Assembly: GCA_021463845.1 (NCBI GenBank)
Contig: JAJTXV010000002.1
Span: 290,962 to 354,961, forward strand
Reading direction: 5' to 3'
DNA length: 64,000 nucleotides
DNA from: Anaerolineales bacterium
GTDB taxonomy: Bacteria; Chloroflexota; Anaerolineae; Anaerolineales; UBA11579
Both the position numbers and the translations under genes were made by a program. Positions 1-64,000 of this stretch are shown one piece after another. The notes beneath the pieces were generated by a model. The model ran no database searches. It saw only the letters and a list, made by a program, of their open reading frames with translations, and was not told where the DNA came from. Positions within the stretch are counted from its first letter, which is position 1. Every line of letters starts with the position of its first letter.

Positions 1-311
1 ATGTTGATGTCGATCATGTCTGGGTTGTACGGCCGCAGCTTGAGCGCGGCCTGCAGCAAGCGCTCAGGGTCGTCATCAAAGAGCTGGAAGGTGACGGGGC
101 GCTCGGTTTCAAGGAAGGCGAGGCGCAGGTGCAGGTGGGGATGCGTGTTGAGCACATCCTGGGCGTTGACGAATTCGGTATAGCTGATGGCCGAGCCGAG
201 CCGGCGGGCCAGCGAGCGGAACGGCTGGTCGGAGAAACCATCCATGGGCGAGAGGATGACCCGGCCGTAAATGGGGATGGGGCCGATGTGAAAGCTGGGC
301 TCGCTGGGCAT
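1..311 (-). CDS. tRNA-dihydrouridine synthase, N-terminal part (runs off left edge)
   Basis: Reading down from the ATG at 311 on the minus strand gives about 103 codons that stay open to the window edge, so only the N-terminal third is present. The start of the TIM barrel is recognisable: a strand leading into LSPMDGFSDQPFRSLARRLG, then a segment YTEFVNAQDVL, then ERPVTFQLFDDDPERL, all typical of the Dus family. These FMN enzymes reduce uridines in the tRNA D-loop using NADPH. The catalytic cysteine lies further on, outside the window. The downstream neighbour on the other strand is the M29 peptidase, separated by repeat-rich DNA. The family call is firm; the exact Dus subfamily is open. Confidence 0.85.
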   Translation of the reverse strand, partial: MPSEPSFHIGPIPIYGRVILSPMDGFSDQPFRSLARRLGSAISYTEFVNAQDVLNTHPHLHLRLAFLETERPVTFQLFDDDPERLLQAALKLRPYNPDMIDIN

Positions 312-335
312 GGAATTATTCTAGCGCATGGTGAG

Positions 336-363
336 AAGCATCCACAGATGAACACAGATGCTT
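336..363. repeat. Short palindromic dispersed-type repeat
   Basis: Arms AAGCATC (336-342) and GATGCTT (357-363) enclose CACAGATGAACACA. It shares the CAGATGAACACAGAT core with the larger inverted element 60 bp further on, so both look like pieces of one dispersed non-coding repeat family. Confidence 0.55.
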
Positions 364-395
364 AAAGTGATGCATTTGATAAAGGCAAAATCTCA

Positions 396-479
396 GCCGC
401 AGATGTGCGTGGCTGCGCTACGCCGCAGATAAACGCAGATTTTGACTTTTATCTGTGTTCATCCGCGTTCATCTGCGGC
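396..479. repeat. Inverted-repeat element in the dus/pepM29 intergenic region
   Basis: GCCGCAGAT occurs at 396-404 and 422-430, and its complement ATCTGCGGC at 471-479. An inner pair CAGAT (436-440) and ATCTG (451-455) allows a long hairpin spanning 422-479. The spaced ATCTGTGTTCATC / GCAGATAAACGCAGAT wording is of the sort scattered in intergenic DNA of many genomes. No coding potential is evident. The 312-533 gap between genes otherwise holds nothing I recognise. Confidence 0.6.
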
Positions 480-533
480 AATTTTGCATGTTGTGCTTCG
501 CTTATACTTTCTGAAGCAAAGGACTTCACAAAA

Positions 534-1796
534 ATGACCAAGAGCTTTGACCAAAAACTGTCTGGATACGCTGACCTGATCGTGCATATTGGCTTGAATG
601 TACAGCCGGGCCAGAAGGTAGTAGTGAGCGGTAAGAACCTGTTCCGCGGCGCGCCGCTGCACAGCGCCCCGCTGGTGCGCAAGATCGTGGAGAGCGCCTA
701 CAAGGCCGGGGCGCGCTTTGTGGATGTGTTCTGGGATGATGACCAGAGCCAGCTGGTGCGCTTTGCGCATGCGCCGCGGGATAGCTTTGAGGAGTTCCCC
801 ACCTGGCGCACGCGTGCCTTGCATGAGTACGCCGCCAACGGCGATGCGATCGTCTCGATCTATGGTGAGGATCCCGACCTGTTCAACGGGCAGGACGCGG
901 CGTTGGTGACGCAAGCCCAGCGCACGATGGAGAAGCACATGCAGTCCCAGATGGAACTGCTGATGAAGAACGCCTACAACTGGCTGCTGGTCAGCGTGCC
1001 GCATCCCAACTGGGCGGCCAAGGTGTTCCCTGACCTGCCGGCGGACAAGCAGATGGACGCGATGTGGGAGCAGATATTCACGCTGTGCCGCATCGACCGG
1101 GAGGACCCGGTGGCGGCGTGGAAAGAGCACATCGCCCAGCTGAATGAAGCCGCTAAGTACCTGAATGAGAAGCAGTACGATGCCCTGCACTACACCGCGC
1201 CCGGCACTGACTTTACCGTCGGCCTGCCGGCGGGCCACCTGTGGAACAGCGCCCAATCTGACACGCAGGGTGGCATCACCTTCACGCCCAACCTGCCGAC
1301 TGAGGAAATCTTCACGTTGGGCGACAAGAACCGCGCCGAGGGCACGCTCAAGGCCTCCATGCCGCTGAGCTACGGCGGGCGGCTGATCGAAGACTTCAGC
1401 ATGGTGTTCAAGGACGGCCGCGTGGTTGAGGTGAAGGCCGGCAAGAACGAGCAGGCGCTCAAAGACCTGCTGGACGTGGACGATGGCGCCGGGCGCGTGG
1501 GCGAGATCGCCCTCGTGCCGCACAGCTCACCCATTGCGCAGTCTGGCCGCCTGTTTTACAACACCCTGTACGATGAGAACGCCGCCAGCCACATTGCTGT
1601 GGGCCGCGCCTATCGCTTTACGCTGAAGGGCGGCGAGACGATGAGCGCCGAGGACTTCGCGGCCGCCGGCGGCAACTACAGCCTGGTGCATGTGGACTTC
1701 ATGATCGGCTCGGCCGAGATGGATATTGACGGCATCACCAAGGATGGCGCTAGAGAGCCGCTGATGCGCAAGGGTGAGTGGGCTTACAAAAGCTAA
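534..1796 (+). CDS. M29-family metallo-aminopeptidase (AmpS/PepS/AmpT type)
   Basis: This 420-residue protein has the length and layout of M29 aminopeptidases, cytosolic dinuclear-metal enzymes that remove N-terminal residues from peptides. The five metal ligands of the family are placed as expected: Glu258 in NLPTEE (253-258), Glu324 in GEIALVP, His353 in SHIAVG, and His386 and Asp388 in VHVDF. Spacing from Glu258 to Glu324 to His353 (66, then 29) matches the Thermus enzyme. I chose ATG 534 (MTKSFDQKL) because the longer frame from 405 runs through the repeat DNA and adds non-family sequence. A strong terminator follows. It appears monocistronic. Confidence 0.9.
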   Translation: MTKSFDQKLSGYADLIVHIGLNVQPGQKVVVSGKNLFRGAPLHSAPLVRKIVESAYKAGARFVDVFWDDDQSQLVRFAHAPRDSFEEFPTWRTRALHEYAANGDAIVSIYGEDPDLFNGQDAALVTQAQRTMEKHMQSQMELLMKNAYNWLLVSVPHPNWAAKVFPDLPADKQMDAMWEQIFTLCRIDREDPVAAWKEHIAQLNEAAKYLNEKQYDALHYTAPGTDFTVGLPAGHLWNSAQSDTQGGITFTPNLPTEEIFTLGDKNRAEGTLKASMPLSYGGRLIEDFSMVFKDGRVVEVKAGKNEQALKDLLDVDDGAGRVGEIALVPHSSPIAQSGRLFYNTLYDENAASHIAVGRAYRFTLKGGETMSAEDFAAAGGNYSLVHVDFMIGSAEMDIDGITKDGAREPLMRKGEWAYKS

Positions 1797-1812
1797 AAAC
1801 ATCAAGAATTTC

Positions 1813-1854
1813 AAAACAGGAGCGCAACAGGCTTGTTGCGCTCCTGTTTTGTTT
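1813..1854 (+). terminator. Intrinsic terminator after M29 aminopeptidase
   Basis: A perfect 17-bp stem (1813-1829 with 1834-1850), tetraloop GGCT and a TTTT-G-TTT tail follow the peptidase stop codon. Confidence 0.9.
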
Positions 1855-1864
1855 ATCCACCAGC

Positions 1865-1908
1865 TTGATTAAGTAAGAACATTTATTCTATAATAAACAA
1901 AAGAGGAG
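1865..1908 (+). promoter_or_regulatory. Promoter and RBS of the dienelactone hydrolase operon
   Basis: TTGATT (1865-1870), an 18-bp spacer and TATAAT (1889-1894) form a good sigma-70-type promoter. A purine-rich GAGGAGGA (1903-1910) lies just before ATG 1915. Confidence 0.75.
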
Positions 1909-1914
1909 GAAGGT

Positions 1915-2562
1915 ATGACAAACGAAACATTTGAAGTGAATGGTGAAAAGAAGCAGGGCTATTTAGCCTTGCCCGCAGGTGGCAGCGGCCCGGGCGTATT
2001 GCTTTTGCACGCCTGGTGGGGTTTGACCGGTCTGTTCAAGGAGACCGCTGACAAGCTGGCAGCAGAAGGTTTTGTGGTCTTTGCCCCGGACTTTTTTGAT
2101 GGAGCCCATACGGCAGAGATCGCAGAGGCTGAGAAGCTGGTTCAGGCTAGCGGGGACAACTTCCCTGCGATGCAGGCTTTAGCCGAGGCGGCGGTTGCCT
2201 TCCTAAAGGCGCACCCTGCGGTAACCGGTGAAAAGGTGGCAGTGATTGGCTTTTCCTTTGGGGCGGCGTATGCCCTCGTTCTGGACGAGGCCCAGCCAGA
2301 CGCCTTTGACAAAGTTGTGCTTTTTTATGGCATGGCTGGTGCAAACGTGGGCAAGAGCAAAGCCAAGGTGCTGGCGCACTTTGCGGAGAACGACCCGTAC
2401 GAGGACACCGAAGCAGCACGCGGCATGAGCGCTCCCAACCTGGAGCGGCACATTTACCCAGGCACTGGGCATTGGTTCTTTGAGCACAACCGGGCGGATG
2501 CATACAATGCGGAAGCGGCTGACCTGGCCTGGAAGCGCACCATATCTTTCCTTAAGGGGTAG
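1915..2562 (+). CDS. Dienelactone hydrolase family protein (alpha/beta hydrolase)
   Basis: A 215-residue cytosolic alpha/beta hydrolase of the DLH family. The oxyanion-side motif HAWWGL (about 37-42) is typical of this family. The nucleophile elbow is GFSFGA with Ser114, where classical dienelactone hydrolases carry cysteine. The remaining triad is Asp160 (in ENDPYED) and His186 (in GTGHWFF). The substrate cannot be told: the family includes dienelactone, carboxymethylenebutenolide and general ester hydrolases. It has its own promoter and strong RBS, and the GNAT gene starts 2 nt after its stop, so the two are co-transcribed. Confidence 0.85.
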   Translation: MTNETFEVNGEKKQGYLALPAGGSGPGVLLLHAWWGLTGLFKETADKLAAEGFVVFAPDFFDGAHTAEIAEAEKLVQASGDNFPAMQALAEAAVAFLKAHPAVTGEKVAVIGFSFGAAYALVLDEAQPDAFDKVVLFYGMAGANVGKSKAKVLAHFAENDPYEDTEAARGMSAPNLERHIYPGTGHWFFEHNRADAYNAEAADLAWKRTISFLKG

Positions 2563-2564
2563 AT

Positions 2565-3134
2565 ATGAAGGTCGTGCCGGCAAGCCCTGAACGGTGGGCG
2601 GACATTGAAACCTTGTTCGGTGAGAAAGGCGGGTATGCAGGCTGTTGGTGCATGTTCTGGCGCTTACCGCGCAAGGAATTCAAGCAGAAGAAGGGCGCGG
2701 GCACCAAACGCGAGCACAAAAAGCAACTGGCGCAGGGGACTGTAACCGGAGTGATCGGCTATGTAGATGGCCACCCGGTTGGCTGGTGCTCCGTTGGGCC
2801 TCGGCAGGCTTATGCCGCGCTGGAAGACTCGCGCATTCTTAAGCGCGTGGACAATACGCCGGTGTGGGCAGTGGTGTGCTATTTTGTGGCAAAACCGTAT
2901 CGCAAGCAAAATGCCATGCTGCGCCTGCTGGAAGGGGCGGTGGCTTATGCTCGCAAACAGGGGGCGGTAGCCGTGGAAGGCTACCCGCTGGATATGGACA
3001 GCCCCCAGCTCAGTGGGCAGAACCTCAATACCTACGCAGGGTACATGGGCATCGCGTCGGTTTACAAAAAACTGGGTTTTAAACAAGTAGGCCGTGCTTC
3101 TGAAACTCAGTTGATCATGCGCCTGATGTTATGA
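2565..3134 (+). CDS. GNAT-family N-acetyltransferase
   Basis: A 189-residue protein with a GNAT-like order: an N-terminal region with GCWCMFWRLP, a central strand GYVDGHPVGWCSVGP, a cofactor-binding region around YFVAKPYRKQNAMLRLLEGA (about 105-125), and the C-terminal GIASVYKKLGFKQVGR. The last pattern is the usual GNAT motif B, where a helix precedes a Gly-Phe turn. The acceptor substrate is unknown. It lies 2 nt after the DLH-family hydrolase, so the pair is translationally linked. A cysteine/tryptophan-rich N-terminus of this kind is common among uncharacterised small-molecule GNATs. Confidence 0.75.
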   Translation: MKVVPASPERWADIETLFGEKGGYAGCWCMFWRLPRKEFKQKKGAGTKREHKKQLAQGTVTGVIGYVDGHPVGWCSVGPRQAYAALEDSRILKRVDNTPVWAVVCYFVAKPYRKQNAMLRLLEGAVAYARKQGAVAVEGYPLDMDSPQLSGQNLNTYAGYMGIASVYKKLGFKQVGRASETQLIMRLML

Positions 3135-3164
3135 TGACCAAAGTCAAACCTCGAGGTGACGCCC

Positions 3165-3737
3165 ATGCAACAAGTCTTATCTGAACGCATTTTGCCGCGC
3201 AGCCGCAGCACCTGGCTGGCGGAAGCGGTACTGATCGTCTTCGGCGCTCTGTTCATTGCCGCCCTGGCCCAGGTGCGCATCCCGCTGCAGCCGGTGCCCA
3301 TCACCGGGCAGACCCTGGCGGTGCTGCTGGTGGGCATGGCGCTGGGTTCGCGCCGCGGCCCGCTGGCGGTGCTGACCTATCTGGGCATGGGCGCAGCTGG
3401 CCTGCCGTTCTTCACCGGCGGGCAGAGCGGCCTGGCCTACATGGCCGGCGCCACCGGCGGCTACCTGGTTGGCTTCATCGCGGCGGCTTATGTAGTGGGC
3501 TGGCTGGCCGAGCGCGGCTGGGACCGCACGCTGGCCAAGACGCTGGCGGCCATGGTGATCGGCAATGCGGTCATTTATCTGTTCGGCGTCAGCTGGCTGG
3601 CCACGATCGTGGGCGGCTTTGAAGGGCCGAGCGGCTCGCTGGCGTTGGGTTTGTATCCCTTCCTGTTAGGGGATGCGCTCAAGGCGCTGGCAGCGGCGCT
3701 GCTGCTGCCAGCCGCCTGGATGATGCTCAACGAGTAG
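3165..3737 (+). CDS. bioY: Biotin ECF transporter substrate-binding component BioY
   Basis: A 190-residue integral membrane protein with six hydrophobic segments. The BioY signature is visible in AQVRIPLQPVPITGQTLAVL (about 36-55) and in the glycine-rich GGQSGLAYMAGATGGYLVGF (about 87-106). BioY captures biotin as the S-component of an energy-coupling-factor transporter, or works alone in some bacteria. No ecfA/ecfT lies nearby, so energising subunits would be shared from elsewhere. ATG 3165 is preferred over GTG 3156 because GAGGTGA (3153-3159) is its RBS. A terminator follows. Confidence 0.92.
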   Translation: MQQVLSERILPRSRSTWLAEAVLIVFGALFIAALAQVRIPLQPVPITGQTLAVLLVGMALGSRRGPLAVLTYLGMGAAGLPFFTGGQSGLAYMAGATGGYLVGFIAAAYVVGWLAERGWDRTLAKTLAAMVIGNAVIYLFGVSWLATIVGGFEGPSGSLALGLYPFLLGDALKALAAALLLPAAWMMLNE

Positions 3738-3753
3738 GCGGAGTAGCAAATAA

Positions 3754-3784
3754 AAAAACGCCCCAGCATGGCTGGGGCGTTTTT
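3754..3784. terminator. Bidirectional terminator between bioY and the desaturase gene
   Basis: Stem AAAAACGCCCCAGC / GCTGGGGCGTTTTT with an ATG loop, A-rich on one side and T-rich on the other, sits between convergent genes. Confidence 0.9.
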
Positions 3785-3804
3785 GTTTCTGAGTTGGACG
3801 GCGG

Positions 3805-4836
3805 CTAAGCGGCGCTCGCAGCCCTGTGCTTTTGCATGCGGGCGTACTCGGTCCAGCTGATGAGCTTGTGGGTCTGCTCATCCCACAAGTGCAGGAAGAT
3901 GGTCTTGAAGCTGGTGAAGAACGTAATCGTCTCGACCTGGTGGAAGATCTCGTTCTCGTAGTGAGCACGTTCCAAGTTGTAGTTCGGAATTTTGGGGGAG
4001 AGATGGTGGACATGGTGGAAGCCAATGTTGCCGCTGAACCACTGGGCGACCTTGTTCATTTTGAAGAAAGACGCGCCGCGCAAGGCAGCCTCGGTGTAAT
4101 CCCACTCCTCGTGCCAGCGCCAGTAGGTGTCCTCGAACTGGTGCTGTACGTAGAAGAGGAACACGCCGATGGAGGAGCCGAAGACCATGATGGGCAGCCA
4201 GATCAGCAGGGTCTCGCGCCAGCCGATCCAAAGGCTGAGCCCGGTAAAGATGATGGCGAGGGCGATGTTGGTGTAGAGCACGCTGCGGCGCTCGCGCTTG
4301 TCGGCATCTTTGCTGAGCAGGAAGCGGTGCAGCACGATGAACAGCAAGGTGGGGCCGATGACGAATTTCACCAGCGGGTTGCGGTAGATGCGATAGGTGA
4401 ACTTGCGGTGCCAGGGCAGCGCGGCGTATTCGTCCACGGTCATAGTGTAGATGTCGCCAATGCCGCGGAAGTCAAGGTCGCCGGCGGTGGCGTGGTGCTT
4501 GGCGTGGGTGCGGCGCCAGTGGTGGTAAGGCGTCATCGAGATGATGCCGAGCACGCCGCCCAGCAAGTCGTTGAGCTTGGTGGACTTGAAGAACGAATTG
4601 TGGCCACAATCGTGCTGGATGATGAACAGACGCATCATGAACAGCGCGTTAAAGAAGGCCAGGCCCAGCGTGAGCAAGTAGTTTACGCGCAGGCTGTAAT
4701 ACATCAAGACCCAGATCAGCAGGTACGGCACCAGGCTGTTGATCAGCTGCCATATGCTCTTCTTGTGGTCGGGTATCTGGTACGGCTTGATCGCGTCTAC
4801 CCAGGCCGGTTTGGTCTTGGCGTTGGTTGTTTCCAT
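3805..4836 (-). CDS. Membrane fatty-acid desaturase (omega/DesA-like)
   Basis: This 343-residue membrane di-iron enzyme carries all three histidine boxes of acyl-lipid desaturases: HDCGH (75-79), HHWRRTHAKHH (105-115) and HHVHH (274-278). Hydrophobic pairs lie around 36-72 and 165-215. It should insert a cis double bond into membrane acyl chains to tune fluidity. Position specificity cannot be read from sequence, though the box spacing resembles delta-12/omega-3 types. ATG 4836 (METTNAK) is preceded by CAGGAG; an upstream in-frame start at 4866 has no support. It stands alone, facing bioY. Confidence 0.9.
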   Translation of the reverse strand: METTNAKTKPAWVDAIKPYQIPDHKKSIWQLINSLVPYLLIWVLMYYSLRVNYLLTLGLAFFNALFMMRLFIIQHDCGHNSFFKSTKLNDLLGGVLGIISMTPYHHWRRTHAKHHATAGDLDFRGIGDIYTMTVDEYAALPWHRKFTYRIYRNPLVKFVIGPTLLFIVLHRFLLSKDADKRERRSVLYTNIALAIIFTGLSLWIGWRETLLIWLPIMVFGSSIGVFLFYVQHQFEDTYWRWHEEWDYTEAALRGASFFKMNKVAQWFSGNIGFHHVHHLSPKIPNYNLERAHYENEIFHQVETITFFTSFKTIFLHLWDEQTHKLISWTEYARMQKHRAASAA

Positions 4837-4911
4837 CAAGTGCTCCTGTAGCGGGGATGGGTACATTGTAGTGGCATAGTGGAGATGCGGCTAGCCACTG
4901 GCATAACTTTG

Positions 4912-5295
4912 TTATGAACCTGGTTGAAGCAGCATGGCGGCGCTGCCCAGCAGAGCGGCCAGCGCAGCGGGCCAGTAGTAGATGCCGATGGAGAAGCTGG
5001 CCAGCAGCGTGAGAACCACAGACGCGGCGACGAACAGCAATACCATGCCGCGCCGGCCGCGGGTGTAGAAGCGATACGGGGCGTAGTACAACGCGCCAAA
5101 AATGAAAAGAGAGATCACGCCCCAGGCGCCCTGGGCTTCAACCCAGTTCAGGTGGGTGATGATCTGCGGGCCGCCGTTGGTCACGCTGACCTGGGTCGCT
5201 CCGGCCGTCAGCAGCACCGCCAGGCCGGCGAGCAGACCCAGTACGGCGGCCAGGCCGAAGAGGAGCGCGGGCAGGCGGGAGAGGAAGGCGCGCAT
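4912..5295 (-). CDS. Small integral membrane protein, unknown function
   Basis: A 127-residue protein starting MRAFLSRLPALLFGLA, with about four hydrophobic segments (roughly 8-30, 53-72, 82-100, 105-124) and a short basic RFYTRGRRG loop. I do not recognise a family. Its ATG overlaps the TGA of the upstream membrane gene by one base (TGATG), and AAGGAG precedes it, so the two form a translationally coupled pair. The longer open frame to 5556 is only an out-of-frame shadow of the upstream gene. Confidence 0.7.
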   Translation of the reverse strand: MRAFLSRLPALLFGLAAVLGLLAGLAVLLTAGATQVSVTNGGPQIITHLNWVEAQGAWGVISLFIFGALYYAPYRFYTRGRRGMVLLFVAASVVLTLLASFSIGIYYWPAALAALLGSAAMLLQPGS

Positions 5296-5633
5296 CAGGC
5301 TCCTTGGGCCATATAGGCCAGGCCGAAGAGCAGCGCCGAGACGATGAGGCGGCCGGTCTGTTGGCCCCAGGCGGGCGTGCCGGTGGCCTGGGCGCTGTTG
5401 ACCGCAGCCAGTACGTGCATGCCCAGCAGGCCGGCGCCCAAGGCCCACAAGGCCCAGGCTGACTGCGCCCACACCAGGTAGCCGGCCACCAGCAACACGA
5501 CGCCGACGATCAGCATCGAATTGGCGGCCAGAGTAGTGATCTTGCCGCGGCGCCACTGCTGCGGACCGGCGAGCAGCGCCAGCAAGCCGTACAGGACGAT
5601 GAAGGGGGCTACGACGAATCTAAACCAATCCAT
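5295..5633 (-). CDS. Small integral membrane protein, unknown function
   Basis: A 112-residue protein with four predicted membrane spans (about 5-22, 38-55, 58-78, 93-109) and almost no soluble part. No family motif is recognised. It is the first gene of a two-gene unit with the membrane protein downstream, joined by a TGATG overlap. Two small membrane proteins in a coupled pair may form a hetero-oligomer, but that is inference only. Confidence 0.65.
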   Translation of the reverse strand: MDWFRFVVAPFIVLYGLLALLAGPQQWRRGKITTLAANSMLIVGVVLLVAGYLVWAQSAWALWALGAGLLGMHVLAAVNSAQATGTPAWGQQTGRLIVSALLFGLAYMAQGA

Positions 5634-5715
5634 AGTGGAATTGTAATGCGGTGCGAGCGCAACAAACCAGCGTTTGGCTCGTTAGCTGATTGACTCTATC
5701 CAACAGGAGGAATTT

Positions 5716-5865
5716 ATGCGCGTTACTAGCAATCTTGGCTTTTTGCTTTTGGGTATCTGGCTGATCCTGATCGGCCTGGGGCAGTTCGTCAGCCTGGGCA
5801 ACATTGGCGTCTTGACGAACATTCTGGCCCTGGTTTCGGGCATTTTGATCGTGCTGGGACGCTAA
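5716..5865 (+). CDS. 49-residue single small membrane protein
   Basis: ATG 5716 to TAA 5865 encodes a 49-residue, almost wholly hydrophobic peptide beginning MRVTSNLGFLLLGIWLILIG, with two short spans split by a QFVSLGNIGVLTN turn. The RBS CAGGAGG (5704-5710) is excellent and a strong terminator follows within 20 bp of the stop, so this is a genuine monocistronic gene despite its size. It resembles short bacterial membrane peptides with a GIWLILxGL pattern; its function is unknown. Confidence 0.7.
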   Translation: MRVTSNLGFLLLGIWLILIGLGQFVSLGNIGVLTNILALVSGILIVLGR

Positions 5866-5883
5866 GCGTCCACTCCTCTCTCC

Positions 5884-5913
5884 GGCCGCCCACACTGTGG
5901 GCGGCCTTTTTTT
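5884..5913. terminator. Terminator after the 49-residue gene
   Basis: GGCCGCCC / GGGCGGCC stem with a 7-nt loop, then seven Ts. It lies between convergent genes. Confidence 0.85.
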
Positions 5914-7957
5914 AAGTTTCCAGTGTTTGCAGGAATATGTCCAGGATCTTTGGGTCAAAGTGCTTGCCGCGCTGCTCACTCATGAATGCACGCGCTTTTT
6001 GAGTGGACCATGCTTTGCGATATGGGCGGTCCGACGTTAATGCGTCCCATACGTCTACAACGGCAAACATGCGAGCCGCATAGGGTATGGCTTCGCCTGC
6101 CAAGCCCAGTGGATACCCGCTGCCATCCCATTTTTCATGATGATGGTGTGGAATATCCAAAGCTGGGCGCAAGTAAGGGATCTTCTTGAGGAAATTGTAG
6201 GCGTGCACCGGGTGCATGCGCATCACTTCCCACTCCTCGGCATCCAGCGGCCCAGGCTTCAGCAGTATCCGGTCGGGGATGCCGATCTTGCCGATGTCAT
6301 GGAGCAGTGCGCCGCGGTAGATGTGCAGCTGCTCTTCCTCTGGCGTGCCCAGCGCCTTGGCCAGGCGCAGCGCATTGTCAGTGACGCGCTGGGTGTGCCC
6401 CTCGGTTTCGTTGTCGCGCAAGTCGAGGGCGGTGCTCCAGCCTTGCAGAGTGGCATCGTAGGATTCGGTAAGCTCCTGATGTGTGCGTGCAACTTGCCTT
6501 TCCGCCTCGCGAATGTCGGTCACGTCGCGGATGAAGGCAGAGAATCCTTTTTCTTCACCCAGCTGATAGGGCACCAGGAAGAATTCGGATGGAAAGAAGC
6601 TTCCATCCCTGCGCTTGAGCTCGTACTCTCGCCGTTGGGTGGCAAACACCGCCTCTTTTTCGTCCTGCAGCTGTTGCAGGGGGCGAAAGTAGCGTTCCTT
6701 AAGCTCATCTGGAAGAATTTGCGCGGCAAGTGAGGTGCCCAGGGCTTCGGTTTTATCCCAGCCGAAAATCACTTCAGCCTGCGGGTTCCAAGAAGTGATG
6801 TGGCCGGCCGTATTGAAGCTGATGATGGCATCCATGGCGCCTTCCACGGTGAGCTCGTAGCGTTTTTGCGCCACGCGCTCACGGTGCTCAGCCAGGTTGG
6901 AGAGCACCACCGCGCCGACGAGCGCGGCGCCCGAGATGAGACTGAGCAATATCAGTACTGGGCGGATAGCGGCGATGTTGGCGAATGATTCGTCCCAATC
7001 CGTTTCGGTGACGATGCCAAAGTTATATTCATCGTTCCAGGTCCAGGCGCCAGCGACGCGTACACCGCGGTAGTCGTTGTAGCCGCTGACATCCGAGTCA
7101 GTTTCGCGCCGCAGCAGGCTGGCGGCCACGCGGGTCGGCAGGCGTTCTTGTTCAGGGAGACCCGTTTCGCCTTGCATCAGGTTGGCGCCGGGGTCGGTGA
7201 CCCTGATGTTCAAAATCGAATCTTCGCCGCTGGCGATGATGCCGGCGGCGCGCAGCTGCTCATCAAAGCGGCTTTCGCTTACCAGGAAACCGTTAGCGTC
7301 AACCGCGTACGTCTCGCCTGATCTGAGCATACGGCCTGCTTGCAAAATCCGCGAGAAGTCGGCTTTTGGATCGATGTAAAAGACCGGGCCTGCGATCACA
7401 GTGCCTTGGGTATTGTGGATGGGCGCGCCGGCGAGAATAGTAGCTTGACCAGCCATCTGTGAATCCAGGGATGACTTGCGAACCGGATTGCTGACGAAGC
7501 TTTGCCCTGAGAATAGCGCGTTCAGGTACTGTGAATGCTGGCCAAGGATGCTGGCTGTGCCGACTTCGCCGGCATCAGACGCAGCAAGAACCGTGTTGTA
7601 ACGATCGAGAATTATGAAACCGTCGTGATGCTCCTCCATGCCGATGGGGCCGAGAGTGGCGCGGATGGCGAGCTGGGAAGGATGGGCGCGCAGCTGGGCG
7701 GCGGTACCGCCATAGCTGAGCAGAATCTGGGCCTCGCGGGCGATGCTTGGCGTGCGAGCCCAGCTGGTGACCTGGCGTTTGATGTCGTCCATCCAGGTTT
7801 CCAGACCCTCGAGTGTGGTATCGCGCACTGTTTCCAGTACGCTGCGTACGCGCTCTTCAGTGACGCGGGTGGTAATGGAGATGCCAATTGTGTAAGTGAC
7901 GACAATAAGCAGAACCCCAAGGGCGCTAATCAACGCCAAGCGTCTTGTTCTGCTCAT
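5912..7957 (-). CDS. Membrane cyclic-di-GMP phosphodiesterase: Cache-PAS-HD-GYP
   Basis: A 681-residue membrane signalling protein. A first TM helix (about 8-28) and a second (about 330-355) bracket an extracytoplasmic Cache-like sensor domain; then follow a PAS domain (about 370-490, with SWNPQAEVIFGW) and a C-terminal HD-GYP domain. The HD pair is at 553-554 in HDIGKIGIPD and the HHHEKWDGSGYP signature at about 604-615, so the metal site looks intact and hydrolysis of c-di-GMP is expected. It could answer an external ligand. A GGDEF protein at 48.7-49.8 kb shows the messenger is made in this organism. A long dyad overlaps its RBS region. Confidence 0.92.
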   Translation of the reverse strand: MSRTRRLALISALGVLLIVVTYTIGISITTRVTEERVRSVLETVRDTTLEGLETWMDDIKRQVTSWARTPSIAREAQILLSYGGTAAQLRAHPSQLAIRATLGPIGMEEHHDGFIILDRYNTVLAASDAGEVGTASILGQHSQYLNALFSGQSFVSNPVRKSSLDSQMAGQATILAGAPIHNTQGTVIAGPVFYIDPKADFSRILQAGRMLRSGETYAVDANGFLVSESRFDEQLRAAGIIASGEDSILNIRVTDPGANLMQGETGLPEQERLPTRVAASLLRRETDSDVSGYNDYRGVRVAGAWTWNDEYNFGIVTETDWDESFANIAAIRPVLILLSLISGAALVGAVVLSNLAEHRERVAQKRYELTVEGAMDAIISFNTAGHITSWNPQAEVIFGWDKTEALGTSLAAQILPDELKERYFRPLQQLQDEKEAVFATQRREYELKRRDGSFFPSEFFLVPYQLGEEKGFSAFIRDVTDIREAERQVARTHQELTESYDATLQGWSTALDLRDNETEGHTQRVTDNALRLAKALGTPEEEQLHIYRGALLHDIGKIGIPDRILLKPGPLDAEEWEVMRMHPVHAYNFLKKIPYLRPALDIPHHHHEKWDGSGYPLGLAGEAIPYAARMFAVVDVWDALTSDRPYRKAWSTQKARAFMSEQRGKHFDPKILDIFLQTLET

Positions 7958-7961
7958 GCTT

Positions 7962-7989
7962 GCCCTCAGACTGATATCAGTCTAAGGGC
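7962..7989. promoter_or_regulatory. 28-bp near-perfect dyad between radA and the HD-GYP gene
   Basis: Arms 7962-7975 and 7976-7989 are complementary with a single mismatch and no loop (centre CTGATATCAG). The GAGGG that would serve as Shine-Dalgarno for the HD-GYP gene lies inside one arm. It could be a protein operator, a weak terminator for radA, or an RNA hairpin hiding the RBS. Confidence 0.5.
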
Positions 7990-7995
7990 AAATTT

Positions 7996-9384
7996 CTACT
8001 TTGCAATAGCCAAGTCGAGCGCTTCGCGCAGGGTGCGAGCTTCGCGGACTTCGATGCCAGCGGGCAAGTCTTCGTTCTTGCGCAGGCGGCGCGGCATCAC
8101 GGCGGACTTGAAACCGAGCGCGGCCGCCTCTTTTAGGCGGGCGGGCGTATGGGGTACGGTGCGCAGCTCGCCGCTGAGGCCGACCTCGCCGATCAATACA
8201 GAATCGGCGCGCAGCGGCTTATCCCAGACGGAGCTGGCGATGGCAGCTGCCAGCGCCAGATCGGCGGCGGGCTCGCCGATGCGCAGGCCCCCGACCACAT
8301 TGACGAAGACGTCCTGCTCGGCCAGCGGCAGGCCGAGGCGGCGGGTGAGTACGGCGGTGATGAGCAGCAGGCGGTTGGTATCGACCCCGTTGCCGGAGCG
8401 GCGCGGGTTGCCGAAGGCGCTGGGGCTGGTGAGGCCCTGGACTTCGACGAGCAGCGGGCGAGTGCCCTCCATGGTGACGGCGATGGCGGAGCCGGCGGCA
8501 TTGACGACCCGCTCGGCGAGGAAGGCTTCGGAGGGGTTGGGCACCTCCTGCATACCGCGGCCGACCATTTCGAAGACGCCGACCTCGGCGGTGGCGCCGA
8601 AGCGGTTCTTGACGGCGCGCAACAGACGGAAGGATTGGAAGCGGTCGCCTTCCAGATAGAGCACGGTGTCCACCATGTGTTCAAGCAGGCGCGGGCCGGC
8701 GATGACGCCTTCTTTGGTGACGTGGCCGATCAGGAAGACCGCCAGGCCGCTGCTCTTGGCGAGCTGGCGGAAACGGTCGCTGCATTCGCGCAGCTGGGTG
8801 ACGGAGCCGGCGGAGGAATCGATCTGGGGGTCGTAGACGGTTTGGATCGAGTCAATGATGAGCAGGCGCGGTTTGGTGCTCTCGACATGGTGGAGGATGG
8901 CGTCGAGATTGGTTTCGGTCACCAGCAATAGTGAATCGGGCAGCGGGGTTTGCGAGTCGGACGGCCGCAGGCGCTCCGCACGCATCTTGATCTGCGACGG
9001 CGACTCCTCGCCGGAGACATAGAGCACGCGGCCGTGGGCGGCCATCTCCATGGCGGTTTGCAGCAGCAGTGTGCTTTTGCCGATGCCCGGGTCGCCGCCG
9101 ATGAGGACCAGCGAACCGGGCACAATGCCGCCGCCGAGGACGCGGGCAAATTCGCCGATGGAGAGCGGCATGCGCTCGCTCTCGGCGCCGCCCTGGATGT
9201 GGGCAAGCGGCAATGGGGCCGCAGCGCTGGCCCCATTGCTGCCGGCGGCGCGGCGGGCCGGCTCGTCAGCCACCAGCTCTTCGATGTAAGTGTTCCATTC
9301 GCCGCACTGCGGGCAGCGGCCGAGGGCCTTGGCGGCGGCGCGGCCGCAGCTTTGGCAGACGAAGCGAGTGTGGACCTTAGCCAT
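7996..9384 (-). CDS. radA: DNA repair protein RadA
   Basis: A 462-residue RadA (Sms). The N-terminal zinc finger uses C10, C13, C24 and C27; the RecA-like ATPase has Walker A GGDPGIGKST at about 96-105, Walker B LLIIDSIQTVYD, and the RadA-specific KNRFG near residue 258; a Lon-protease-like C-terminal domain follows. RadA is a hexameric helicase that drives branch migration during homologous recombination. The start overlaps the end of the upstream dinB-like gene by 8 bp, so they form an operon. Confidence 0.96.
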   Translation of the reverse strand: MAKVHTRFVCQSCGRAAAKALGRCPQCGEWNTYIEELVADEPARRAAGSNGASAAAPLPLAHIQGGAESERMPLSIGEFARVLGGGIVPGSLVLIGGDPGIGKSTLLLQTAMEMAAHGRVLYVSGEESPSQIKMRAERLRPSDSQTPLPDSLLLVTETNLDAILHHVESTKPRLLIIDSIQTVYDPQIDSSAGSVTQLRECSDRFRQLAKSSGLAVFLIGHVTKEGVIAGPRLLEHMVDTVLYLEGDRFQSFRLLRAVKNRFGATAEVGVFEMVGRGMQEVPNPSEAFLAERVVNAAGSAIAVTMEGTRPLLVEVQGLTSPSAFGNPRRSGNGVDTNRLLLITAVLTRRLGLPLAEQDVFVNVVGGLRIGEPAADLALAAAIASSVWDKPLRADSVLIGEVGLSGELRTVPHTPARLKEAAALGFKSAVMPRRLRKNEDLPAGIEVREARTLREALDLAIAK

Positions 9385-9862
9385 GATGGCGCATCTCCCA
9401 GCCCATCAGGTCGCCTTCGGGAACGTTGGCAAGCGGCAAACGGTGGAGCATATGCTGCAGCTCGGCGCGGTGGTGCATGTTGTGGGTGATCACATGGGCG
9501 ATGGCGCCGCCGAAACTCTTTTCTTGCGGTGGTTCATCGAGCACATCGATCCATTTGTCGTTAAGACGGCCCCCGGCTTCCATGCGGCGGGCCAGGGCGG
9601 CGAATTCTGTGTAACTTTCTTCGAGGCGAGCAAGCAGCTCAGATGCCGAGTTGCGGCCTTTGATGTTGCGTATAGGGCGGGCGAGCATCAGATCGGTCCA
9701 GGTCTCGATGTTGAAGATCATGTGCTCAAAGGTGGCGCGCAGCGTGCGCCAGCCGGCGTCAAACTCTCGGTCAAAGTCTGTGTCATTGAGGGGCAGGCAA
9801 AGCTCGAGCAGCTCGCGGGTAGCGGCCTCATCGTGCCCGAGCAGACGTTCAAGAATGGTCAT
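9377..9862 (-). CDS. DinB-family four-helix metal-dependent protein
   Basis: A 161-residue DinB/YfiT-like protein. Histidines expected for the metal site are His47 (FEHMIFN) and the C-terminal HVITHNMHHRAEL segment (about 128-140). DinB-type bundles act as metal-dependent hydrolases or thiol transferases (for example with mycothiol or bacillithiol); none has been tied to RadA. A TAGACT -10-like box lies only 6 nt before the ATG with no Shine-Dalgarno, suggesting a leaderless start for the dinB-radA message. Confidence 0.85.
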   Translation of the reverse strand: MTILERLLGHDEAATRELLELCLPLNDTDFDREFDAGWRTLRATFEHMIFNIETWTDLMLARPIRNIKGRNSASELLARLEESYTEFAALARRMEAGGRLNDKWIDVLDEPPQEKSFGGAIAHVITHNMHHRAELQHMLHRLPLANVPEGDLMGWEMRHHG

Positions 9863-9908
9863 GGGCCTAGTCTACTACAATTAGAACATTTGCACTAAAA
9901 ACTGAGTA

Positions 9909-9950
9909 TTGACAAGTACAGCCATATAGTGTATTTAACATGTATGTTAA
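9909..9950 (+). promoter_or_regulatory. Promoter with overlapping ArsR-type operator
   Basis: TTGACA (9909-9914), a 17-bp spacer and TATTTA (9932-9937) precede the ArsR gene. A perfect inverted repeat TTAACAT-GT-ATGTTAA (9935-9950) covers the -10 box, as expected for autorepression by a winged-helix ArsR dimer. Confidence 0.8.
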
Positions 9951-9968
9951 TTAACTTAGGTGTTAATT

Positions 9969-10322
9969 ATGACTGATGCACTAAGCCTCACCTTCTCGGC
10001 TTTGGCAGACCCCACCCGGCGGGCCATTTTGGACCGGCTCTCGGAGGGGCGGGCCAGCGTGTCTGAGCTGGCGGCGCCGTTCAAGATCAGCCTGCCGGCG
10101 GTGTCTCGCCATCTCAAAGTGCTGGAGCGGGCCGGCCTGATCGCTCGCGGGCGGGACGCGCAGTGGCGCCCGGCCCAGCTGCAGGCTGAGCCGCTCAAGG
10201 ATGTCTCGGTGTGGCTGGAGCGCTACCGCCGCAACTGGGAAGAAAGCTACGAGCGCCTGGACGAGTACTTGGGCGAAGTGCAGAAAAAGAACGCACAGAA
10301 CAAGGAGAACAATAATGACTGA
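9969..10322 (+). CDS. ArsR-family transcriptional regulator (SRPBCC-linked)
   Basis: A 117-residue winged-helix protein. ALADPTRRAILDRLSEG (about 10-26) opens the fold, and the recognition helix is in FKISLPAVSRHLKVLERAGL (about 39-58), followed by a wing GRDAQWRPAQL. There is no cysteine metal-binding pair, so it belongs to the metal-independent ArsR group usually paired with SRPBCC proteins. ATG 9969 is preferred over GTG 9960. It overlaps the next gene by 8 bp, and a palindrome over its own promoter predicts autoregulation. The inducer is unknown. Confidence 0.92.
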   Translation: MTDALSLTFSALADPTRRAILDRLSEGRASVSELAAPFKISLPAVSRHLKVLERAGLIARGRDAQWRPAQLQAEPLKDVSVWLERYRRNWEESYERLDEYLGEVQKKNAQNKENNND

Positions 10323-10794
10323 ACAACGCAAGTTTAAGATCAGCTTCCCCACCGAATTGGAACTGGTGATGGAGCGCGAGTTTGATGCGCCGCGCGAGCT
10401 GGTGTTCAACGCCCACCTGGACCCTGAGATCATTCCGTTGTGGTGGGGGCCGCGCCAATACAAGACGCGGGTGGAAGCGCTGGATGCCCGCCCGGGCGGC
10501 CAGTGGCGCTTTATCCAACGGGGCGAAGACGGCAACGAGATCGCCTTCTTTGGCGAGTACCGCTTGATCTCGCCGCACGACAAATTCGTGAACACCTTCG
10601 GCTTCGACGGCATGCCGGGCGAGCCGGGCGAAGAAGAGTACAACTTCATCGACCTGGGCAACGGGCGCACGCTACTGCGCACCTACTCCAAGTTCAAGAG
10701 CAAGGAAGAACTGGAGGGTGTGCTGGCCAGCGGCATGGAGTGGGGCGCCAACGAAACCTATGACCGGCTGGATGAGTATCTGGCTGCCAAGTAA
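10315..10794 (+). CDS. SRPBCC (AHSA1/CalC-type) domain protein
   Basis: A 159-residue START-like protein. MEREFDAPRELVFNAHLDPE (about 18-37) and the WWGPRQYKT motif are the standard SRPBCC/AHSA1 features; the fold is a hydrophobic ligand cavity closed by the C-terminal helix (SGMEWGANETYDRLDEYL). It is translated from a start inside the end of the arsR gene (8-bp overlap). ArsR-SRPBCC pairs are very common, but their ligands are mostly unknown. Confidence 0.9.
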   Translation: MTEQRKFKISFPTELELVMEREFDAPRELVFNAHLDPEIIPLWWGPRQYKTRVEALDARPGGQWRFIQRGEDGNEIAFFGEYRLISPHDKFVNTFGFDGMPGEPGEEEYNFIDLGNGRTLLRTYSKFKSKEELEGVLASGMEWGANETYDRLDEYLAAK

Positions 10795-10800
10795 GCTAAC

Positions 10801-10837
10801 AAAAAAGTGCGCCAGGCTCAGCCTGGCGCACTTTTTT
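10801..10837. terminator. Bidirectional terminator after arsR-SRPBCC
   Basis: Six As, stem GTGCGCCAGGC / GCCTGGCGCAC with a TCA loop, then six Ts, located between convergent genes. Confidence 0.92.
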
Positions 10838-10841
10838 GTTT

Positions 10842-12245
10842 CTAACTCAGCGACTTCAACAACAACGCGGCGAGATCGTGTGCCTGTGCCCGTATCTCCG
10901 GCATGGCGGTGCTTTCCCACAGCACCCCTTTGAGGGCGGTGCCGAGGGTGTAGAGGCGCGAACCCAGGGCGCCATCCGGTGCGGCTTCAAGGCCCTGGGC
11001 CAGCGCATCCGGCTGGATGAGCTGGCGGGTGAGCAGGTTTTGCACCAGCCGGCTGGGCAAACGAGAGTAGTTGCTCTCTGAGCCCATGCAATTGATCACG
11101 GCGTCCACTCGCAGGCTGTGTAGCTGGCCGCGGCTGCGGTACGAAACGCTGAATTCGCTGCCAGCCATTTCAATGGCAGTGACGCGGCCCTGCAGGCTGT
11201 GCAGCTGGCTGGCGTGCATGGCGTCGAGCGCGGCGGCGCACTCTTGCGGCATGCGGTGACGGGATACGTCCCACAGACGGCGCAGATGGCGCATGAAGCG
11301 CCGCTTCTCAGCCAGGGGAAGCTGCTGCCACAGCGCCTGCGTGCTGGGGCGAAGCGAATCAATGACGGCGCGCCAGTTGCTGCCCTGGGCTGCGGCGGCA
11401 CGCAAGTGGCGGCGCAGTACGGGCAGCATGGCGGGCAGCGAGGTGAGCCCGGCCAGTTCTGTAGAAAAATCAGGATAGCTGTGGCCCAGTTCGTGTGCGG
11501 CTGGCCACCAGCCGTGGGTCGAGATGGCGAAGAGCGGCCCGCTATGCGGCTGAGCCTGCAGGCTGAGCAGGGTATCGACTGCGGTAAGGCCCATGCCGAG
11601 CATCAGCACGCGGTCGTGTGGGCCAATGCGGGCAGCCAGATCAGGTTGCCAGGGATTGCCGAAATACTTGGGCGCGGCGGCAGCCTGCGGGCTGAGGAAG
11701 CTGGGCTGCGGCGGCAGGAAATTGCCGAAGGCGAGTACAACCGCATCGCTGGCGAGGCGGCGGCCGGAAGCCAGGATGACCAATGCTTTGTTGGGGATTG
11801 CTTCGTGCGCAGACAAGCCTGCGCCTCGCAAAGACGGATCCTGTTGGGATGTCGCCTGAACTTGCTCAACTTCGATATCGATGGCTTCGTCATGAACGAG
11901 CTCAATCTGAATGGCTCCAGACTCCATCGCTGCTTGTAATTGAGCCTGCAAGTATTCGGCGTAGAGCTGGCGCGGCACAAACGCGTCTGGCGCAAAGGTG
12001 TGACCGTTTTGCAACAGCCACTCGTGGAAGTGGCCGGGCTGGTCAGGGTAGGCGCCCATCTTGTTGGCGGGCACGTTGAGACGGTGAGCTGGCGTGAGGG
12101 TGCCATAGGCCACGCCGCGCCCGGGCGGGCCGTGCTGCTCGACCAGGTGCACCGTGAACGGGGCGCGGGCCTGGCGGGCCAGTTGCACAGCCAGCAGGGT
12201 GCCGCTGGCGCCGCCGCCGATGATGGTGATGGTGTGAGTGCTCAT
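10842..12245 (-). CDS. FAD/NAD(P)-binding protein (YdhS-like)
   Basis: A 467-residue flavoprotein with an N-terminal Rossmann motif IIGGGASGTLLAVQLAR (about 8-24) and the region GVAYGTLTPAHRLNVPANKMG (about 44-64) characteristic of the FAD-NAD(P)-binding family seen in HpyO/YdhS-like proteins. A second glycine-rich motif VLMLGMGLTAVDTLLSL (about 205-222) would bind NAD(P). The reaction is unknown; relatives include uncharacterised oxidoreductases and N-monooxygenase-like enzymes. It has its own start region after the clpC terminator. Confidence 0.8.
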   Translation of the reverse strand: MSTHTITIIGGGASGTLLAVQLARQARAPFTVHLVEQHGPPGRGVAYGTLTPAHRLNVPANKMGAYPDQPGHFHEWLLQNGHTFAPDAFVPRQLYAEYLQAQLQAAMESGAIQIELVHDEAIDIEVEQVQATSQQDPSLRGAGLSAHEAIPNKALVILASGRRLASDAVVLAFGNFLPPQPSFLSPQAAAAPKYFGNPWQPDLAARIGPHDRVLMLGMGLTAVDTLLSLQAQPHSGPLFAISTHGWWPAAHELGHSYPDFSTELAGLTSLPAMLPVLRRHLRAAAAQGSNWRAVIDSLRPSTQALWQQLPLAEKRRFMRHLRRLWDVSRHRMPQECAAALDAMHASQLHSLQGRVTAIEMAGSEFSVSYRSRGQLHSLRVDAVINCMGSESNYSRLPSRLVQNLLTRQLIQPDALAQGLEAAPDGALGSRLYTLGTALKGVLWESTAMPEIRAQAHDLAALLLKSLS

Positions 12246-12255
12246 ACGCTTAAAT

Positions 12256-12287
12256 AAAACAAGAGATAGTACCTATCTCTTGTTTTT
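12256..12287 (-). terminator. Intrinsic terminator of clpC
   Basis: Perfect 14-bp stem AAAACAAGAGATAG / CTATCTCTTGTTTT with a TAC loop, lying 3' of clpC on the minus strand. Confidence 0.85.
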
Positions 12288-12309
12288 ATTGATGGTTTAA
12301 GTGTACTGG

Positions 12310-14847
12310 CTAATTAGCGGCCAGCGCTTCTGCGGGGGGCGCAGGAGGGATGGTTTTCTTCTTGCGGCCCTTGGCTTTGGCCTTCTTGAGCACGATCTCC
12401 GGCTGTTCTTCGCCGACTTCCACGTCAATGACGATGGTGTCGCCTTCCTTGAATTCGCCGGCCAGCAGTGCATCCGAGAGCGGGTCTTCGATCTTGCTCT
12501 GCAGGACGCGCTTGAGCGGGCGGGCACCGTATTCACGGTCATAGCCCAGCTCAGCGAAGAGGTCTAGGGCGGCTTCGGTGGGCTGCAGGGTCAGGTTGTT
12601 TTCCTTCAGGCGCTCGCCGACCTTGTCGATCTCCAGGTTGACGATGGAGCGCAGGTTTTCCTTGTTGAGCGCACGGAAGATGATGACCGAGTCGACCCGA
12701 TTGATGAATTCGGGGCGGAAGACCCGCTTGAGCGCATCGGTCAGCTTCTTGCGCATGTCCTTGTAGGCGATCTTCTCTTCGACCTCGTCATTGGTCTTGA
12801 GGTTGAAGCCGATCTCACCCTTGCGCATGATCATGTCTGCGCCCACGTTGGAGGTCATGACGATCAGCGCATTGCGGAAGTCGACCTGGTGGCCGCGGGC
12901 ATCGGAGAGATGGCCCTCTTCCATGATCTGGAGCAGCATATTGTGCGCTTCAGGGTGGGCCTTCTCGATCTCGTCGAAGACCACGATCGAGTACGGGCGG
13001 CGGCGGATGGCCTCGGTGAGCTGGCCGGCATCTTCGTAGCCGACGTAGCCCGGAGGCGCGCCGACCAGGCGGCTGACGGAGTGACGCTCCATGAACTCAG
13101 ACATGTCGAGCTGGATCAGGGCTTCTTCGCTGCCGAAGAGCAGCTTGGCCAGCGCCTTGGTCAGCTCGGTCTTGCCGACGCCGGTGGGGCCGAGGAAGAT
13201 GAACGAGCCGATGGGACGGTCAGGGTCCTTCAGGCCAGCGCGGGCACGGCGCACGGCTTTGGAGATGGCGTCAATCGCCTCATCCTGGCCGACGATGGCT
13301 TTGTGCAGGTCTTCTTCCATGTGCAGCAGACGCTCGGATTCTTCCTCGGCGATCTGCATGACCGGAATGCCGGTCCACATGGCGATCAGTTCGGCAATGT
13401 CGTCTACCGAGACGATGGGGCTGGTGTCACGGTCCCAGGTGGTGCGGAAAGAGTCAAGCTTGGCTTCCAGCTCAGTTTCGCGCTGCTGCAAGGTCTCGCC
13501 CTCTTCCTGGCGGCCCTCTTCTTCGGCCTCCATGCGCTTGCGGCGCAGGCCTTTGAGCTCCTCAGTGACCGCTTTGGCTTCCTTGGCAGCGGGGCTCTTG
13601 TACATGCGCACGCGCGAGGCGGACTCATCGATCAGGTCGATGGCTTTGTCAGGCAGGAAGCGCTCGGTGACGTAGCGGGCCGAGAGGCGCGCGGCGGCAT
13701 CCAGGGCTTCATCAGAGATGCGCAGGCGGTGGTGCTCCTCATAGGCGGGGCGCACACCACGCAGAATGTCGATGGTCTCTTCGACGGAGGGCTCGTCCAC
13801 GATCACGGGTTGGAAGCGGCGCTCGAGGGCGGAATCGCTCTCGATGTGCTTGCGGTACTCCTCCAGCGTGGTGGCGCCGATCACCTGCAGCTCGCCGCGG
13901 GAAAGGGCGGGCTTGAGGATGTTGGCGGCGTCAACGCTGGAGCCGGCCGCGCCGGCGCCGACCAGCATGTGGGCTTCGTCAATGAACAGAATGGCTTCGG
14001 AGGCCTTGAGCTCGTCGATCACTTTCTTGAGGCGCTCTTCGAACTGGCCGCGGTACATGGTGCCAGCGACCAGGGAGCCGACATCGAGCTGCAGGACGCG
14101 CTTGCCCAGCAGGGGAGCGGGCACGTCGCCATCGATGATGCGCTGGGCCAGCCCCTCGACGATGGCGGTCTTGCCGACGCCGGGCTCGCCGATGAGGGCG
14201 GGGTTGTTCTTGTTGCGGCGCGCCAGGATCTGGATCACGCGCTCAATTTCCTGCTCACGCCCGATGACGGGATCGAGCTTCTCTTCTTCGGCCTGGGTGG
14301 TAAGGTCCACGGCCAGCTGGTCGATCATGGGGGTTTTGGCGCTACGCTGCTCGCGGCGCGGGCGGCGCTCGCCAGACTGCGGGTTGGCCGCCGGGCGGCG
14401 CGGGGCGCTGCTCTCCTGCAGGACGCGGCGGGTCTGGCGGCGGATCTGCTCCGGCGTGACGCCGAGCTTGCGCAGCACGTTGAGGGCGATGCCCTCGCCG
14501 TAGCGCACCAGGCCGAGCAGCAAGTGCTCGGTGCTGACGTAGTGGTTGCCCAGGCGGCGGGCTTCTTCAAATGCGAACTCCAGCACCTGTTGGGTGCCGG
14601 GGGACAAGTCGATCTTTTCGCCCTCGTGCTGGCCGGCGCCGGTCATGCGCTCGACGATCTCCTGGACGCGGGCGACTTCCAGCCCGAGGTCACGCAGGAC
14701 GCGAGCGGCGACACCGCCCTCTTCACGGATGAGGCCGAGAAGCAGGTGCTCGGTGCCGATGTAGTTGTGGCGCATGCGCTCGGCCTCCTGGTGAGCGAGG
14801 CTCAGCACGCGGCGTGCACGTTGGGTGAGGCGTTCCATTCCAGCCAC
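12310..14847 (-). CDS. clpC: ATP-dependent Clp protease ATP-binding subunit ClpC
   Basis: An 845-residue Hsp100 unfoldase. Two N-terminal Clp_N repeats (about 4-145) are followed by AAA+ module 1 (Walker A GEPGVGKT at 220-227), a coiled-coil M domain with a UVR-like segment (about 415-475), AAA+ module 2 (Walker A GPTGVGKT near 565) and the C-terminal D2-small domain. The [16 protein letters not shown] linker is diagnostic. It unfolds proteins for ClpP, which is not in this window. GTG 14847 is chosen over ATG 14838 because AAGGAAG lies 6 nt upstream of it. No ctsR/mcsAB neighbours are present, unlike in Firmicutes. Confidence 0.96.
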
Positions 14848-14963
14848 GATAATCTTCCTTTGATTGCGGCGAAAACTGCAGCAACTTTGGGGATTCTACC
14901 AAATTCGATTTTGTAAAGTGAACAGGCCAGATTAATGTTGATACTGTGTTAATAGACTTAAGC

Positions 14964-14992
14964 AAAGAGCGCATGCTTTGCATGCGCTCTTT
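14964..14992 (-). terminator. Terminator of the membrane GAF gene
   Basis: Stem AAAGAGCGCATGC / GCATGCGCTCTTT with a 3-nt loop, T-rich in both directions; it lies just 3' of the minus-strand gene ending at 14999. Confidence 0.8.
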
Positions 14993-14998
14993 TTGCGG

Positions 14999-16504
14999 CT
15001 ACTTAGTCTTTTGGGCCAGCGCATAGATGGGCTCGCCCAGCTTGGCGCCGAAAGCGGCGAGGGTTTTGACATCGCCGCCGCTGAAGCCGCGGCCCTGCTT
15101 GCGTTTGCCCAGGCGCACTACGCCGATCAGTTCCGGCCCTTTGCGGCGGGCCAGGTAGATGGGCGTGGTGAGGACAAAGGGCGCGGCGCCGTCACTGAGG
15201 ATGCCCTTTTTGTGGGCCAGCAGCTCTTGCTCGGCAGGGCTGACTTGATAGACAGGCAGGTCTGCGATGGCGATGCCGCGGGCTGCCACCGGCATGTATT
15301 CGCCGGCGCTGCGCCGCAGGTAGATGGCCGACTGCTCGTGCCCGTAGATGGCTTCGAGATGCTCCAGGGTGGCATCCAGGATCTGAGGCATTTTGAGCCA
15401 GTTCCACAAATTGGGGTTGAGCTCAACCAGGCCTTGCGAGAGATCAATGTTCTCAGGGAACAGGCGGCGGTTGATGGCGTTCTCCACCCGCGTGCGGATG
15501 GGTGTGAACAGGCTGGCGACGACGATGGCGGCGACGGCGGCAGCAGCCTGCTGCATCTCTTCACCGAAGGCGGCCTTGGCGAGCTGGGAGAGCACGGCGG
15601 CGGTGCCGGCGAACAGGGCGGCCAGCAGGGTGGTGAGGACACCGTAGACCAGCGAGCGGTTGATGACGACGTCAACATCCCATAGGCGGTAGCGCAGGAT
15701 GGCGATGCCAATGGAGATGGGAATGGCAAAGACACTGAGGATAAAGATGGTTTCGCCAACGGGGCTGTCTACATACCCTTCAACTGCGAATCCTATGGCG
15801 TAATTGAGCACGAAAATGGCACAGGCAATGAAGAGCCAGCGCATTTGAGCACGCTCCACTGCCTGCGACCTGCGGTAGCGTGCGAACACAGACACCAGTG
15901 AGGTCAGTGCGCCAACGACAAGTAAAAACGTCATCACTGCCAGCAGTACACCCGCCACTTCCTCAGGCAGGAAGCCGATGGGATTGGCAAAGATCTGCTC
16001 GCCTTCGCCAACCTCCATTGTGTTGTTGAAGGTAGCCAAGAAAAGGAACAGACCGAAAGCGAAAAAGATCAGGCTTGTGCCCCAACGCCAGCCTTTGCTT
16101 AGCAGTTTGCCAGTGGGGAACAGAAAGAAGATGAGCAGAATGGGGCCGATGAGCAACCACCAGGCCCAGGTGTTGAACCACACATAAACAAGCAAACCGG
16201 TGTCAAGTTCAGTGGCTTGCTGCAGCCGCGTCTCCATGAACTGGCTGAAGATCGTGGCCAGCGTGATCATGATGGGGGTCACCATGAGCAACCAGCCGAT
16301 CATGTGGCGACGATTGCGGCTGATGATGAGCGCGCCCACTATTGCAAAGGTGAGCGCGGCGGTTCTCCACAGGAATTCAAAATACACCCGGCCGGGATAG
16401 AGATCGCGCTGCAGATACAGCAATACATAATTGAGCACCACCATCAGGGCGACAAGCACCCATACGGCAAAGGGCCACCGCGATTTCTTTTGCTTTTTTT
16501 CCAT
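14999..16504 (-). CDS. Multi-span membrane protein with C-terminal GAF-like domain, no kinase domain
   Basis: A 501-residue protein with about eight TM helices in residues 14-330, followed by a cytosolic region (about 345-495) resembling a GAF domain. The segment ILRYRLWDVDVVINRSLVYG after the last spans is the hallmark linker of a histidine-kinase family common in Chloroflexota and Actinobacteria. Here the usual dimerisation and ATPase domains (H-box, N and G boxes) are absent and the stop is followed by a terminator. So it is either a receptor acting through partner proteins or a degenerate kinase. The downstream frame is intergenic, so no nearby split-off kinase exists. Confidence 0.7.
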   Translation of the reverse strand: MEKKQKKSRWPFAVWVLVALMVVLNYVLLYLQRDLYPGRVYFEFLWRTAALTFAIVGALIISRNRRHMIGWLLMVTPIMITLATIFSQFMETRLQQATELDTGLLVYVWFNTWAWWLLIGPILLIFFLFPTGKLLSKGWRWGTSLIFFAFGLFLFLATFNNTMEVGEGEQIFANPIGFLPEEVAGVLLAVMTFLLVVGALTSLVSVFARYRRSQAVERAQMRWLFIACAIFVLNYAIGFAVEGYVDSPVGETIFILSVFAIPISIGIAILRYRLWDVDVVINRSLVYGVLTTLLAALFAGTAAVLSQLAKAAFGEEMQQAAAAVAAIVVASLFTPIRTRVENAINRRLFPENIDLSQGLVELNPNLWNWLKMPQILDATLEHLEAIYGHEQSAIYLRRSAGEYMPVAARGIAIADLPVYQVSPAEQELLAHKKGILSDGAAPFVLTTPIYLARRKGPELIGVVRLGKRKQGRGFSGGDVKTLAAFGAKLGEPIYALAQKTK

Positions 16505-16528
16505 ATGTCGCTCCCTGACTATGTATCA

Positions 16529-16557
16529 AAAAAGAGCGTGTTTTGCACGCTCTTTTT
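16529..16557 (-). terminator. Terminator of the ribosomal protein S1 gene
   Basis: AAAAAGAGCGTG / CACGCTCTTTTT stem with loop TTTTG, immediately 3' of the S1 gene on the minus strand. Confidence 0.85.
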
Positions 16558-16575
16558 GATGCTTACTTTTTCCGG

Positions 16576-17784
16576 CTACTGCTCGTCGCCCTGGTCCATC
16601 TCTGCCATGGCGGCAGCGTAGTCCAGGTCGCTGAACTGGGCCGAGTCGACCTTGCTCAGCGAGAGGCCGATGCGGCGCTTGTCCGTCTCAATCTTGATGA
16701 TGCGCACGACCAGCTTGTCACCCTCGTGGACGACTTCTTTGGGGTGCTCGACGTGGCCTTCGCCCATTTCAGAGATGTGGATGAGGCCTTCGATGTGCTC
16801 ATCCATGCGCACGAAGGCGCCGAACTTGACCAAGCGGGTTACTTCGCCCTCGACCAGCTGACCGACGTGGTACTTGTTGATCTGGTCTTCCCACGGGTCT
16901 GCCTGCAGCTGGCGCATGGAGAGGCCGATGCGCTTGCGGTCCTGATCAATGCTGATGACCTTGACCTCAACTTCATCGCCGACCTTCAGCAGCTTGCTGG
17001 GGTGGTCAACGCGCTCCCAGGAGAGCTCGGAGAGGTGCACCAGGCCGTCTGCGCCGTTGATGTTGACGAAGGCGCCGAAATCGGCCAGGCTGGTGACGTG
17101 GCCCTTGCGGGTCTCGCCGATGGCGATCTCACCCAGCAGGCGCTCTTTCATGGCCTCGCGGGTTTCCTGGTTGGCGGCGCGCTCGCTCATGATGAGACGG
17201 CGGCGCTCGCGGTCAACTTCGATCACGCGGGCACTGAGCTGCTCGCCCTTCATTTCTTCCCAGCGCTGCTCGGGCGTGTCGCCCTTGTAGCGCAGGCGGC
17301 GGGCCTGGCTGATCTGCGAGGCGGGCACGAAGCCGCGCAGGCGGCCCACGCGTACGATCAGGCCGCCCTTGTTGAAGCCGTCAATGACGCCGGTGTAGGT
17401 TTCCTTGGACTTCATCAACTCTTCGGCGGTGCCCCAATCATCATCTTCCTTGGAGCGCGTGTACGAGAGTTGCATCATGCCGCCAGCGCTTTCAGGGCTG
17501 ACTACATAGACCTGAATTTCCTGGCCGACTTTAATCTGCTCTCGCTCCTCGGCAGTCATAGCTTCGACTTCGCGGGAGGAGATAATGCCTTCGGACTTGG
17601 CGCCGATGCTCACCAGAATTTCGTTGTTGGCTGTGCTTGCCACGATACCCGTGCGCATTTCGCCGGGGCGGGGCATGTCCAGGTTCAATTCGCTCTGGTT
17701 GAGCAGTTCTTCCATGGTCAGGCCGGTGGACTGCGCCTGAGCGCCGGCCTGCTCCCCCGAATGGGAGAGTTCGTTTTGATTCAT
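16576..17784 (-). CDS. rpsA: 30S ribosomal protein S1 (four S1 domains)
   Basis: A 402-residue protein built of four OB-fold S1 RNA-binding repeats (about 38-105, 122-190, 210-280, 295-365), with repeat cores such as GLIVRVGRLRGFVPASQI and GAFVNINGADGLVHLSELS. It helps deliver mRNA to the 30S subunit. Proteobacterial S1 has six domains; the four-domain form is usual in other phyla. TATAAT (minus strand, 17824-17819) and a GGAG RBS precede the ATG. If leaderless messages are frequent here, as other starts suggest, S1 would matter less for those. Confidence 0.92.
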   Translation of the reverse strand: MNQNELSHSGEQAGAQAQSTGLTMEELLNQSELNLDMPRPGEMRTGIVASTANNEILVSIGAKSEGIISSREVEAMTAEEREQIKVGQEIQVYVVSPESAGGMMQLSYTRSKEDDDWGTAEELMKSKETYTGVIDGFNKGGLIVRVGRLRGFVPASQISQARRLRYKGDTPEQRWEEMKGEQLSARVIEVDRERRRLIMSERAANQETREAMKERLLGEIAIGETRKGHVTSLADFGAFVNINGADGLVHLSELSWERVDHPSKLLKVGDEVEVKVISIDQDRKRIGLSMRQLQADPWEDQINKYHVGQLVEGEVTRLVKFGAFVRMDEHIEGLIHISEMGEGHVEHPKEVVHEGDKLVVRIIKIETDKRRIGLSLSKVDSAQFSDLDYAAAMAEMDQGDEQ

Positions 17785-17818
17785 ATGGTGTGGTTACTCC
17801 AGAAATTAAGTTGCCCAG

Positions 17819-17824
17819 ATTATA
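17819..17824 (-). promoter_or_regulatory. -10 box of the S1 gene
   Basis: TATAAT on the minus strand, about 35 nt upstream of the S1 start codon, in the divergent region shared with the chelatase gene. No good -35 was found. Confidence 0.5.
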
Positions 17825-17925
17825 ACGCCAAATATCGGTTGCTTTCATTAGTGCTGGGCTGAAGCAGGCCACCTTACCGCTGTGATAGACTATCCGCCCA
17901 ATACAGCATAAGGAAACTTAATCAC

Positions 17926-19041
17926 ATGCCCCGTGCAGCATTCCCCTTCACAGCCATTGTCGGCCAGGAGCGCATGAAGCGCGCCCTCATATTGAACGCG
18001 GTTGACCAGCGCATCGGCGGTGTCCTGATCCGCGGTGAGCGCGGCACGGCCAAATCGACTGCCTCGCGCGCCATGGCTGCGCTGCTGCCCGAGATCGACG
18101 TGTTCGCAGAGTCGCCCTTCAATGACGACCCGAATGCGCCTGAAACCTGGTCAGACTGGGCGCGGGAGCGCAAGGCGGCCGGGCAGCCACTGACAGCTGC
18201 CAAGCGCAAGGTAGGTTTTGTGGACCTGCCGGTGAGCGCTACCGAGGACCGCGTGGTGGGCACCCTGGACATTGAGAAAGCCATTCAGAAGGGTGAGCGC
18301 CACTTTGAGCCCGGCGTGCTGGCAGCAGCCAACCGCGGCCTGCTTTATATTGATGAAGTCAATCTGTTGGACGACCATGTAGTGGACCTGCTGCTCGATT
18401 CGGCCGCCATGGGCGTCAACATTGTCGAGCGCGAGGGTATTTCCTTCTCGCACCCGGCCCGCTTCATTCTTATCGGCACCATGAACCCTGAGGAAGGCGA
18501 CCTGCGCCCGCAGCTGCTGGACCGCTTCGCTTTCTCGGTGGAGATCGGCAGCATCCGGGATCCACGCCAGCGCGTGCAGATCATGGAGCGCAATCTCAAG
18601 TTTGAGCTCGACCCGGAAGCCTTCTACAAGGAATGGGCGCCCAAAGAAAAAGAACTGGCTGAGCAGATATTGGCGGCGCGCAAACTGGTTGATTCGGTCG
18701 CATACACCTCGCGCGATCTGGTGTCGATCGCCTCGCTGACCGCTTCGCTGCATGTGGACGGCCACCGCGCCGACCTGGTGATCCTGAAAGCGGCGCGGGC
18801 ACAGGCTGCGTTCGATGCGCGCAAAGCGGTGAGCGACCTGGATATTGCCATTGCGGCTGAACTGGCGCTGCCGCACCGCATCAAGCATGGGCCCTTTCAC
18901 CAATCGGAGATCACCGTCACCGAGCTGCAAGAGAAGATCAACGAAATGAAACAGTCTGGCGAGGCTGACGGGGACGCGGATGCTACTGAAGAGAGCCAGG
19001 ACGACAGCAACCATAAAGACCCCGTAAAAAAAAAGATCTAG
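17926..19041 (+). CDS. chlI: Magnesium/cobalt chelatase AAA+ subunit (ChlI/BchI type), short product of a frameshifting gene
   Basis: The zero-frame product is 371 residues: Walker A GERGTAKST (37-45), insertion with FVDLPVSATEDRVVGTLDIE (99-116), Walker B LLYIDE (139-144), then sensor and lid domains, ending in an acidic serine/glutamate tail. It is an intact AAA+ motor for inserting a metal ion into a tetrapyrrole. AAGGAA is the RBS. The last sense codons AAA-AAA-AAG-ATC sit on an A9 run, and the von Willebrand domain continues in the -1 frame. The short form would be the ChlI/CobS-like subunit. No tetrapyrrole genes are nearby, so Mg versus Co is undecided. Confidence 0.9.
   Translation: MPRAAFPFTAIVGQERMKRALILNAVDQRIGGVLIRGERGTAKSTASRAMAALLPEIDVFAESPFNDDPNAPETWSDWARERKAAGQPLTAAKRKVGFVDLPVSATEDRVVGTLDIEKAIQKGERHFEPGVLAAANRGLLYIDEVNLLDDHVVDLLLDSAAMGVNIVEREGISFSHPARFILIGTMNPEEGDLRPQLLDRFAFSVEIGSIRDPRQRVQIMERNLKFELDPEAFYKEWAPKEKELAEQILAARKLVDSVAYTSRDLVSIASLTASLHVDGHRADLVILKAARAQAAFDARKAVSDLDIAIAAELALPHRIKHGPFHQSEITVTELQEKINEMKQSGEADGDADATEESQDDSNHKDPVKKKI
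19026..19041 (+). other. Programmed -1 frameshift site A_AAA_AAG
   Basis: Nine As (19026-19034) followed by G give the heptamer A_AAA_AAG at 19029-19035 in the zero frame, the same as in E. coli dnaX. Zero-frame termination follows two codons later (TAG 19039-19041). The -1 frame is closed at TAA 19014-19016 and then open from 19017 to 19991, without any ATG, GTG or TTG until 19374. A short stem GATCT/AGATC (19035-19056 region) might stimulate slippage, but it is weak. Confidence 0.8.
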
Positions 19042-19991
19042 ATAATACGGAGATCAGCCAGGCCGAGCCGCAGAACCAGACGGCCGAGCCCGGCCCGCAG
19101 GATGTATTCAACGCCGGCGATGCGCGCTGGTGGGACGGGGGTCAGAAGGTCAATCCCACGCAGGAAACCTTTGCGCCGCAGAAGCTAGCCAACCCCCTCG
19201 ACAAGATCACGCGCCGGCGCAGCGGCCGCCGCTCCCGCACGCGCACCGAGCGCAAGCGCGGCCGCTATATCCAGGCGCGCCCGGCGGGCGATGACCTGAG
19301 CGATATTGCGTTTGACGCCACCATCCGCGCCGCCGCCCCACACCAGAAAACGCGCACCGAGCAGCGCAAGCACATGGCATTCGCCATCCAACGGCAAGAC
19401 CTGCAGCGCAAGGTACGGGTCAAGCGCACGGCCAACCTGGTGCTGTTTGTTGTGGACGCGTCATGGTCAATGGCGGTGGCGGAGCGCATGGCGGCCACCA
19501 AGGGCGCCATCCTCTCGCTGCTTACGGACGCCTACCAGCGCCGTGACCGGGTGGGCCTGGTGGTCTTCCAAAAGGACCGCGCCAACCTGGTGCTGCCCCC
19601 CACTAATTCTGTGCAGCTGGCCCAGCGCGCCCTGGCCGACATCCCCGTGGGCGGCAAGACGCCGCTCTCAGCTGGCCTGTTCATGGCGCACGATGTGATC
19701 ACGCGCGAGAAGCGCCTGCACCCGGATGTGCTGCCGCTGATGATCTTGCTGACCGATGGTGCCGGCAATGTGTCGCTCGGGGACGGCGCGCCGCAGCCTG
19801 AGGCGCACCGTCTGGCCGACCAGATCGCCGAAGAGGATATTCGCAGTGTGGTGGTGAATATGGAGCATGCCGCCTTTGACCAGGGGCTGGCGGATGCGCT
19901 GGCCGAGCACCTGAAAGCGCCGTGCTATACGCTGAGCGAACTGCGCGCCGAGAACCTGTACCAAGCCGTCAAAGCCGAGCTGAATTCCTAA
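19035..19991 (+). CDS. chlD: Chelatase ChlD part: linker and von Willebrand factor A domain, reached by -1 frameshift
   Basis: This -1-frame extension adds 318 residues, giving a predicted 688-residue ChlD-like protein (370 from the AAA+ part). The order is an acidic/glutamine-rich linker, a basic stretch RRRSGRRSRTRTERKRGR, then VWA with MIDAS DASWS (Asp511 of the fusion), GGKTPLS and LTDGAGN. This AAA+/acidic linker/VWA order and length is what ChlD/BchD has. The only internal ATG (19374) has no RBS and would cut off linker and basic region. The stop overlaps the convergent antiporter gene by 4 bp. Confidence 0.85.
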   Translation, partial: DLDNTEISQAEPQNQTAEPGPQDVFNAGDARWWDGGQKVNPTQETFAPQKLANPLDKITRRRSGRRSRTRTERKRGRYIQARPAGDDLSDIAFDATIRAAAPHQKTRTEQRKHMAFAIQRQDLQRKVRVKRTANLVLFVVDASWSMAVAERMAATKGAILSLLTDAYQRRDRVGLVVFQKDRANLVLPPTNSVQLAQRALADIPVGGKTPLSAGLFMAHDVITREKRLHPDVLPLMILLTDGAGNVSLGDGAPQPEAHRLADQIAEEDIRSVVVNMEHAAFDQGLADALAEHLKAPCYTLSELRAENLYQAVKAELNS

Positions 19992-21988
19992 GACGCATCG
20001 CCGCCGCGCAAGTACGCTTCGACGGCAAAGATCTGGGTCGAATCCCCGATAATGCCCACGCGGTCCCCCGCTTGGAACTTGGTGGAGGACTTGGGGTTGG
20101 CGTTGAGCTTCTGGTCGCGCACGAGAGCGACCACGGACGCGCCGGTCTTGCCGCGCAGGTCTGATTGCGCCAGGGTCTGGCCGACCAGCGGTGAATCCTG
20201 CGGCACTTCGATCCAGGTGATCTCGATCTCCCCAATGGCGCGCAGGATGTTGCGCACCAGCGGCTGAGCCGTGCTGTACTCGTTCATGGCTTCGTAGCGC
20301 TTGAGGCGCACCTGCTCAGCGTATTCGTCCACCTCGCGGCGCGGCAGGCCTAGCTCCAGCAGGGCGTGGCGCACCATCTCCAGCCCGCCTTCCAACTCTG
20401 GATGCACGACAAAGCTGGCGCCCAGTTCGCTGAGGCGCTGGATGCCCTCCTCGCTAGCGGCGCGGGCGATGATGGGCAGCTTGGGGTTGATATCGTGGGC
20501 CGCGCTGACGATCATTTCAGCGGCGGCTTCCTCGGGAACCGAAACCACCAGCGCCTTGGCATGCTGGAGGTGGGCGTGGGTCAGCACTTCGGAGTTGGCG
20601 GCGTCACCGTAGAGTACAGGGATGTTCTCGCGGTTGAGCATTTCCACGCGCTCTACGTCAGCCTCAATCACTTTGACGGGAATGTCCATCGAGCGCAGCA
20701 CGGAGAGCAGGTGGCCGCCGACGCGGCCGTAGCCAACCAGCACTACGGGCTGTTCGCCCGCTTTCTCGTCAGTGGTGGGGGGCGTGGTGTGGCGGTCAAG
20801 CCGCTTCCAAAGCCAGGGTACGCCTTTGAGCAGTTGCTCCGCTTTGGGGATCAGGCGGAACATCCACGGGTTGACCGTGATGGAGAGCAGCGCCGCGGCC
20901 AGGATGAGCGAATATTGATTGCGATCGAGCAGGCCGAGCATCAGACCCGCCTGGCCGACGATGAAGGTGAACTCGCCGATCTGGCTGAGGCCAGCGGCCA
21001 CCACCATAAAGGTTCTGGCCTGGCCGGGGATCAGGAAACCGATCAGCAAATTGATAAACACCTTGCCCAGCACGACGACCAGCGTGAGCACAAAGACCTG
21101 GCCGAGGTTCTGCACCAGGAAGATGGGGTTGACCAGCATGCCGACCGATACAAAGAAGAGGACCGCGAAAGCCTCGCGGAAGGGCAGCACATCTGCGCCG
21201 ACTTGATGACTGAGCGGCGACTCGCTGACGATGGCGCCGGCAACGAAGGCGCCGAGGGCCAGCGAGACGGAGAAGATCTCCGAAGCGCCGAGAGCGGTGG
21301 CGAGGGTGATGACGAGGATGGCGAGGATGAAGAGCTCGCGCGAGCGGGTGTGGGCAATGCGGTCGAGCAGCCAGGGGATGAAACGCTTGCCGACCAGGAA
21401 CATGAGCACGACGAATGCGCCGGCCTTGAGCAGAGTGAGCCCCAGATTGCTGAGGGCAAACCCGCCGCCCTGCGGAGCCAGGGCCGGCATCAGGATCAGG
21501 ATGAGCACGGTAGCCAGGTCTTCCAATACCAGCCAGCCCACGGCCACGCGGCCGTGCGGCGTATTGAGCAGGTTGTTGTCCATCAGCCCGCGCAGCAGCA
21601 CCACCGTGCTGGCGATGGAAATGCCCAGGCCCATGGTGATGCCGGCGGCGGGCGGCCAGCCCCATACCTGGCTGAGGGCGTAACCGGCCAGCGTGCCGAG
21701 CGCCATTTGCAGCACGGCGCCGGGTACGGCGATCTTGCGCACTTTCCAGAGGTCGGCGAACGAGAAATGCAGGCCAACGCCGAACATGAGGAAGATCACG
21801 CCTAGCTCGGCCAGCTGGCTGATAGTGTCGGTGTCACCCACGAAGCCGGGCGTGAATGGCCCGATAGCAATGCCCGCCAGCAAATAGCCCACGATGGCGG
21901 GCAACTTAACACGGCGGGCAAGAAGGCCGCCGATGAAGGCGGCGGCCAATGCGATCGAGATGTTGATGAGCAACGGCAAGTGGTGCAT
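19988..21988 (-). CDS. Kef-type cation:proton antiporter with TrkA-N and TrkA-C domains
   Basis: A 666-residue protein: a CPA2-type transporter domain of about twelve TM helices (residues 5-385, with KLPAIVGYLLAGIAIGPFTPGF), a TrkA-N Rossmann domain (GYGRVGGHL near 418, binding NAD(H)/AMP), and a TrkA-C ligand domain at the end (about 575-660). This YbaL/KefB-like architecture exchanges K+ or Na+ for H+ under control of cytosolic ligands. AAGGAA is its RBS, and a 21-bp palindrome sits directly upstream, which suggests control by a DNA-binding protein. Confidence 0.92.
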   Translation of the reverse strand: MHHLPLLINISIALAAAFIGGLLARRVKLPAIVGYLLAGIAIGPFTPGFVGDTDTISQLAELGVIFLMFGVGLHFSFADLWKVRKIAVPGAVLQMALGTLAGYALSQVWGWPPAAGITMGLGISIASTVVLLRGLMDNNLLNTPHGRVAVGWLVLEDLATVLILILMPALAPQGGGFALSNLGLTLLKAGAFVVLMFLVGKRFIPWLLDRIAHTRSRELFILAILVITLATALGASEIFSVSLALGAFVAGAIVSESPLSHQVGADVLPFREAFAVLFFVSVGMLVNPIFLVQNLGQVFVLTLVVVLGKVFINLLIGFLIPGQARTFMVVAAGLSQIGEFTFIVGQAGLMLGLLDRNQYSLILAAALLSITVNPWMFRLIPKAEQLLKGVPWLWKRLDRHTTPPTTDEKAGEQPVVLVGYGRVGGHLLSVLRSMDIPVKVIEADVERVEMLNRENIPVLYGDAANSEVLTHAHLQHAKALVVSVPEEAAAEMIVSAAHDINPKLPIIARAASEEGIQRLSELGASFVVHPELEGGLEMVRHALLELGLPRREVDEYAEQVRLKRYEAMNEYSTAQPLVRNILRAIGEIEITWIEVPQDSPLVGQTLAQSDLRGKTGASVVALVRDQKLNANPKSSTKFQAGDRVGIIGDSTQIFAVEAYLRGGDAS

Positions 21989-22009
21989 CGCGATTCCTTC
22001 GCACCTGAG

Positions 22010-22030
22010 TATCGTAGAGGCTCTACGATA
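22010..22030. promoter_or_regulatory. Candidate operator upstream of the Kef-type antiporter
   Basis: TATCGTAGAG-G-CTCTACGATA is a perfect 10+1+10 palindrome, 22 nt upstream of the antiporter ATG. It has no T-run, so a protein binding site is more likely than a terminator. Confidence 0.6.
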
Positions 22031-22109
22031 AGCGGTTGTAGTGTTTACATGATGAAATTCATTTTAAATGTAACAGAGACAGAGCCGAAAGCGTAGTCTA
22101 ATTTAGCGC

Positions 22110-22955
22110 ATGAGCGACAAAACGCCAGCTGTCCTGATCACCGGCGCATCCACCGGCATTGGCCGCGCGTGCGCCGTGCATTTGGCGCAGCGCGGTTGGC
22201 GCGTGTTCGCCGGTGTGCGCCGCACGGCCGACGGGCGCAGCCTGGCCGCGGCGGCCGGCAACATCACGCCTGTGACTCTAGACGTAACGAAGCCGGCTCA
22301 CATTACCCGCGCCGCGCAGAGCTTGCAAAAAGCACTCGGCCGCAGCGGCTTGCAGGCGCTGGTGAACAATGCGGGGATCGCGGTGGCCGGCCCGCTGGAA
22401 TTTCTGCCGATCGATGAACTGCGCTACCAGATGGAGGTCAATTTCATCGGCCAGGTGGCGCTGACCCAGGCCTGCCTGCCGCTGCTGCGAGCCGGGCGCG
22501 GGCGGGTGGTCAACGTCAGTTCGATCAGCGGCAAGGTGGCTGCGCCCTTACTGCTGCCGTATTCGGCTTCTAAGTTCGCGCTCGAAGCCTTCACCGATGG
22601 TTTGCGGCGCGAGCTACACCCGTGGGGCCTGCCAGTCGTGTCGATCGTAGCCGGCAGCATCGCCACGCCGATCTGGGACAAGACCGTCGGCACGGCCACC
22701 CGCATGCGCGGCGATCTGCCGCGCCGGGCCGAGAGTTTGTACGGCCCGATGATGCAACGCGGCTACCAGCGCGCCCAGCGCTCTGCGGCGCGCGGCTTGC
22801 CAGTGGAGGAGTTCGCGAGCCTGCTGGAGCGGATTCTGCTGGCGCCGAAACCGCGCACGCGTTACATCATCGGCAAGGGCACCTGGCTGGCCGCCACCCT
22901 GGCGCGGCTGCTGCCCGACCGTTGGATGGACCGCCTGCTGCGGCGCAGCTACTAG
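22110..22955 (+). CDS. Short-chain dehydrogenase/reductase
   Basis: A 281-residue classical SDR: cofactor motif TGASTGIG (11-18), NNAGIAV (about 88-94), catalytic Ser in VSSISG and YSASK (about 151-155). The C-terminal part has RILLAPKPRTRYIIGKGTW, seen in SDRs annotated as oxidoreductases of lipids or retinol-like substrates. Substrate is unknown. There is no Shine-Dalgarno; TCTAAT lies 7 nt before ATG, so a leaderless message is possible. Confidence 0.9.
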   Translation: MSDKTPAVLITGASTGIGRACAVHLAQRGWRVFAGVRRTADGRSLAAAAGNITPVTLDVTKPAHITRAAQSLQKALGRSGLQALVNNAGIAVAGPLEFLPIDELRYQMEVNFIGQVALTQACLPLLRAGRGRVVNVSSISGKVAAPLLLPYSASKFALEAFTDGLRRELHPWGLPVVSIVAGSIATPIWDKTVGTATRMRGDLPRRAESLYGPMMQRGYQRAQRSAARGLPVEEFASLLERILLAPKPRTRYIIGKGTWLAATLARLLPDRWMDRLLRRSY

Positions 22956-22977
22956 CGCGGCGCTTGAGGCCGCTACG

Positions 22978-22983
22978 TATAAT
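22978..22983 (+). promoter_or_regulatory. -10 box implying a leaderless tsaE message
   Basis: TATAAT, then 6 nt, then the GTG start of tsaE; there is no Shine-Dalgarno sequence. Confidence 0.6.
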
Positions 22984-22989
22984 GTAAGC

Positions 22990-23484
22990 GTGCCGATACT
23001 CACCGATGGCGCTATTGAAGTTTTCAGCAACAGCCCAGAGCAAACCCGCCGCTTGGGGATGCAACTGGGAGAGCTGCTGGCGCCCGGTGACGTCATTTGG
23101 CTGGAAGGCGACTTGGGCAGTGGCAAGACGACCCTGGTGCAGGGCGTGGCGGCCGGTTGGGGCTCGGCTGACCAGGTCACCAGCCCAACCTTTGTGCTGG
23201 TGAATGTGTATCGCCGCCCCAACCGCCAGCAGCTGGCCCACATGGACGCCTATCGCCTGGAGAGCGCTGAGGATGCCGAGCAGTTGGACCTGGACGCCCT
23301 GATGGATCAGGGGCCGCTGGTGGTGGAGTGGGCGCCGCGCATCGCCGCGGCGCTGCCGCCGCAGCGGCTGCGTCTGCAGCTGGAGGCGGTGGACGAAACC
23401 CGCCGCCACATCCTTATTGAGCCGCTGGGGGGGCGCTATCAGGAGATCGCCCGCGTTTTCAAAGACGCCGTGTACGGAAGCTGA
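22990..23484 (+). CDS. tsaE: tRNA N6-threonylcarbamoyladenosine biosynthesis ATPase TsaE
   Basis: A 164-residue P-loop protein. Walker A is LEGDLGSGKTTLVQG (about 38-52), followed by TSPTFVLVNVY and MDAYRLESAEDAEQLDLD, diagnostic of TsaE (YjeE). It energises the TsaB-TsaD complex making t6A37 on ANN-decoding tRNAs. The GTG start is only 6 nt after a perfect TATAAT (22978-22983), so transcription would begin at or next to the start codon. tsaB starts 2 nt after its stop. Confidence 0.95.
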   Translation: MPILTDGAIEVFSNSPEQTRRLGMQLGELLAPGDVIWLEGDLGSGKTTLVQGVAAGWGSADQVTSPTFVLVNVYRRPNRQQLAHMDAYRLESAEDAEQLDLDALMDQGPLVVEWAPRIAAALPPQRLRLQLEAVDETRRHILIEPLGGRYQEIARVFKDAVYGS

Positions 23485-23486
23485 GC

Positions 23487-24161
23487 ATGACGCTGTTAGC
23501 CATTGACGCCTCGACCCGCAACACCGGCATCGCCATCTATGATGGTGTGCAGGTGCTGTATGAATGCAGCTGGCACAGCGAGCAGTTCCACAGCGTCGAG
23601 CTGGCCCCGGCGGTCGAGCTGGGTCTGCGGCGGGCTGGCGTAGGGCCCAAGGATCTGAAGGCGTTGGCGGTCGCGATCGGACCTGGCTCGTACACCGGTT
23701 TGCGTATCGGGCTGGCCTTGGCTAAGGGTCTGGTGTTCGCCCGCAATCTGGCGCTGGTCTCGGTGCCTACCTTGGATGTCCTGGCGCAGGGCCAGCCGGT
23801 GCAGGACCTGCCCATGGCGGCCGTGCTGCAGGCTGGGCGCGGCCGCCTGGGAGTGGGCTGGTATCACGTGGCCGACGGAGCTTGGCACGCCTCCACCCCG
23901 CCGGAACTGCTGACCGCGGCCGAGCTGGCCGAACGCATTCAGCGCCCTACCTATATTTGTGGGGAACTCAACGAAGCGGACCGCGCCACTGTGGGGCGCA
24001 AGTACAAGAACGCCATATTGGCCAGCCCGGCCTGGTGTCTGCGCCGTCCGGCCATTCTGGCGGAGATGGGCTGGCAGCGCTGGCAAGCCGGCGAGCTGAG
24101 CGACCCGGCCGGCTTGAGCCCGCAATACTTGCAGGCCAGCAACGCGGTGCCAAGTGAGTGA
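23487..24161 (+). CDS. tsaB: tRNA threonylcarbamoyladenosine biosynthesis protein TsaB
   Basis: A 224-residue ASKHA-fold protein. LLAIDASTRNTGIAIYDG (about 3-20) and the VAIGPGSYTGLRIGLALAKGL signature (about 62-82) are diagnostic of TsaB (YeaZ). It is the scaffold partner of TsaD, which is not in this window. The gene lies between tsaE and rimI with a 2-nt gap and an 8-bp overlap, the classic tsaE-tsaB-rimI order. Confidence 0.95.
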   Translation: MTLLAIDASTRNTGIAIYDGVQVLYECSWHSEQFHSVELAPAVELGLRRAGVGPKDLKALAVAIGPGSYTGLRIGLALAKGLVFARNLALVSVPTLDVLAQGQPVQDLPMAAVLQAGRGRLGVGWYHVADGAWHASTPPELLTAAELAERIQRPTYICGELNEADRATVGRKYKNAILASPAWCLRRPAILAEMGWQRWQAGELSDPAGLSPQYLQASNAVPSE

Positions 24162-24663
24162 GCCCGGCTTTGCCATCCGCCCCATGCGCCTGGGTGATAT
24201 AGACCAGGTGCATGAGCTGGAAATGGCCATCTTCCCAACTCCGTGGTCACGCAACAGCTATGTATTTGAAATTGAGCAAAACAGCGCCTCGCACCAGTGG
24301 GTCGTTGAAAGCCAGCCAGGCGGTCAGATCGCTGCCTATCTTGTGGGCTGGCTGCTGGGCGGCGATGAGCTGCACATCGCCAACATTGCCGTCGCGCCCG
24401 GTTTCCGGCGCCACGGCCTGGGCCGGCGCCTGCTGGCGTACGCCCTGGCGGCAGGCGCCGAATTAGGCGCCGCCAGCGCCGCACTGGAGGTGCGGGCCAG
24501 CAATCTGGCCGCTCAGCAGCTCTATGCTGAGTTCGGTTTCGAGGTGGTGGCGGTGCGCAAAGGCTACTACCAGGACAACCACGAGGATGCTTTATTGATG
24601 CAGCTGCCCAGCCTGGGTGCCTATAGCACCCGCCAGGCCAGCCAAAGCCTGCCCGATTTTTGA
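24154..24663 (+). CDS. rimI: Ribosomal protein S18-alanine N-acetyltransferase RimI
   Basis: A 169-residue GNAT enzyme. The acetyl-CoA loop VAPGFRRHGLGRRLL (about 78-92) and LEVRASNLAAQQLYAEFGFEVVAVRKGYY (motif B, about 111-139) are typical of RimI, including the KGYYxDNxEDALLM ending. RimI acetylates the N-terminus of ribosomal protein S18. GTG 24154 overlaps the end of tsaB by 8 bp. The C-terminal extension past LMQLPS is unconserved. Confidence 0.93.
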   Translation: MSEPGFAIRPMRLGDIDQVHELEMAIFPTPWSRNSYVFEIEQNSASHQWVVESQPGGQIAAYLVGWLLGGDELHIANIAVAPGFRRHGLGRRLLAYALAAGAELGAASAALEVRASNLAAQQLYAEFGFEVVAVRKGYYQDNHEDALLMQLPSLGAYSTRQASQSLPDF

Positions 24664-24731
24664 GACCGAGTCTTGCGCCAACACGGGTACTATTAAGCCC
24701 GAATTTTCTAAGAGAACTCAATAGAGGTTGA

Positions 24732-26051
24732 ATGACTACGATCCGCACTGAACTTGAGCGCAAGTTGACCGAGCGCCGCGCCCGCATGGCGGTGCTGGGC
24801 ATGGGCTATGTGGGCCTGCCGCTGGCCGCCGTGTTTGCTGAGGCCGGCTTTGACGTCACCGGCATTGACCCTGACCCGCGCAAGATCGAAGCCCTGAACA
24901 AGGGTGAATCCTACATTGGCGATATCCCCAGCAGCCAGGTGGCCGCGCTGGTGAAAGCCGGCAAGCTGCACGCCAGCGCTACCTTTGAACCGCTGGCTGA
25001 GATGGACCTGGTGAGCATCTGCGTGCCCACCCCGCTGCGCAAGACAGGCGATCCGGATCTTTCGTACATTCTCTCGGCCACGGAGCAGCTGGCCAAGTAC
25101 CTGCACCCCGGCATGGTGATCGTGCTCGAGTCGACCACCTACCCTGGAACCACGCGTGAACTGGTGCTGGAGAAACTCGAAAGCCTCAGCGGTTTGAAGG
25201 CCGGGCAGGATTTCTTTTTGGCGTTCTCCCCGGAGCGGGTCGACCCCGGCCGCGAAGACTGGACCACGGTCAATATGCCAAAGGTCATCGGCGGCATCAC
25301 CGCCGCCTGCGGCGAAGTGGCCGCGCTGTGGTATGGCCAGGCGCTCAAGACCGTCATTCCGGTCAGCTCGGCTGAAGTGGCTGAGATGGCCAAGCTGCTT
25401 GAGAACACTTTCCGCATGGTCAACATTGGCCTGGTCAATGAGATGGCGCTGATGTGCCAGCGGCTGGGTGTGGATGTGTGGGAAGTCATCGACGCGGCGG
25501 CTACCAAGCCGTTCGGCTTCATGAAGTTCACTCCCGGGCCTGGCCTGGGCGGCCACTGCATCCCGATCGACCCGCTGTATCTCTCGTGGAAACTGAAATC
25601 GCTCAACTACACGGCGCGCTTCATTGAATTGGCGTCTGAGATCAATACCAATATGCCCCGCCACGTGGTGACCCGCGTGCAGGAAGCATTGAATGAGCAC
25701 GCCAAGGCGCTGAACGGCAGCAAGGTGCTGGTGGTGGGAGCGGCCTACAAGCCGGATATTGACGATCTGCGCGAGTCGCCCGCTCTGGATGTGATCGGCC
25801 TGCTGTTGGAGAAGAAGGCCAAGGTCAGCTATCACGACCCGTACATTCCGCATGTGGAGCACGAGGGTTGGTCGCTCGATAGCGTTGCCGACGAACAGAA
25901 AGCCGCTGCCGATGCAGATGTGGTGGTGCTGGTGACCAATCACAAGGATTATGACTATCCAGCCCTGCTGAAGAACGCCAAGCTGATCGTTGACACGCGC
26001 AACGCGTTCGGCGTGATCGGCAAAGACAATCCCAAGGTGATCAAGCTCTAG
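24732..26051 (+). CDS. Nucleotide-sugar dehydrogenase (UDP-GlcNAc/ManNAc/Glc 6-dehydrogenase, WbpA/WbpO-like)
   Basis: A 439-residue two-step NAD-dependent enzyme that oxidises the C6 hydroxyl of a UDP-sugar to a carboxylate. The Rossmann motif is VLGMGYVGLPLA (about 21-32); the active-site cysteine lies in PGPGLGGHCIPIDP (about 272-285); the C-terminal substrate domain contains KVLVVGAAYKPDIDDLRESPA. The sequence style resembles UDP-HexNAc 6-dehydrogenases more than UDP-glucose dehydrogenase. GAGGTTGA is the RBS. It opens the 24.7-39.6 kb surface-glycan cluster; the next gene's GTG shares the last base of its TAG. Confidence 0.92.
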   Translation: MTTIRTELERKLTERRARMAVLGMGYVGLPLAAVFAEAGFDVTGIDPDPRKIEALNKGESYIGDIPSSQVAALVKAGKLHASATFEPLAEMDLVSICVPTPLRKTGDPDLSYILSATEQLAKYLHPGMVIVLESTTYPGTTRELVLEKLESLSGLKAGQDFFLAFSPERVDPGREDWTTVNMPKVIGGITAACGEVAALWYGQALKTVIPVSSAEVAEMAKLLENTFRMVNIGLVNEMALMCQRLGVDVWEVIDAAATKPFGFMKFTPGPGLGGHCIPIDPLYLSWKLKSLNYTARFIELASEINTNMPRHVVTRVQEALNEHAKALNGSKVLVVGAAYKPDIDDLRESPALDVIGLLLEKKAKVSYHDPYIPHVEHEGWSLDSVADEQKAAADADVVVLVTNHKDYDYPALLKNAKLIVDTRNAFGVIGKDNPKVIKL

Positions 26052-27019
26052 TGGCTACGTATTTGCTGACCGGTGCGGCGGGCTTCATTGCCGCCCGCGT
26101 TGCCGAGCTGCTGCTGCAGGACGGCCACAGCGTTGTGGGCGTTGATGACCTCAATGCCTCCTACGATGTACGCATGAAGCAGCACCGCCTGGATGGGTTG
26201 CAGAAGCACAGCCAGTTCGAGTTTCACCACATGGATATTGCCGACCGCGACAAGGTGGCGGCCCTGGGGCGGCCATACGACGCGGTGATCAACCTGGCGG
26301 CGCGGGCCGGCGTGCGCGACAGCGTGCGCGACCCGTGGGTCTATATCGCTGCCAACATGGTAGGCACTACTAATCTGCTCGAGCTGTGCAAAGCGCACAG
26401 CGTGCCCAAGCTCATCCTGGCGTCCACTTCCAGCATTTACGGCAATGATGCGCCGTTACCCACGCCGGAAACGGCAGACAGCAGCCAGCCGCTGCAGCCG
26501 TATGCGGCCAGCAAAAAGGGCGCTGAGGCCATGTGCCATGCCTATCACTACCTGCACGGCATTGACGTCTCGGTGGTGCGCTATTTCACCGTATATGGCC
26601 CGGCGGGCCGCCCGAACATGTCCATGTTCCGTTTTATGCAATGGATCAGCGAAGGCCACCCGGTGTTGGTGAACGGAGACGGCGAGCAGAAGCGCGGATT
26701 CACATACCTCGACGATATTGCCCGCGGCACCATTCTGGCGCTCAAGCCGCTGGGCTACGAGATCATCAACCTGGGCGGCCATGAGACCATCTCGATCAAC
26801 CAACTCATCACAATGATGGAAGATGCGGTGGGCAAGAAGGCGGTCATCGAGCACGGCCCGTTTGACAAAGCCGACATGATGGCCAACTGGGCCGACGTGA
26901 CCAAGGCCGGCGAACTGCTGGGCTGGGAGCCGGCTGTGGGCCTGCAAGAAGGCATTGGCCGCACGGTGGCCTGGTATCAGCAGGAGCGCAGCTGGGCCAG
27001 CCAGATCAACACGGATTAG
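26051..27019 (+). CDS. NAD-dependent sugar-nucleotide epimerase (UDP-glucuronate 4-epimerase-like)
   Basis: A 322-residue extended SDR. The nucleotide motif LLTGAAGFIAARVAELL (about 4-20) is slightly unusual, with FIA instead of FIG. The catalytic set is SSTSSIYG and YAASK (about 153-157). NLAARAGVRDSVRDPWVY is typical of UDP-glucuronate and UDP-GalNAcA 4-epimerases. Following a 6-dehydrogenase, it likely epimerises the resulting uronic acid. The GTG start overlaps the dehydrogenase stop by 1 bp, so the two are translationally coupled. Confidence 0.88.
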   Translation: MATYLLTGAAGFIAARVAELLLQDGHSVVGVDDLNASYDVRMKQHRLDGLQKHSQFEFHHMDIADRDKVAALGRPYDAVINLAARAGVRDSVRDPWVYIAANMVGTTNLLELCKAHSVPKLILASTSSIYGNDAPLPTPETADSSQPLQPYAASKKGAEAMCHAYHYLHGIDVSVVRYFTVYGPAGRPNMSMFRFMQWISEGHPVLVNGDGEQKRGFTYLDDIARGTILALKPLGYEIINLGGHETISINQLITMMEDAVGKKAVIEHGPFDKADMMANWADVTKAGELLGWEPAVGLQEGIGRTVAWYQQERSWASQINTD

Positions 27020-27020
27020 T

Positions 27021-28378
27021 ATGCTGCGCACCCCGCTCGACAAACTCAACAAGATCTATCTGCGTGTCTTCGATTCGGAGTTCATGCGCCGCATTCTGCG
27101 CAACTCCAGCTATCTGGTCAGCGCCACGGTGGTGACGGCTGGCATTGGCTTTGTGCAGAACATCTTCCAGGCGCGGGTGCTGCTGGCGCCGGGCGTTGGT
27201 CTGCTGGCCGCGATGGCCGCGTTTACCAATGTGATCAATCGCTTCACAGCCTTTCGCATCGACGAATTGGTGGTCAAGTACGTGCGCCTGTACGTGGAGC
27301 GCAAAGAGCCACAGAAAGCCGCCGCGGTGTACAAGCTGGCTGCCATGCTGGAGGGCGGCGGTGCGCTGGTGGCCTTCGCACTCATTTATATTCTCGCCCC
27401 GTTAGGCGTCCAACTGTTTTCGGACCAGAGCGGGGTGGAGATGCTGTTTGTGCTGTACGGCAGCCTGGTGTTGATCAACCTTGCCTATGACAGCTCGGAC
27501 GGCATTTTGCAAGTGTTCAATCGTTTTGACGCCAAGTCTGTGATCGATGTGTGCCAAAGCATGGTGCGCTTGGGGCTCACCGTTTGGGTGTTCTTCACAG
27601 GCGGCGGTCTGATGCAAATGATCCTGGCTGAGCTGGCCGGCCGCCTGTTGCGCTCGCTGGCGGTGACAGTGCTGGCCCTGCGTACCGCCAAGCGTGAATG
27701 GGGCGCAGGGTGGTGGCGCACGCCGATCAGCGTGCTGCAGAGCGACCGCCGCAGCTTGCTGACCTTTGCCTTCAGCACCAACCTGAGCGCCACCGTCAGC
27801 CTGGTGGCAAAAGACAGCGAAGACCTGTGGGTCAATGCATTTTTGGGCAATGCCAGTGGCGGCATCTATTCCGTCGCCCGCAGCCTGATCGGCCTGTTGC
27901 AGATCCCCATCAGTCCTCTGCCCTCTACAACATACCCTGAGCTTTCACGCGCGGTCGCCCAGGACAACTGGAAGGCGGTGCGCGGCGTGCTGCGGCGTGG
28001 CTCGTTGCTGGCGGCCTTGTACTCCCTGCCGGTGGGGGTCTTGCTGGTGTTATTCGGGCGCAACGTGATCGAACTTATGCAAGGTCCGGATTTTCTGCCA
28101 GCCTACGCGCCCCTCGTCATCCTGGCGATCGGGTATACGGTCGTGAATCTTTTCTACTGGAGCCGCGCTGCGCTGCTGGCCTTCAACCGGCCGGTGTATC
28201 CCACCCTGGTCAACTTCGCCGGCATGATACTGAAAGTGATCGGCGTCTTCCTGGTTGCGCCGTATGGTGCAGTAGGCTTTGCTGCACTGCTTTCTGGCTA
28301 TTACATTTTCACAGTCGGCTTGTCGGTCTTGCGCATTAATCAAGACCTGCGCCACCACCTGGCGTCTGCGGCGGCCTG

Positions 28379-28379
<1 letters not shown>
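27021..28379 (+). CDS. Polysaccharide flippase (Wzx/MATE-like, MOP superfamily)
   Basis: A 452-residue protein with about twelve to fourteen TM helices starting near residue 28 (NSSYLVSATVVTAGIGFVQN). The pattern of gene context, length and periodic hydrophobic spans fits lipid-linked oligosaccharide flippases that carry undecaprenyl-linked units across the membrane. ATG 27021 lies 1 nt after the epimerase stop; the longer frame from 26955 is inside that gene. The stop overlaps the next start by one base (TGATG). Confidence 0.85.
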
Positions 28380-30504
<2,125 letters not shown>

Positions 30505-30517
30505 AGGCTTTGCTGGC

Positions 30518-30542
30518 CCAGCGGGTTGGGTAAGCCCGCTGG
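30518..30542 (+). other. Stem-loop between gmd and the next gene
   Basis: CCAGCGGG (30518-30525) pairs with CCCGCTGG (30535-30542) around a 9-nt loop. It is not followed by a T-run, but TAAAAT (30546-30551) could be a -10 box for the following gene, dividing the glycan cluster in two transcripts. Confidence 0.4.
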
Positions 30543-30576
30543 CGGTAAAATCAAACAATGTTCCCAGTAGGAGCCA

Positions 30577-32628
30577 ATGTACTGGTTTCGTAATGGCAGC
30601 AGCCTGGACCTCTTGCCCTGGCTGCTGGCTTTTTTGCTGGCGTGGCTGGGCGGCTGGCTGCTGGTCTCGCACGCTTTCAAACTCAACAAGAACGACCGTT
30701 TGATCGCAGGCTTGGGCCTGGGCGTGGTGCTCAGCGCCTGGCTGGCCAACATCGTCGGCCGCTGGCTGCCGGCCAGCCTTACCTTTTGGGTTGCGCCAGC
30801 GGTGCTGCTGCTGGCTGGCGCCGTGGCCGCCTGGCGTAGCCGGCAGCGCCCCGTAATAGACCGCAAAGACCTGCAGATATGGCCCTGGCTGCTGGCTGGC
30901 CTGGGTTTTGTGTGGCTGTTTCTGCTGTGGAGCAAGGGTCTGGCTCTGTTCGATGAGCACAAGAACCTTTCGCTCATCTCTGTGATCGGCAACGGCGAGA
31001 TCCCACCGCTGTATCAGGAGCCAAACTTTTACCTGGCCTATCATTACGGCTTCCATTTGTTTGCCGGCAGCTTGATGCAGCTGGGCAAGATGCTGTCATG
31101 GAGCGCTTTCGACACGGCCAAGGCGCTGGCCTGGGGCATCAGTCTGCTGCTGGCCGCGGTGCTGGGCCGGCGCATGACTGGCAGCGCCTGGGGCGGCTGG
31201 GCCACCGCGGCGGTGCTGGCGCTGGCCAGCGGCGTGCGCTACCTGCTGCTCATGCTGCCACCAGGCATTCTGCTGCGCGCCGATAGCCTGATCGAGCTGC
31301 AGGGTACCAGCGCTCTGATCGGCCAGCCGTTTTCGCAAGCCTTGCTGGCTGGCTGGCCGGTGGATGGCGGCCCGCCGATACCCTATCCGTTTGCTTTCCT
31401 CAATGGCATTCTGCAGCCTTTTGTAATGGCGCACCAGGGGCCTAATACATTTTCTGTACTGATCTTTCTTTTGTTGTGGTTGCTGCTGCCGCGCATTGCC
31501 GGCCGAGCCTCGATTGCTGTTCTCGCACCCATCTTTGCCATGTGGGGCTTAGTGTGGGAGAGCAGCTACGCGCTGTTTGCGCTGGGTCTGGTGGGCTTTG
31601 CCGCGCTGCACTATTTCCGCACCCGCGCCTTGAACCTGCCATACCTGTCGGCCGCACTGGCGGCGCTTGTGCTGTCTGTGCCGGTCGTGCTGCTGCAAGG
31701 CGGCACCTTCACCGAAATGGCGCGCGGCATGCTGAATTCGCTGGGTGGCAACCCGCAGGCTGTTGGCAGCTTGCTGGCGGCGGCCCTGCCGCAAAGCGCG
31801 CTACCATCTGAAGCTGCAAACATTCTGGGTTTCACGCTGCGCTGGCCGCCCGCCATCGTCTCCTCGCATTTGGGCGCGTTGAGACTGTTCTCACCCGTGG
31901 AACTGTTGGTCGCTCTGTTTGAGCTTGGGCCGATCGTGCTGTTTGGGCCGATCCTGACCGTCTGGGCGTGGCGCCGCGCTCAGGCGGGCGAATGGGTGCT
32001 GGGTGCCCTCGCCGTTGCGGCCTGGGCTGGCTTGCTGCTGCCGATGGTGTTCGAGTACCAGGCTGATCGGGATATCTCGCGGCTCACCAGCCAAGCGTTG
32101 CTGATCTGGGGGCTGATGCTGGTCTTCGCCGTGGCCGACCGAGCGGCGCGCTGGCGCCCACAGGTGCGCGTGGCGGGCATGGCCGCGCTGGCGCTGGCCT
32201 GCCTGGGTGGCTTGTTCGTGGTCGGGATCCAGATGACGGCGGCCTCCAGCACGCAACTGGGCGCCGGATTCGATAAACTGGATGCCGAGCTCTCAGCACA
32301 GGTATGGGGCACTCTGCCAGCCAACGCCCGTGTATTTGGCCCGCTGGGTTCCTCTACTATCTTGACCGGGCGCCTGGCTGGGCAACTGCTGGATATGGCT
32401 CCCGAAGGTTCAACCTGGTACATATTGGAGAGACGTCCCGATCTGGATACATTCCGTCTGCACGGCTTTGACTATGTGCACATCGACAGTCGTTGGTGGA
32501 ACAGCCTGCCCGCGGATGTGCGCGCAAGTTCAAACCTGGAAGACGAATGTGTTGAGCGCGTAACTGAAGTTTGGGATAATGCACGGGTTAATTACCGCCA
32601 CTTGCTGGATCTGAGCAACTGCAACTAA
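30577..32628 (+). CDS. Large multi-span membrane protein, GT-C-like
   Basis: A 683-residue protein with about fourteen TM helices and a short C-terminal soluble part (about 540-683). The first extracytoplasmic loop region contains FDEHKNLSLISVIGNGEIPPLYQEPN (about 127-152), with an acidic DEH that could correspond to the catalytic loop of GT-C transferases. Such proteins in Chloroflexota use polyprenyl-phosphate sugars outside the membrane. I do not recognise a named family, so the role is inferred from architecture and position. GGAGCC provides a weak RBS. The TAATG overlap couples it to the GT2 gene. Confidence 0.6.
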   Translation: MYWFRNGSSLDLLPWLLAFLLAWLGGWLLVSHAFKLNKNDRLIAGLGLGVVLSAWLANIVGRWLPASLTFWVAPAVLLLAGAVAAWRSRQRPVIDRKDLQIWPWLLAGLGFVWLFLLWSKGLALFDEHKNLSLISVIGNGEIPPLYQEPNFYLAYHYGFHLFAGSLMQLGKMLSWSAFDTAKALAWGISLLLAAVLGRRMTGSAWGGWATAAVLALASGVRYLLLMLPPGILLRADSLIELQGTSALIGQPFSQALLAGWPVDGGPPIPYPFAFLNGILQPFVMAHQGPNTFSVLIFLLLWLLLPRIAGRASIAVLAPIFAMWGLVWESSYALFALGLVGFAALHYFRTRALNLPYLSAALAALVLSVPVVLLQGGTFTEMARGMLNSLGGNPQAVGSLLAAALPQSALPSEAANILGFTLRWPPAIVSSHLGALRLFSPVELLVALFELGPIVLFGPILTVWAWRRAQAGEWVLGALAVAAWAGLLLPMVFEYQADRDISRLTSQALLIWGLMLVFAVADRAARWRPQVRVAGMAALALACLGGLFVVGIQMTAASSTQLGAGFDKLDAELSAQVWGTLPANARVFGPLGSSTILTGRLAGQLLDMAPEGSTWYILERRPDLDTFRLHGFDYVHIDSRWWNSLPADVRASSNLEDECVERVTEVWDNARVNYRHLLDLSNCN

Positions 32629-33626
32629 TGCCTACTCTAAAGAAACAACGTCCACCCAAAGCCGCGCCCATGTGGGTGTCTGTAGTCGTGCCGGTATACA
32701 ACGAAGTCAAGAACGTGCCTTTGCTGCACGCCAAGGTGACGGCCGCATTACGCGGCGCCAAGTATGCCTGGGAGCTGGTGCTGGTGGATGACGGCAGCAG
32801 CGACGGCAGCCTGCAGGCGATGGAGATCCTGGTGGCCCGCGACCCCAAGCACACCCGCGTAGTAGCCCTGCGGCGTAACTTTGGGCAGACCGCGGCCATC
32901 TCGGCCGGGATCGACTATTCCACCGGCGAGATCATTGTGCTGATGGACGGCGATCTGCAAAACGACCCCGAAGACATCCCCAAGCTGTTGGCTGAAATTG
33001 AAAAGGGCTTTGATGTGGTCAGCGGCTGGCGCAAATTCCGCAAAGACAACTTCATTACGCGCACCCTGCCTTCGATGATGGCCAATGCGTTGATCTCCAG
33101 CGTTACCGGAGTAGTGCTGCATGACTATGGCTGCACGCTCAAAGCCTATCGACGCGAGGTACTGACCGGGTTCAGGCTATACGGCGAGATGCACCGTTTC
33201 ATCCCGGCCTATGCGGGCTATGTGGGCGCCACGATCACCGAAGTGCCCGTGCAGCATCACCCGCGCAAGTATGGTTCCAGTAAGTACGGGCTGGAGCGCA
33301 CGGTCAAAGTGGTTCTTGACCTGTTCACCGTGAAGTTCCTGAGCGGCTTTTCCAATAAGCCTATTTATCTTTTTGGCGGCGTGGGGCTGGGTTTTAGCGG
33401 CGTGGGATTGCTCGGATTGTTGTTTCTGTTCGTACGCAAGTTCCTGGTCGGCTCCGGGGTTGTGGATTCCCCCGTATTCATCCTGAGTGCGTTGTTGTTC
33501 GCGATCGGCGTGCAATCCATTCTGCTGGGGTTGATCGCTGAGATGATGGTGCGCACCTATCACGAGTCGCAATCCAAGCCCATTTACCGGGTCCGCTACG
33601 TTATCAATGAGCCCCAGAAGCGCTAA
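32628..33626 (+). CDS. Polyprenyl-phosphate glycosyltransferase, GT2 family (DPM1/ArnC/GtrB-like)
   Basis: A 332-residue membrane GT2. The GT-A domain has VVVPVYNE (about 14-21), VDDGSSDGS (about 48-56) and DGDLQNDPEDIPKL (about 104-117, DxD-like); two C-terminal TM spans (about 245-270 and 280-305) follow. These enzymes load a sugar on undecaprenyl or dolichyl phosphate at the cytosolic face. The product would feed the GT-C-like proteins encoded on both sides. Its start overlaps the previous stop by one base, and its end overlaps the flippase-like gene by 20 bp. Confidence 0.92.
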   Translation: MPTLKKQRPPKAAPMWVSVVVPVYNEVKNVPLLHAKVTAALRGAKYAWELVLVDDGSSDGSLQAMEILVARDPKHTRVVALRRNFGQTAAISAGIDYSTGEIIVLMDGDLQNDPEDIPKLLAEIEKGFDVVSGWRKFRKDNFITRTLPSMMANALISSVTGVVLHDYGCTLKAYRREVLTGFRLYGEMHRFIPAYAGYVGATITEVPVQHHPRKYGSSKYGLERTVKVVLDLFTVKFLSGFSNKPIYLFGGVGLGFSGVGLLGLLFLFVRKFLVGSGVVDSPVFILSALLFAIGVQSILLGLIAEMMVRTYHESQSKPIYRVRYVINEPQKR

Positions 33627-34557
33627 CGCCCCATCCCGCGCAAACTGGCTGCGTTTTCTCTCCACCCTGGCCGCGCTGGCCCTGATGGTGTATTTGCTGC
33701 GCGAGCATTGGGAGGAGATCACCCAGGCTGTCACGCGCATCGAGCCCGGCCGTTTTGCGCTGGCGATGGGCTTCATGCTGATCTCGCGCTTAGCCGTTTC
33801 CGGCCGCTGGCATGTGTTGCTGCGCGCCGCCGGCATCCCCATTACCTGGCGGCAAAGCATCCGCATCACCCTGGCTGGTTTGTTTGCCGGCAACTTTTTG
33901 CCCAGCACTGTCGGCGGGGATGTGGCTCGCTTGGCGGGAGCGCTGCAACAGGGCTATGACTCCGCTGTGTCGGCCGCCTCGCTGCTGGTGGACCGGTTGA
34001 TCGGCCTGGTGGGTATGGCACTGGCTGTGCCGATGGGCGCCCAAAAACTGCTGGCCAGCGGACTCCTGCAGGCCTCGGCCGCCGGGCCGGCCGGTGCCAT
34101 GGCGGCTGGCGGCCTGCTTGGCAAGCTGGTGGGCTGGGTGCGCTCGGTGATCGCGCGTGTGATGAAGGCGGTGCGCCTGTGGCTCTCGCACCCCAAGGCG
34201 TTATTGAGCTCGCTGTTGTTCACACTGGTGCACATGGCCTGCATCTTTGCGGCCATGTACATCATGCTTGAAGATCTGCATGACCCCCTGCCCTTCTGGA
34301 CGATCGCCGGTTTGTGGAGCCTGGTGTATCTCATCACTCTGGTGCCCTTCACGATCAATGCGCTGGGCCTGCAGGAGATCAGCATCACGTTCGCGTTCAG
34401 CCAGCTGGGCGGCGTTTCAGAGCCGCACAGCCTGATGTTTGCGGTGCTGGTGCGTATATTGTTCATGCTGGCCAGCCTGCCTGGGGCCTTGTTCATCTCG
34501 GATGTACTGCCGGGGATCTCGAAGGCGCAACCCTTGCTCGAAAAATTTAGTAAATGA
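33607..34557 (+). CDS. LPTD-family integral membrane protein (flippase-like domain, AglD2/MprF-N type)
   Basis: A 316-residue protein with about seven TM helices. The motif GLFAGNFLPSTVGGDVARL (about 91-109) is the signature of the lysylphosphatidylglycerol synthase TM region/flippase-like family. Members are proposed to move lipid-linked sugars or lipids between leaflets. Located straight after a polyprenyl-phosphate GT2 and overlapping it by 20 bp, it likely flips the sugar-phosphate lipid made there. This pairing is common; the transport role is inferred. Confidence 0.88.
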   Translation: MSPRSANAPSRANWLRFLSTLAALALMVYLLREHWEEITQAVTRIEPGRFALAMGFMLISRLAVSGRWHVLLRAAGIPITWRQSIRITLAGLFAGNFLPSTVGGDVARLAGALQQGYDSAVSAASLLVDRLIGLVGMALAVPMGAQKLLASGLLQASAAGPAGAMAAGGLLGKLVGWVRSVIARVMKAVRLWLSHPKALLSSLLFTLVHMACIFAAMYIMLEDLHDPLPFWTIAGLWSLVYLITLVPFTINALGLQEISITFAFSQLGGVSEPHSLMFAVLVRILFMLASLPGALFISDVLPGISKAQPLLEKFSK

Positions 34558-36536
34558 AGCTCAAATTTGCTTTTGCATCCATAGACGCTCAACTGGCGCT
34601 CAAGTTGATCCTGACCGGGCTGGCCGTGCTGTTCGGCTACGCCGCCCAGCAGTTTGGCCAGCAGATCACTGCGATGGAATTGATGGTCACCTCGGCGCGC
34701 TTCCGCGGCGCTTACTACGCGCTGCAAGCCGCGGGCGGGATCCTTGGCGGGCTGAGTCTGTATGCCTGGCTGGGTGGCGCGGTGCGCTTGCTGGGTTGGC
34801 TGGGCCGCCTGCAGGCCGGGCTGCAGCGCCCGCCCGGCCCCTGGCTGGCGGCGCGCGGCTTGATCATTTTTGCGCTGGCGTATCCTTTGCTGCTGTTCGG
34901 TTTTTACGGCAATTTTCTTGTGCAGCCGTTTCCGCGGCTGCTCAGTTTTGTGCTGCTGGCGCTGGTGGGCGCCAGCCTGCTGGCGGCCTGGCGCGGCGGT
35001 AGCTGGCTGCGCCAGCTCTCCGTGGCGGCTCTTTATCTGGGTGCCTGGTATTGCGCGGCTACGTTCCTAAACCTGGTCAACGCCTATCCGTTTTCATTGG
35101 AGTGGTCCGAAGTCAGCCGCTTTTATCAGGCGTCTTTCTATTTCAGTGAGCAGGTGTATGGCGTGCGCCTGCCACTGCCGATCACGCACCCTACGCGCTA
35201 TTTGCTGCAATCATTGCCTTTTCTGTGGGCCGAGTCTCCTTTGTGGCTGCACCGTTTGTGGCAGGCCCTGCTGTGGTCTGCTATGCCACTGCTCACCAGC
35301 TATCTGTTGGCGCGCCGCCTGCCACTGGGTAAATGGCGTTGGCCGTTCATCGCCTGGTCTTTTCTGTTCTTGATGCAGGGCGCGGTGTTTTATCACTTGT
35401 TGCCCGCGATCTTCATTGTGCTGTGGGGTTTTGACGCCAAGCGGCCCTGGCGCAGCCTGGCCTTCATCGCTGCTGCTTCGATATGGGCCGGGCTGAGCCG
35501 CATCAATTGGCTGCCGGTGCCCGGCGCTCTGGCGGCGCTGCTCTACCTGCTGGAAGTTGCCTGGCCCGCACGGCGTTCAGTATGGCGCTATTTGCAGCAG
35601 CCTGTGCTACTGGGTGCGGCCGGGCTGGCCGCGGCCGTCGCGGCCTATGCGATCTATATTGCCAACTCAGGCGTTCAGGACCCCGGCCAGTTTGGTTCAG
35701 CGTTCACATCTGATCTGCTGTGGCAGCGTTTGTGGCCGAGCCAGCAATTCCCGCTGGGTGTGTTGCCGGGCATTGTGCTGGTCTCGCTGCCGCTGTTGAT
35801 CATCATTGGTATGCGCGCGCGTCAGACCCATCTCGCTTTGGGGCCTTTGCGCGGCTCGCTCATCTCCATCATCCTGGCGGTGCTGTTCGCGGGCGGCCTG
35901 GTGGTCAGCGTCAAGATCGGTGGCGGCACCAACCTGCACAATATGGACGCTTACATGACCCTGTTGTGGGTGCTGGCCGCCTACATGCTCACCGCGGCCT
36001 ATGAACCGCAAAAGGGCAAGCCCGCCCAACTAACTGTGCCCGCCTGGTTGACCTTGCTGCTGGTGAGCGTCCCCGTGCTGTTCGCGGTGTACACCGGGGG
36101 CCCGCTCAACCTGCCGCGTGACGAGGTGGCCGACGCGGCCTTGGCTGAGATCCGGCAGCTGGTGGCGGAGCATACTGCCCGCGGCGAGCAGGTGCTGTTC
36201 ATTTCACAGCGGCATTTGCTTACGTACCATATGGTGGACGCGCCGCTGGTGCATGAGTACGAGAAATTGTTCTTGATGGAAATGGCCATCTCCAACAATC
36301 AAGCCTACCTGGCGCGCTTCTGGGACAATCTGGAAGAGCACCGTTTTGCGCTGATCATTACTGATCCGCTGCACAACTACATATACACTGATAGCCAGGA
36401 TGATCTGGCGGCTGAGAACAACGCCTGGGTAACGCATGTGTCTGTGCCGGTGTTGTGCGCGTATGACACCCTGCGCCTGTACCCTGAGCTGGGCATAGAG
36501 ATCCTGCAGCCACGCCTGCCTCGCTGTGATTCGTAG
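34554..36536 (+). CDS. Large multi-span membrane protein, possible GT-C glycosyltransferase
   Basis: A 660-residue protein with about twelve hydrophobic spans followed by a soluble C-terminal domain (about 515-660). The first large loop contains LVNAYPFSLEWSEVSRFYQASF (about 178-199) with the acidic pair EWSE, which might be a GT-C catalytic loop; the family is not recognised. The start overlaps the flippase-like stop (ATGA). Because a loaded lipid carrier and a flippase are encoded immediately upstream, transfer of that sugar outside the membrane is the best guess. Confidence 0.6.
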   Translation: MKLKFAFASIDAQLALKLILTGLAVLFGYAAQQFGQQITAMELMVTSARFRGAYYALQAAGGILGGLSLYAWLGGAVRLLGWLGRLQAGLQRPPGPWLAARGLIIFALAYPLLLFGFYGNFLVQPFPRLLSFVLLALVGASLLAAWRGGSWLRQLSVAALYLGAWYCAATFLNLVNAYPFSLEWSEVSRFYQASFYFSEQVYGVRLPLPITHPTRYLLQSLPFLWAESPLWLHRLWQALLWSAMPLLTSYLLARRLPLGKWRWPFIAWSFLFLMQGAVFYHLLPAIFIVLWGFDAKRPWRSLAFIAAASIWAGLSRINWLPVPGALAALLYLLEVAWPARRSVWRYLQQPVLLGAAGLAAAVAAYAIYIANSGVQDPGQFGSAFTSDLLWQRLWPSQQFPLGVLPGIVLVSLPLLIIIGMRARQTHLALGPLRGSLISIILAVLFAGGLVVSVKIGGGTNLHNMDAYMTLLWVLAAYMLTAAYEPQKGKPAQLTVPAWLTLLLVSVPVLFAVYTGGPLNLPRDEVADAALAEIRQLVAEHTARGEQVLFISQRHLLTYHMVDAPLVHEYEKLFLMEMAISNNQAYLARFWDNLEEHRFALIITDPLHNYIYTDSQDDLAAENNAWVTHVSVPVLCAYDTLRLYPELGIEILQPRLPRCDS

Positions 36537-36537
36537 C

Positions 36538-37680
36538 ATGCCGGCCGAGCACATCCTCATCGTCAATAGTGAATATCCGCCGATCGGCGGCGGCGCCGGC
36601 AATGCTAGCGCCAATCTGGCGAGGCATCTGGCGCAGCTCGGCCGCCGCGTGACTGTGCTGACGGCGCGCTTTGCTGACCTGCCGCATGATGAGCAGGCCG
36701 GCAATGTGCGCGTGGTGCGGCTGCCCGCTCTGCGCTCCAAGCAAGACCGCTCGAATACGCTGGAGCAGATCTCCTTCCTGCTCTCGGCGGCCCTGCTGGG
36801 CCTGCCGTGGGTGCTGCGCCTGCGACCACAGGCGGTCATCGCCTTCTTCGGCGCGCCCAGTGGCGTGGCCGTGTGGTTCTGGTCGCTGTTCATCTCGCTC
36901 CCTTACATCGTCAGCCTGCGTGGCGGCGATGTGCCCGGCTTCCGCCCGTATGACTTCGCCCGCCAGCACCGCCTGCTGGCGCCGCTGCTGCGCCTTGTAT
37001 GGCGCCGGGCGCGGGCCGTGGTGGCCAACAGCGAGGGGTTGCGAGACCTTGGCGCGGCGTTTGAACCCAAGGTGCCGATCGCTACGATCCCCAATGGAGT
37101 GGATGTCGAGCAGTTCCAGGCGCCGCAGCGCCAGTGGCAGCCCGCCCGCCTGTTGTTCGTGGGCCGGGTCGTGTTCCAAAAAGGGCTGGATGTGCTGTTG
37201 GATGCACTTGGCGGACTCGCTGAGCAGAATTGGAGTCTGACCATTGTGGGCGATGGCCCGCGCCGAGCCGAGCTGGAAGCGCAGGCGCAGCAGCTTGGCA
37301 TCGCCGAGCGCATCACCTTCGCCGGCTGGCAGAGCGGCGCCGAATTGGCCGCGGCCTATGCCGAAGCCAACCTGTTCGCCTATGCTTCCCGCCATGAGGG
37401 CATGCCCAATGCGCTGCTGGAGGCGATGGCCAGCGGCCTGCCGGCCGTGGCCACCCGGATTGCCGGCAACGAAGAGCTAGTAGCCGAAGGTGAAACTGGC
37501 CTCTTGGTCCCCAGTGAGGACCCGGCTGCTCTGCGGGCCGCACTCGGCAAGCTGATCAATGACGCCGTGCTGCGCCAGCGCTACGGCGAGGCGGCGCGCA
37601 AGCGCGTGCAGACAAGATATAGTTGGCACAGCGTGGCCAGCCAGTACGCAGACCTGCTGGACCAGGCCACGGCGGACTAA
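36538..37680 (+). CDS. Glycosyltransferase family 4 (GT-B)
   Basis: A 380-residue GT-B transferase. The N-terminus ILIVNSEYPPIGGGAGNASANLARHL is typical: the GGGAG loop contacts the donor. The C-terminal domain has LLFVGRVVFQKGLDVLLDAL (about 201-220), EGMPNALLEAMASGLPAVATR with the E-x7-E motif (about 284-304), and a final GLLVPSEDPAAL. It adds a sugar from an NDP donor in the cytosol. ATG 36538 follows the previous stop by 1 nt; a GTG at 36526 is possible but adds only four residues. Confidence 0.92.
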   Translation: MPAEHILIVNSEYPPIGGGAGNASANLARHLAQLGRRVTVLTARFADLPHDEQAGNVRVVRLPALRSKQDRSNTLEQISFLLSAALLGLPWVLRLRPQAVIAFFGAPSGVAVWFWSLFISLPYIVSLRGGDVPGFRPYDFARQHRLLAPLLRLVWRRARAVVANSEGLRDLGAAFEPKVPIATIPNGVDVEQFQAPQRQWQPARLLFVGRVVFQKGLDVLLDALGGLAEQNWSLTIVGDGPRRAELEAQAQQLGIAERITFAGWQSGAELAAAYAEANLFAYASRHEGMPNALLEAMASGLPAVATRIAGNEELVAEGETGLLVPSEDPAALRAALGKLINDAVLRQRYGEAARKRVQTRYSWHSVASQYADLLDQATAD

Positions 37681-37683
37681 CCC

Positions 37684-39570
37684 ATGTGTGGCATTTGTGG
37701 CATAGCAGACGGCAGCGGGCGCAGCCTGGATAAGGCTGCTTTGCACCGGCTCAATACCGCCATCGCCCACCGCGGGCCGGATGGCGAGGGGTACTACGAG
37801 CACAACGGCATCGGCCTGGGTATGCGCCGCTTGGCGATCATTGATGTAGCTGGCAGCGACCAACCCATTTTCAACGAAGACGAATCGATCGCCATCGTTT
37901 TCAATGGCGAGATCTACAGCTACCAGCACCTGCGCGAAGGTTTGTTGCAGCGCGGCCACCAACTGCGCACCAATGGCGACACCGAGTGCATCGTTCACTT
38001 GTATGAAGAAGAAGGCCCCGAATGCCTGCGCCATCTGCGCGGCATGTTTGCACTGGCGCTGTGGGACGAGAACCGCCAGCGACTGCTGCTGGCGCGTGAC
38101 CGCCTGGGCAAGAAGCCGATCTTCTACACCGTGCAGGATGGCAAACTGTACTGGGCCGCCGAACTGAAGCCTCTGCTGAGCGTGCTGCCCCGCCAGCCTG
38201 AGCTCAACCTGGCGGCGATCGACCAGTACCTGAGTCTGCAATACATCCCCGAACCGCACACCGCCTATCAAGGCGTCTACAAGCTGCCCGCCGCCAGCTA
38301 TGCCATCTGGGAACGCGGCGAGCTGCACATTGAGCGTTACTGGGAGCCGAACTTTGAGCCCAAGTACACCGCCAGCGAAGACACGCTGAGCGAAGAGCTG
38401 CGCGAGATCGCGGCCGAGTCGGTGCGCTTGCGCCTGATCAGCGAAGTCCCGCTAGGCGCCCACCTGAGCGGCGGCATCGACTCTAGTATTGTGGTGGCGC
38501 TGATGGCCGAGGCCAGCAGCGGCCCGGTCAAGACCTTCTCGGTAGGCTTCGAAGAGAGCAATTTCTCCGAGCTGCCGCTGGCCCGCCAAGTGGCTGAGCG
38601 CTACTCCACCGACCACCACGAGTTCACCCTGACCTTTGGCGATATTCCCGCCACGCTCGAAACCCTGCTGCAGCATTTTGGCGAGCCGTTCGCTGACCCT
38701 TCGGCGCTGCCGCTGTACCACCTCTCGCGACTGACCCGCGAACACGTGACCGTGGCCCTGAACGGCGACGGCGGCGATGAATCCTTCGCCGGCTATCCGC
38801 GCTATTGGCTGGACCCGCTGGCCGACAGTTACTTGCGTCTGCCCAAGGCGGTCACGCGCAGCATGGTGCCGGCGCTGGCCGGCGCCCTGCCGGATGCGGG
38901 CGACCGCCCCGTAGGCCGCGGGCTCAGCAACGGCATTAAGCGTCTGCCCCAGCTTACTGAAGTGGACGAGCGCGCCAGCCTGCTGCGCTGGTCGTCTTAC
39001 TTCAGCGTGGCACAAAAGGCTGCCCTGTGGCAGCCAGCCATTGCGGCAGGCTTGAACTTGCGCCAGGCCGAGCAGGACATGGCGGCGATCTATTCGGCCG
39101 CGCCGGCGCGCACGCGGCTGGACCGCACGCTGTACACCGATATGAAGACGTACCTGACCGGGGCACTGCTGGTCAAAGCTGACCGCATGACGATGGCCCA
39201 CGCATTGGAAGGCCGCTCGCCCTTCTTGGACCACACCCTGGTGGAATGGGCGGCGCGCCTGCCGGTGCGCTATAAGCTGCGCGGCCGCCAGGGCAAGTAT
39301 CTGCTGCGCAAGGCCTTTGCCGACAAGCTGCCCGCCGACGTGCTGGCGCACGGCAAGCAGGGCTTTGGTATCCCGGTGGGCGCCTGGTTGCGCGGCCCGC
39401 TGGAAGGCTGGCTGCGCGAGCTGCTGCTGGCGCCTGACGCGCCCTTGGCCGCCTGGCTCCAGAAGGAGGCGCTGGTGCAGCTGATCGCCGAGCACCAGGC
39501 CGGCAAGCAAGACCACGGCAAGCGCCTGTGGGCGCTGGCCTGCCTGGCGCTGTGGAAGCGTAGCGCCTAG
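37684..39570 (+). CDS. asnB: Asparagine synthase (glutamine-hydrolysing), AsnB type
   Basis: A 628-residue class-II glutamine amidotransferase. Cys2 (MCGICGIADGSG) is the N-terminal nucleophile; RLAIIDVAGSDQP and FNGEIYSYQHLR belong to the glutaminase domain; the PP-loop LSGGIDSS (261-268) and NGDGGDESFAGYPRYWL lie in the synthetase domain. It is either housekeeping AsnB or a sugar-carboxylate amidotransferase like those in O-antigen clusters. Its position at the end of a cluster containing an uronate-forming dehydrogenase favours the second idea, but the sequence alone does not settle it. Confidence 0.9.
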   Translation: MCGICGIADGSGRSLDKAALHRLNTAIAHRGPDGEGYYEHNGIGLGMRRLAIIDVAGSDQPIFNEDESIAIVFNGEIYSYQHLREGLLQRGHQLRTNGDTECIVHLYEEEGPECLRHLRGMFALALWDENRQRLLLARDRLGKKPIFYTVQDGKLYWAAELKPLLSVLPRQPELNLAAIDQYLSLQYIPEPHTAYQGVYKLPAASYAIWERGELHIERYWEPNFEPKYTASEDTLSEELREIAAESVRLRLISEVPLGAHLSGGIDSSIVVALMAEASSGPVKTFSVGFEESNFSELPLARQVAERYSTDHHEFTLTFGDIPATLETLLQHFGEPFADPSALPLYHLSRLTREHVTVALNGDGGDESFAGYPRYWLDPLADSYLRLPKAVTRSMVPALAGALPDAGDRPVGRGLSNGIKRLPQLTEVDERASLLRWSSYFSVAQKAALWQPAIAAGLNLRQAEQDMAAIYSAAPARTRLDRTLYTDMKTYLTGALLVKADRMTMAHALEGRSPFLDHTLVEWAARLPVRYKLRGRQGKYLLRKAFADKLPADVLAHGKQGFGIPVGAWLRGPLEGWLRELLLAPDAPLAAWLQKEALVQLIAEHQAGKQDHGKRLWALACLALWKRSA

Positions 39571-39582
39571 CAGCGCATTGGG

Positions 39583-39588
39583 TATAAT
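39583..39588 (+). promoter_or_regulatory. -10 box of tRNA-Val
   Basis: TATAAT 12 nt upstream of the tRNA 5' end. No clear -35 was seen. Confidence 0.55.
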
Positions 39589-39600
39589 CTGCATTCTTAC

Positions 39601-39674
39601 GGGCGCGTAGCTCAGCTGGTTAGAGCGTTGCGTTGACATCGCAAAGGTCGTAGGTTCGAGTCCTATCGCGCCCA
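39601..39674 (+). tRNA. tRNA-Val (anticodon GAC)
   Basis: A complete cloverleaf: acceptor GGGCGCG/CGCGCCC, D-arm GCTC/GAGC, anticodon stem TTGCG/CGCAA with loop TTGACAT (anticodon GAC), T-arm GTAGG/CCTAT with a TTCGAGT loop, discriminator A. CCA is not encoded. It reads GUC and GUU valine codons. Confidence 0.96.
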
Positions 39675-39726
39675 CAGCAACATCTTCTGTTTCCCCACAA
39701 CTCACTGTAACAACCTGGGAGGCCAC

Positions 39727-40506
39727 ATGCCGTTCATTGAGCTTGACGACATCCGGCTTTACTACGAGGAGCATGGCAAAGGCGATGCGATTATCTTTAC
39801 GCATGGCAACTCGTTGTTTCACGGCCAGTGGCAGCCACAGGTTGAGGAATTCTCCAAGACGCATCGGGTGATCGTGTGGGATGTGCGCGGCCACGGCAAG
39901 ACCGGCCTGCCGCCCGGCCCGCTCGACCCCGAATCCTTCTCGCGTGATCTAATCGGCCTGCTGGATGGGCTGAAGATCGATAAGGCCGTGCTGTGCGGGC
40001 TCTCGATGGGTGGGCACATCTCGCTGCAGGCGGCAGTGCATTATCCCGACAGGGTGCGGGCGCTGGTGCTGATCGGCACACCGTTCACCAACAGCTTCAA
40101 CTGGTTCGAGACGCTGACGGTGCCGATCAATCTGCTGAGCGTGCGCCTGATGCCGCTGGAGCTGACCGGCAAACTGACCGCAGACGCAGTTTCCAAGATC
40201 ACGCCATCCACGCGCGGCATCGTGGAGCAAGGCTTTGGCTTCATGACCCATGATCAATTCCTGCGGCAGTGGGCCGGCAATCTGCGCCTGGAAACCAAGC
40301 ACGAACTGCACAAGGTGCAATGCCCCACCCTGATTCTGCACGGCGAGAAGGATGCGCTGGTGGCGCGCCAGCAGAAGGCGCTGGCGGCTGGTATCGCCGG
40401 GGCTGAGTTTTACAGTATCGCCGGTGCCGGACACCTGACCAACCTGGATAACCCACAGGCGGTGAACCAGCGCATGCGCGGGTTCTTGCAGAAGTTGAAG
40501 GCCTGA
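39727..40506 (+). CDS. Alpha/beta-fold hydrolase
   Basis: A 259-residue alpha/beta hydrolase related to 3-oxoadipate enol-lactonase and haloperoxidase-like esterases. The nucleophile is in GLSMGGH (about 96-102), the acid in HGEKDALV and the histidine in GAGHLTNLDNP (near 237-247). The N-terminal FIELDDIRLYYEEHGKG is the usual start of the family. A strong GGGAGG RBS precedes ATG. Substrate unknown. The adjacent tRNA and phenylalanine hydroxylase leader have their own promoters. Confidence 0.88.
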   Translation: MPFIELDDIRLYYEEHGKGDAIIFTHGNSLFHGQWQPQVEEFSKTHRVIVWDVRGHGKTGLPPGPLDPESFSRDLIGLLDGLKIDKAVLCGLSMGGHISLQAAVHYPDRVRALVLIGTPFTNSFNWFETLTVPINLLSVRLMPLELTGKLTADAVSKITPSTRGIVEQGFGFMTHDQFLRQWAGNLRLETKHELHKVQCPTLILHGEKDALVARQQKALAAGIAGAEFYSIAGAGHLTNLDNPQAVNQRMRGFLQKLKA

Positions 40507-40535
40507 TTGACCTGAGATTGCTGTTCTGCTAGAAT
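40507..40535 (+). promoter_or_regulatory. Promoter of the tyrosine leader/phhA unit
   Basis: TTGACC (40507-40512), a 17-bp spacer and TAGAAT (40530-40535). The predicted start near 40542 is only about 4 nt upstream of the leader-peptide ATG (40546). Confidence 0.75.
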
Positions 40536-40545
40536 GCCTCAACGC

Positions 40546-40635
40546 ATGGCTAAGCCCGTAACTTCTGCTTATACCTATCTGTATTACGCCGAGACCACTC
40601 CGGCTGCTTTGCCCTGCGCTCTGTTGGAAGACTAG
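40546..40635 (+). CDS. Tyrosine-rich leader peptide (attenuator of phhA)
   Basis: A 29-residue reading frame beginning MAKPVTSAYTYLYYAETT. Tyrosine codons occur at 40570, 40576, 40582 and 40585, four within six codons. It ends at TAG 40633-40635, 22 nt before an intrinsic terminator, which itself precedes the gene of an enzyme that makes tyrosine. This is the layout of a ribosome-mediated attenuator. The 40618-40627 segment (GCTCTGTTGG) can pair, with two bulges, with the left arm of the terminator (40663-40670), so it could be the antiterminator. A ribosome stalled at the Tyr codons leaves that segment free; one reaching the stop covers it. Confidence 0.75.
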   Translation: MAKPVTSAYTYLYYAETTPAALPCALLED

Positions 40636-40657
40636 TTCGAAACCCACTCGTAATCCC

Positions 40658-40694
40658 AAAGACCACAGGCTGGCGGCCTGTGGTCTTTTTGTTT
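40658..40694 (+). terminator. Attenuator terminator between leader peptide and phhA
   Basis: A perfect 13-bp stem AAAGACCACAGGC / GCCTGTGGTCTTT with loop TGGCG, then a TTTTT-G-TTT tail. It lies inside the 5' leader, just before the phhA RBS. Confidence 0.92.
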
Positions 40695-40707
40695 GCCTGG
40701 AGGAAAG

Positions 40708-41439
40708 ATGGCATTGCCACGAAGTGAAGTTGTATCCGTGCGCCGGCGTGAAATGGCGTTCAGTGAGGAGCAGCACGCGGTATGGCGCGACTTGTATGCG
40801 CGCCAGTTGCCGAATGTGCAGCAGTTCGCCTGCCGCGAGTACCTGGAGGGGTTTGACATTCTGGGGCTGCCAGCTGAGCAGATCCCTCAGTTGAAGGACC
40901 TCAACGCGGTCATTACGCCGCGCACCGGCTGGAGCACGGTGCGCACGCAGGTGCGTTATTCGGATGCGGTGCCGTGGTACCACCACTTCGCCAAGCGCCA
41001 GTTCCTGATCACGGACTATATGCGCGGGCGGCACGAGATGGACTTTACGCCCGAGCCGGATATGTTCCACGACATCTTCGGCCATCTGCCGTTCATGGCG
41101 CTGCCTGAGTACACCGCGCTGCAAGACCTGTTTGCCCCAGCCTTTCTCAGGGCAACGGATGCGCAGCGCGAGACTATCAAGCGCCTGGCCTGGTTCAGCA
41201 CCGAGTTCGGGCTGATCCGTGAGGATGGCCAGCTCAAGATCTTTGGGGCCGGCCTGATCTCCTCGTTTGGCGAGATCCAGCATGTGATGGCTGGCAAGAC
41301 GCCGGTGCGGCCGTTCACGGTGGCGAACGTGATCGGCTACGAGAAGGCGATCTACACGTTCAATGAGGTGTTGTTCGTGATCGAGTCGATCGAGGCGTTG
41401 AAGGTCGAGCTGGCGGCGTACTTTGATACGCTGGGGTGA
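40708..41439 (+). CDS. phhA: Phenylalanine 4-hydroxylase (biopterin-dependent aromatic amino acid hydroxylase)
   Basis: A 243-residue catalytic-domain-only enzyme. The iron-binding triad is His121 and His126 in EPDMFHDIFGHLP plus Glu166 in WFSTEFGL, with the same 40-residue His-Glu spacing as in mammalian PAH. TGWSTVRTQ (73-81) belongs to the pterin/substrate site. It hydroxylates phenylalanine to tyrosine using tetrahydropterin and O2. ATG 40708 follows GGAGG (40699-40703); an upstream TTG at 40693 sits in the terminator tail. The Tyr-codon leader suggests that it works for tyrosine supply rather than phenylalanine breakdown. No pterin dehydratase gene is adjacent. Confidence 0.93.
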   Translation: MALPRSEVVSVRRREMAFSEEQHAVWRDLYARQLPNVQQFACREYLEGFDILGLPAEQIPQLKDLNAVITPRTGWSTVRTQVRYSDAVPWYHHFAKRQFLITDYMRGRHEMDFTPEPDMFHDIFGHLPFMALPEYTALQDLFAPAFLRATDAQRETIKRLAWFSTEFGLIREDGQLKIFGAGLISSFGEIQHVMAGKTPVRPFTVANVIGYEKAIYTFNEVLFVIESIEALKVELAAYFDTLG

Positions 41440-41591
41440 CTGACCGTTGAGAGGGCTAAAGTTATTATTGCGCGGCGCGCGGTGGGGGTCAAAATATATT
41501 AGTAACAACTTTGCCGCATTGGTCAGCATGCCGCGGTTGTAACAGGGTTGATGGCTTGCGAGGCGGACTGGTGCCTTAAATCAAGCTGTTG

Positions 41592-41888
41592 CTAGCCGCC
41601 GGCGATGGCGCCCATGACGATGAGCGGTTCGCGCCCCTCGGCGACCGCGGCGGGCAGCGGCGCGTCGGTGGGCTCGAACGAGATGTCCTGCTGGCAGGCA
41701 AAGTAGCGCAGGTAAGCGCGGCGCTGCTTGCTGGCGTGGTCCCGGATCGTGCCGCGCAGCATGGGGTACGCTGCCTCGAGCGCGTCGAGGACGCGGGCGA
41801 CGGTGACGGGGGCGGCAACCTCGAGCTCGACTTCGCTGCTGACGCGGGCGAGATTGCGGAGGTGGTAGGGGAGTTGAACGCGGACCAT
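41592..41888 (-). CDS. MoaD/ThiS-like ubiquitin-fold sulfur-carrier protein
   Basis: A 98-residue protein beginning [16 protein letters not shown] and ending IVMGAIAGG. The beta-grasp pattern and the free C-terminal Gly-Gly are those of MoaD/ThiS-type carriers that are adenylated and thiocarboxylated. No MoaE, MoeB or ThiF is nearby. It should be the third gene of an operon after the Asp-box and glyoxalase genes, but a 164-bp element flanked by 13-bp direct repeats has landed exactly at its start codon. No Shine-Dalgarno is left, so expression may be reduced. Confidence 0.8.
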
Positions 41889-42067
41889 GGTTTCTACTAC
41901 TTTAACCACAAAGTCACAAAGAGCACAAAGGGGAATTTTATATGCCGAAGATCGCCACGTCGCGGCGAATGGCTTGCGCTGTTGGGCTTGAATTCAATTG
42001 GCGATGACCTGGCCGCTGCGCCTCGCCGCTCCTCGCAATGACAAGAAACGCTGGACGCGGACCATGG
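41878..42067. mobile_element. 164-bp miniature element flanked by 13-bp direct repeats
   Basis: ACGCGGACCATGG occurs at 41878-41890 and again at 42055-42067, enclosing 164 bp that are unrelated to the neighbouring genes. Inside are CACAAAGTCACAAAGAGCAC and, near the far end, CGCTCCTCGCAATGACAAG, wording typical of dispersed intergenic repeats. The duplicated 13 bp include the MoaD-like start codon on the minus strand, as expected of a target-site duplication. No transposase is encoded; terminal inverted repeats are at best TTTCT/AGAAA. Confidence 0.6.
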
Positions 42068-42081
42068 CGGTGCTGCTCCGC

Positions 42082-42444
42082 CTATTGCACGAAGACCAAC
42101 AGTACGCCAGCCGGGTCGATCACATGCAATACGTTGAAGCGGTCATCTACAAGCTGCGGCGGCTTGACGCGCACGCTGTCCTTGAATTCCGGCTGGGCTT
42201 GTACTTGCTGAGCAAGCTCGTACCAGCCTTGGACATCGTCAACCTCAATAAGGAACATGAAGTTCTCGGCCCAGTCCTTGACGTAATAGTCTTGCAGGCG
42301 TAGAGAGTAGCCATTCAGTTCAAGATCAGCGGTGCCGCCCCAGCCTGGGGTCATGTTGAAGCCCAGCGCGGTATAGAAGCGTTTGGAAAGCTCAAAATCC
42401 TTGGCGGGGACATACGGCGTGAGCGATTTGATGGCGGGCGCCAT
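42082..42444 (-). CDS. VOC/glyoxalase-family protein
   Basis: A 120-residue single vicinal-oxygen-chelate domain. The N-terminus KSLTPYVPAKDFELSKRFYTALGF is the standard first beta-alpha-beta module, and the end GVLLVFVQ the last strand. It has few metal-ligand histidines (the HVIDPAG region), as in many bleomycin-resistance-like VOC proteins with unknown ligand. The start lies 1 nt after the Asp-box gene's stop, and the MoaD-like gene originally began about 16 nt after its TAG. Confidence 0.85.
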   Translation of the reverse strand: MAPAIKSLTPYVPAKDFELSKRFYTALGFNMTPGWGGTADLELNGYSLRLQDYYVKDWAENFMFLIEVDDVQGWYELAQQVQAQPEFKDSVRVKPPQLVDDRFNVLHVIDPAGVLLVFVQ

Positions 42445-42445
42445 G

Positions 42446-43558
42446 CTATTTCAGTGTTTGGACTTCGACGGATTTGACCGCCGGTAGATTCTCGGCGATG
42501 GCCAGCCAGTTGTCGCCGCCATCCGGCGAGACGTAGACCTGGCCGCCGGTGGTTCCGAAGTAGACGCCGCACTCGTCAAGCGTGTCGACCGCCATGGCGT
42601 CGCGCAGCACGTTGACGTAGCAATCCTTCTGCGGCAGGCCCTGGGTCAGCGCTTCCCATTCGTCGCCGCCCTTGCTGCGGTAGACGCGCAGCTTGCCGTC
42701 GGGCGGGTAGTGCTCGCTGTCGCTCTTGATCGGCACCACATATATGGTCTGCGGGTCGTGGGCGTGGATATCGACAACGAAGCCAAAATCACTGGGCAGG
42801 TTGCCGCTGATCTCGCGCCAGGTGTCGCCGGCATCATCGCTGCGCATCACGTCCCAGTGCTTTTGCATGAAGAGCACGTTGGGGTGGCTGGGGTGCATGG
42901 CGATGTGGTGGACGCAGTGGCCCACCTCGGCTTCGGGGTCGGGCAGGAAGTTGGACTTGAGGCCTTTGGTGATGGTCTTCCAGGTTTCGCCGCCGTCGTC
43001 GCTGCGGAAGGCGCCCGCGGCCGAGATGGCGGTGACGATGCGCTGCGGATTTTGCGGGTCAAGGATGATGGTGTGCAGGCACAGGCCGCCGGCGCCGGGC
43101 ATCCACTGGGAGCCGGTGCGGTGGTCACGCAGGCCAGCCAGCTCAGCCCAGGTGGCGCCGCCGTCGGTGGACTTGAACAGGGCCGCGTCCTCAACGCCGG
43201 CGTACAGGGTGTCGGCGTCGTGATAGGAAGGCTCGAAATGCCAGACGCGCTTGAAGTCCCACGGATGGGGCGTGCCGTCGTACCACTGGTGGGTGCCGGG
43301 CTTGCTGGCGTAGGCGAACTCGTTGCCGATCGCGGCCCAGGTCTTGCCGCCGTCATCGCTGCGGTGGACCACCTGGCCGAACCAATCGTCGGTCTGCGAG
43401 GCCCAAATGCGGTCGGGGTTCAGCGGCGAGCCTTTGAGGTGGTAGATGGGCAGGCCGCCGAAGAAGGGGCCGCTGATATTCCAGTTCTTGCGGCCCGCAT
43501 CGCTAGTGGCAATGAAGGCGCCTTTGTGAGTACCGATCAGTACGCGTACGTTGGGCAT
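42446..43558 (-). CDS. Asp-box (BNR/sialidase-like) beta-propeller protein
   Basis: A 370-residue cytosolic-looking protein without signal peptide. Seven Asp-box loops of the S-x-D-x-G-x-x-W type are seen ([55 protein letters not shown]), so it folds as a propeller. The catalytic residues of sialidases (Arg triad, FRIP motif) are not evident, so a glycosidase role is doubtful. AAGGAG precedes ATG 43558. It leads an operon with a VOC protein and a MoaD-like carrier. Confidence 0.85.
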
Positions 43559-43667
43559 GGGGTGGCTCCTTATTAGGGGCTTCTACTGTAGTGGATTGTT
43601 TGGTTAACAGCAATATCGTTTCAATACTTGTCGGCATCGCTGGTAGTGATGAAAACGGAAGCGATAA

Positions 43668-44054
43668 CTAATTGGCTTCATTCTTGTTCAATACCTCCAT
43701 CATCGCGGCTGTGCGTATCAGCCCACCCAGCGGGCCAAAGGGCAGCACAAACCCGGCCCAATAGGCAAGCTCGAAGGGCAGCAGGAGGAAGGCCAGCCAA
43801 CGGCCGGCCGGCTTGTTGGTCCACAGCAGCAGCCCGCAGACCACCTCGGCCGCGCACACCAGCGCGAAGCCGGCGATCAGCGGCCAACTGGTGAATAGGC
43901 CGTATTGCTCGAAAAATGGGCCGGACTCATGGGTGGGGAAACCCATGAAGTGCCAGGCGAAGTCATAGCGGGCGAAGTACCAGGCACCGTAGGCGGCCGG
44001 CAACCCGAAGCCGAGCCCGCTGAGCAGCGCCATCAGGGCGGCGAACTTGCGCAT
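43668..44054 (-). CDS. Four-span membrane protein, unknown function
   Basis: A 128-residue protein with four hydrophobic segments (about 6-26, 55-75, 80-99, 103-122), starting MRKFAALMALLSGLGFG. No family is recognised. I chose ATG 44054 over 44072 because the longer version begins in the terminator of the upstream unit. It seems to be a single-gene unit upstream of the Asp-box operon in the same direction. Confidence 0.6.
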   Translation of the reverse strand: MRKFAALMALLSGLGFGLPAAYGAWYFARYDFAWHFMGFPTHESGPFFEQYGLFTSWPLIAGFALVCAAEVVCGLLLWTNKPAGRWLAFLLLPFELAYWAGFVLPFGPLGGLIRTAAMMEVLNKNEAN

Positions 44055-44070
44055 GGGGTAAAGTGTAATC

Positions 44071-44102
44071 AAAAGCCGCTGGCATTCGCCAGCGGCTTTT
44101 TT
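44071..44102 (-). terminator. Terminator of the PadR unit
   Basis: AAAAGCCGCTGGC / GCCAGCGGCTTTT with an ATTC loop, T-rich both ways, 3' of the minus-strand gene ending at 44124. Confidence 0.85.
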
Positions 44103-44123
44103 GATGAAGACAAGCGCGCGCCC

Positions 44124-44852
44124 TTAGTCGCAGTGGCGTACGCCCACGAAGCACGGCATCTGGTCAGCCACCAAAGTTACCCAGCCGATGATGACGCCGA
44201 CCAGGATCACACCGCGCACCAGCAACGAGGCCCAATTCGGTTTTGAAGCCTTGCCGGCGCGCAAGTCTTTGGTGATGGGGGCGACGATGGCAACTGTCAC
44301 GGCGGCCATGAGCCACATCATGCCAAACAGCGGGAAGGGGAAACCTTCCCCATAGCTTCTCCTGTTGACGAGTTCCATGACCGCGAAAGGCAGGGTCATG
44401 AGCAAGCCGAGCAAAGCCGACAAACCCGTGGGCGCCCCATACAGCCACAAGCCCAAAAGCATCATCAGCAGGGCGATCCCGCTGAAGATGCCCGGGCCGC
44501 CTGGCAGCGGCAGCGAGCTGGGGTCTATGCCGAGCGCGCCCAGCAAAGTCATGGCGGCCAGCGGCAGGCAGAGAATAAAAGCGATTTTGGTGCGGATCTT
44601 TGGGTCAGACAAGAATTTGTTCATGTACAACTCCTTTAGGTGTTCCTGGGCTGCGGTTTTTAAGAGATCAGGCAGGGTGGCCAGCCATAAGCCTAGCAAT
44701 TGGCGGCGGCCGCCTGCGGCCAGGGCATCCCGGCTGCAGTCGCGGAAGACCTGCACAACCTGCTCGCCGTACTGCCGGCGAAAAGTAGGCGGGTACAGAT
44801 GCAGCAGGCGGGCAAACACGCGTTGTGAAGCGCCGAGTGTGTTGGCACCCAT
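44124..44852 (-). CDS. PadR-associated membrane protein
   Basis: A 242-residue protein. The N-terminal soluble part (about 1-70) has RLLHLYPPTFRRQYGEQVVQVFRD, a module commonly found at the start of proteins encoded next to PadR-like regulators. Five TM spans follow (about 87-105, 114-133, 140-160, 172-190, 205-225). The module is usually fused to permease or other membrane domains; the function is unknown. The start lies 3 nt after the padR stop, so PadR probably controls it. Confidence 0.7.
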   Translation of the reverse strand: MGANTLGASQRVFARLLHLYPPTFRRQYGEQVVQVFRDCSRDALAAGGRRQLLGLWLATLPDLLKTAAQEHLKELYMNKFLSDPKIRTKIAFILCLPLAAMTLLGALGIDPSSLPLPGGPGIFSGIALLMMLLGLWLYGAPTGLSALLGLLMTLPFAVMELVNRRSYGEGFPFPLFGMMWLMAAVTVAIVAPITKDLRAGKASKPNWASLLVRGVILVGVIIGWVTLVADQMPCFVGVRHCD

Positions 44853-44855
44853 GGG

Positions 44856-45221
44856 TCAGTTGTAGAGCTCCAGCGCGTTGAGCTGTTTGCTGCCGGCCAG
44901 CTGCACCAGTTTTTGCAGGCGGGTGGCCTCGGCCGCGGCGGTCTTGCGGCCCAGGCCACTGAGCTTGTAGTAGCGGCGGCGCTCGTCATCGAGGGCCGGG
45001 TCGGGGCGCTCGTCGCTTTCTTCGATGAGGCCCAGCTCCAGCATGCGCTTGATGGCCTGGTACAGGGTGCCGGGGCGCAGCAGCATCTCGCCATCGGTCT
45101 GGGCTTCGACCTCTTTCATGATGGCGTAGCCGTGGCGCTCCTGGTCGGTCAGCGCCAGCAGGATGTGGAACACGGCCGGGGTCAGCGGCAGCAGCTCGTG
45201 CGGGGTTTTGGCAGCGGTCAT
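44856..45221 (-). CDS. PadR-family transcriptional regulator
   Basis: A 121-residue winged-helix PadR protein. LTPAVFHILLALTDQERHGYAIMKEVE (about 13-39) and LRPGTLYQAIKRMLELGLIEES (about 48-69) are diagnostic; the second half is the dimerisation helix. The longer open frame up to 45488 is not real, because AGGAGAG is directly upstream of ATG 45221. It divergently faces the thrS T-box leader. TATCCA-TAT-TGGATA upstream is a candidate operator. Confidence 0.93.
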   Translation of the reverse strand: MTAAKTPHELLPLTPAVFHILLALTDQERHGYAIMKEVEAQTDGEMLLRPGTLYQAIKRMLELGLIEESDERPDPALDDERRRYYKLSGLGRKTAAAEATRLQKLVQLAGSKQLNALELYN

Positions 45222-45233
45222 AACTCTCCTATG

Positions 45234-45254
45234 TATCCATATTGGATATATCCA
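45234..45254. promoter_or_regulatory. Candidate PadR operator
   Basis: Inverted repeat TATCCA (45234-45239)-TAT-TGGATA (45243-45248), followed by another TATCCA (45249-45254), just upstream of the padR start codon. Confidence 0.55.
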
Positions 45255-45301
45255 TGAACGATATTGCCTTATTGGCGCCTGCTTTGTCAAGAGGCAAAAA
45301 C

Positions 45302-45330
45302 TTGCCTGAGGGCAGCCCTGCCCGTATAAT
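45302..45330 (+). promoter_or_regulatory. Promoter of the T-box/thrS unit
   Basis: TTGCCT (45302-45307), a 17-bp spacer and TATAAT (45325-45330). Confidence 0.75.
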
Positions 45331-45336
45331 CTGCCC

Positions 45337-45605
45337 ACATTCGAATATCCGCATGGACCGGGACGAGTAGCTGAACCCGCTGCCACCAGAGAGCCGAAGC
45401 CATAGACTGAAAGCTTCAGCAGGCCAGCCTTCAGCCAAAACCCCCCGCGAGCGGTGAGCCGGAACAGCAGCGCCACGGCGCAGCGCACTAAGGCGAACGG
45501 GCGCTCCCGTTACAGGGCAATCGAGATATGTACGCCGTTGGCGTGCATAACGTAGGTGGAACCGCGGACGCAAGTTCGCCCTATACATGGGCGAACTTTT
45601 TGTTT
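45337..45605 (+). promoter_or_regulatory. T-box riboswitch of thrS
   Basis: The leader holds GGACGAGTAG (45361-45370, stem I S-turn), AGAGAGCCG and GCGGTGAGCCGG (stem I apical motifs), a stem III AACGGG/CCCGTT (45496-45511), and the T-box sequence AGGTGGAACCGCGG (45554-45567) before a terminator. Uncharged tRNA-Thr would bind and stabilise the antiterminator. ACT (45487-45489), a threonine codon at the foot of stem I, is the most likely specifier, but stem I has an extra internal hairpin and I could not fold it fully. Confidence 0.88.
45572..45605 (+). terminator. T-box-controlled terminator of thrS
   Basis: AAGTTCGCCC / GGGCGAACTT with a 7-nt loop and a TTTTTGTTT tail, just before the thrS RBS. 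Confidence 0.92.
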
Positions 45606-45616
45606 AAGGAGCATGA

Positions 45617-47416
45617 ATGGCAAAGCAACAAGAGAAGTACGAAGACAGCAACCTCTACAAGATCCGCCACTCGGCCGCGCACATCATGGCCCAGGCGGTC
45701 AGCGAACTGTTCGCGCCGGGCGAAGCCAAAGTGGCGATCGGCCCGCCGATCGAGGATGGGTTCTACTATGACTTTGACCTGCCGCGCCCTCTGACGCCGG
45801 ACGACTTCCCCGCCATCGAGGAGCGCATGCGCGCCATCATCGGCAGCGACTTCAAGTTCGAGAAGCGCGTCGTCAGCGCCGACGAAGCCCGCCAGGAGTT
45901 CAAAGCCCAGCCGTACAAGCTGGAGCTGATCGAGGGCCTTGACAAAGGCGGCTTCGACGAGAACGGCAATCCGCTGAAGGAGAAGCCGGAGATCTCGTTC
46001 TATACGCACGATACCTTCACCGACCTGTGCCGCGGCCCGCATGTGGCGAGCACCAAGCAGATCGCGCCCGACGCGTTCAAGCTGATGAGCATCGCCGGCG
46101 CCTACTGGCGCGGCGACGAGAACAACAAGCAACTGCAGCGCGTCTACGGCACGGCTTGGGAGAACGCTGAACAGTTGGCCGACTATCTCTGGCGCCAGGA
46201 AGAGGCCAAGAAGCGCGACCACCGCAAGCTGGGCAAGGAGCTTGGCCTGTTCCATTTCTCGGAGGATGTGGGGCCGGGAGTGCCCCTGTTCACGCCCAAG
46301 GGTGAGATGCTGCGCCACCTGATGGAAGGCTACGTGCGCGACGTACAGACCCGCTATGGCTACCAGCATGTGTGGACGGGCCACATCGTCAAGGAAGACC
46401 TGTACAAGCGCTCCGGCCATTACGAGAACTACAGTGATGTCATGTTCCCGCCAATGGTGGATGAAGATGTTGCCTTCCGCCTGAAGCCCATGAACTGCCC
46501 CAGCCACATGACGCTGTACAAAGAGATGGGTCTGCACTCGTACCGCGAGCTGCCGATGCGCTTCTGTGAATTCGCCACGCTGTACCGCTACGAAAAATCC
46601 GGCGAACTCTCCGGTCTGGCACGCGTGCGCTCGCTGACCCAGGATGATTGCCACGTGTTCTGCACGCCCGAACAGATCGAAAGCGAGTTCACCCTGGCGC
46701 TCAACCTGATCCGTGAGGTGCTCGACCGCTATCGCTTCTCAGACTACAGCGTGCGCCTCTCGCTCAAGGGTGAAGAAGGCAAATACGTGGACGATGCGGA
46801 CAAATGGGGCCGCGCCGAGAAAGCGCTGCGCGCCGCGCTGGACAAGAACAATGTGGACTACTGGGAAGCCGAAGGCGAAGCCGCCTTCTACGGCCCCAAG
46901 GCTGATTTCATCGCCCGGGATGTGCTCGGCCGCGAGTGGCAGCTCTCCACCATCCAGGTCGATTTCATCCAGCCTGCCCGTCTGGGGCTGAGCTACATCG
47001 GCGAGGACAACAAGGAGCACACGCCGGTGCTGCTCCACCGCGCCGTCACGGGCACCACCGAGCGCTTCATGGCCACGATCATCGAGCACTTCGCCGGGGC
47101 TTTCCCGGTCTGGCTGGCGCCGGTGCAGGCTACGCTGATCCCGATCGCCGACCGCCATGTGGAGGCCGCCAACCAGGTGGCTGCCCAGCTGCGCGCCGCC
47201 GGCCTGCGGGCCGAGGTGGACGCCGGCAGCGACCGTATGGGCGCCAAGATCCGCTACGCCCAATCGCAAAAGGTGCCGTACATGCTGGTGATGGGCGATA
47301 AGGAAGTCGAAGCTGGCGCGGTGGCCGTGCGCCTGCGCTCCGGCGAGGACCTGGGCGCCCTGCCTGTGGCCGACTTCCTGGCGCGCGCCACGGCAGACAT
47401 CGAAAAGGGCGACTAA
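45617..47416 (+). CDS. thrS: Threonyl-tRNA synthetase without TGS domain
   Basis: A 599-residue class II synthetase. The N2 editing domain carries the two zinc-like His pairs HSAAH (18-22) and TDLCRGPH (CxxxH near 137-141). The catalytic core has motif 1 region, motif 2 (FRYE-like RFCEFATLYRYEKSGELSGLARVRSLTQDD) and motif 3 (HRAVTGTTERFMA), and the anticodon domain ends the protein. The usual N-terminal TGS domain (about 60 residues) is missing, as in some phyla. AAGGAG (45606-45611) sets ATG 45617. A T-box leader controls it. Confidence 0.96.
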   Translation: MAKQQEKYEDSNLYKIRHSAAHIMAQAVSELFAPGEAKVAIGPPIEDGFYYDFDLPRPLTPDDFPAIEERMRAIIGSDFKFEKRVVSADEARQEFKAQPYKLELIEGLDKGGFDENGNPLKEKPEISFYTHDTFTDLCRGPHVASTKQIAPDAFKLMSIAGAYWRGDENNKQLQRVYGTAWENAEQLADYLWRQEEAKKRDHRKLGKELGLFHFSEDVGPGVPLFTPKGEMLRHLMEGYVRDVQTRYGYQHVWTGHIVKEDLYKRSGHYENYSDVMFPPMVDEDVAFRLKPMNCPSHMTLYKEMGLHSYRELPMRFCEFATLYRYEKSGELSGLARVRSLTQDDCHVFCTPEQIESEFTLALNLIREVLDRYRFSDYSVRLSLKGEEGKYVDDADKWGRAEKALRAALDKNNVDYWEAEGEAAFYGPKADFIARDVLGREWQLSTIQVDFIQPARLGLSYIGEDNKEHTPVLLHRAVTGTTERFMATIIEHFAGAFPVWLAPVQATLIPIADRHVEAANQVAAQLRAAGLRAEVDAGSDRMGAKIRYAQSQKVPYMLVMGDKEVEAGAVAVRLRSGEDLGALPVADFLARATADIEKGD

Positions 47417-47423
47417 CGCAAGG

Positions 47424-47451
47424 CAAATGCCCTGATTGATAAGGGCATTTG
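47424..47451 (+). other. Stem-loop after thrS
   Basis: CAAATGCCC / GGGCATTTG with a 10-nt loop directly after the thrS stop. There is no T-run, so it is either a weak terminator or an RNA-stabilising hairpin. Confidence 0.45.
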
Positions 47452-47497
47452 TCAATACGAAGCTGCCCGCCTGTCTTTTACAGTATGGATAAGCAGT

Positions 47498-47544
47498 AAG
47501 AGCCCTGACGCGGCGTCTCCTCACCGCTCTGGGCTCTTGCTTTT
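47498..47544 (+). terminator. Hairpin with T-run in the leader of the cupin gene
   Basis: AAGAGCCC (47498-47505) pairs with GGGCTCTT (47531-47538), then GCTTTT. An inner GACG-CGG-CGTC hairpin fits in the loop. It lies 10-20 nt before the cupin RBS, so it is either a thrS terminator or an attenuator. Confidence 0.5.
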
Positions 47545-47564
47545 ATAGTCAAGGAGGCTGCGTA

Positions 47565-47927
47565 GTGAAAGCTGTTTCGTTGTTGGATGGCTTGGTGTTC
47601 AAAGAAGATGGACCCAACGCCCAGCCGTTGGTAGTGGATGAAAGCGGGCGCGTGATGCGCTTTACCTTGAAGCCGGGCCAGGTGTTGAAGCCACATCGCG
47701 GGCCCAAGATCGCCCTGCTCATGATCGTGCTCAAAGGGCGCGGCTTGTTCCGTGGCGAGGACGCGCAGCCCATCGAGTGCGGCCCTGGCACCATGCTGGT
47801 CTTCGATGTTGAGGAGCTACACGGCGCCCAGGCGCTGGACGAGGAGCTGGTGTTCCTGGCCATCCTGCGCCAAACGCCTGATCCACAGCCGTTGCCGCAC
47901 GGCGCGCCGGTGATCCAGGTACAGTAG
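47565..47927 (+). CDS. Cupin-domain protein
   Basis: A 120-residue single cupin. Motif 1 is around LKPGQVLKPHRGPKIALLMIVLKG (about 26-49), with one His; motif 2 is around GPGTMLVFDVEELHGAQAL (about 68-86), with His in ELHGA. Metal-ligand histidines are sparse, so the role may be regulatory or sugar-binding rather than catalytic. AAGGAGG lies 7 nt before the GTG start. A terminator-like hairpin lies upstream, so it is likely separately regulated from thrS. Confidence 0.8.
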   Translation: MKAVSLLDGLVFKEDGPNAQPLVVDESGRVMRFTLKPGQVLKPHRGPKIALLMIVLKGRGLFRGEDAQPIECGPGTMLVFDVEELHGAQALDEELVFLAILRQTPDPQPLPHGAPVIQVQ

Positions 47928-47954
47928 TGATCCTATAAGGAGCAATGCAAAGTT

Positions 47955-48203
47955 ATGCCAATGATCGTTATGTATGGCGCAGTGGATTGTGATGACACCC
48001 AGCGCACCCGTGCTCATTTGCACGCGCGCCAAATTCCCTTCCAGGAAGTAAGCATTGACGAAGATCCCGAAGCGGAACGCTTTGTGATCTTTATAAACAA
48101 CGGCTTTCGCAGCACACCCACCCTGGTGATCGGTGAGGGCAAGCGCAGAGTGGTCTATACCGAACCGAGCAACGCAGAACTGGACGAAGAACTGAAGGCT
48201 TGA
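47955..48203 (+). CDS. Glutaredoxin/NrdH-like thioredoxin-fold protein, monothiol CxxT
   Basis: An 82-residue protein with the compact glutaredoxin fold. IVMYGAVDCDDTQRTRAHLH has Cys12 followed by Asp-Asp-Thr, so only the first active-site cysteine is kept. The cis-Pro is in RSTPTLVIG. It is a monothiol variant; it might work with a low-molecular thiol or act as a binding protein. AGGAG lies 12 nt before ATG. A short competing ATG at 47945 in another frame encodes only fifteen codons and is not credible. A terminator follows. Confidence 0.85.
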   Translation: MPMIVMYGAVDCDDTQRTRAHLHARQIPFQEVSIDEDPEAERFVIFINNGFRSTPTLVIGEGKRRVVYTEPSNAELDEELKA

Positions 48204-48205
48204 TA

Positions 48206-48234
48206 AAAAAGCCGGAGCCATGCTCCGGCTTTTT
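48206..48234 (+). terminator. Terminator after the glutaredoxin-like gene
   Basis: AAAAAGCCGGAGC / GCTCCGGCTTTTT stem with a 3-nt loop and T tail. Confidence 0.92.
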
Positions 48235-48368
48235 GCTTTTACCCCTCGGGCATATAGCTTTCAATCATCTTGGTAGTAAAATCCGCCTGCGCTTCTTAGA
48301 GCGAGTCACTTTTATCAAACCTTGATCATCAATACCTAACCCCCTCTTCGCCTACATTACGAGGATCC

Positions 48369-48698
48369 ATGCTGACGGTTGCCCTGTTGTTGCTGTCGAA
48401 TATTTTCATGACATTTGCCTGGTATGGGCATTTGAAATACACCGATGTGCCTTTGTGGAAGGTGATCGGCGTAAGCTGGGGGATCGCTTTCTTTGAATAC
48501 TGCCTCATGGTGCCGGCCAACCGCCTGGGCTACGGCCAGTTCAGCGCTGTGCAGCTCAAGACCATTCAGGAGATCATTACCCTGACGGTGTTTGCATTCT
48601 TTTCCGTGTACTACTTGAAAGAAGAGTTTCGCTGGAACTACCTTGTCGGCTTCGTGCTGATCGTGGCGGCGGCTTACTTCGTGTTCAAGAAGTGGTAG
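48369..48698 (+). CDS. DUF486 (DMT-like) membrane protein
   Basis: A 109-residue protein with four TM helices. LLLLSNIFMTFAWYGHLK (about 6-23) and SWGIAFFEYCLMVPANRLGY (about 36-55) are the DUF486 signature. The family resembles half-size drug/metabolite transporters (EmrE-like), but no substrate is known. Its end overlaps the convergent GGDEF gene by 14 bp. Confidence 0.9.
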   Translation: MLTVALLLLSNIFMTFAWYGHLKYTDVPLWKVIGVSWGIAFFEYCLMVPANRLGYGQFSAVQLKTIQEIITLTVFAFFSVYYLKEEFRWNYLVGFVLIVAAAYFVFKKW

Positions 48699-49770
48699 CC
48701 AGGCTTACCTGATTGCGGCCAGCCCGCTTGCCGGCATACAGCGCTTTGTCGGCGCGTTTGATCAGCTGCTGAAAATCCTCACTTGCGCGCAGGCTGGCCG
48801 CGCCGATCGTCATGGTGAGCAGGCTTGGTTTCTCGCCGGTTTCAAAGGGCGTCTGCTCTACTGCGCTGCGTATGCGTTCAGCTACCACCGCCGCGCCCGC
48901 CAGGTCCGTGTTGGGAAGCAGCACCAGGAACTCTTCGCCGCCCCAGCGGCACATGGCCTCGCTCTCGCGCACAGTCGTCTTGAGCAGATCGGCAAAACCG
49001 GCCAACGCCATATCGCCTGCCTCATGTCCGTACTCATCATTGATGGATTTGAAATGGTCCAAGTCGCACATCAGGATCGAGAGCGGCAGGCTGTGGCGCA
49101 GGCTGCGGGCCACTTCGCGCCCGGCCAGCTCCGTCATCATGCGGCGGTTGTGCAGCCCGGTCAGCAGGTCGGTGGTGGCCAGCTGGGTCAGGTTGGCCTG
49201 CTGCTCGGTGATCACGCGGAAGTAGCGCCATACAATGCTGGAGATGGCAAAGATCGCGGTGGCTTGGTTGACCCCGCGCATAAGCGAGAAGGCCGTAGCA
49301 TCCAGCTGAGTAGCTGGTTGGGTTGTGCCGGCCACCTCCTGCAAAATGATCACATACAGCGCAAAGGCGATCACCAGCGCCAGCTTGGCTCCTGCAGCCA
49401 TGCGGGAGCTAACCACCATGACGGGGAACATGGCCAAAAGTAGGGTCTGGAAGCCAGCCACGCGCCCCAGGCTCAGCGTCAGCACGCTGAGCGCGGTCAG
49501 ATAAACGCCCCAAAACAGAAGAAGCCCGGGAATGAAAACACGCGCTCTCTGCCCTGGATTCAGTGCCCACAATAGGCTTGTACACACAATCCCATAGACA
49601 AAAGTCACCACCCATAAGTGACTATCCAGCGCGATCAACAGAATGGTGTGCAGCAGACTGACTGCGATGCTTAAAATGGCCGCAAATCGGGTTATCTGCC
49701 GGTAGGCCAGCCTGACCAGGTCCGTATTTTCGTAGGGTTTGACGCGGAATGCGCTTTGTAAGCTAAGCAT
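48685..49770 (-). CDS. Membrane diguanylate cyclase (GGDEF)
   Basis: A 361-residue protein. About six TM helices fill residues 15-180, then a GGDEF domain (about 200-360) with DHFKSINDEYGHEAGD and the active loop RWGGEEF. GGEEF is active in known cyclases, so synthesis of c-di-GMP is expected. An I-site RxxD five residues before is not evident. I prefer ATG 49770 over TTG 49797: TATAAT (minus strand 49783-49778) lies 7 nt before it, so a leaderless message. It pairs functionally with the HD-GYP enzyme near 6-8 kb. Confidence 0.9.
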   Translation of the reverse strand: MLSLQSAFRVKPYENTDLVRLAYRQITRFAAILSIAVSLLHTILLIALDSHLWVVTFVYGIVCTSLLWALNPGQRARVFIPGLLLFWGVYLTALSVLTLSLGRVAGFQTLLLAMFPVMVVSSRMAAGAKLALVIAFALYVIILQEVAGTTQPATQLDATAFSLMRGVNQATAIFAISSIVWRYFRVITEQQANLTQLATTDLLTGLHNRRMMTELAGREVARSLRHSLPLSILMCDLDHFKSINDEYGHEAGDMALAGFADLLKTTVRESEAMCRWGGEEFLVLLPNTDLAGAAVVAERIRSAVEQTPFETGEKPSLLTMTIGAASLRASEDFQQLIKRADKALYAGKRAGRNQVSLATTS

Positions 49771-49777
49771 GGCCCAA

Positions 49778-49783
49778 ATTATA
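49778..49783 (-). promoter_or_regulatory. -10 box implying a leaderless GGDEF message
   Basis: TATAAT on the minus strand, 7 nt before ATG 49770, with no Shine-Dalgarno. Confidence 0.6.
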
Positions 49784-49926
49784 GCATAGCTCAGCAAGCC
49801 CGCCTGTTCCTTGACATGGCAGTCCTATCTCCCTGGAAGGGCATTTTTGCGTGTATATACGTGGTTATAGGCTCGGTTAAGCTACCCATCCCAGATATCT
49901 TTTTAGTTGCACCCCCTACCCCCATG

Positions 49927-50079
49927 CCTAAAACGAACAACATCTTGTACTGGTATAAGCTGGCGTTTTTGCAGCGCCAGCTTTGCTGGCGCAAAAAAGG
50001 CCCGCGCCGCAAAGCGGCGCAGCACTCCCACACCTAAAATGAACAACATCTTGAGGTGGAGTTGCGCCGCGCAGCAGCG
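49927..50079. repeat. Direct-repeat and hairpin block upstream of the dehydrogenase gene
   Basis: CCTAAAAYGAACAACATCTTG occurs at 49927-49947 and 50033-50053 (106-bp period, one difference). Between and after them are three strong inverted repeats: GCGCCAGC-TTT-GCTGGCGC, GCGCCGC-AAA-GCGGCGC and GTTGCGC-9 nt-GCGCAAC. No gene is apparent in 49799-50100. The block may be a local duplication, a dispersed repeat, or an RNA element. Confidence 0.6.
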
Positions 50080-50088
50080 CAACACTGG

Positions 50089-50094
50089 TACACT
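50089..50094 (+). promoter_or_regulatory. Extended -10 of the alcohol dehydrogenase gene
   Basis: TGG-TACACT with 6 nt before ATG 50101 and no RBS, so probably leaderless. Confidence 0.5.
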
Positions 50095-50100
50095 GCCATC

Positions 50101-51330
50101 ATGAAAGCCGTCCAATTCAACTTCACCATCCCCCGCTACGCCCTGGGGCTGGCGGTCGCCAAAGCAGCTCCCTCGCTGCTGTGGAGCGGCCTGTCGTGCA
50201 CCAGCATGCAGGATGTGCCCGAGCCCAGCTTCCCCACCCAGCAGTGGGTGCGCATCAAAACCCGCCTGGGCGGCATTTGCGGCACGGATCTGGGCACCAT
50301 TTACCTGCACACCAGCCCGTATTTCTCTCCGTACAGCGACTTCCCCTTTACTTTTGGACACGAAAATGTAGGCACGATCTCTGAGGTCGGCGCTGAGGTC
50401 AAGGGCTTCAAGCCCGGCCAGCGTGTGATCGTCGAGCCGACCTTGTGGTGCGCGCCGCGCGGCTATGAAAAGGCCGAGTGGTGCGAATATTGCGCCAAGG
50501 GCGAGATCAACCGCTGCGCCCGCCGCAGTGGCGGCAAGCTGGCCCCAGGCATGTTCATCGGCTCCTCCAAGGATACCGGCGGCAGCTGGTCTGAGTCGTT
50601 CATCGCCCACCAGAGTCAGCTGTACCTGGTGCCAGACAAGATCAGTGACGAGAATGCGTTGATGGTCGAACCGTTCGCCTGCGCGGTGCACTGCGTGCTG
50701 ATGGATATGCCTGATGACGATGAAACCATCCTGATCCTGGGCGCGGGCACCATGGGGTTGGTGACCCTGGCCGCCCTGCGCGGGTTGGGCAGCAAGGCCA
50801 AGATCCTGGTCTCAGCCCGCTACCCCCACCAGGCTGAGGCGGCCCGCAAGCTGGGCGCTGATGAAGTATTGAGCGGGCGCGACCTGTATACCCAGATCGC
50901 TGAGCGCACCGGCGCCACCCTGCTCAAGCCCACCATCGGCAAGCTGGTGATGGAAGGCGGCGTGGACCGCGTCTACGAGTGCACCGGCAACGACAATTCA
51001 CTGGATGATGCCAACCGCTTCGCCAAGCGAGGCGGCACCGTGGTGCTGGTGGGCTTGCCCGGCCAGGCCAAAGGCATCGACTGGTCGGCGATCTTTACGC
51101 AGGAGTTGCGTATCCTCTCCGCCACCGAGTACAGCCACGCCGATGAGTACAAGGGCAAAACCTGGAAGAGCTACGATCTGGCGCTTGACCTGATGGAAAA
51201 GGGCACAGTGGATCTGGGCTGGATGGTGACGCGCACCTATGCGCTGATAGATTATAAAAAGGCGTTGGGTGATCTTGCGCAAAAGGGCTCAGAAGGCATT
51301 ATCAAAGCAGCCTTTGCGTTTCCTGAATAA
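50101..51330 (+). CDS. Zinc-dependent medium-chain alcohol/sorbitol dehydrogenase family protein
   Basis: A 409-residue MDR enzyme. The catalytic zinc ligand region is GGICGTDLGTI (Cys near 59) plus GHENVGTI (about 85-92); a structural-zinc-like lobe has ECEYC-type cysteines in EWCEYCAKGEINRC; the Rossmann motif is LILGAGTMGLVTLAAL (about 216-231). The final GGVDRVYECTGN is typical. The longer start at 50056 lies in the repeat block, so ATG 50101 is used. Substrate unknown: threonine, sorbitol or aryl alcohol-type are possible. It is followed by the membrane gene in the same direction (18-nt gap). Confidence 0.88.
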   Translation: MKAVQFNFTIPRYALGLAVAKAAPSLLWSGLSCTSMQDVPEPSFPTQQWVRIKTRLGGICGTDLGTIYLHTSPYFSPYSDFPFTFGHENVGTISEVGAEVKGFKPGQRVIVEPTLWCAPRGYEKAEWCEYCAKGEINRCARRSGGKLAPGMFIGSSKDTGGSWSESFIAHQSQLYLVPDKISDENALMVEPFACAVHCVLMDMPDDDETILILGAGTMGLVTLAALRGLGSKAKILVSARYPHQAEAARKLGADEVLSGRDLYTQIAERTGATLLKPTIGKLVMEGGVDRVYECTGNDNSLDDANRFAKRGGTVVLVGLPGQAKGIDWSAIFTQELRILSATEYSHADEYKGKTWKSYDLALDLMEKGTVDLGWMVTRTYALIDYKKALGDLAQKGSEGIIKAAFAFPE

Positions 51331-51348
51331 AAGCTGGAGGATGGAATA

Positions 51349-52394
51349 ATGAAGAAAGACGTTCTCTACCCGCCAAGCTGGGTTGACCGCTTGTTGGACT
51401 GGATTGACCGCTTGCCGGTGCCGACCTGGGCTTTTTTCCTGATCCTTTTTTTGTTTCAACCTTGGGGTCGCACGCCATCAGTTGGCTGAATAACACACTT
51501 CCCTGGGGCCAGCCATCATTTTTGCAGGTGCTTAATGGCGTGTGGCCGCCATTGGTGCTGTTTGTGATTTATAACACGGACAATTTGGCCGAAGAAGCCA
51601 TGCGCCGCTTTGAACCCCTGGTGCGCACCAAGCGTGACGAGTTCCAGGATCTGAGTTACCGCATCACCACCATGCCTGCCGGCATCCCGGCGATCCTGTA
51701 TCTGGTTGCCCTGGTTCTCATGGGCTGGCTGGCCATACAGGACCCGCGCATGGTGATTTATGAAACGCCGACAGGGGACATACATCCGCTGTCCTGGGTG
51801 ATCGGCTTCATTCTTAGCGTTCCATCGTACAGCATGGCGCCGATCATCTTTTATCACGCCTTGCGCCAGCTGTACCTGATCACCAAAGTCTTTGAACTGG
51901 TGGACGAGGTTAACGTGTTCCATCAGCAGCCAATGTATGCCTTCTCTGGATTGACCATGCGCACCGCGTTGTGGTTTTTATCCATGGTCTACGTCACGTA
52001 TGTAAGCAACCTTTTATACGAAGCTACTTTGACCGAGGATACGATCAACCTGAGCATTGCAGCTGGTTTGGTGCCAGCCTCATTGTTTGTTGTCATTGTC
52101 CCCCTGCTGGGTATCCATAGGCGACTGGTGCATGCCAAAGGGGATGTGCTGGCAAAGAATAGCCACCAGATTGAGAAAGCACAGCTTAACCTCTATAAGG
52201 CCATTGACAAGAACGATGCCGACCACATCAAGAGCGCAGACGCCGCCATCACCAGCTTGTATCGAGTGCATGAGCAGCTGAAGGCAGTGCCCACCTGGCC
52301 GTGGGCCACTGGCAGCTTCCGCAATTTCCTCTCCGCCATCCTGATCCCGATGATGTTGTGGCTGTTGCAGACCCTGGCCAGCCGCTTTTTGTGA
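51349..52394 (+). CDS. Multi-span membrane protein split by a -1 shift in a T7 run
   Basis: ATG 51349 (RBS GGAGG 51336-51340) opens a frame beginning MKKDVLYPPSWVDRLLDWID that stops at TGA 51487. The main frame (51453-52394, about 313 residues) is -1 to it and has no SD-linked start; TTG 51462 would be its first. Slippage at T_TTT_TTG (51447-51453) joins them into one protein of about 348 residues with the first TM span continuous (PTWAFFLILFF-VSTLGSHA). About six TM spans follow and a cytosolic C-terminal part (230-300). Family unknown. The break could be a real indel, a sequencing error, or frameshifting. Confidence 0.65.
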
Positions 52395-52409
52395 GCCGAG
52401 GGCATCAGG

Positions 52410-52415
52410 TAGAAT
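52410..52415 (+). promoter_or_regulatory. -10 box of the four-span membrane gene
   Basis: TAGAAT, 8 nt before ATG 52424, without Shine-Dalgarno; a leaderless start is likely. Confidence 0.5.
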
Positions 52416-52423
52416 CGCCGCGC

Positions 52424-52912
52424 ATGTCACAGATCGTCCCGCAGACCCCCAAGGGCGCCAGCCGCACCCTCAAGAAACGCCTGGGCATTTTCACCACCGT
52501 CTTGGGTATGCTCATTTTCCTGCTTGGCGCTACACCGCAGCTGTTCGGCCTGGACCGCAGCCCGGTGGTCGGCTTCGTGCAGATCACCGTCTTCATTCTG
52601 GGCCTGGGCTTGCTGGGGCTGGGCGGCTACTTCACGCTGGATGCGCTGTGGCGCGATACGCCCAAGAACATCCCGGCGGATATTGGCATACGCCTGGCCG
52701 GCACAGGCTATGTCATCGCGTTGACCTCGGGCCTGGCAGATGTATTTGGCCTGGGCACGCGGCCGCTGCCCTCGGTGCCGTTCTTCGGCTACTGGCAGGG
52801 TGCCGGCGTGCTGATCGGCCAGCTCATCATGATCGTGGGCTTCATCATGTTCTCGCCCTTTTGGGCGCGGCGCCCCCAGCCAACCAAAAGCAACAAAAAA
52901 CGGCGCAAGTAG
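52424..52912 (+). CDS. Four-span membrane protein, unknown function
   Basis: A 162-residue protein with four TM helices (about 22-42, 50-72, 88-108, 122-146) and a basic C-terminus (KSNKKRRK). No family is recognised; the glycine-rich spans suggest tight packing. ATG 52424 is used: the longer frame to 52301 lies in the preceding gene. It has no RBS, and a -10 box lies 8 nt upstream. Confidence 0.7.
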   Translation: MSQIVPQTPKGASRTLKKRLGIFTTVLGMLIFLLGATPQLFGLDRSPVVGFVQITVFILGLGLLGLGGYFTLDALWRDTPKNIPADIGIRLAGTGYVIALTSGLADVFGLGTRPLPSVPFFGYWQGAGVLIGQLIMIVGFIMFSPFWARRPQPTKSNKKRRK

Positions 52913-52922
52913 CGCCGTTTTT
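52895..52922. terminator. Bidirectional terminator, overlapping the stop of the four-span gene
   Basis: CGGCGC / GCGCCG with flanking A6 and T5, loop AAGTA, between convergent genes. Confidence 0.8.
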
Positions 52923-52926
52923 GCTT

Positions 52927-54279
52927 TTAGTTGGCTTCCGCCACCGGGCTGAGCCCGATGGCTGTGAGCATTTCTTCGTTGCTGGAGAACTTGAACTCCG
53001 GCAGGCCGCGCTCAGTTGCCACGGCGGCCTCCACCTCTTCGAGCCTGGCCAGGTCGGCGTTGGTAACGATGGGCAGGTCCAGCTCGGTGAGCTTGGTTTG
53101 CAGGGCCGCCAGGGCGCCGTTACCGGTGTCCGCACGGCTGGCCAGGTAGGCTAGCACGGCGTGGGCGGCCTGTGTGCCGTCTTTGCGTGCCGCGCCCACC
53201 AGGCCAGTGCTGGCCTCGCGGGCCCAGCCGGCCAGGAACACGCCCTCGATGGGTTGCTGGCTCTCGGGGTCGTAGGCTTCGTAGGAGATGCCGTCATCGA
53301 CGAAGCGCGGTTGGGGGTTCTTGGCAAAGTCGCCCCACTTGTCGAGCGGCAGGCCAAAGCGGTTGTCGATGCGGTCACCGATGCAGAATACCACCGTGTC
53401 GCCTTCGATGAGGCGGTAGCTGCCCTGACCTTTGGCGGTGGTGCTGCCATCCTCACGGGCGGCCAGCAGCGTGTCTTCGACCTCGAGGCCAACTACGCGG
53501 CCATCGGCGTCGCCTACGATGCGGTGCGGCGAGGCCAGGAAATCAAAGCGCATGCGCGTGTCGGAGACTTTGGGCTCAGCGCCCGGCAGGGCGGAGAGGA
53601 TGTAGTCTTTGGCGGCCTGCGGATCCTGCCCGACGGAAGCCATGTTGGCGGCGCAGCGGGCCAGCTCGGCATCCAGAGCGGCCAGGTCCAGATTGGCGGC
53701 CACGGTTTCCATTTCCTTCTTGGTGAACTTGACGTCCGCCGGGCCGCGGCGCACAGCAGCCACCAGCTCATCCACCTTGAGCTCGCGCACCGCCCAGTGG
53801 GCAATATCCAGCATCACGTTGCCGGCGCCCACACAGATGATGCGGCGGCCGATGCCGAACTGCTGCTGGCTGAAAGGCGGCAGCTTGTTGTAGTGATAGA
53901 CCAGATCCTTGGCGTGATACACGCCCTGCAAGTCTTCGCCTTCAAGGCCCAGCCACTTGGTACCCTGGGCGCCCACGCTCACCAGCACGGCGTCAAAGCC
54001 CATGCCTTGCAGGTCAGCCAGGCTGAGCGGGCCGCCCTCCTGGATGCTGAGGTTGCCAAAGTAGGCCAGGTTGGGCAGCGCCAGCACCTGGCGGAACTGC
54101 TTGCGCAGGCCATCTTTCATTTTGTACTTGTTGGGGTAGATCCCGTACTCTGCCAGGCCGCCGGCTTTGATGTCTCGATTGATCAGGGCGACCTGTACGC
54201 CGGCGTTGGCCAGCTCGCGGGCTGCAAACAGACCGGCAGGGCCGGCGCCGATGACGGCTACAGTGCGTTGTGAGGACAT
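52927..54279 (-). CDS. FprA-type ferredoxin/adrenodoxin NADP+ reductase
   Basis: A 450-residue flavoprotein with the layout of mycobacterial FprA. FAD is bound by VAVIGAGPAGLFAARELA (about 7-24); NADP by GRRIICVGAGNVMLDIAHW (about 149-167); the LAGWAREASTGLVGAARKDG segment (about 360-380) is diagnostic. It moves electrons between NADPH and ferredoxin. ATG 54279 (MSSQRT) is chosen over 54288, because the -10-like TACAAT (minus strand) lies 7 nt upstream. The final 50 residues (after about 400) are family-typical. Confidence 0.9.
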   Translation of the reverse strand: MSSQRTVAVIGAGPAGLFAARELANAGVQVALINRDIKAGGLAEYGIYPNKYKMKDGLRKQFRQVLALPNLAYFGNLSIQEGGPLSLADLQGMGFDAVLVSVGAQGTKWLGLEGEDLQGVYHAKDLVYHYNKLPPFSQQQFGIGRRIICVGAGNVMLDIAHWAVRELKVDELVAAVRRGPADVKFTKKEMETVAANLDLAALDAELARCAANMASVGQDPQAAKDYILSALPGAEPKVSDTRMRFDFLASPHRIVGDADGRVVGLEVEDTLLAAREDGSTTAKGQGSYRLIEGDTVVFCIGDRIDNRFGLPLDKWGDFAKNPQPRFVDDGISYEAYDPESQQPIEGVFLAGWAREASTGLVGAARKDGTQAAHAVLAYLASRADTGNGALAALQTKLTELDLPIVTNADLARLEEVEAAVATERGLPEFKFSSNEEMLTAIGLSPVAEAN

Positions 54280-54381
54280 GGCCTTCATTGTACGGCGGAA
54301 TGCCCACGGCTGCGGTGTCAAACGCCTCGTTTTCACAGGCAAAATGTCCAAAAGAAGGCCCGCTGTGCTATATTCGTACGT

Positions 54382-54400
54382 GCCACCCGAACAGGGTGGC
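54382..54400 (+). other. Hairpin in the 5' leader of the M16 operon
   Basis: GCCACCC / GGGTGGC with a GAACA loop, 14 nt upstream of ATG 54414 and downstream of a TATATT box (54369-54374). No Shine-Dalgarno follows it. Confidence 0.45.
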
Positions 54401-54413
54401 CTCACATTTGCCT

Positions 54414-55697
54414 ATGCAACTTACTCAATACACCCTGCCCAACGGCCTCAAAGTTCTGCTTAAGGAAATCCATACCGCCCCGCTCATCAGCCACTGGCTG
54501 TGGGTGCGCGCCGGCTCGCGTGACGAGGGGCCGGGGTTGAGCGGCATCTCGCACTGGGTCGAGCATATGCAGTTCAAGGGCACGCCGCAGTTCCCCGCCG
54601 GCGAACTGGACAAGACCATCTCTCGCGATGGCGGGTTTTGGAACGCCATGACCTATATCGACTGGACGGCGTACTACGAGACCATGCCGTCTGAGAAGAT
54701 CGATCTGGCGCTGCGCCTGGAGGCGGACCGCTTCATCAACAGCCAGTTTGACCCCAAAGAGGTCGAATCCGAGCGCACCGTGATCATGTCGGAGCGCCAG
54801 GGCAACGAGAACAGCCCCATGTTCCTGCTGGATGAGGATGTGCAGCAGGCCGCGTTTGACAAGCACCCCTACAAGCATGAGGTCATCGGCCACATGGCTG
54901 ACCTCAAAACCATCACGCGCGACGACCTTTTCAACCATTACAAGCACTTTTACGTGCCGGGCAACGCTGTTTTGGCGATCGCTGGTGACTTTGATACCCA
55001 ACGCATGCTGGCCCGGGTCGAGGAGCTGTATGCGAGCGTGCCCAGCGGGCAGGCGCCCACCCGCGTGGCACAGGATGAGCCTGCGCCCGAGGAAGAGCGC
55101 CGGGTGGTGACCCAGGGGCCGGGCGAGACCGTCTTCGTCAAGGCGGCCTACCGCTCACTGCGCGCCACCGATCCGGACTTCTTCGCCCTGACCGTGGCCG
55201 ACAGCCTGTTGGCTGGCCCCAGCAACCTGAACCTGTTCAGTGGCGGCATCTCCAACAAGACTTCGCGCTTGTATCGCCGCCTGGTCGAGAAGGATCTGGC
55301 CGTGGGCGTGAGTGGCGGCCTGCAGGCCACGATCGATCCGTACTTGTATGACATCACCATCACGGTGCACCCCAACAGCAGCGCCGAAGCCGCCGTGGCC
55401 GCGCTGGATGACGAGATCAAGCGCTTGCAGGATACGCCGCCCAAGATTGAGGAATTGCTGCGGGCGGTGAAGCAAGCCAAGGCTTTGTTCGCCTACGGCA
55501 GCGAGAGCATCACCAACCAGGCGTTCTGGATGGGCTTTGCCGAAGTGTTTGACCGCTATGCCTGGTTTGAGAATTATCTTGAACGGCTGGCGGCGGTGAC
55601 GCCGGCGGATGTGCAACGCGCCGCCCAGCTCTACCTGCGGCCCGAGCGCCGCGTGCTGGGCGTGTACCAACCCGATGGCAGCCCGGAGGCCGAATGA
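54414..55697 (+). CDS. M16-family zinc peptidase, catalytic subunit (PqqL/YmxG-type)
   Basis: A 427-residue inverzincin peptidase. The zinc motif HxxEH is H47-W-V-E50-H51 in SGISHWVEHMQFKGT, followed by the third ligand Glu region ESERTVIMSER (about 116-126). It acts with a partner chamber subunit, here the neighbouring gene. The long N-terminal extension to 54270 is not credible since it crosses the promoter and hairpin. The next start overlaps its stop (ATGA). Confidence 0.93.
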   Translation: MQLTQYTLPNGLKVLLKEIHTAPLISHWLWVRAGSRDEGPGLSGISHWVEHMQFKGTPQFPAGELDKTISRDGGFWNAMTYIDWTAYYETMPSEKIDLALRLEADRFINSQFDPKEVESERTVIMSERQGNENSPMFLLDEDVQQAAFDKHPYKHEVIGHMADLKTITRDDLFNHYKHFYVPGNAVLAIAGDFDTQRMLARVEELYASVPSGQAPTRVAQDEPAPEEERRVVTQGPGETVFVKAAYRSLRATDPDFFALTVADSLLAGPSNLNLFSGGISNKTSRLYRRLVEKDLAVGVSGGLQATIDPYLYDITITVHPNSSAEAAVAALDDEIKRLQDTPPKIEELLRAVKQAKALFAYGSESITNQAFWMGFAEVFDRYAWFENYLERLAAVTPADVQRAAQLYLRPERRVLGVYQPDGSPEAE

Positions 55698-56980
55698 CGC
55701 CGCGTTCTGCCATCCCGGGGGCGGATGACATCACGCGGGTGGAGCTGGCCAACGGCATCGTTGTGCTGGCGCGTGAGAACCCCAACTCCAAAGCAGTGAC
55801 TCTGCGCGGCTCCATTCTGGCCGGCGGGCTGCTGGACCCGGATGACAAGCTGGGTCTGGCCGACTTCACCGCTTCGATGCTGATGCGCGGCACCGCGGCG
55901 CGCGACTTCCAGACCATTTACGATTCGCTCGAATCGATCGGAGCCAGTTTTGGCTTCAACAGCGGCACGCACACGACTGGCTTTGGCGGCCGTTCGCTGG
56001 CTGAGGACTTTGGCCTGTTGCTGCAACTGGGCCGTGAGGCTCTGCTTTCGCCAGCTTTCCCGCCCGAGCATGTGGAGAAAGTGCGCGCCCAGCTCCTGAC
56101 CGGCCTCTCGTTGCGCGCCCAAGATACGCGTGACATGGCCTCGCTGTTGTTCGACGAGATGGTGTATCGCCATCACCCGTATGCGCGGGCAGACGAAGGC
56201 CACCCGCACACTATCTCGGCCATCACGCGCGAGGACTTGGTCAATTTCCACGGCAGCAACTTCGGCCCGCGCGGCATGTTGATCGTGGTCGTGGGCGGCA
56301 TCCCAGCTGCGGCTGCGGTGGAGCAGGTGCGGGCCGCATTTGAAGATTGGCACAACCCGCAGCAGCCCGCGCCGGTGCAGCTGCCGGCCTGGCAGCCGCT
56401 GCCTGCACGCGGTTACCGCCGCCTGGACATCGCCGGCAAGAGCCAGAGCGATGTCATTGTGGGCACTGGCGGCCCGCTGCGCAGGGCGCCTGACTATATG
56501 GCCGCCTCGCTGGGCAACAACATCCTGGGCCGCTTTGGCCTGATGGGCCGCGTGGGCGACTCGGTGCGCGAGAAGGCCGGGCTGGCCTACTACGCTTACA
56601 GCAGCCTGGGCGGCGGCCTGGGGCCGGACCCGTGGCTGGTGGCGGCGGGCGTCAACCCGGCCAACGAGGAGAAAGCCACCGAACTTATCTTCAAGGAAAT
56701 CGAGCGCTTCACTACCGAGTTGGTGAGCGAAGAAGAGCTGAGCGACAGCAAATCCAACTACATCGGCAGCATGCCCCTCTCGCTGGAAAGCAACGGCGGC
56801 GTGGCGGATGCACTGATGAGCATGGAGCGCTTTCAGCTGGGGTTGGACTATTACCGGAAGTTCCCCGACGAGGTCAACGCCGTCACGCGCCAGCAGGTGC
56901 TGGAAGCGGCGGCGCAGTACCTCAAGCCGGATCAGATGGCGGTCGCGGTGGCCGGGCCGCCGCGCACAGAGGCCGCATGA
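55694..56980 (+). CDS. M16-family non-catalytic partner subunit
   Basis: A 428-residue M16 protein lacking HxxEH (the corresponding place reads GLADFTASMLMRGT), but with the Arg/Tyr substrate-tail pair in GRVGDSVREKAGLAYYAYSS (about 292-311). This division, zinc in one subunit and R/Y in the other, is how bacterial M16B heterodimers and mitochondrial processing peptidase work. It starts within the previous stop codon (ATGA), so 1:1 synthesis is expected. Confidence 0.92.
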   Translation: MTPRSAIPGADDITRVELANGIVVLARENPNSKAVTLRGSILAGGLLDPDDKLGLADFTASMLMRGTAARDFQTIYDSLESIGASFGFNSGTHTTGFGGRSLAEDFGLLLQLGREALLSPAFPPEHVEKVRAQLLTGLSLRAQDTRDMASLLFDEMVYRHHPYARADEGHPHTISAITREDLVNFHGSNFGPRGMLIVVVGGIPAAAAVEQVRAAFEDWHNPQQPAPVQLPAWQPLPARGYRRLDIAGKSQSDVIVGTGGPLRRAPDYMAASLGNNILGRFGLMGRVGDSVREKAGLAYYAYSSLGGGLGPDPWLVAAGVNPANEEKATELIFKEIERFTTELVSEEELSDSKSNYIGSMPLSLESNGGVADALMSMERFQLGLDYYRKFPDEVNAVTRQQVLEAAAQYLKPDQMAVAVAGPPRTEAA

Positions 56981-57339
56981 GCCTGCATACAGGTGTGGAC
57001 ATGATCGAAGTGCGCCGCCTGCGGGACGCTATTGAGCGCCACGGCGACCGCTTCCTGAAGCGTATCTACACCCCGCGTGAGCTGGAGCAGCTGAACGGCA
57101 ACCTGGCCTCGCTGGCTTCGCGCTTCGCGGCCAAGGAGGCGGTGGCCAAGGCGCTGGGCACCGGCATCGGAGACCTGAGCTGGCTGGAAGTGGAAATTCT
57201 GCGCGGCGAGCGCAAGGAACCCGTGCTGCAGCTGCACGGGGCCGCCCTGGCGCTGGCCGAGAAGCACGGCATTACCCGCTGGTCGCTGAGTATCAGCCAT
57301 ACCCAGGACCATGCCATCGCCTTTGTAGTGGCTCTATAA
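56977..57339 (+). CDS. acpS: Holo-[acyl-carrier-protein] synthase
   Basis: A 120-residue AcpS. HTGVDMIEVRRLRDAIERHGDRFLKRIYTP (about 4-33) has the Mg-binding Asp9, RFAAKEAVAKALGTGI (about 46-61) the Glu and Lys, and ISHTQDHAIAFVV the third motif. It transfers phosphopantetheine from CoA to ACP. Its ATG overlaps the M16 stop (ATGA), so it is the third gene of that operon; the longer frame to 56632 is a shadow. Confidence 0.94.
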   Translation: MSLHTGVDMIEVRRLRDAIERHGDRFLKRIYTPRELEQLNGNLASLASRFAAKEAVAKALGTGIGDLSWLEVEILRGERKEPVLQLHGAALALAEKHGITRWSLSISHTQDHAIAFVVAL

Positions 57340-57359
57340 CCCCAAAAAGCGCACGGGCG

Positions 57360-57365
57360 TATAAT
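57360..57365 (+). promoter_or_regulatory. -10 box of the penicillin acylase gene
   Basis: TATAAT 38 nt upstream of ATG 57404, which has a good AAGGAG RBS. No clear -35. Confidence 0.5.
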
Positions 57366-57403
57366 TCGGCTTGGCATCTATCGGATAGCCAAGGAGTTCT
57401 CAA

Positions 57404-59917
57404 ATGGGAAAGATTTTGCGCGCAATTGGGCTGGGCCTGTTAGGCCTGATCCTGCTTTTGGCGGCAGTGGTGGCGATCATGCTGCCCGGCCAGATCAAAG
57501 CTTCATACCCACAAATTGACGGTGAAATTCAAGTGCCTGGCCTGCAAGGCCAGGTTGAAGTCATTCGCGATGAGAATGGCATTCCGCACATCTACGCCAG
57601 CAATGAGCATGACCTGTTCTTTGCCCAGGGGTATGTGCATGCCCAGGACCGCTTCTGGCAGATGGACTTTCAGCGCCACACCAGCCGCGGCCGCCTGTCT
57701 GAGCTGATGGGCAGCAATACTGCCGATATTGACCAGTTCCTGCGCACCATGGGTTGGGAACGGGTAGCCTGGGCCGAGCTGGAACTGCTGGACGAGCAGA
57801 GCATGGCCATGCTGGAAGCCTATTCGGCCGGCGTGAATGCCTATATGGCTGACCGTAGCGGCACGGAGCTGAGCCTGGAGTACCTGTTCCTCAAGCTCCT
57901 CAACAGCAACTACACCCCGCGCCCCTGGGAACCGTTGGATACCGTAAGCTGGGCCAAGGCCATGGCCTGGGACCTGCGCGACAACATGGACACTGAGATC
58001 GAGCGCGCCCTGCTGCTGAAGTATTTCTCTGAGCAGCAGATCGCTGAGCTGTACCCGGCCTACCCTGAGGATAAGCCGGTGATGGTGCCCGACTTTGAGC
58101 TATCGGAAGAATCCATCAGCGTGCAGAACCTGGCGCCGCATGGCGCCGAGGTGGCTGCGCTGATGCAGAGCTTGGAGACGCGTGTGGCCGCGCTGGACGC
58201 GTTGCTTGCCAGCGACCCGAACACCGAGCTGGGTTCCAACAGCTGGGTGGTGTCTGGCGATCTGACCGCCAGCGGCATGCCGCTGTTTGCCAATGACCCG
58301 CATCTGGGTCAGAGCGCGCCTTCCATCTGGTATCAGGTGGGCTTGCACTGTGAGCCAGTTGGCCCGGATTGCAACTTCAATGCCGCCGGCGTCTCCTTTG
58401 TGGGCGCGCCCGGCGTAGTGCTGGGTCACAATGACAGCATTGCCTGGGGCTTCACCAACGTAGGCCCGGATGTGATGGACCTGTATGTGGTGCTGGTCAA
58501 CCCTGACAACCCGTTCCAGTACGAGATGAACGGCGAGTGGGTGGACATGCAGGTGATCGAAGAAGAGATCGTGGTGGCCGGCAGCGAAACGATCGTGCTG
58601 CCAGTGCGCATTACGCAGTTCGGCCCGATCGTTTCGGATACGTATGGAAGCCTGACCGACTTTGACGAGACCTCTGGCCTCAACCTGCCGGAGAACTATG
58701 CCGTGGCCCTGAGCTGGACGGCCCTGCAGCCCGGTACCACGCTGCAGTCCCTGTTCAAGCTCAACCGTGCCCAGAACTTCGAAGAGTTCCGTGAAGCGGC
58801 GCGTGAGTTTGTTGTACCCTCACAGAACCTGCTGTATGCAGATGTAGACGGAAACATTGGCTACCAGATGCCCGGCTACATCCCGCTGAGGGCGGCTGGC
58901 GACGGCCGCTTCCCGGCGCCGGGCTGGACCAATCAGTTCGCCTGGACGGGATACATTCCGTTCGAGCATTTGCCCTACGCCTACAACCCGGAGTCTGGCT
59001 ACATTGTGACCGCCAACAACGCCGTGGTTGGGGCAGAGTACCCCTATCACATTGCAGACATGTGGGACTATGGCTACCGTGCCCAGCGTATTGTTGACAT
59101 GATCGAAGGTGCGCCCGGCCCGATCGACAGCGCCTACTACCAGGAAATGTTGGCTGACAACCTGAACCTGGGCGCAGGGCCGGTGGTGGACGCGCTGGTG
59201 GCTTTGGACTATGGCGACGCGCGCTTGAACGAACTGCGCGACCTGCTGGCCCAATGGGACGGCCGCCACGACAAAGAATCGGCCGGTGCGGCCCTGTTCG
59301 TGCCGGTGTGGAAGCACCTGCTGGCCAACACCTTCAACGATGACCTGCCCGAGGACGCCTGGCCCAACGCCGGCGGCGGCAGCGGGTGGTATGTGGTGAT
59401 GGAAAACTTGTTGGCTCAGCCTGAGAGTCCCTGGTGGGATGACAGCGCCACCGCCGATGTCGTGGAAACGCGTGACGAGATTCTGCAGCGCGCTTTTGCC
59501 GACGGCGTGGCCGAGGTGGAAGACAAGCTGGGCAAAGACGAGAGCCAGTGGGCCTGGGGTGACCTGCACACCATCACCTTTGAGCACGGCGTGATGAGCA
59601 GCTTCCCGCTGATCGACCGCCTGTTCAACCCTGGCCCATACCGCCTGTCGGGCGGCAACTCGATCGTGAATGCAACCGGCTGGGGCGGTGACCCTGACTA
59701 CAGCACCAGCACCATCCCATCCAAGCGCACCATCTTTGATCTGAGTGATTGGCAGAATGCTCTGCAGATCACCTCGCTGGGCCAGTCTGGGCATGTGAAC
59801 CACGAGCACTACAATGACCTGGCGCCGCTGTGGGCGGACCTGCAGTTCATCCCGCTGCACTGGGAGCGCGAAGCTATCGAAGCCGCGGCCGAGGGACACC
59901 TGATTCTGAAGCCGTAG
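57404..59917 (+). CDS. Penicillin acylase family protein (S45 N-terminal nucleophile amidase)
   Basis: An 837-residue precursor. A membrane anchor/signal (about 5-28) is followed by an alpha-chain region with EVIRDENGIPHIYASNEHDLFFAQGYVHAQDRFWQMDFQRH, then the autocleavage site TELG|SNSWVVSG with nucleophile Ser278, and the beta chain with ANDPHLG, YGDSIAWGFTNVGPD-like and NTHSGNSG-type regions. It would be exported and processed. Such enzymes hydrolyse amides including acyl-homoserine lactones and N-acyl amino acids; natural substrate unknown. A terminator follows. Confidence 0.93.
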   Translation: MGKILRAIGLGLLGLILLLAAVVAIMLPGQIKASYPQIDGEIQVPGLQGQVEVIRDENGIPHIYASNEHDLFFAQGYVHAQDRFWQMDFQRHTSRGRLSELMGSNTADIDQFLRTMGWERVAWAELELLDEQSMAMLEAYSAGVNAYMADRSGTELSLEYLFLKLLNSNYTPRPWEPLDTVSWAKAMAWDLRDNMDTEIERALLLKYFSEQQIAELYPAYPEDKPVMVPDFELSEESISVQNLAPHGAEVAALMQSLETRVAALDALLASDPNTELGSNSWVVSGDLTASGMPLFANDPHLGQSAPSIWYQVGLHCEPVGPDCNFNAAGVSFVGAPGVVLGHNDSIAWGFTNVGPDVMDLYVVLVNPDNPFQYEMNGEWVDMQVIEEEIVVAGSETIVLPVRITQFGPIVSDTYGSLTDFDETSGLNLPENYAVALSWTALQPGTTLQSLFKLNRAQNFEEFREAAREFVVPSQNLLYADVDGNIGYQMPGYIPLRAAGDGRFPAPGWTNQFAWTGYIPFEHLPYAYNPESGYIVTANNAVVGAEYPYHIADMWDYGYRAQRIVDMIEGAPGPIDSAYYQEMLADNLNLGAGPVVDALVALDYGDARLNELRDLLAQWDGRHDKESAGAALFVPVWKHLLANTFNDDLPEDAWPNAGGGSGWYVVMENLLAQPESPWWDDSATADVVETRDEILQRAFADGVAEVEDKLGKDESQWAWGDLHTITFEHGVMSSFPLIDRLFNPGPYRLSGGNSIVNATGWGGDPDYSTSTIPSKRTIFDLSDWQNALQITSLGQSGHVNHEHYNDLAPLWADLQFIPLHWEREAIEAAAEGHLILKP

Positions 59918-59933
59918 CCGGTTCAAGCAAACT

Positions 59934-59971
59934 AAAAAAGAGGGCTGCCAGTATTGGCAGCCCTCTTTTTT
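59934..59971. terminator. Bidirectional terminator after the acylase gene
   Basis: Six As, GAGGGCTGCCA / TGGCAGCCCTC stem with a GTAT loop, six Ts, between convergent genes. Confidence 0.92.
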
Positions 59972-59972
59972 G

Positions 59973-61178
59973 TTATGGCTTGGCGGTGAGTTTGCGCAGA
60001 GGCGGCGGGTTGTGCGGCGGGCGCAAGCGATAGTTCATGAGCAGAAGCAGGTACACGCACAGCGTGCCGATGCCGAGAAGGATCAACCAGGTGGTAACTT
60101 CGCGGCCGTGCAACAGGGCTGGCGTAAAGCTTTGCAGCACCACGATGCCATTCCACAGGCCGTGCAGAAGGATGTTGAAGCCGTAGACCAGAAAGACATT
60201 CAGCACCTTGGCTTCGTTTTTGGCCCGGGCGATCGCCCAGCCCATGAGACCCGCGGTGGCAATGTGGAAGGCGGTGGCGCCGAGCCGCACTGTGGTGGTG
60301 CTGGCCCAATCCAGTACGCTGCCGGCGAAAAGATTCTCCATCAGGGCGAAGCCAGCCCCGCCCAACACGCCGATCGCAAAGCCCTGAGCGTTGGTGATGG
60401 GTCGGCGCCAGATCAGGATCCAGAGCGCGATGGGCTTGAACAATTCTTCGATGAGCGGAGTGAATAGCGAGAGGTCGAGCAGCAACAAGCCCAGGATGAA
60501 AGGATCGTTGAAAAAATCGTGTAGCAGCTCCAGTAACTGTTCGCCATTTTCGATCCCGGGCATCGCCGCTTCAATGTGAGGGATCTGGCTGGCGAGCGAC
60601 GGCGTGCTGAGCACGTAGACTGCGCCGATCACGACCAGCACAAAGCCCACGATGAGTTCCAGCACGATGGCGACAAGCGGCGCGGCGGTGAGCCCGCTGG
60701 CGAAGGCGCCCCAGGTCAGGCGCGGGCCGCCGAGCTGCAGGCGGCGCAAGGATACCCACACCAGGCCGCCAACCGAGAGGGAAGCGGCCAGTATGTGTAC
60801 GGGCGGCAGGGCGATGTGCAGCTCAGACTCCAGCAGCCAGCCGCCGGCCAGGATGGCCAGCGGCAGCACCACAAAGGCCAGCACCGCCAGCCGGGGGTCG
60901 AGCTTGAAATGGCGCACCGGCTTATTGAAGAGATGCGCCAGGCTGAGCGCGGCGGATGGCAGCAGCAGGACGCCGGCCCACAGGGCGGCGGTGGCGGTCA
61001 GCAGCATGTCCCATTCCGGGCTGGCCGTGGGCTGCAGGATTGGCTGCAGGACCACGTAGGCCAGCGAGCTCACGCCAATGCTGAGGAAGCCCACGGCGCC
61101 GAATGCGCTGCCGAGGAATTGCAGCCAGGAGACCCAGTTGAAACTTGGTTTGGCTGGGCGGGCGGTGCGGGAGCTCAA
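59973..61178 (-). CDS. PrsW-family intramembrane metalloprotease
   Basis: A 401-residue protein with about nine TM helices. The PrsW glutamates are in PLIEELFKPIALW (EExxK, about 246-258); FALMENLFAG supplies a further acidic site and FHIATAGLMGW plus LLHGLWNG the conserved histidines. PrsW enzymes cleave membrane-bound anti-sigma factors and related proteins. The TTG start is 2-3 bases inside the end of the upstream gene (AATTGA), so the two are translationally coupled; no ATG occurs before residue 58. Confidence 0.85.
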   Translation of the reverse strand: MSSRTARPAKPSFNWVSWLQFLGSAFGAVGFLSIGVSSLAYVVLQPILQPTASPEWDMLLTATAALWAGVLLLPSAALSLAHLFNKPVRHFKLDPRLAVLAFVVLPLAILAGGWLLESELHIALPPVHILAASLSVGGLVWVSLRRLQLGGPRLTWGAFASGLTAAPLVAIVLELIVGFVLVVIGAVYVLSTPSLASQIPHIEAAMPGIENGEQLLELLHDFFNDPFILGLLLLDLSLFTPLIEELFKPIALWILIWRRPITNAQGFAIGVLGGAGFALMENLFAGSVLDWASTTTVRLGATAFHIATAGLMGWAIARAKNEAKVLNVFLVYGFNILLHGLWNGIVVLQSFTPALLHGREVTTWLILLGIGTLCVYLLLLMNYRLRPPHNPPPLRKLTAKP

Positions 61179-62434
61179 TTCTCCTCGATGGTGATGTTGA
61201 GGATCCGGTCGCCCGGCGGCAGGCCGAGAGCCTGGGATGGGTCACGCGGCGTGATCGACCCTAGAACGTTCATGCCCTGGATGACCTGGCCGAAGATCGT
61301 GTAGCCGCCATTGAGGTGCTGGGCCGGCCCGTAGGTGATGAAGAATTGGCTGCCGTTGGAGGTTGGCCCAGCATTGGCCATGGCCAGCCAGCCGGCCCGG
61401 TCGAACTGCAAATTCGGACTGGGCTCGATAGCGAAGGCATAGCCGGGGCCGCCATAGCCCGTGCCGCTGGGATCGCCAGCCTGGGCCATAAACCCGGACA
61501 GCACGCGGTGGAAAGTAATGTCCTCGAACCAGCCCTGCTGGGCCAGGAAGACAAAGCTGTTCACGGCGAACGGCGCCACTTCGGGGAAAAGCTCGACCAC
61601 GATGTTGCCGCGCTCAGTGGCGATGGTGGCGGTGTAGCTGACGCCGGGCTCCAGCTGCATGTCAGGACAGGTATTGAACTGGCGCTCGGCAAGCAGCTTG
61701 AGGCGCAGAATGATGTCGAGGCTGTCAAAGTCGATCGGGCCGCCGTGAGGCCCCTCGTTGGTGATGACGAAAGGCGGCGTGCCCAGATTTTGGGCTTGGC
61801 CTTCGTTCCAGGCGGCTTGCGCCAGAGTGGCCAGCTCCTCGCTCTCGAGGGCGTTGGCAAAGGCGGTCGCGTCCAGCTGCAGCAGGGCGGCCTGTTCCAT
61901 TAACCACTCAGTGAATCCATCCGCATCCAGGTTCACCCACTCGGCCTGCTGGCCGTAGAGCAGGTCGTACATTTCCCAGAACATGCCCTGCTGCCCGGCG
62001 GCCTCGGCGGCGACAACCGCTTGGGCGGCTTTATCGTTGAGCGGCTGCTCCGCTGTGCCGATCAGCGGATAGTGGCGGTAGACCAGGCGCACATCTTCGG
62101 GATATTGCGTTTGCAGACGGGTCAGCGTCTCTGCGAAGGCTGCGCAGGTGGGGCACTGGAAGTCGCCATAGACCAGCAGTATGATCGGCGCGTCAGCTTC
62201 GCCGCGGGCCCAATCGGCATCACTGAGCGGCGCGAACGGCATGCGGTTGAAGTAGGTCACATCGCGCGGCGCGCTGATGGAGGTGCATTGCATGGCGGGA
62301 TAGGCGTCAGCCCCTTGGGCTGACGGCGCTTGAGGCTGCGTACTTTGCGCGGCCTGCGGGGCCGCAGGTGCGCCGCCACAGGCGGCCAACAGCAAGGCGA
62401 GGGCGATGGAAGCGAGCGTTAGGCGTGAGCGCAT
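61175..62434 (-). CDS. Lipoprotein: DsbA-like thioredoxin domain fused to cyclophilin peptidyl-prolyl isomerase
   Basis: A 419-residue exported protein. The signal peptide ends with a LAAC lipobox (Cys19). A DsbA-like domain (about 75-255) has the CPTC redox pair (94-97) and a cis-Pro in GTPPFVITNEG; a cyclophilin domain (about 264-415) has FHRVLSGFMAQAGDPSGTG and GSQFFITYGP. Both disulfide and proline isomerisation activities are thus placed on the outside of the membrane in one anchored protein, as a folding helper. It is coupled to PrsW (overlap 4 bp). Confidence 0.92.
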   Translation of the reverse strand: MRSRLTLASIALALLLAACGGAPAAPQAAQSTQPQAPSAQGADAYPAMQCTSISAPRDVTYFNRMPFAPLSDADWARGEADAPIILLVYGDFQCPTCAAFAETLTRLQTQYPEDVRLVYRHYPLIGTAEQPLNDKAAQAVVAAEAAGQQGMFWEMYDLLYGQQAEWVNLDADGFTEWLMEQAALLQLDATAFANALESEELATLAQAAWNEGQAQNLGTPPFVITNEGPHGGPIDFDSLDIILRLKLLAERQFNTCPDMQLEPGVSYTATIATERGNIVVELFPEVAPFAVNSFVFLAQQGWFEDITFHRVLSGFMAQAGDPSGTGYGGPGYAFAIEPSPNLQFDRAGWLAMANAGPTSNGSQFFITYGPAQHLNGGYTIFGQVIQGMNVLGSITPRDPSQALGLPPGDRILNITIEEN

Positions 62435-62455
62435 GGGCGGATTCTACCAGCGGGG

Positions 62456-63688
62456 TTATTGCAGGCTAGCCAGCAGGCTTTGCAACTGCTCGAACGAGGT
62501 CAGGCCCTGCATATGATGAACGAAGACAGTCAAGGTGGGGCTGAGGCGGCGCAGTTCGCGCACGGCCGCGCCCACCGGGTCTTCGCCGGCGGGGCCAATG
62601 GGCGTATCGGCATAACTGCCATAGAAAGCAAAGTAGGCTTGGTTGAGCTTGCGGATGGCGTAACCGTTCTCCCAGAACACCAGGCGGCGCGCTTCCATGT
62701 ATGCCTCGGCTTCTTCCACTTTGCCTTCGGCCAACAGCGCGTCGACCTCCAGGCGGGTGATGTGCATTTGCTCGCGGAAGTCGAAGACCGGCGGGTCATC
62801 TGAGCTGGCGGGCACGCGGCTGGGGCCGGGCGGCGGCGCGTATTCGGGATAGTAGTGGGCGATGACCGCCGCGCCGATCTCTTTGCCGAAGAGGTTGGCG
62901 GTGGTCTCGTTCATCGTGGTCAGGTCTTGCGATTTGCTGTAGTTGAGGCCGAGCGGGTGCCAGGCCAGGTAATTGTGCAGCCATTCGTGGGCGATCACCT
63001 CGCTGAGCCAATTGAGCGAGCTGGTCTGGGCCACCATGGTCGGGTAGGTGCCGATCCCGCCCACCGGCACCACCAGGGAGGATACATCCAGCGCGTCGGC
63101 GACGGCATCTTCGATCTCAATGTGCTGCTCAAGGGTCAGCTCGGTCTCGAGCGAGAGATTGGCCAGTTGCCCAATGCTGTCGCGCGGTGAGACCACCAGC
63201 GCCCAGGGCAGCGGCGTGCTGTGATACAGCAGCGGCGGGATGGGTTGGCCGCCGCTGGTGAAGCCGTGCTGCGCCAGAGTCTGGGTCAGTTGCGCTTGCA
63301 ATACGCTCTCCGCCAGCGGCGCCTGCTCGGCGCGTTGGGCGTAGAGGGTGTACAGGAAGGCGCGGGTCTCCTCCAGTTGGGCGGACACATTGCCCGGGTC
63401 GGCGTGCAGCTGGTTGAGCAGCGCCTCTTGGATCTGGATCTGGGCGATGAGGGCCATGAAATCACGCACCAGCTGGGTTTGTGCGTCCTCCGCCAGGTAC
63501 TGGTGGGCGCCGAGGGCGGCTTGCTGCAGTTTCAGGATGGCCGCATCCACGGTCCAGCTCACATAGTCGAACTCGACGGCCCGGGTGAAATAGCGCACTT
63601 GTTCGCGCGAATCAGACAGCGGAGCGGTGGAGGTGACCAGAACGGTGGAATAGCCTGCGAGGAGCAGACACAGCAGGATGCGGCGCAT
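62456..63688 (-). CDS. Exported HExxH-containing putative metallopeptidase
   Basis: A 410-residue protein with an N-terminal signal (MRRILLCLLLAGYSTVLVTS). The zinc motif is HEWLH (234-238) followed by Glu261 in MNETTANLFGKEIG, a spacing typical of gluzincins. A helical region precedes it (about 40-140). No named family is recognised, although similar proteins occur in Chloroflexota. It lies 21 bp upstream of the lipoprotein gene in the same direction, so three membrane or extracytoplasmic quality-control genes are together. Confidence 0.75.
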   Translation of the reverse strand: MRRILLCLLLAGYSTVLVTSTAPLSDSREQVRYFTRAVEFDYVSWTVDAAILKLQQAALGAHQYLAEDAQTQLVRDFMALIAQIQIQEALLNQLHADPGNVSAQLEETRAFLYTLYAQRAEQAPLAESVLQAQLTQTLAQHGFTSGGQPIPPLLYHSTPLPWALVVSPRDSIGQLANLSLETELTLEQHIEIEDAVADALDVSSLVVPVGGIGTYPTMVAQTSSLNWLSEVIAHEWLHNYLAWHPLGLNYSKSQDLTTMNETTANLFGKEIGAAVIAHYYPEYAPPPGPSRVPASSDDPPVFDFREQMHITRLEVDALLAEGKVEEAEAYMEARRLVFWENGYAIRKLNQAYFAFYGSYADTPIGPAGEDPVGAAVRELRRLSPTLTVFVHHMQGLTSFEQLQSLLASLQ

Positions 63689-63732
63689 TTCGGCATGATA
63701 CTGCCCTTTGAACGGGCGCAGATGAGGGGCGG

Positions 63733-63761
63733 TTTAATGCGTAGGTGTTATTAGCTATAAT
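63733..63761 (+). promoter_or_regulatory. Promoter of the terminal epimerase gene
   Basis: TTTAAT (63733-63738), 17 bp, TATAAT (63756-63761), then 8 nt to the ATG at 63770: probably leaderless. Confidence 0.65.
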
Positions 63762-63769
63762 CCCAAGCC

Positions 63770-64000
63770 ATGAATTTTCTTATCACCGGCGCGGCGGGCT
63801 TCCTCGGCTCGGCGCTGGCCAATCAGCTAGCGCGTGAAGGCCACCTGGTGCGCGGCATTGACAACCTTTCCAGCGGTGAACCGCAGGTGCTGTTTGACGA
63901 TGTCCATTTCACCCGCGGCGATGTCAACGATCGCCCCAAGCTGTGGACCCTGCTGCAGGATATTGACTGCGTGTACCACCTGGCCGCCCGCGTGCTGGTG
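63770..64000 (+). CDS. NAD-dependent epimerase/dehydratase, N-terminal part (runs off right edge)
   Basis: The open frame from ATG 63770 encodes 77 residues to the window end. It begins MNFLITGAAGFLGSALANQLA with the GxxGFLG nucleotide motif, then GIDNLSSG and GDVNDRPKLW, then VYHLAARVLV: an extended SDR such as UDP-glucose 4-epimerase. The catalytic YxxxK is outside the window. No Shine-Dalgarno exists. Confidence 0.85.
   Translation, partial: MNFLITGAAGFLGSALANQLAREGHLVRGIDNLSSGEPQVLFDDVHFTRGDVNDRPKLWTLLQDIDCVYHLAARVLV

Follow-up and report, generated by a model that had tools for sequence, protein, structure and literature searches.

A probable tyrosine-specific leader-peptide attenuator upstream of the phenylalanine hydroxylase gene phhA in Anaerolineales

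In the window, the whole 64,000-nucleotide stretch of Anaerolineales DNA analysed here, the gene for phenylalanine 4-hydroxylase (phhA) is preceded by a promoter, a short tyrosine-rich open reading frame (ORF) and an intrinsic terminator. The features, in window coordinates, are:

40507-40535, plus strand: sigma-70-type promoter TTGACC-17-TAGAAT, matching 10/12 consensus positions, with an extended -10 TG
40546-40635, plus strand: leader peptide ORF of 29 codons, MAKPVTSAYTYLYYAETTPAALPCALLED followed by a stop (ATG 40546, TAG 40633-40635), with homologous leaders at L002-L010
40547-40559, plus strand: putative, weakly supported region 1, which could pair with region 2 (anti-antiterminator)
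40570-40587, plus strand: Tyr codon cluster YTYLYY (Tyr codons starting at 40570, 40576, 40582 and 40585), the proposed stall site at low Tyr-tRNA
40588-40604, plus strand: short hairpin GCCGAG..CCGGC, immediately 3' of the Tyr run
40602-40622, plus strand: region 2, the antiterminator 5' arm GGCTGCTTTGCCCTGCGCTCT, within the leader ORF
40633-40635, plus strand: leader stop codon, with the terminator starting 22 nt downstream
40658-40688, plus strand: intrinsic terminator of 14 bp (left arm 40658-40671, 3-nt loop 40672-40674, right arm 40675-40688), then a T-rich tail
40699-40703, plus strand: Shine-Dalgarno sequence GGAGG of phhA
40708-41439, plus strand: phhA, phenylalanine 4-hydroxylase, 243 aa (PF00351, E 7.6e-43)

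An earlier sequence-only reading of this DNA had named the promoter, the 29-codon frame with four Tyr codons within six and a stop, and the ribosome binding site of phhA, all of which are present as listed. The terminator and T tail that it described also stand, although its perfect 13-bp stem measures 14 bp, made of 13 Watson-Crick pairs and one U-G. Translation of the window in six frames gives 127,966 hexapeptides, of which YTYLYY is the sole stretch with at least four Tyr in six codons. An alternative in-frame ATG at 40534 falls on the -10 box and is unlikely to be the leader start. This box ends 10 nt 5' of the leader ATG at the window locus, and 8-10 nt separate the two in 10/10 bacterial phhA leaders (the -35 is poor in the L007 and L008 leaders), so that a leaderless or nearly leaderless mRNA is expected.

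Upstream of the attenuator the window holds a tRNA gene (39601-39674) and an alpha/beta hydrolase gene (39727-40506), whereas in the relatives at L002, L005 and L006 a tRNA-like sequence is found near the attenuator and the hydrolase gene is missing between them; the neighbourhood thus varies around a constant set of promoter, leader and phhA. On the minus strand, an ORF of 526 codons (39949-41529) spans both the entire attenuator and phhA in antisense orientation; it is probably a composition-driven artefact.

phhA is present in 13/24 genomes of the host's family, and ten phhA loci (L001-L010), from three genera, share the promoter, the Tyr-rich leader, the stop and the terminator; a further family locus, L013, starts at a contig end and so falls outside the comparison. 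The genomes are seemingly mostly metagenome assemblies (MAG in the record titles), and the named records among them are of Anaerolineales and other Chloroflexi (lineage Chloroflexota, Anaerolineae). Examples of the other leader peptides are MVKHALYVYAYYYAETTPAALPCVLLED, MAFQNGSRDYAYYYAEPHLAVLSCLE, MSNVNVSYTYSYYYANGKKKRLVLICVEIED and MAKRNPRNLYRPYYYAVTHTAGFGLPDEGNTP. A comparison of homologous upstream regions had been proposed as a check, and in it the Tyr codons, stop and terminator are kept, with TAT and TAC exchanged and the flanking residues changed. Some of the peptide is nevertheless conserved beyond Tyr within a genus (AETTPAALPC, a stretch with 32 synonymous against 25 non-synonymous codon differences), as might be expected of a nascent-peptide arrest sensor similar to TnaC, in which free tyrosine or another ligand, and not a lack of Tyr-tRNA, would stall the ribosome via the peptide. 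Between genera, however, conservation is limited to the Tyr run and the Ala after it and the remainder diverges, the C-terminal parts of the leaders vary in a way that fits RNA pairing needs, and the leaders found upstream of tyrS (see below) have hardly anything in common except Tyr codons, which makes a sensor of this type quite improbable.

At the other phhA loci examined in the family, class and phylum, including 40 loci from a phylum search that partly overlaps the class search, no convincing Tyr leader was seen, with the exception of the archaeal locus L021. A family-wide search for the codon pattern YxYxYYA returned the phhA leaders of G000 and G012, plus single scattered matches. At L011 (positions 1359-1500, genome G023) an ORF without Tyr codons, MISNFIFPCTPVPVLNHRFS followed by a stop, and a terminator lie before phhA; this genome has tyrA and pheA, and the ORF is perhaps a leader of other specificity.

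The left arm and loop of the terminator double as the 3' arm of an antiterminator. When the RNA was folded with a ribosome at the Tyr codons and the right arm still unmade, 40602-40622 paired with the terminator left arm and loop, whereas with a ribosome at the leader stop the terminator alone remained. Antiterminator and terminator exclude each other, and the antiterminator is conserved and co-varies between lineages, in which the region 2:3 pairing takes the forms GGCUGCU:GGCGGCC, GGCUGCU:AGCAGCC, GGCCGUUU:AAACGGCC, GGCUGGUG:CACCAGUC and GGCCGG:CCGGCC. With the arms placed in register by hand from predicted duplexes, a placement that favours the structure, 95.9% of cells were paired, against 14-71% in slid controls; on a MAFFT alignment the values were 90.8% and 31-50%. 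One in-register position shows C-G, U-A and G-C, and since its co-varying partner is a base of the terminator loop, this covariation is unexplained by the terminator itself. Covariation of the antiterminator is based on few independent lineages, and on the MAFFT alignment 72/500 shuffles equalled the count of double-changed pairs and 32/500 the covariation score. For the terminator, 93.5% of cells were paired across leaders and four pairs had changed on both sides. Both alternate stems co-vary, the outcome sought by a further check that the sequence-only reading had put forward. That reading had also anticipated an alternative pairing with the terminator left arm, which holds, but had assigned it to 40618-40627; the pairing of this segment (CUGUUGG:CCACAG) is lost in L005 and L007-L008, and the conserved arm is 40602-40622.

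Region 2 lies within coding sequence, and its pairing was also compared with shuffles of codon order. The region 2:3 duplex was matched by 8, 26, 1 and 3 of 500 shuffles in four lineages, giving a combined p of 3e-5. Support for a region 1:2 helix differs among the leaders: it is strong in L007, L008 and L010 (8/500 shuffles as good for L007 and 22/500 for L010), and is matched by many codon shuffles in L001-L006 and L009 (86/500 for the window locus and 197/500 for L009). As the terminator exceeds the antiterminator in stability, antitermination would have to be kinetic.

A covariance model built from the ten phhA leaders was applied to 396 class genomes. Many of its matches cover model positions 91-128 only and are bare terminators. 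The best two outside the family, L107 and L108, are full-length Tyr leaders that precede tyrosine genes. At L107 (42.6 bits), the leader MTSQPLQNDFAYYYYYYGPFTGRLLHAGWRPR lies 5' of aroH (chorismate mutase) and tyrA (prephenate dehydrogenase), and from its sequence we read it as a tyrosine attenuator for the prephenate route; the locus (L107:46-1604, G098 contig 50) shows a leader ORF with six consecutive Tyr codons and a terminator. At L108 (1471-2991; 39.8 bits), the leader MLGLENVTRSAYVYYYAAPQSGERPLCAARDAM lies 5' of tyrS.

In a survey of tyrS, short ORFs with at least three Tyr in six codons were found in 22/89 upstream regions, 14 of them with at least four, compared with two and none in the reverse-strand control; nine other amino acids gave 0-1 at the stricter level (at least four in six). 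Upstream regions with a Tyr-rich leader include L136, L137, L141, L147, L148, L151, L155-L161, L164, L167, L168, L171, L175, L179, L181 and L186; one candidate, L143, may be coding sequence. An automatic terminator test was passed by 18/22 of the tyrS leaders and by 8/67 leaderless upstream regions, with the terminators usually 24-33 nt past the leader stop, and at three more, L137, L158 and L171, a terminator is visible by eye. In several of these leaders a promoter-like sequence stops a few nt short of the ATG. Support for region 2:3 pairing is weaker in the tyrS leaders (combined p 0.005), which occur in several Anaerolineae families. Lone terminators are common between genes, as the many bare-terminator matches of the model illustrate, and the phhA leader might accordingly be a chance ORF or an unrelated small protein next to a terminator that belongs to an upstream unit or fixes a constant low level of phhA. 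Such a coincidence is very hard to reconcile with a Tyr cluster that is unique in the window, that is conserved with promoter and terminator in 10/10 leaders, and whose specificity is seen again on tyrS and aroH-tyrA; we consider it highly unlikely.

The gene content of the genomes bears on the role of the enzyme. TyrA (PF02153) and PheA (PF00800) were not found in any of the ten leader-bearing genomes, and are likewise missing from all searched genomes of those genera, including near-complete ones (1-3 contigs), while the same profiles scored in 14/14 control genomes. Chorismate synthase is missing from 10/11 genomes of the window's genus, the exception being G009 (76% complete); it is absent in G015 and present in the leader-bearing G018. 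In contrast, G002 and G023, family members with phhA and no leader, carry TyrA and PheA, and tyrA is present in 18/18 class genomes checked that have phhA and no leader. Because the contrast clusters phylogenetically, within one family, it is consistent with the proposal without amounting to ten independent events. Because tyrA and pheA are absent in the leader-bearing genomes and tyrA occurs in leaderless ones, PhhA is most likely the sole route to tyrosine in the former, presumably from imported phenylalanine. The sequence-only reading had assigned the enzyme to biosynthesis, and this is most likely right, since neither prephenate dehydrogenase nor prephenate dehydratase is present in the host or in the relatives that carry the leader.

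A single archaeal sequence provides a lead outside the bacteria. In GW2011_AR15 (L021, CP010425.1), phhA is 60% identical to the window phhA, and an ORF with five Tyr in six codons, MHKPAAQSKYSYYYYC followed by a stop, starts at 2873 in a leaderless position (L021:2873-3009), with a TATA-like AAAAGTTTAAATA roughly 25-30 nt 5' of it and phhA at about 3004. It is the sole such Tyr cluster within the 6.7 kb of L021. No clear terminator was seen between the Tyr ORF and phhA, TyrA was not above cut-off in this genome, and four distant phhA relatives in its class have no Tyr leader. In predicted folds with a ribosome at the last Tyr or the stop, the phhA Shine-Dalgarno sequence was sequestered (pairing of about 0.8-0.97 across GGAGG), and with a ribosome at the first Tyr it was more open (about 0.5-0.9). 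Tentatively, these folds might point to leader-peptide translational attenuation of phhA, in which case Tyr leader-peptide control would cross domains, a possibility that we regard as doubtful.

For the bacterial locus, we propose that phhA is very probably controlled by a tyrosine-specific, ribosome-mediated transcription attenuator of the trp/his/phe kind. The computational basis is the anatomy of the locus, its conservation, the compensatory alternative pairing, the absence of tyrA and pheA, and the recurrence on tyrS and aroH-tyrA. As read from the sequence, the locus has an upstream ORF with clustered codons and an intrinsic terminator between leader stop and gene, and the leader codon fits the regulated gene, Tyr being paired with phhA (likely the sole Tyr source), tyrS and tyrA. 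The near-leaderless mRNA would begin with the leader ORF. When Tyr-tRNA(Tyr) is abundant, the ribosome would pass the Tyr cluster, reach the stop and cover region 2, and with region 2 masked the terminator would end transcription. When Tyr-tRNA is scarce, the ribosome would stall at YTYLYY and leave region 2 free to pair with the terminator left arm and loop, so that RNA polymerase would continue into phhA and PhhA would then make tyrosine from imported phenylalanine. We infer the stalling and the coupling, as well as the import of phenylalanine and the cellular regulatory response.

Leader-peptide attenuators have been described for Trp, His, Phe, Leu, Ile/Val and Thr genes, and tyrosine genes are known under T-boxes or repressors; in E. 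coli, TyrR controls the tyrosine genes, and Phe leaders control pheA/pheST. Similar to E. coli pheA/pheST, and to the trp, his, phe and leu family in general, the phhA locus combines a short ORF in which codons for the regulated amino acid are clustered, an antiterminator opposed to a terminator, and a pathway or aminoacyl-tRNA synthetase gene downstream. It differs in that the codon is Tyr, the gene encodes an aromatic hydroxylase (or is tyrS or aroH-tyrA), the leader mRNA is nearly leaderless, and region 2 lies inside the leader ORF. Classical attenuators outside the proteobacteria, some on synthetase genes, are found in Actinobacteria, such as those of trpS and leuS in Streptomyces (PMC1262725). 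Phe, His and Thr attenuators are listed in the same survey, which describes no RNA-based regulation of Tyr or Phe operons within Actinobacteria; for Tyr it gives T-boxes only, in other species (PMC1262725). Leader-peptide attenuators also occur on some Cys genes (PMC8632094), and the uORFC-13-1 motif on aroF of Acholeplasma likewise couples an upstream ORF and a terminator to an aromatic amino acid gene, but has Phe codons, another gene and another phylum (PMC8632094).

The nearest functional precedent is the T-box on phenylalanine-4-hydroxylase in the Bacillus cereus group (PMC2494555). There, too, transcription of a phenylalanine hydroxylase gene is under tRNA-sensing antitermination, the same physiological idea, although the T-box binds tRNA directly, has no leader peptide and is a different RNA. 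Control of this enzyme through tRNA sensing is thus not without precedent, albeit by a different mechanism. As T-boxes control this gene and, in Firmicutes, tyrS (PMC2494555), a T-box or other riboswitch could in principle sense uncharged tRNA-Tyr or tyrosine directly in the window as well, with the ORF incidental. There is, however, little space between promoter and terminator, a simple pattern search of the tyrS upstream regions returned no T-box-like motif, and the Rfam scan of the window gave one tRNA only, with no T-box or amino acid leader family above gathering score and no match in the attenuator region; direct sensing by such an RNA is extremely improbable.

The tyrosine leader-peptide attenuator appears to work by the classical mechanism with a tyrosine specificity that is, as far as checked, undescribed. 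The literature searched, with most subscription papers outside its reach, contained no tyrosine attenuator or tyrosine leader peptide, in line with the earlier statement that none is known on an aromatic hydroxylase gene. A tyrosine attenuator on phhA, aroH-tyrA and tyrS in Anaerolineae would add one more amino acid to the attenuator list. It would also allow a codon-based reading of metabolic role, in which a leader rich in codons for the product marks a biosynthetic hydroxylase, and it offers an idea of how bacteria that lack the prephenate route to tyrosine may regulate their single remaining source.
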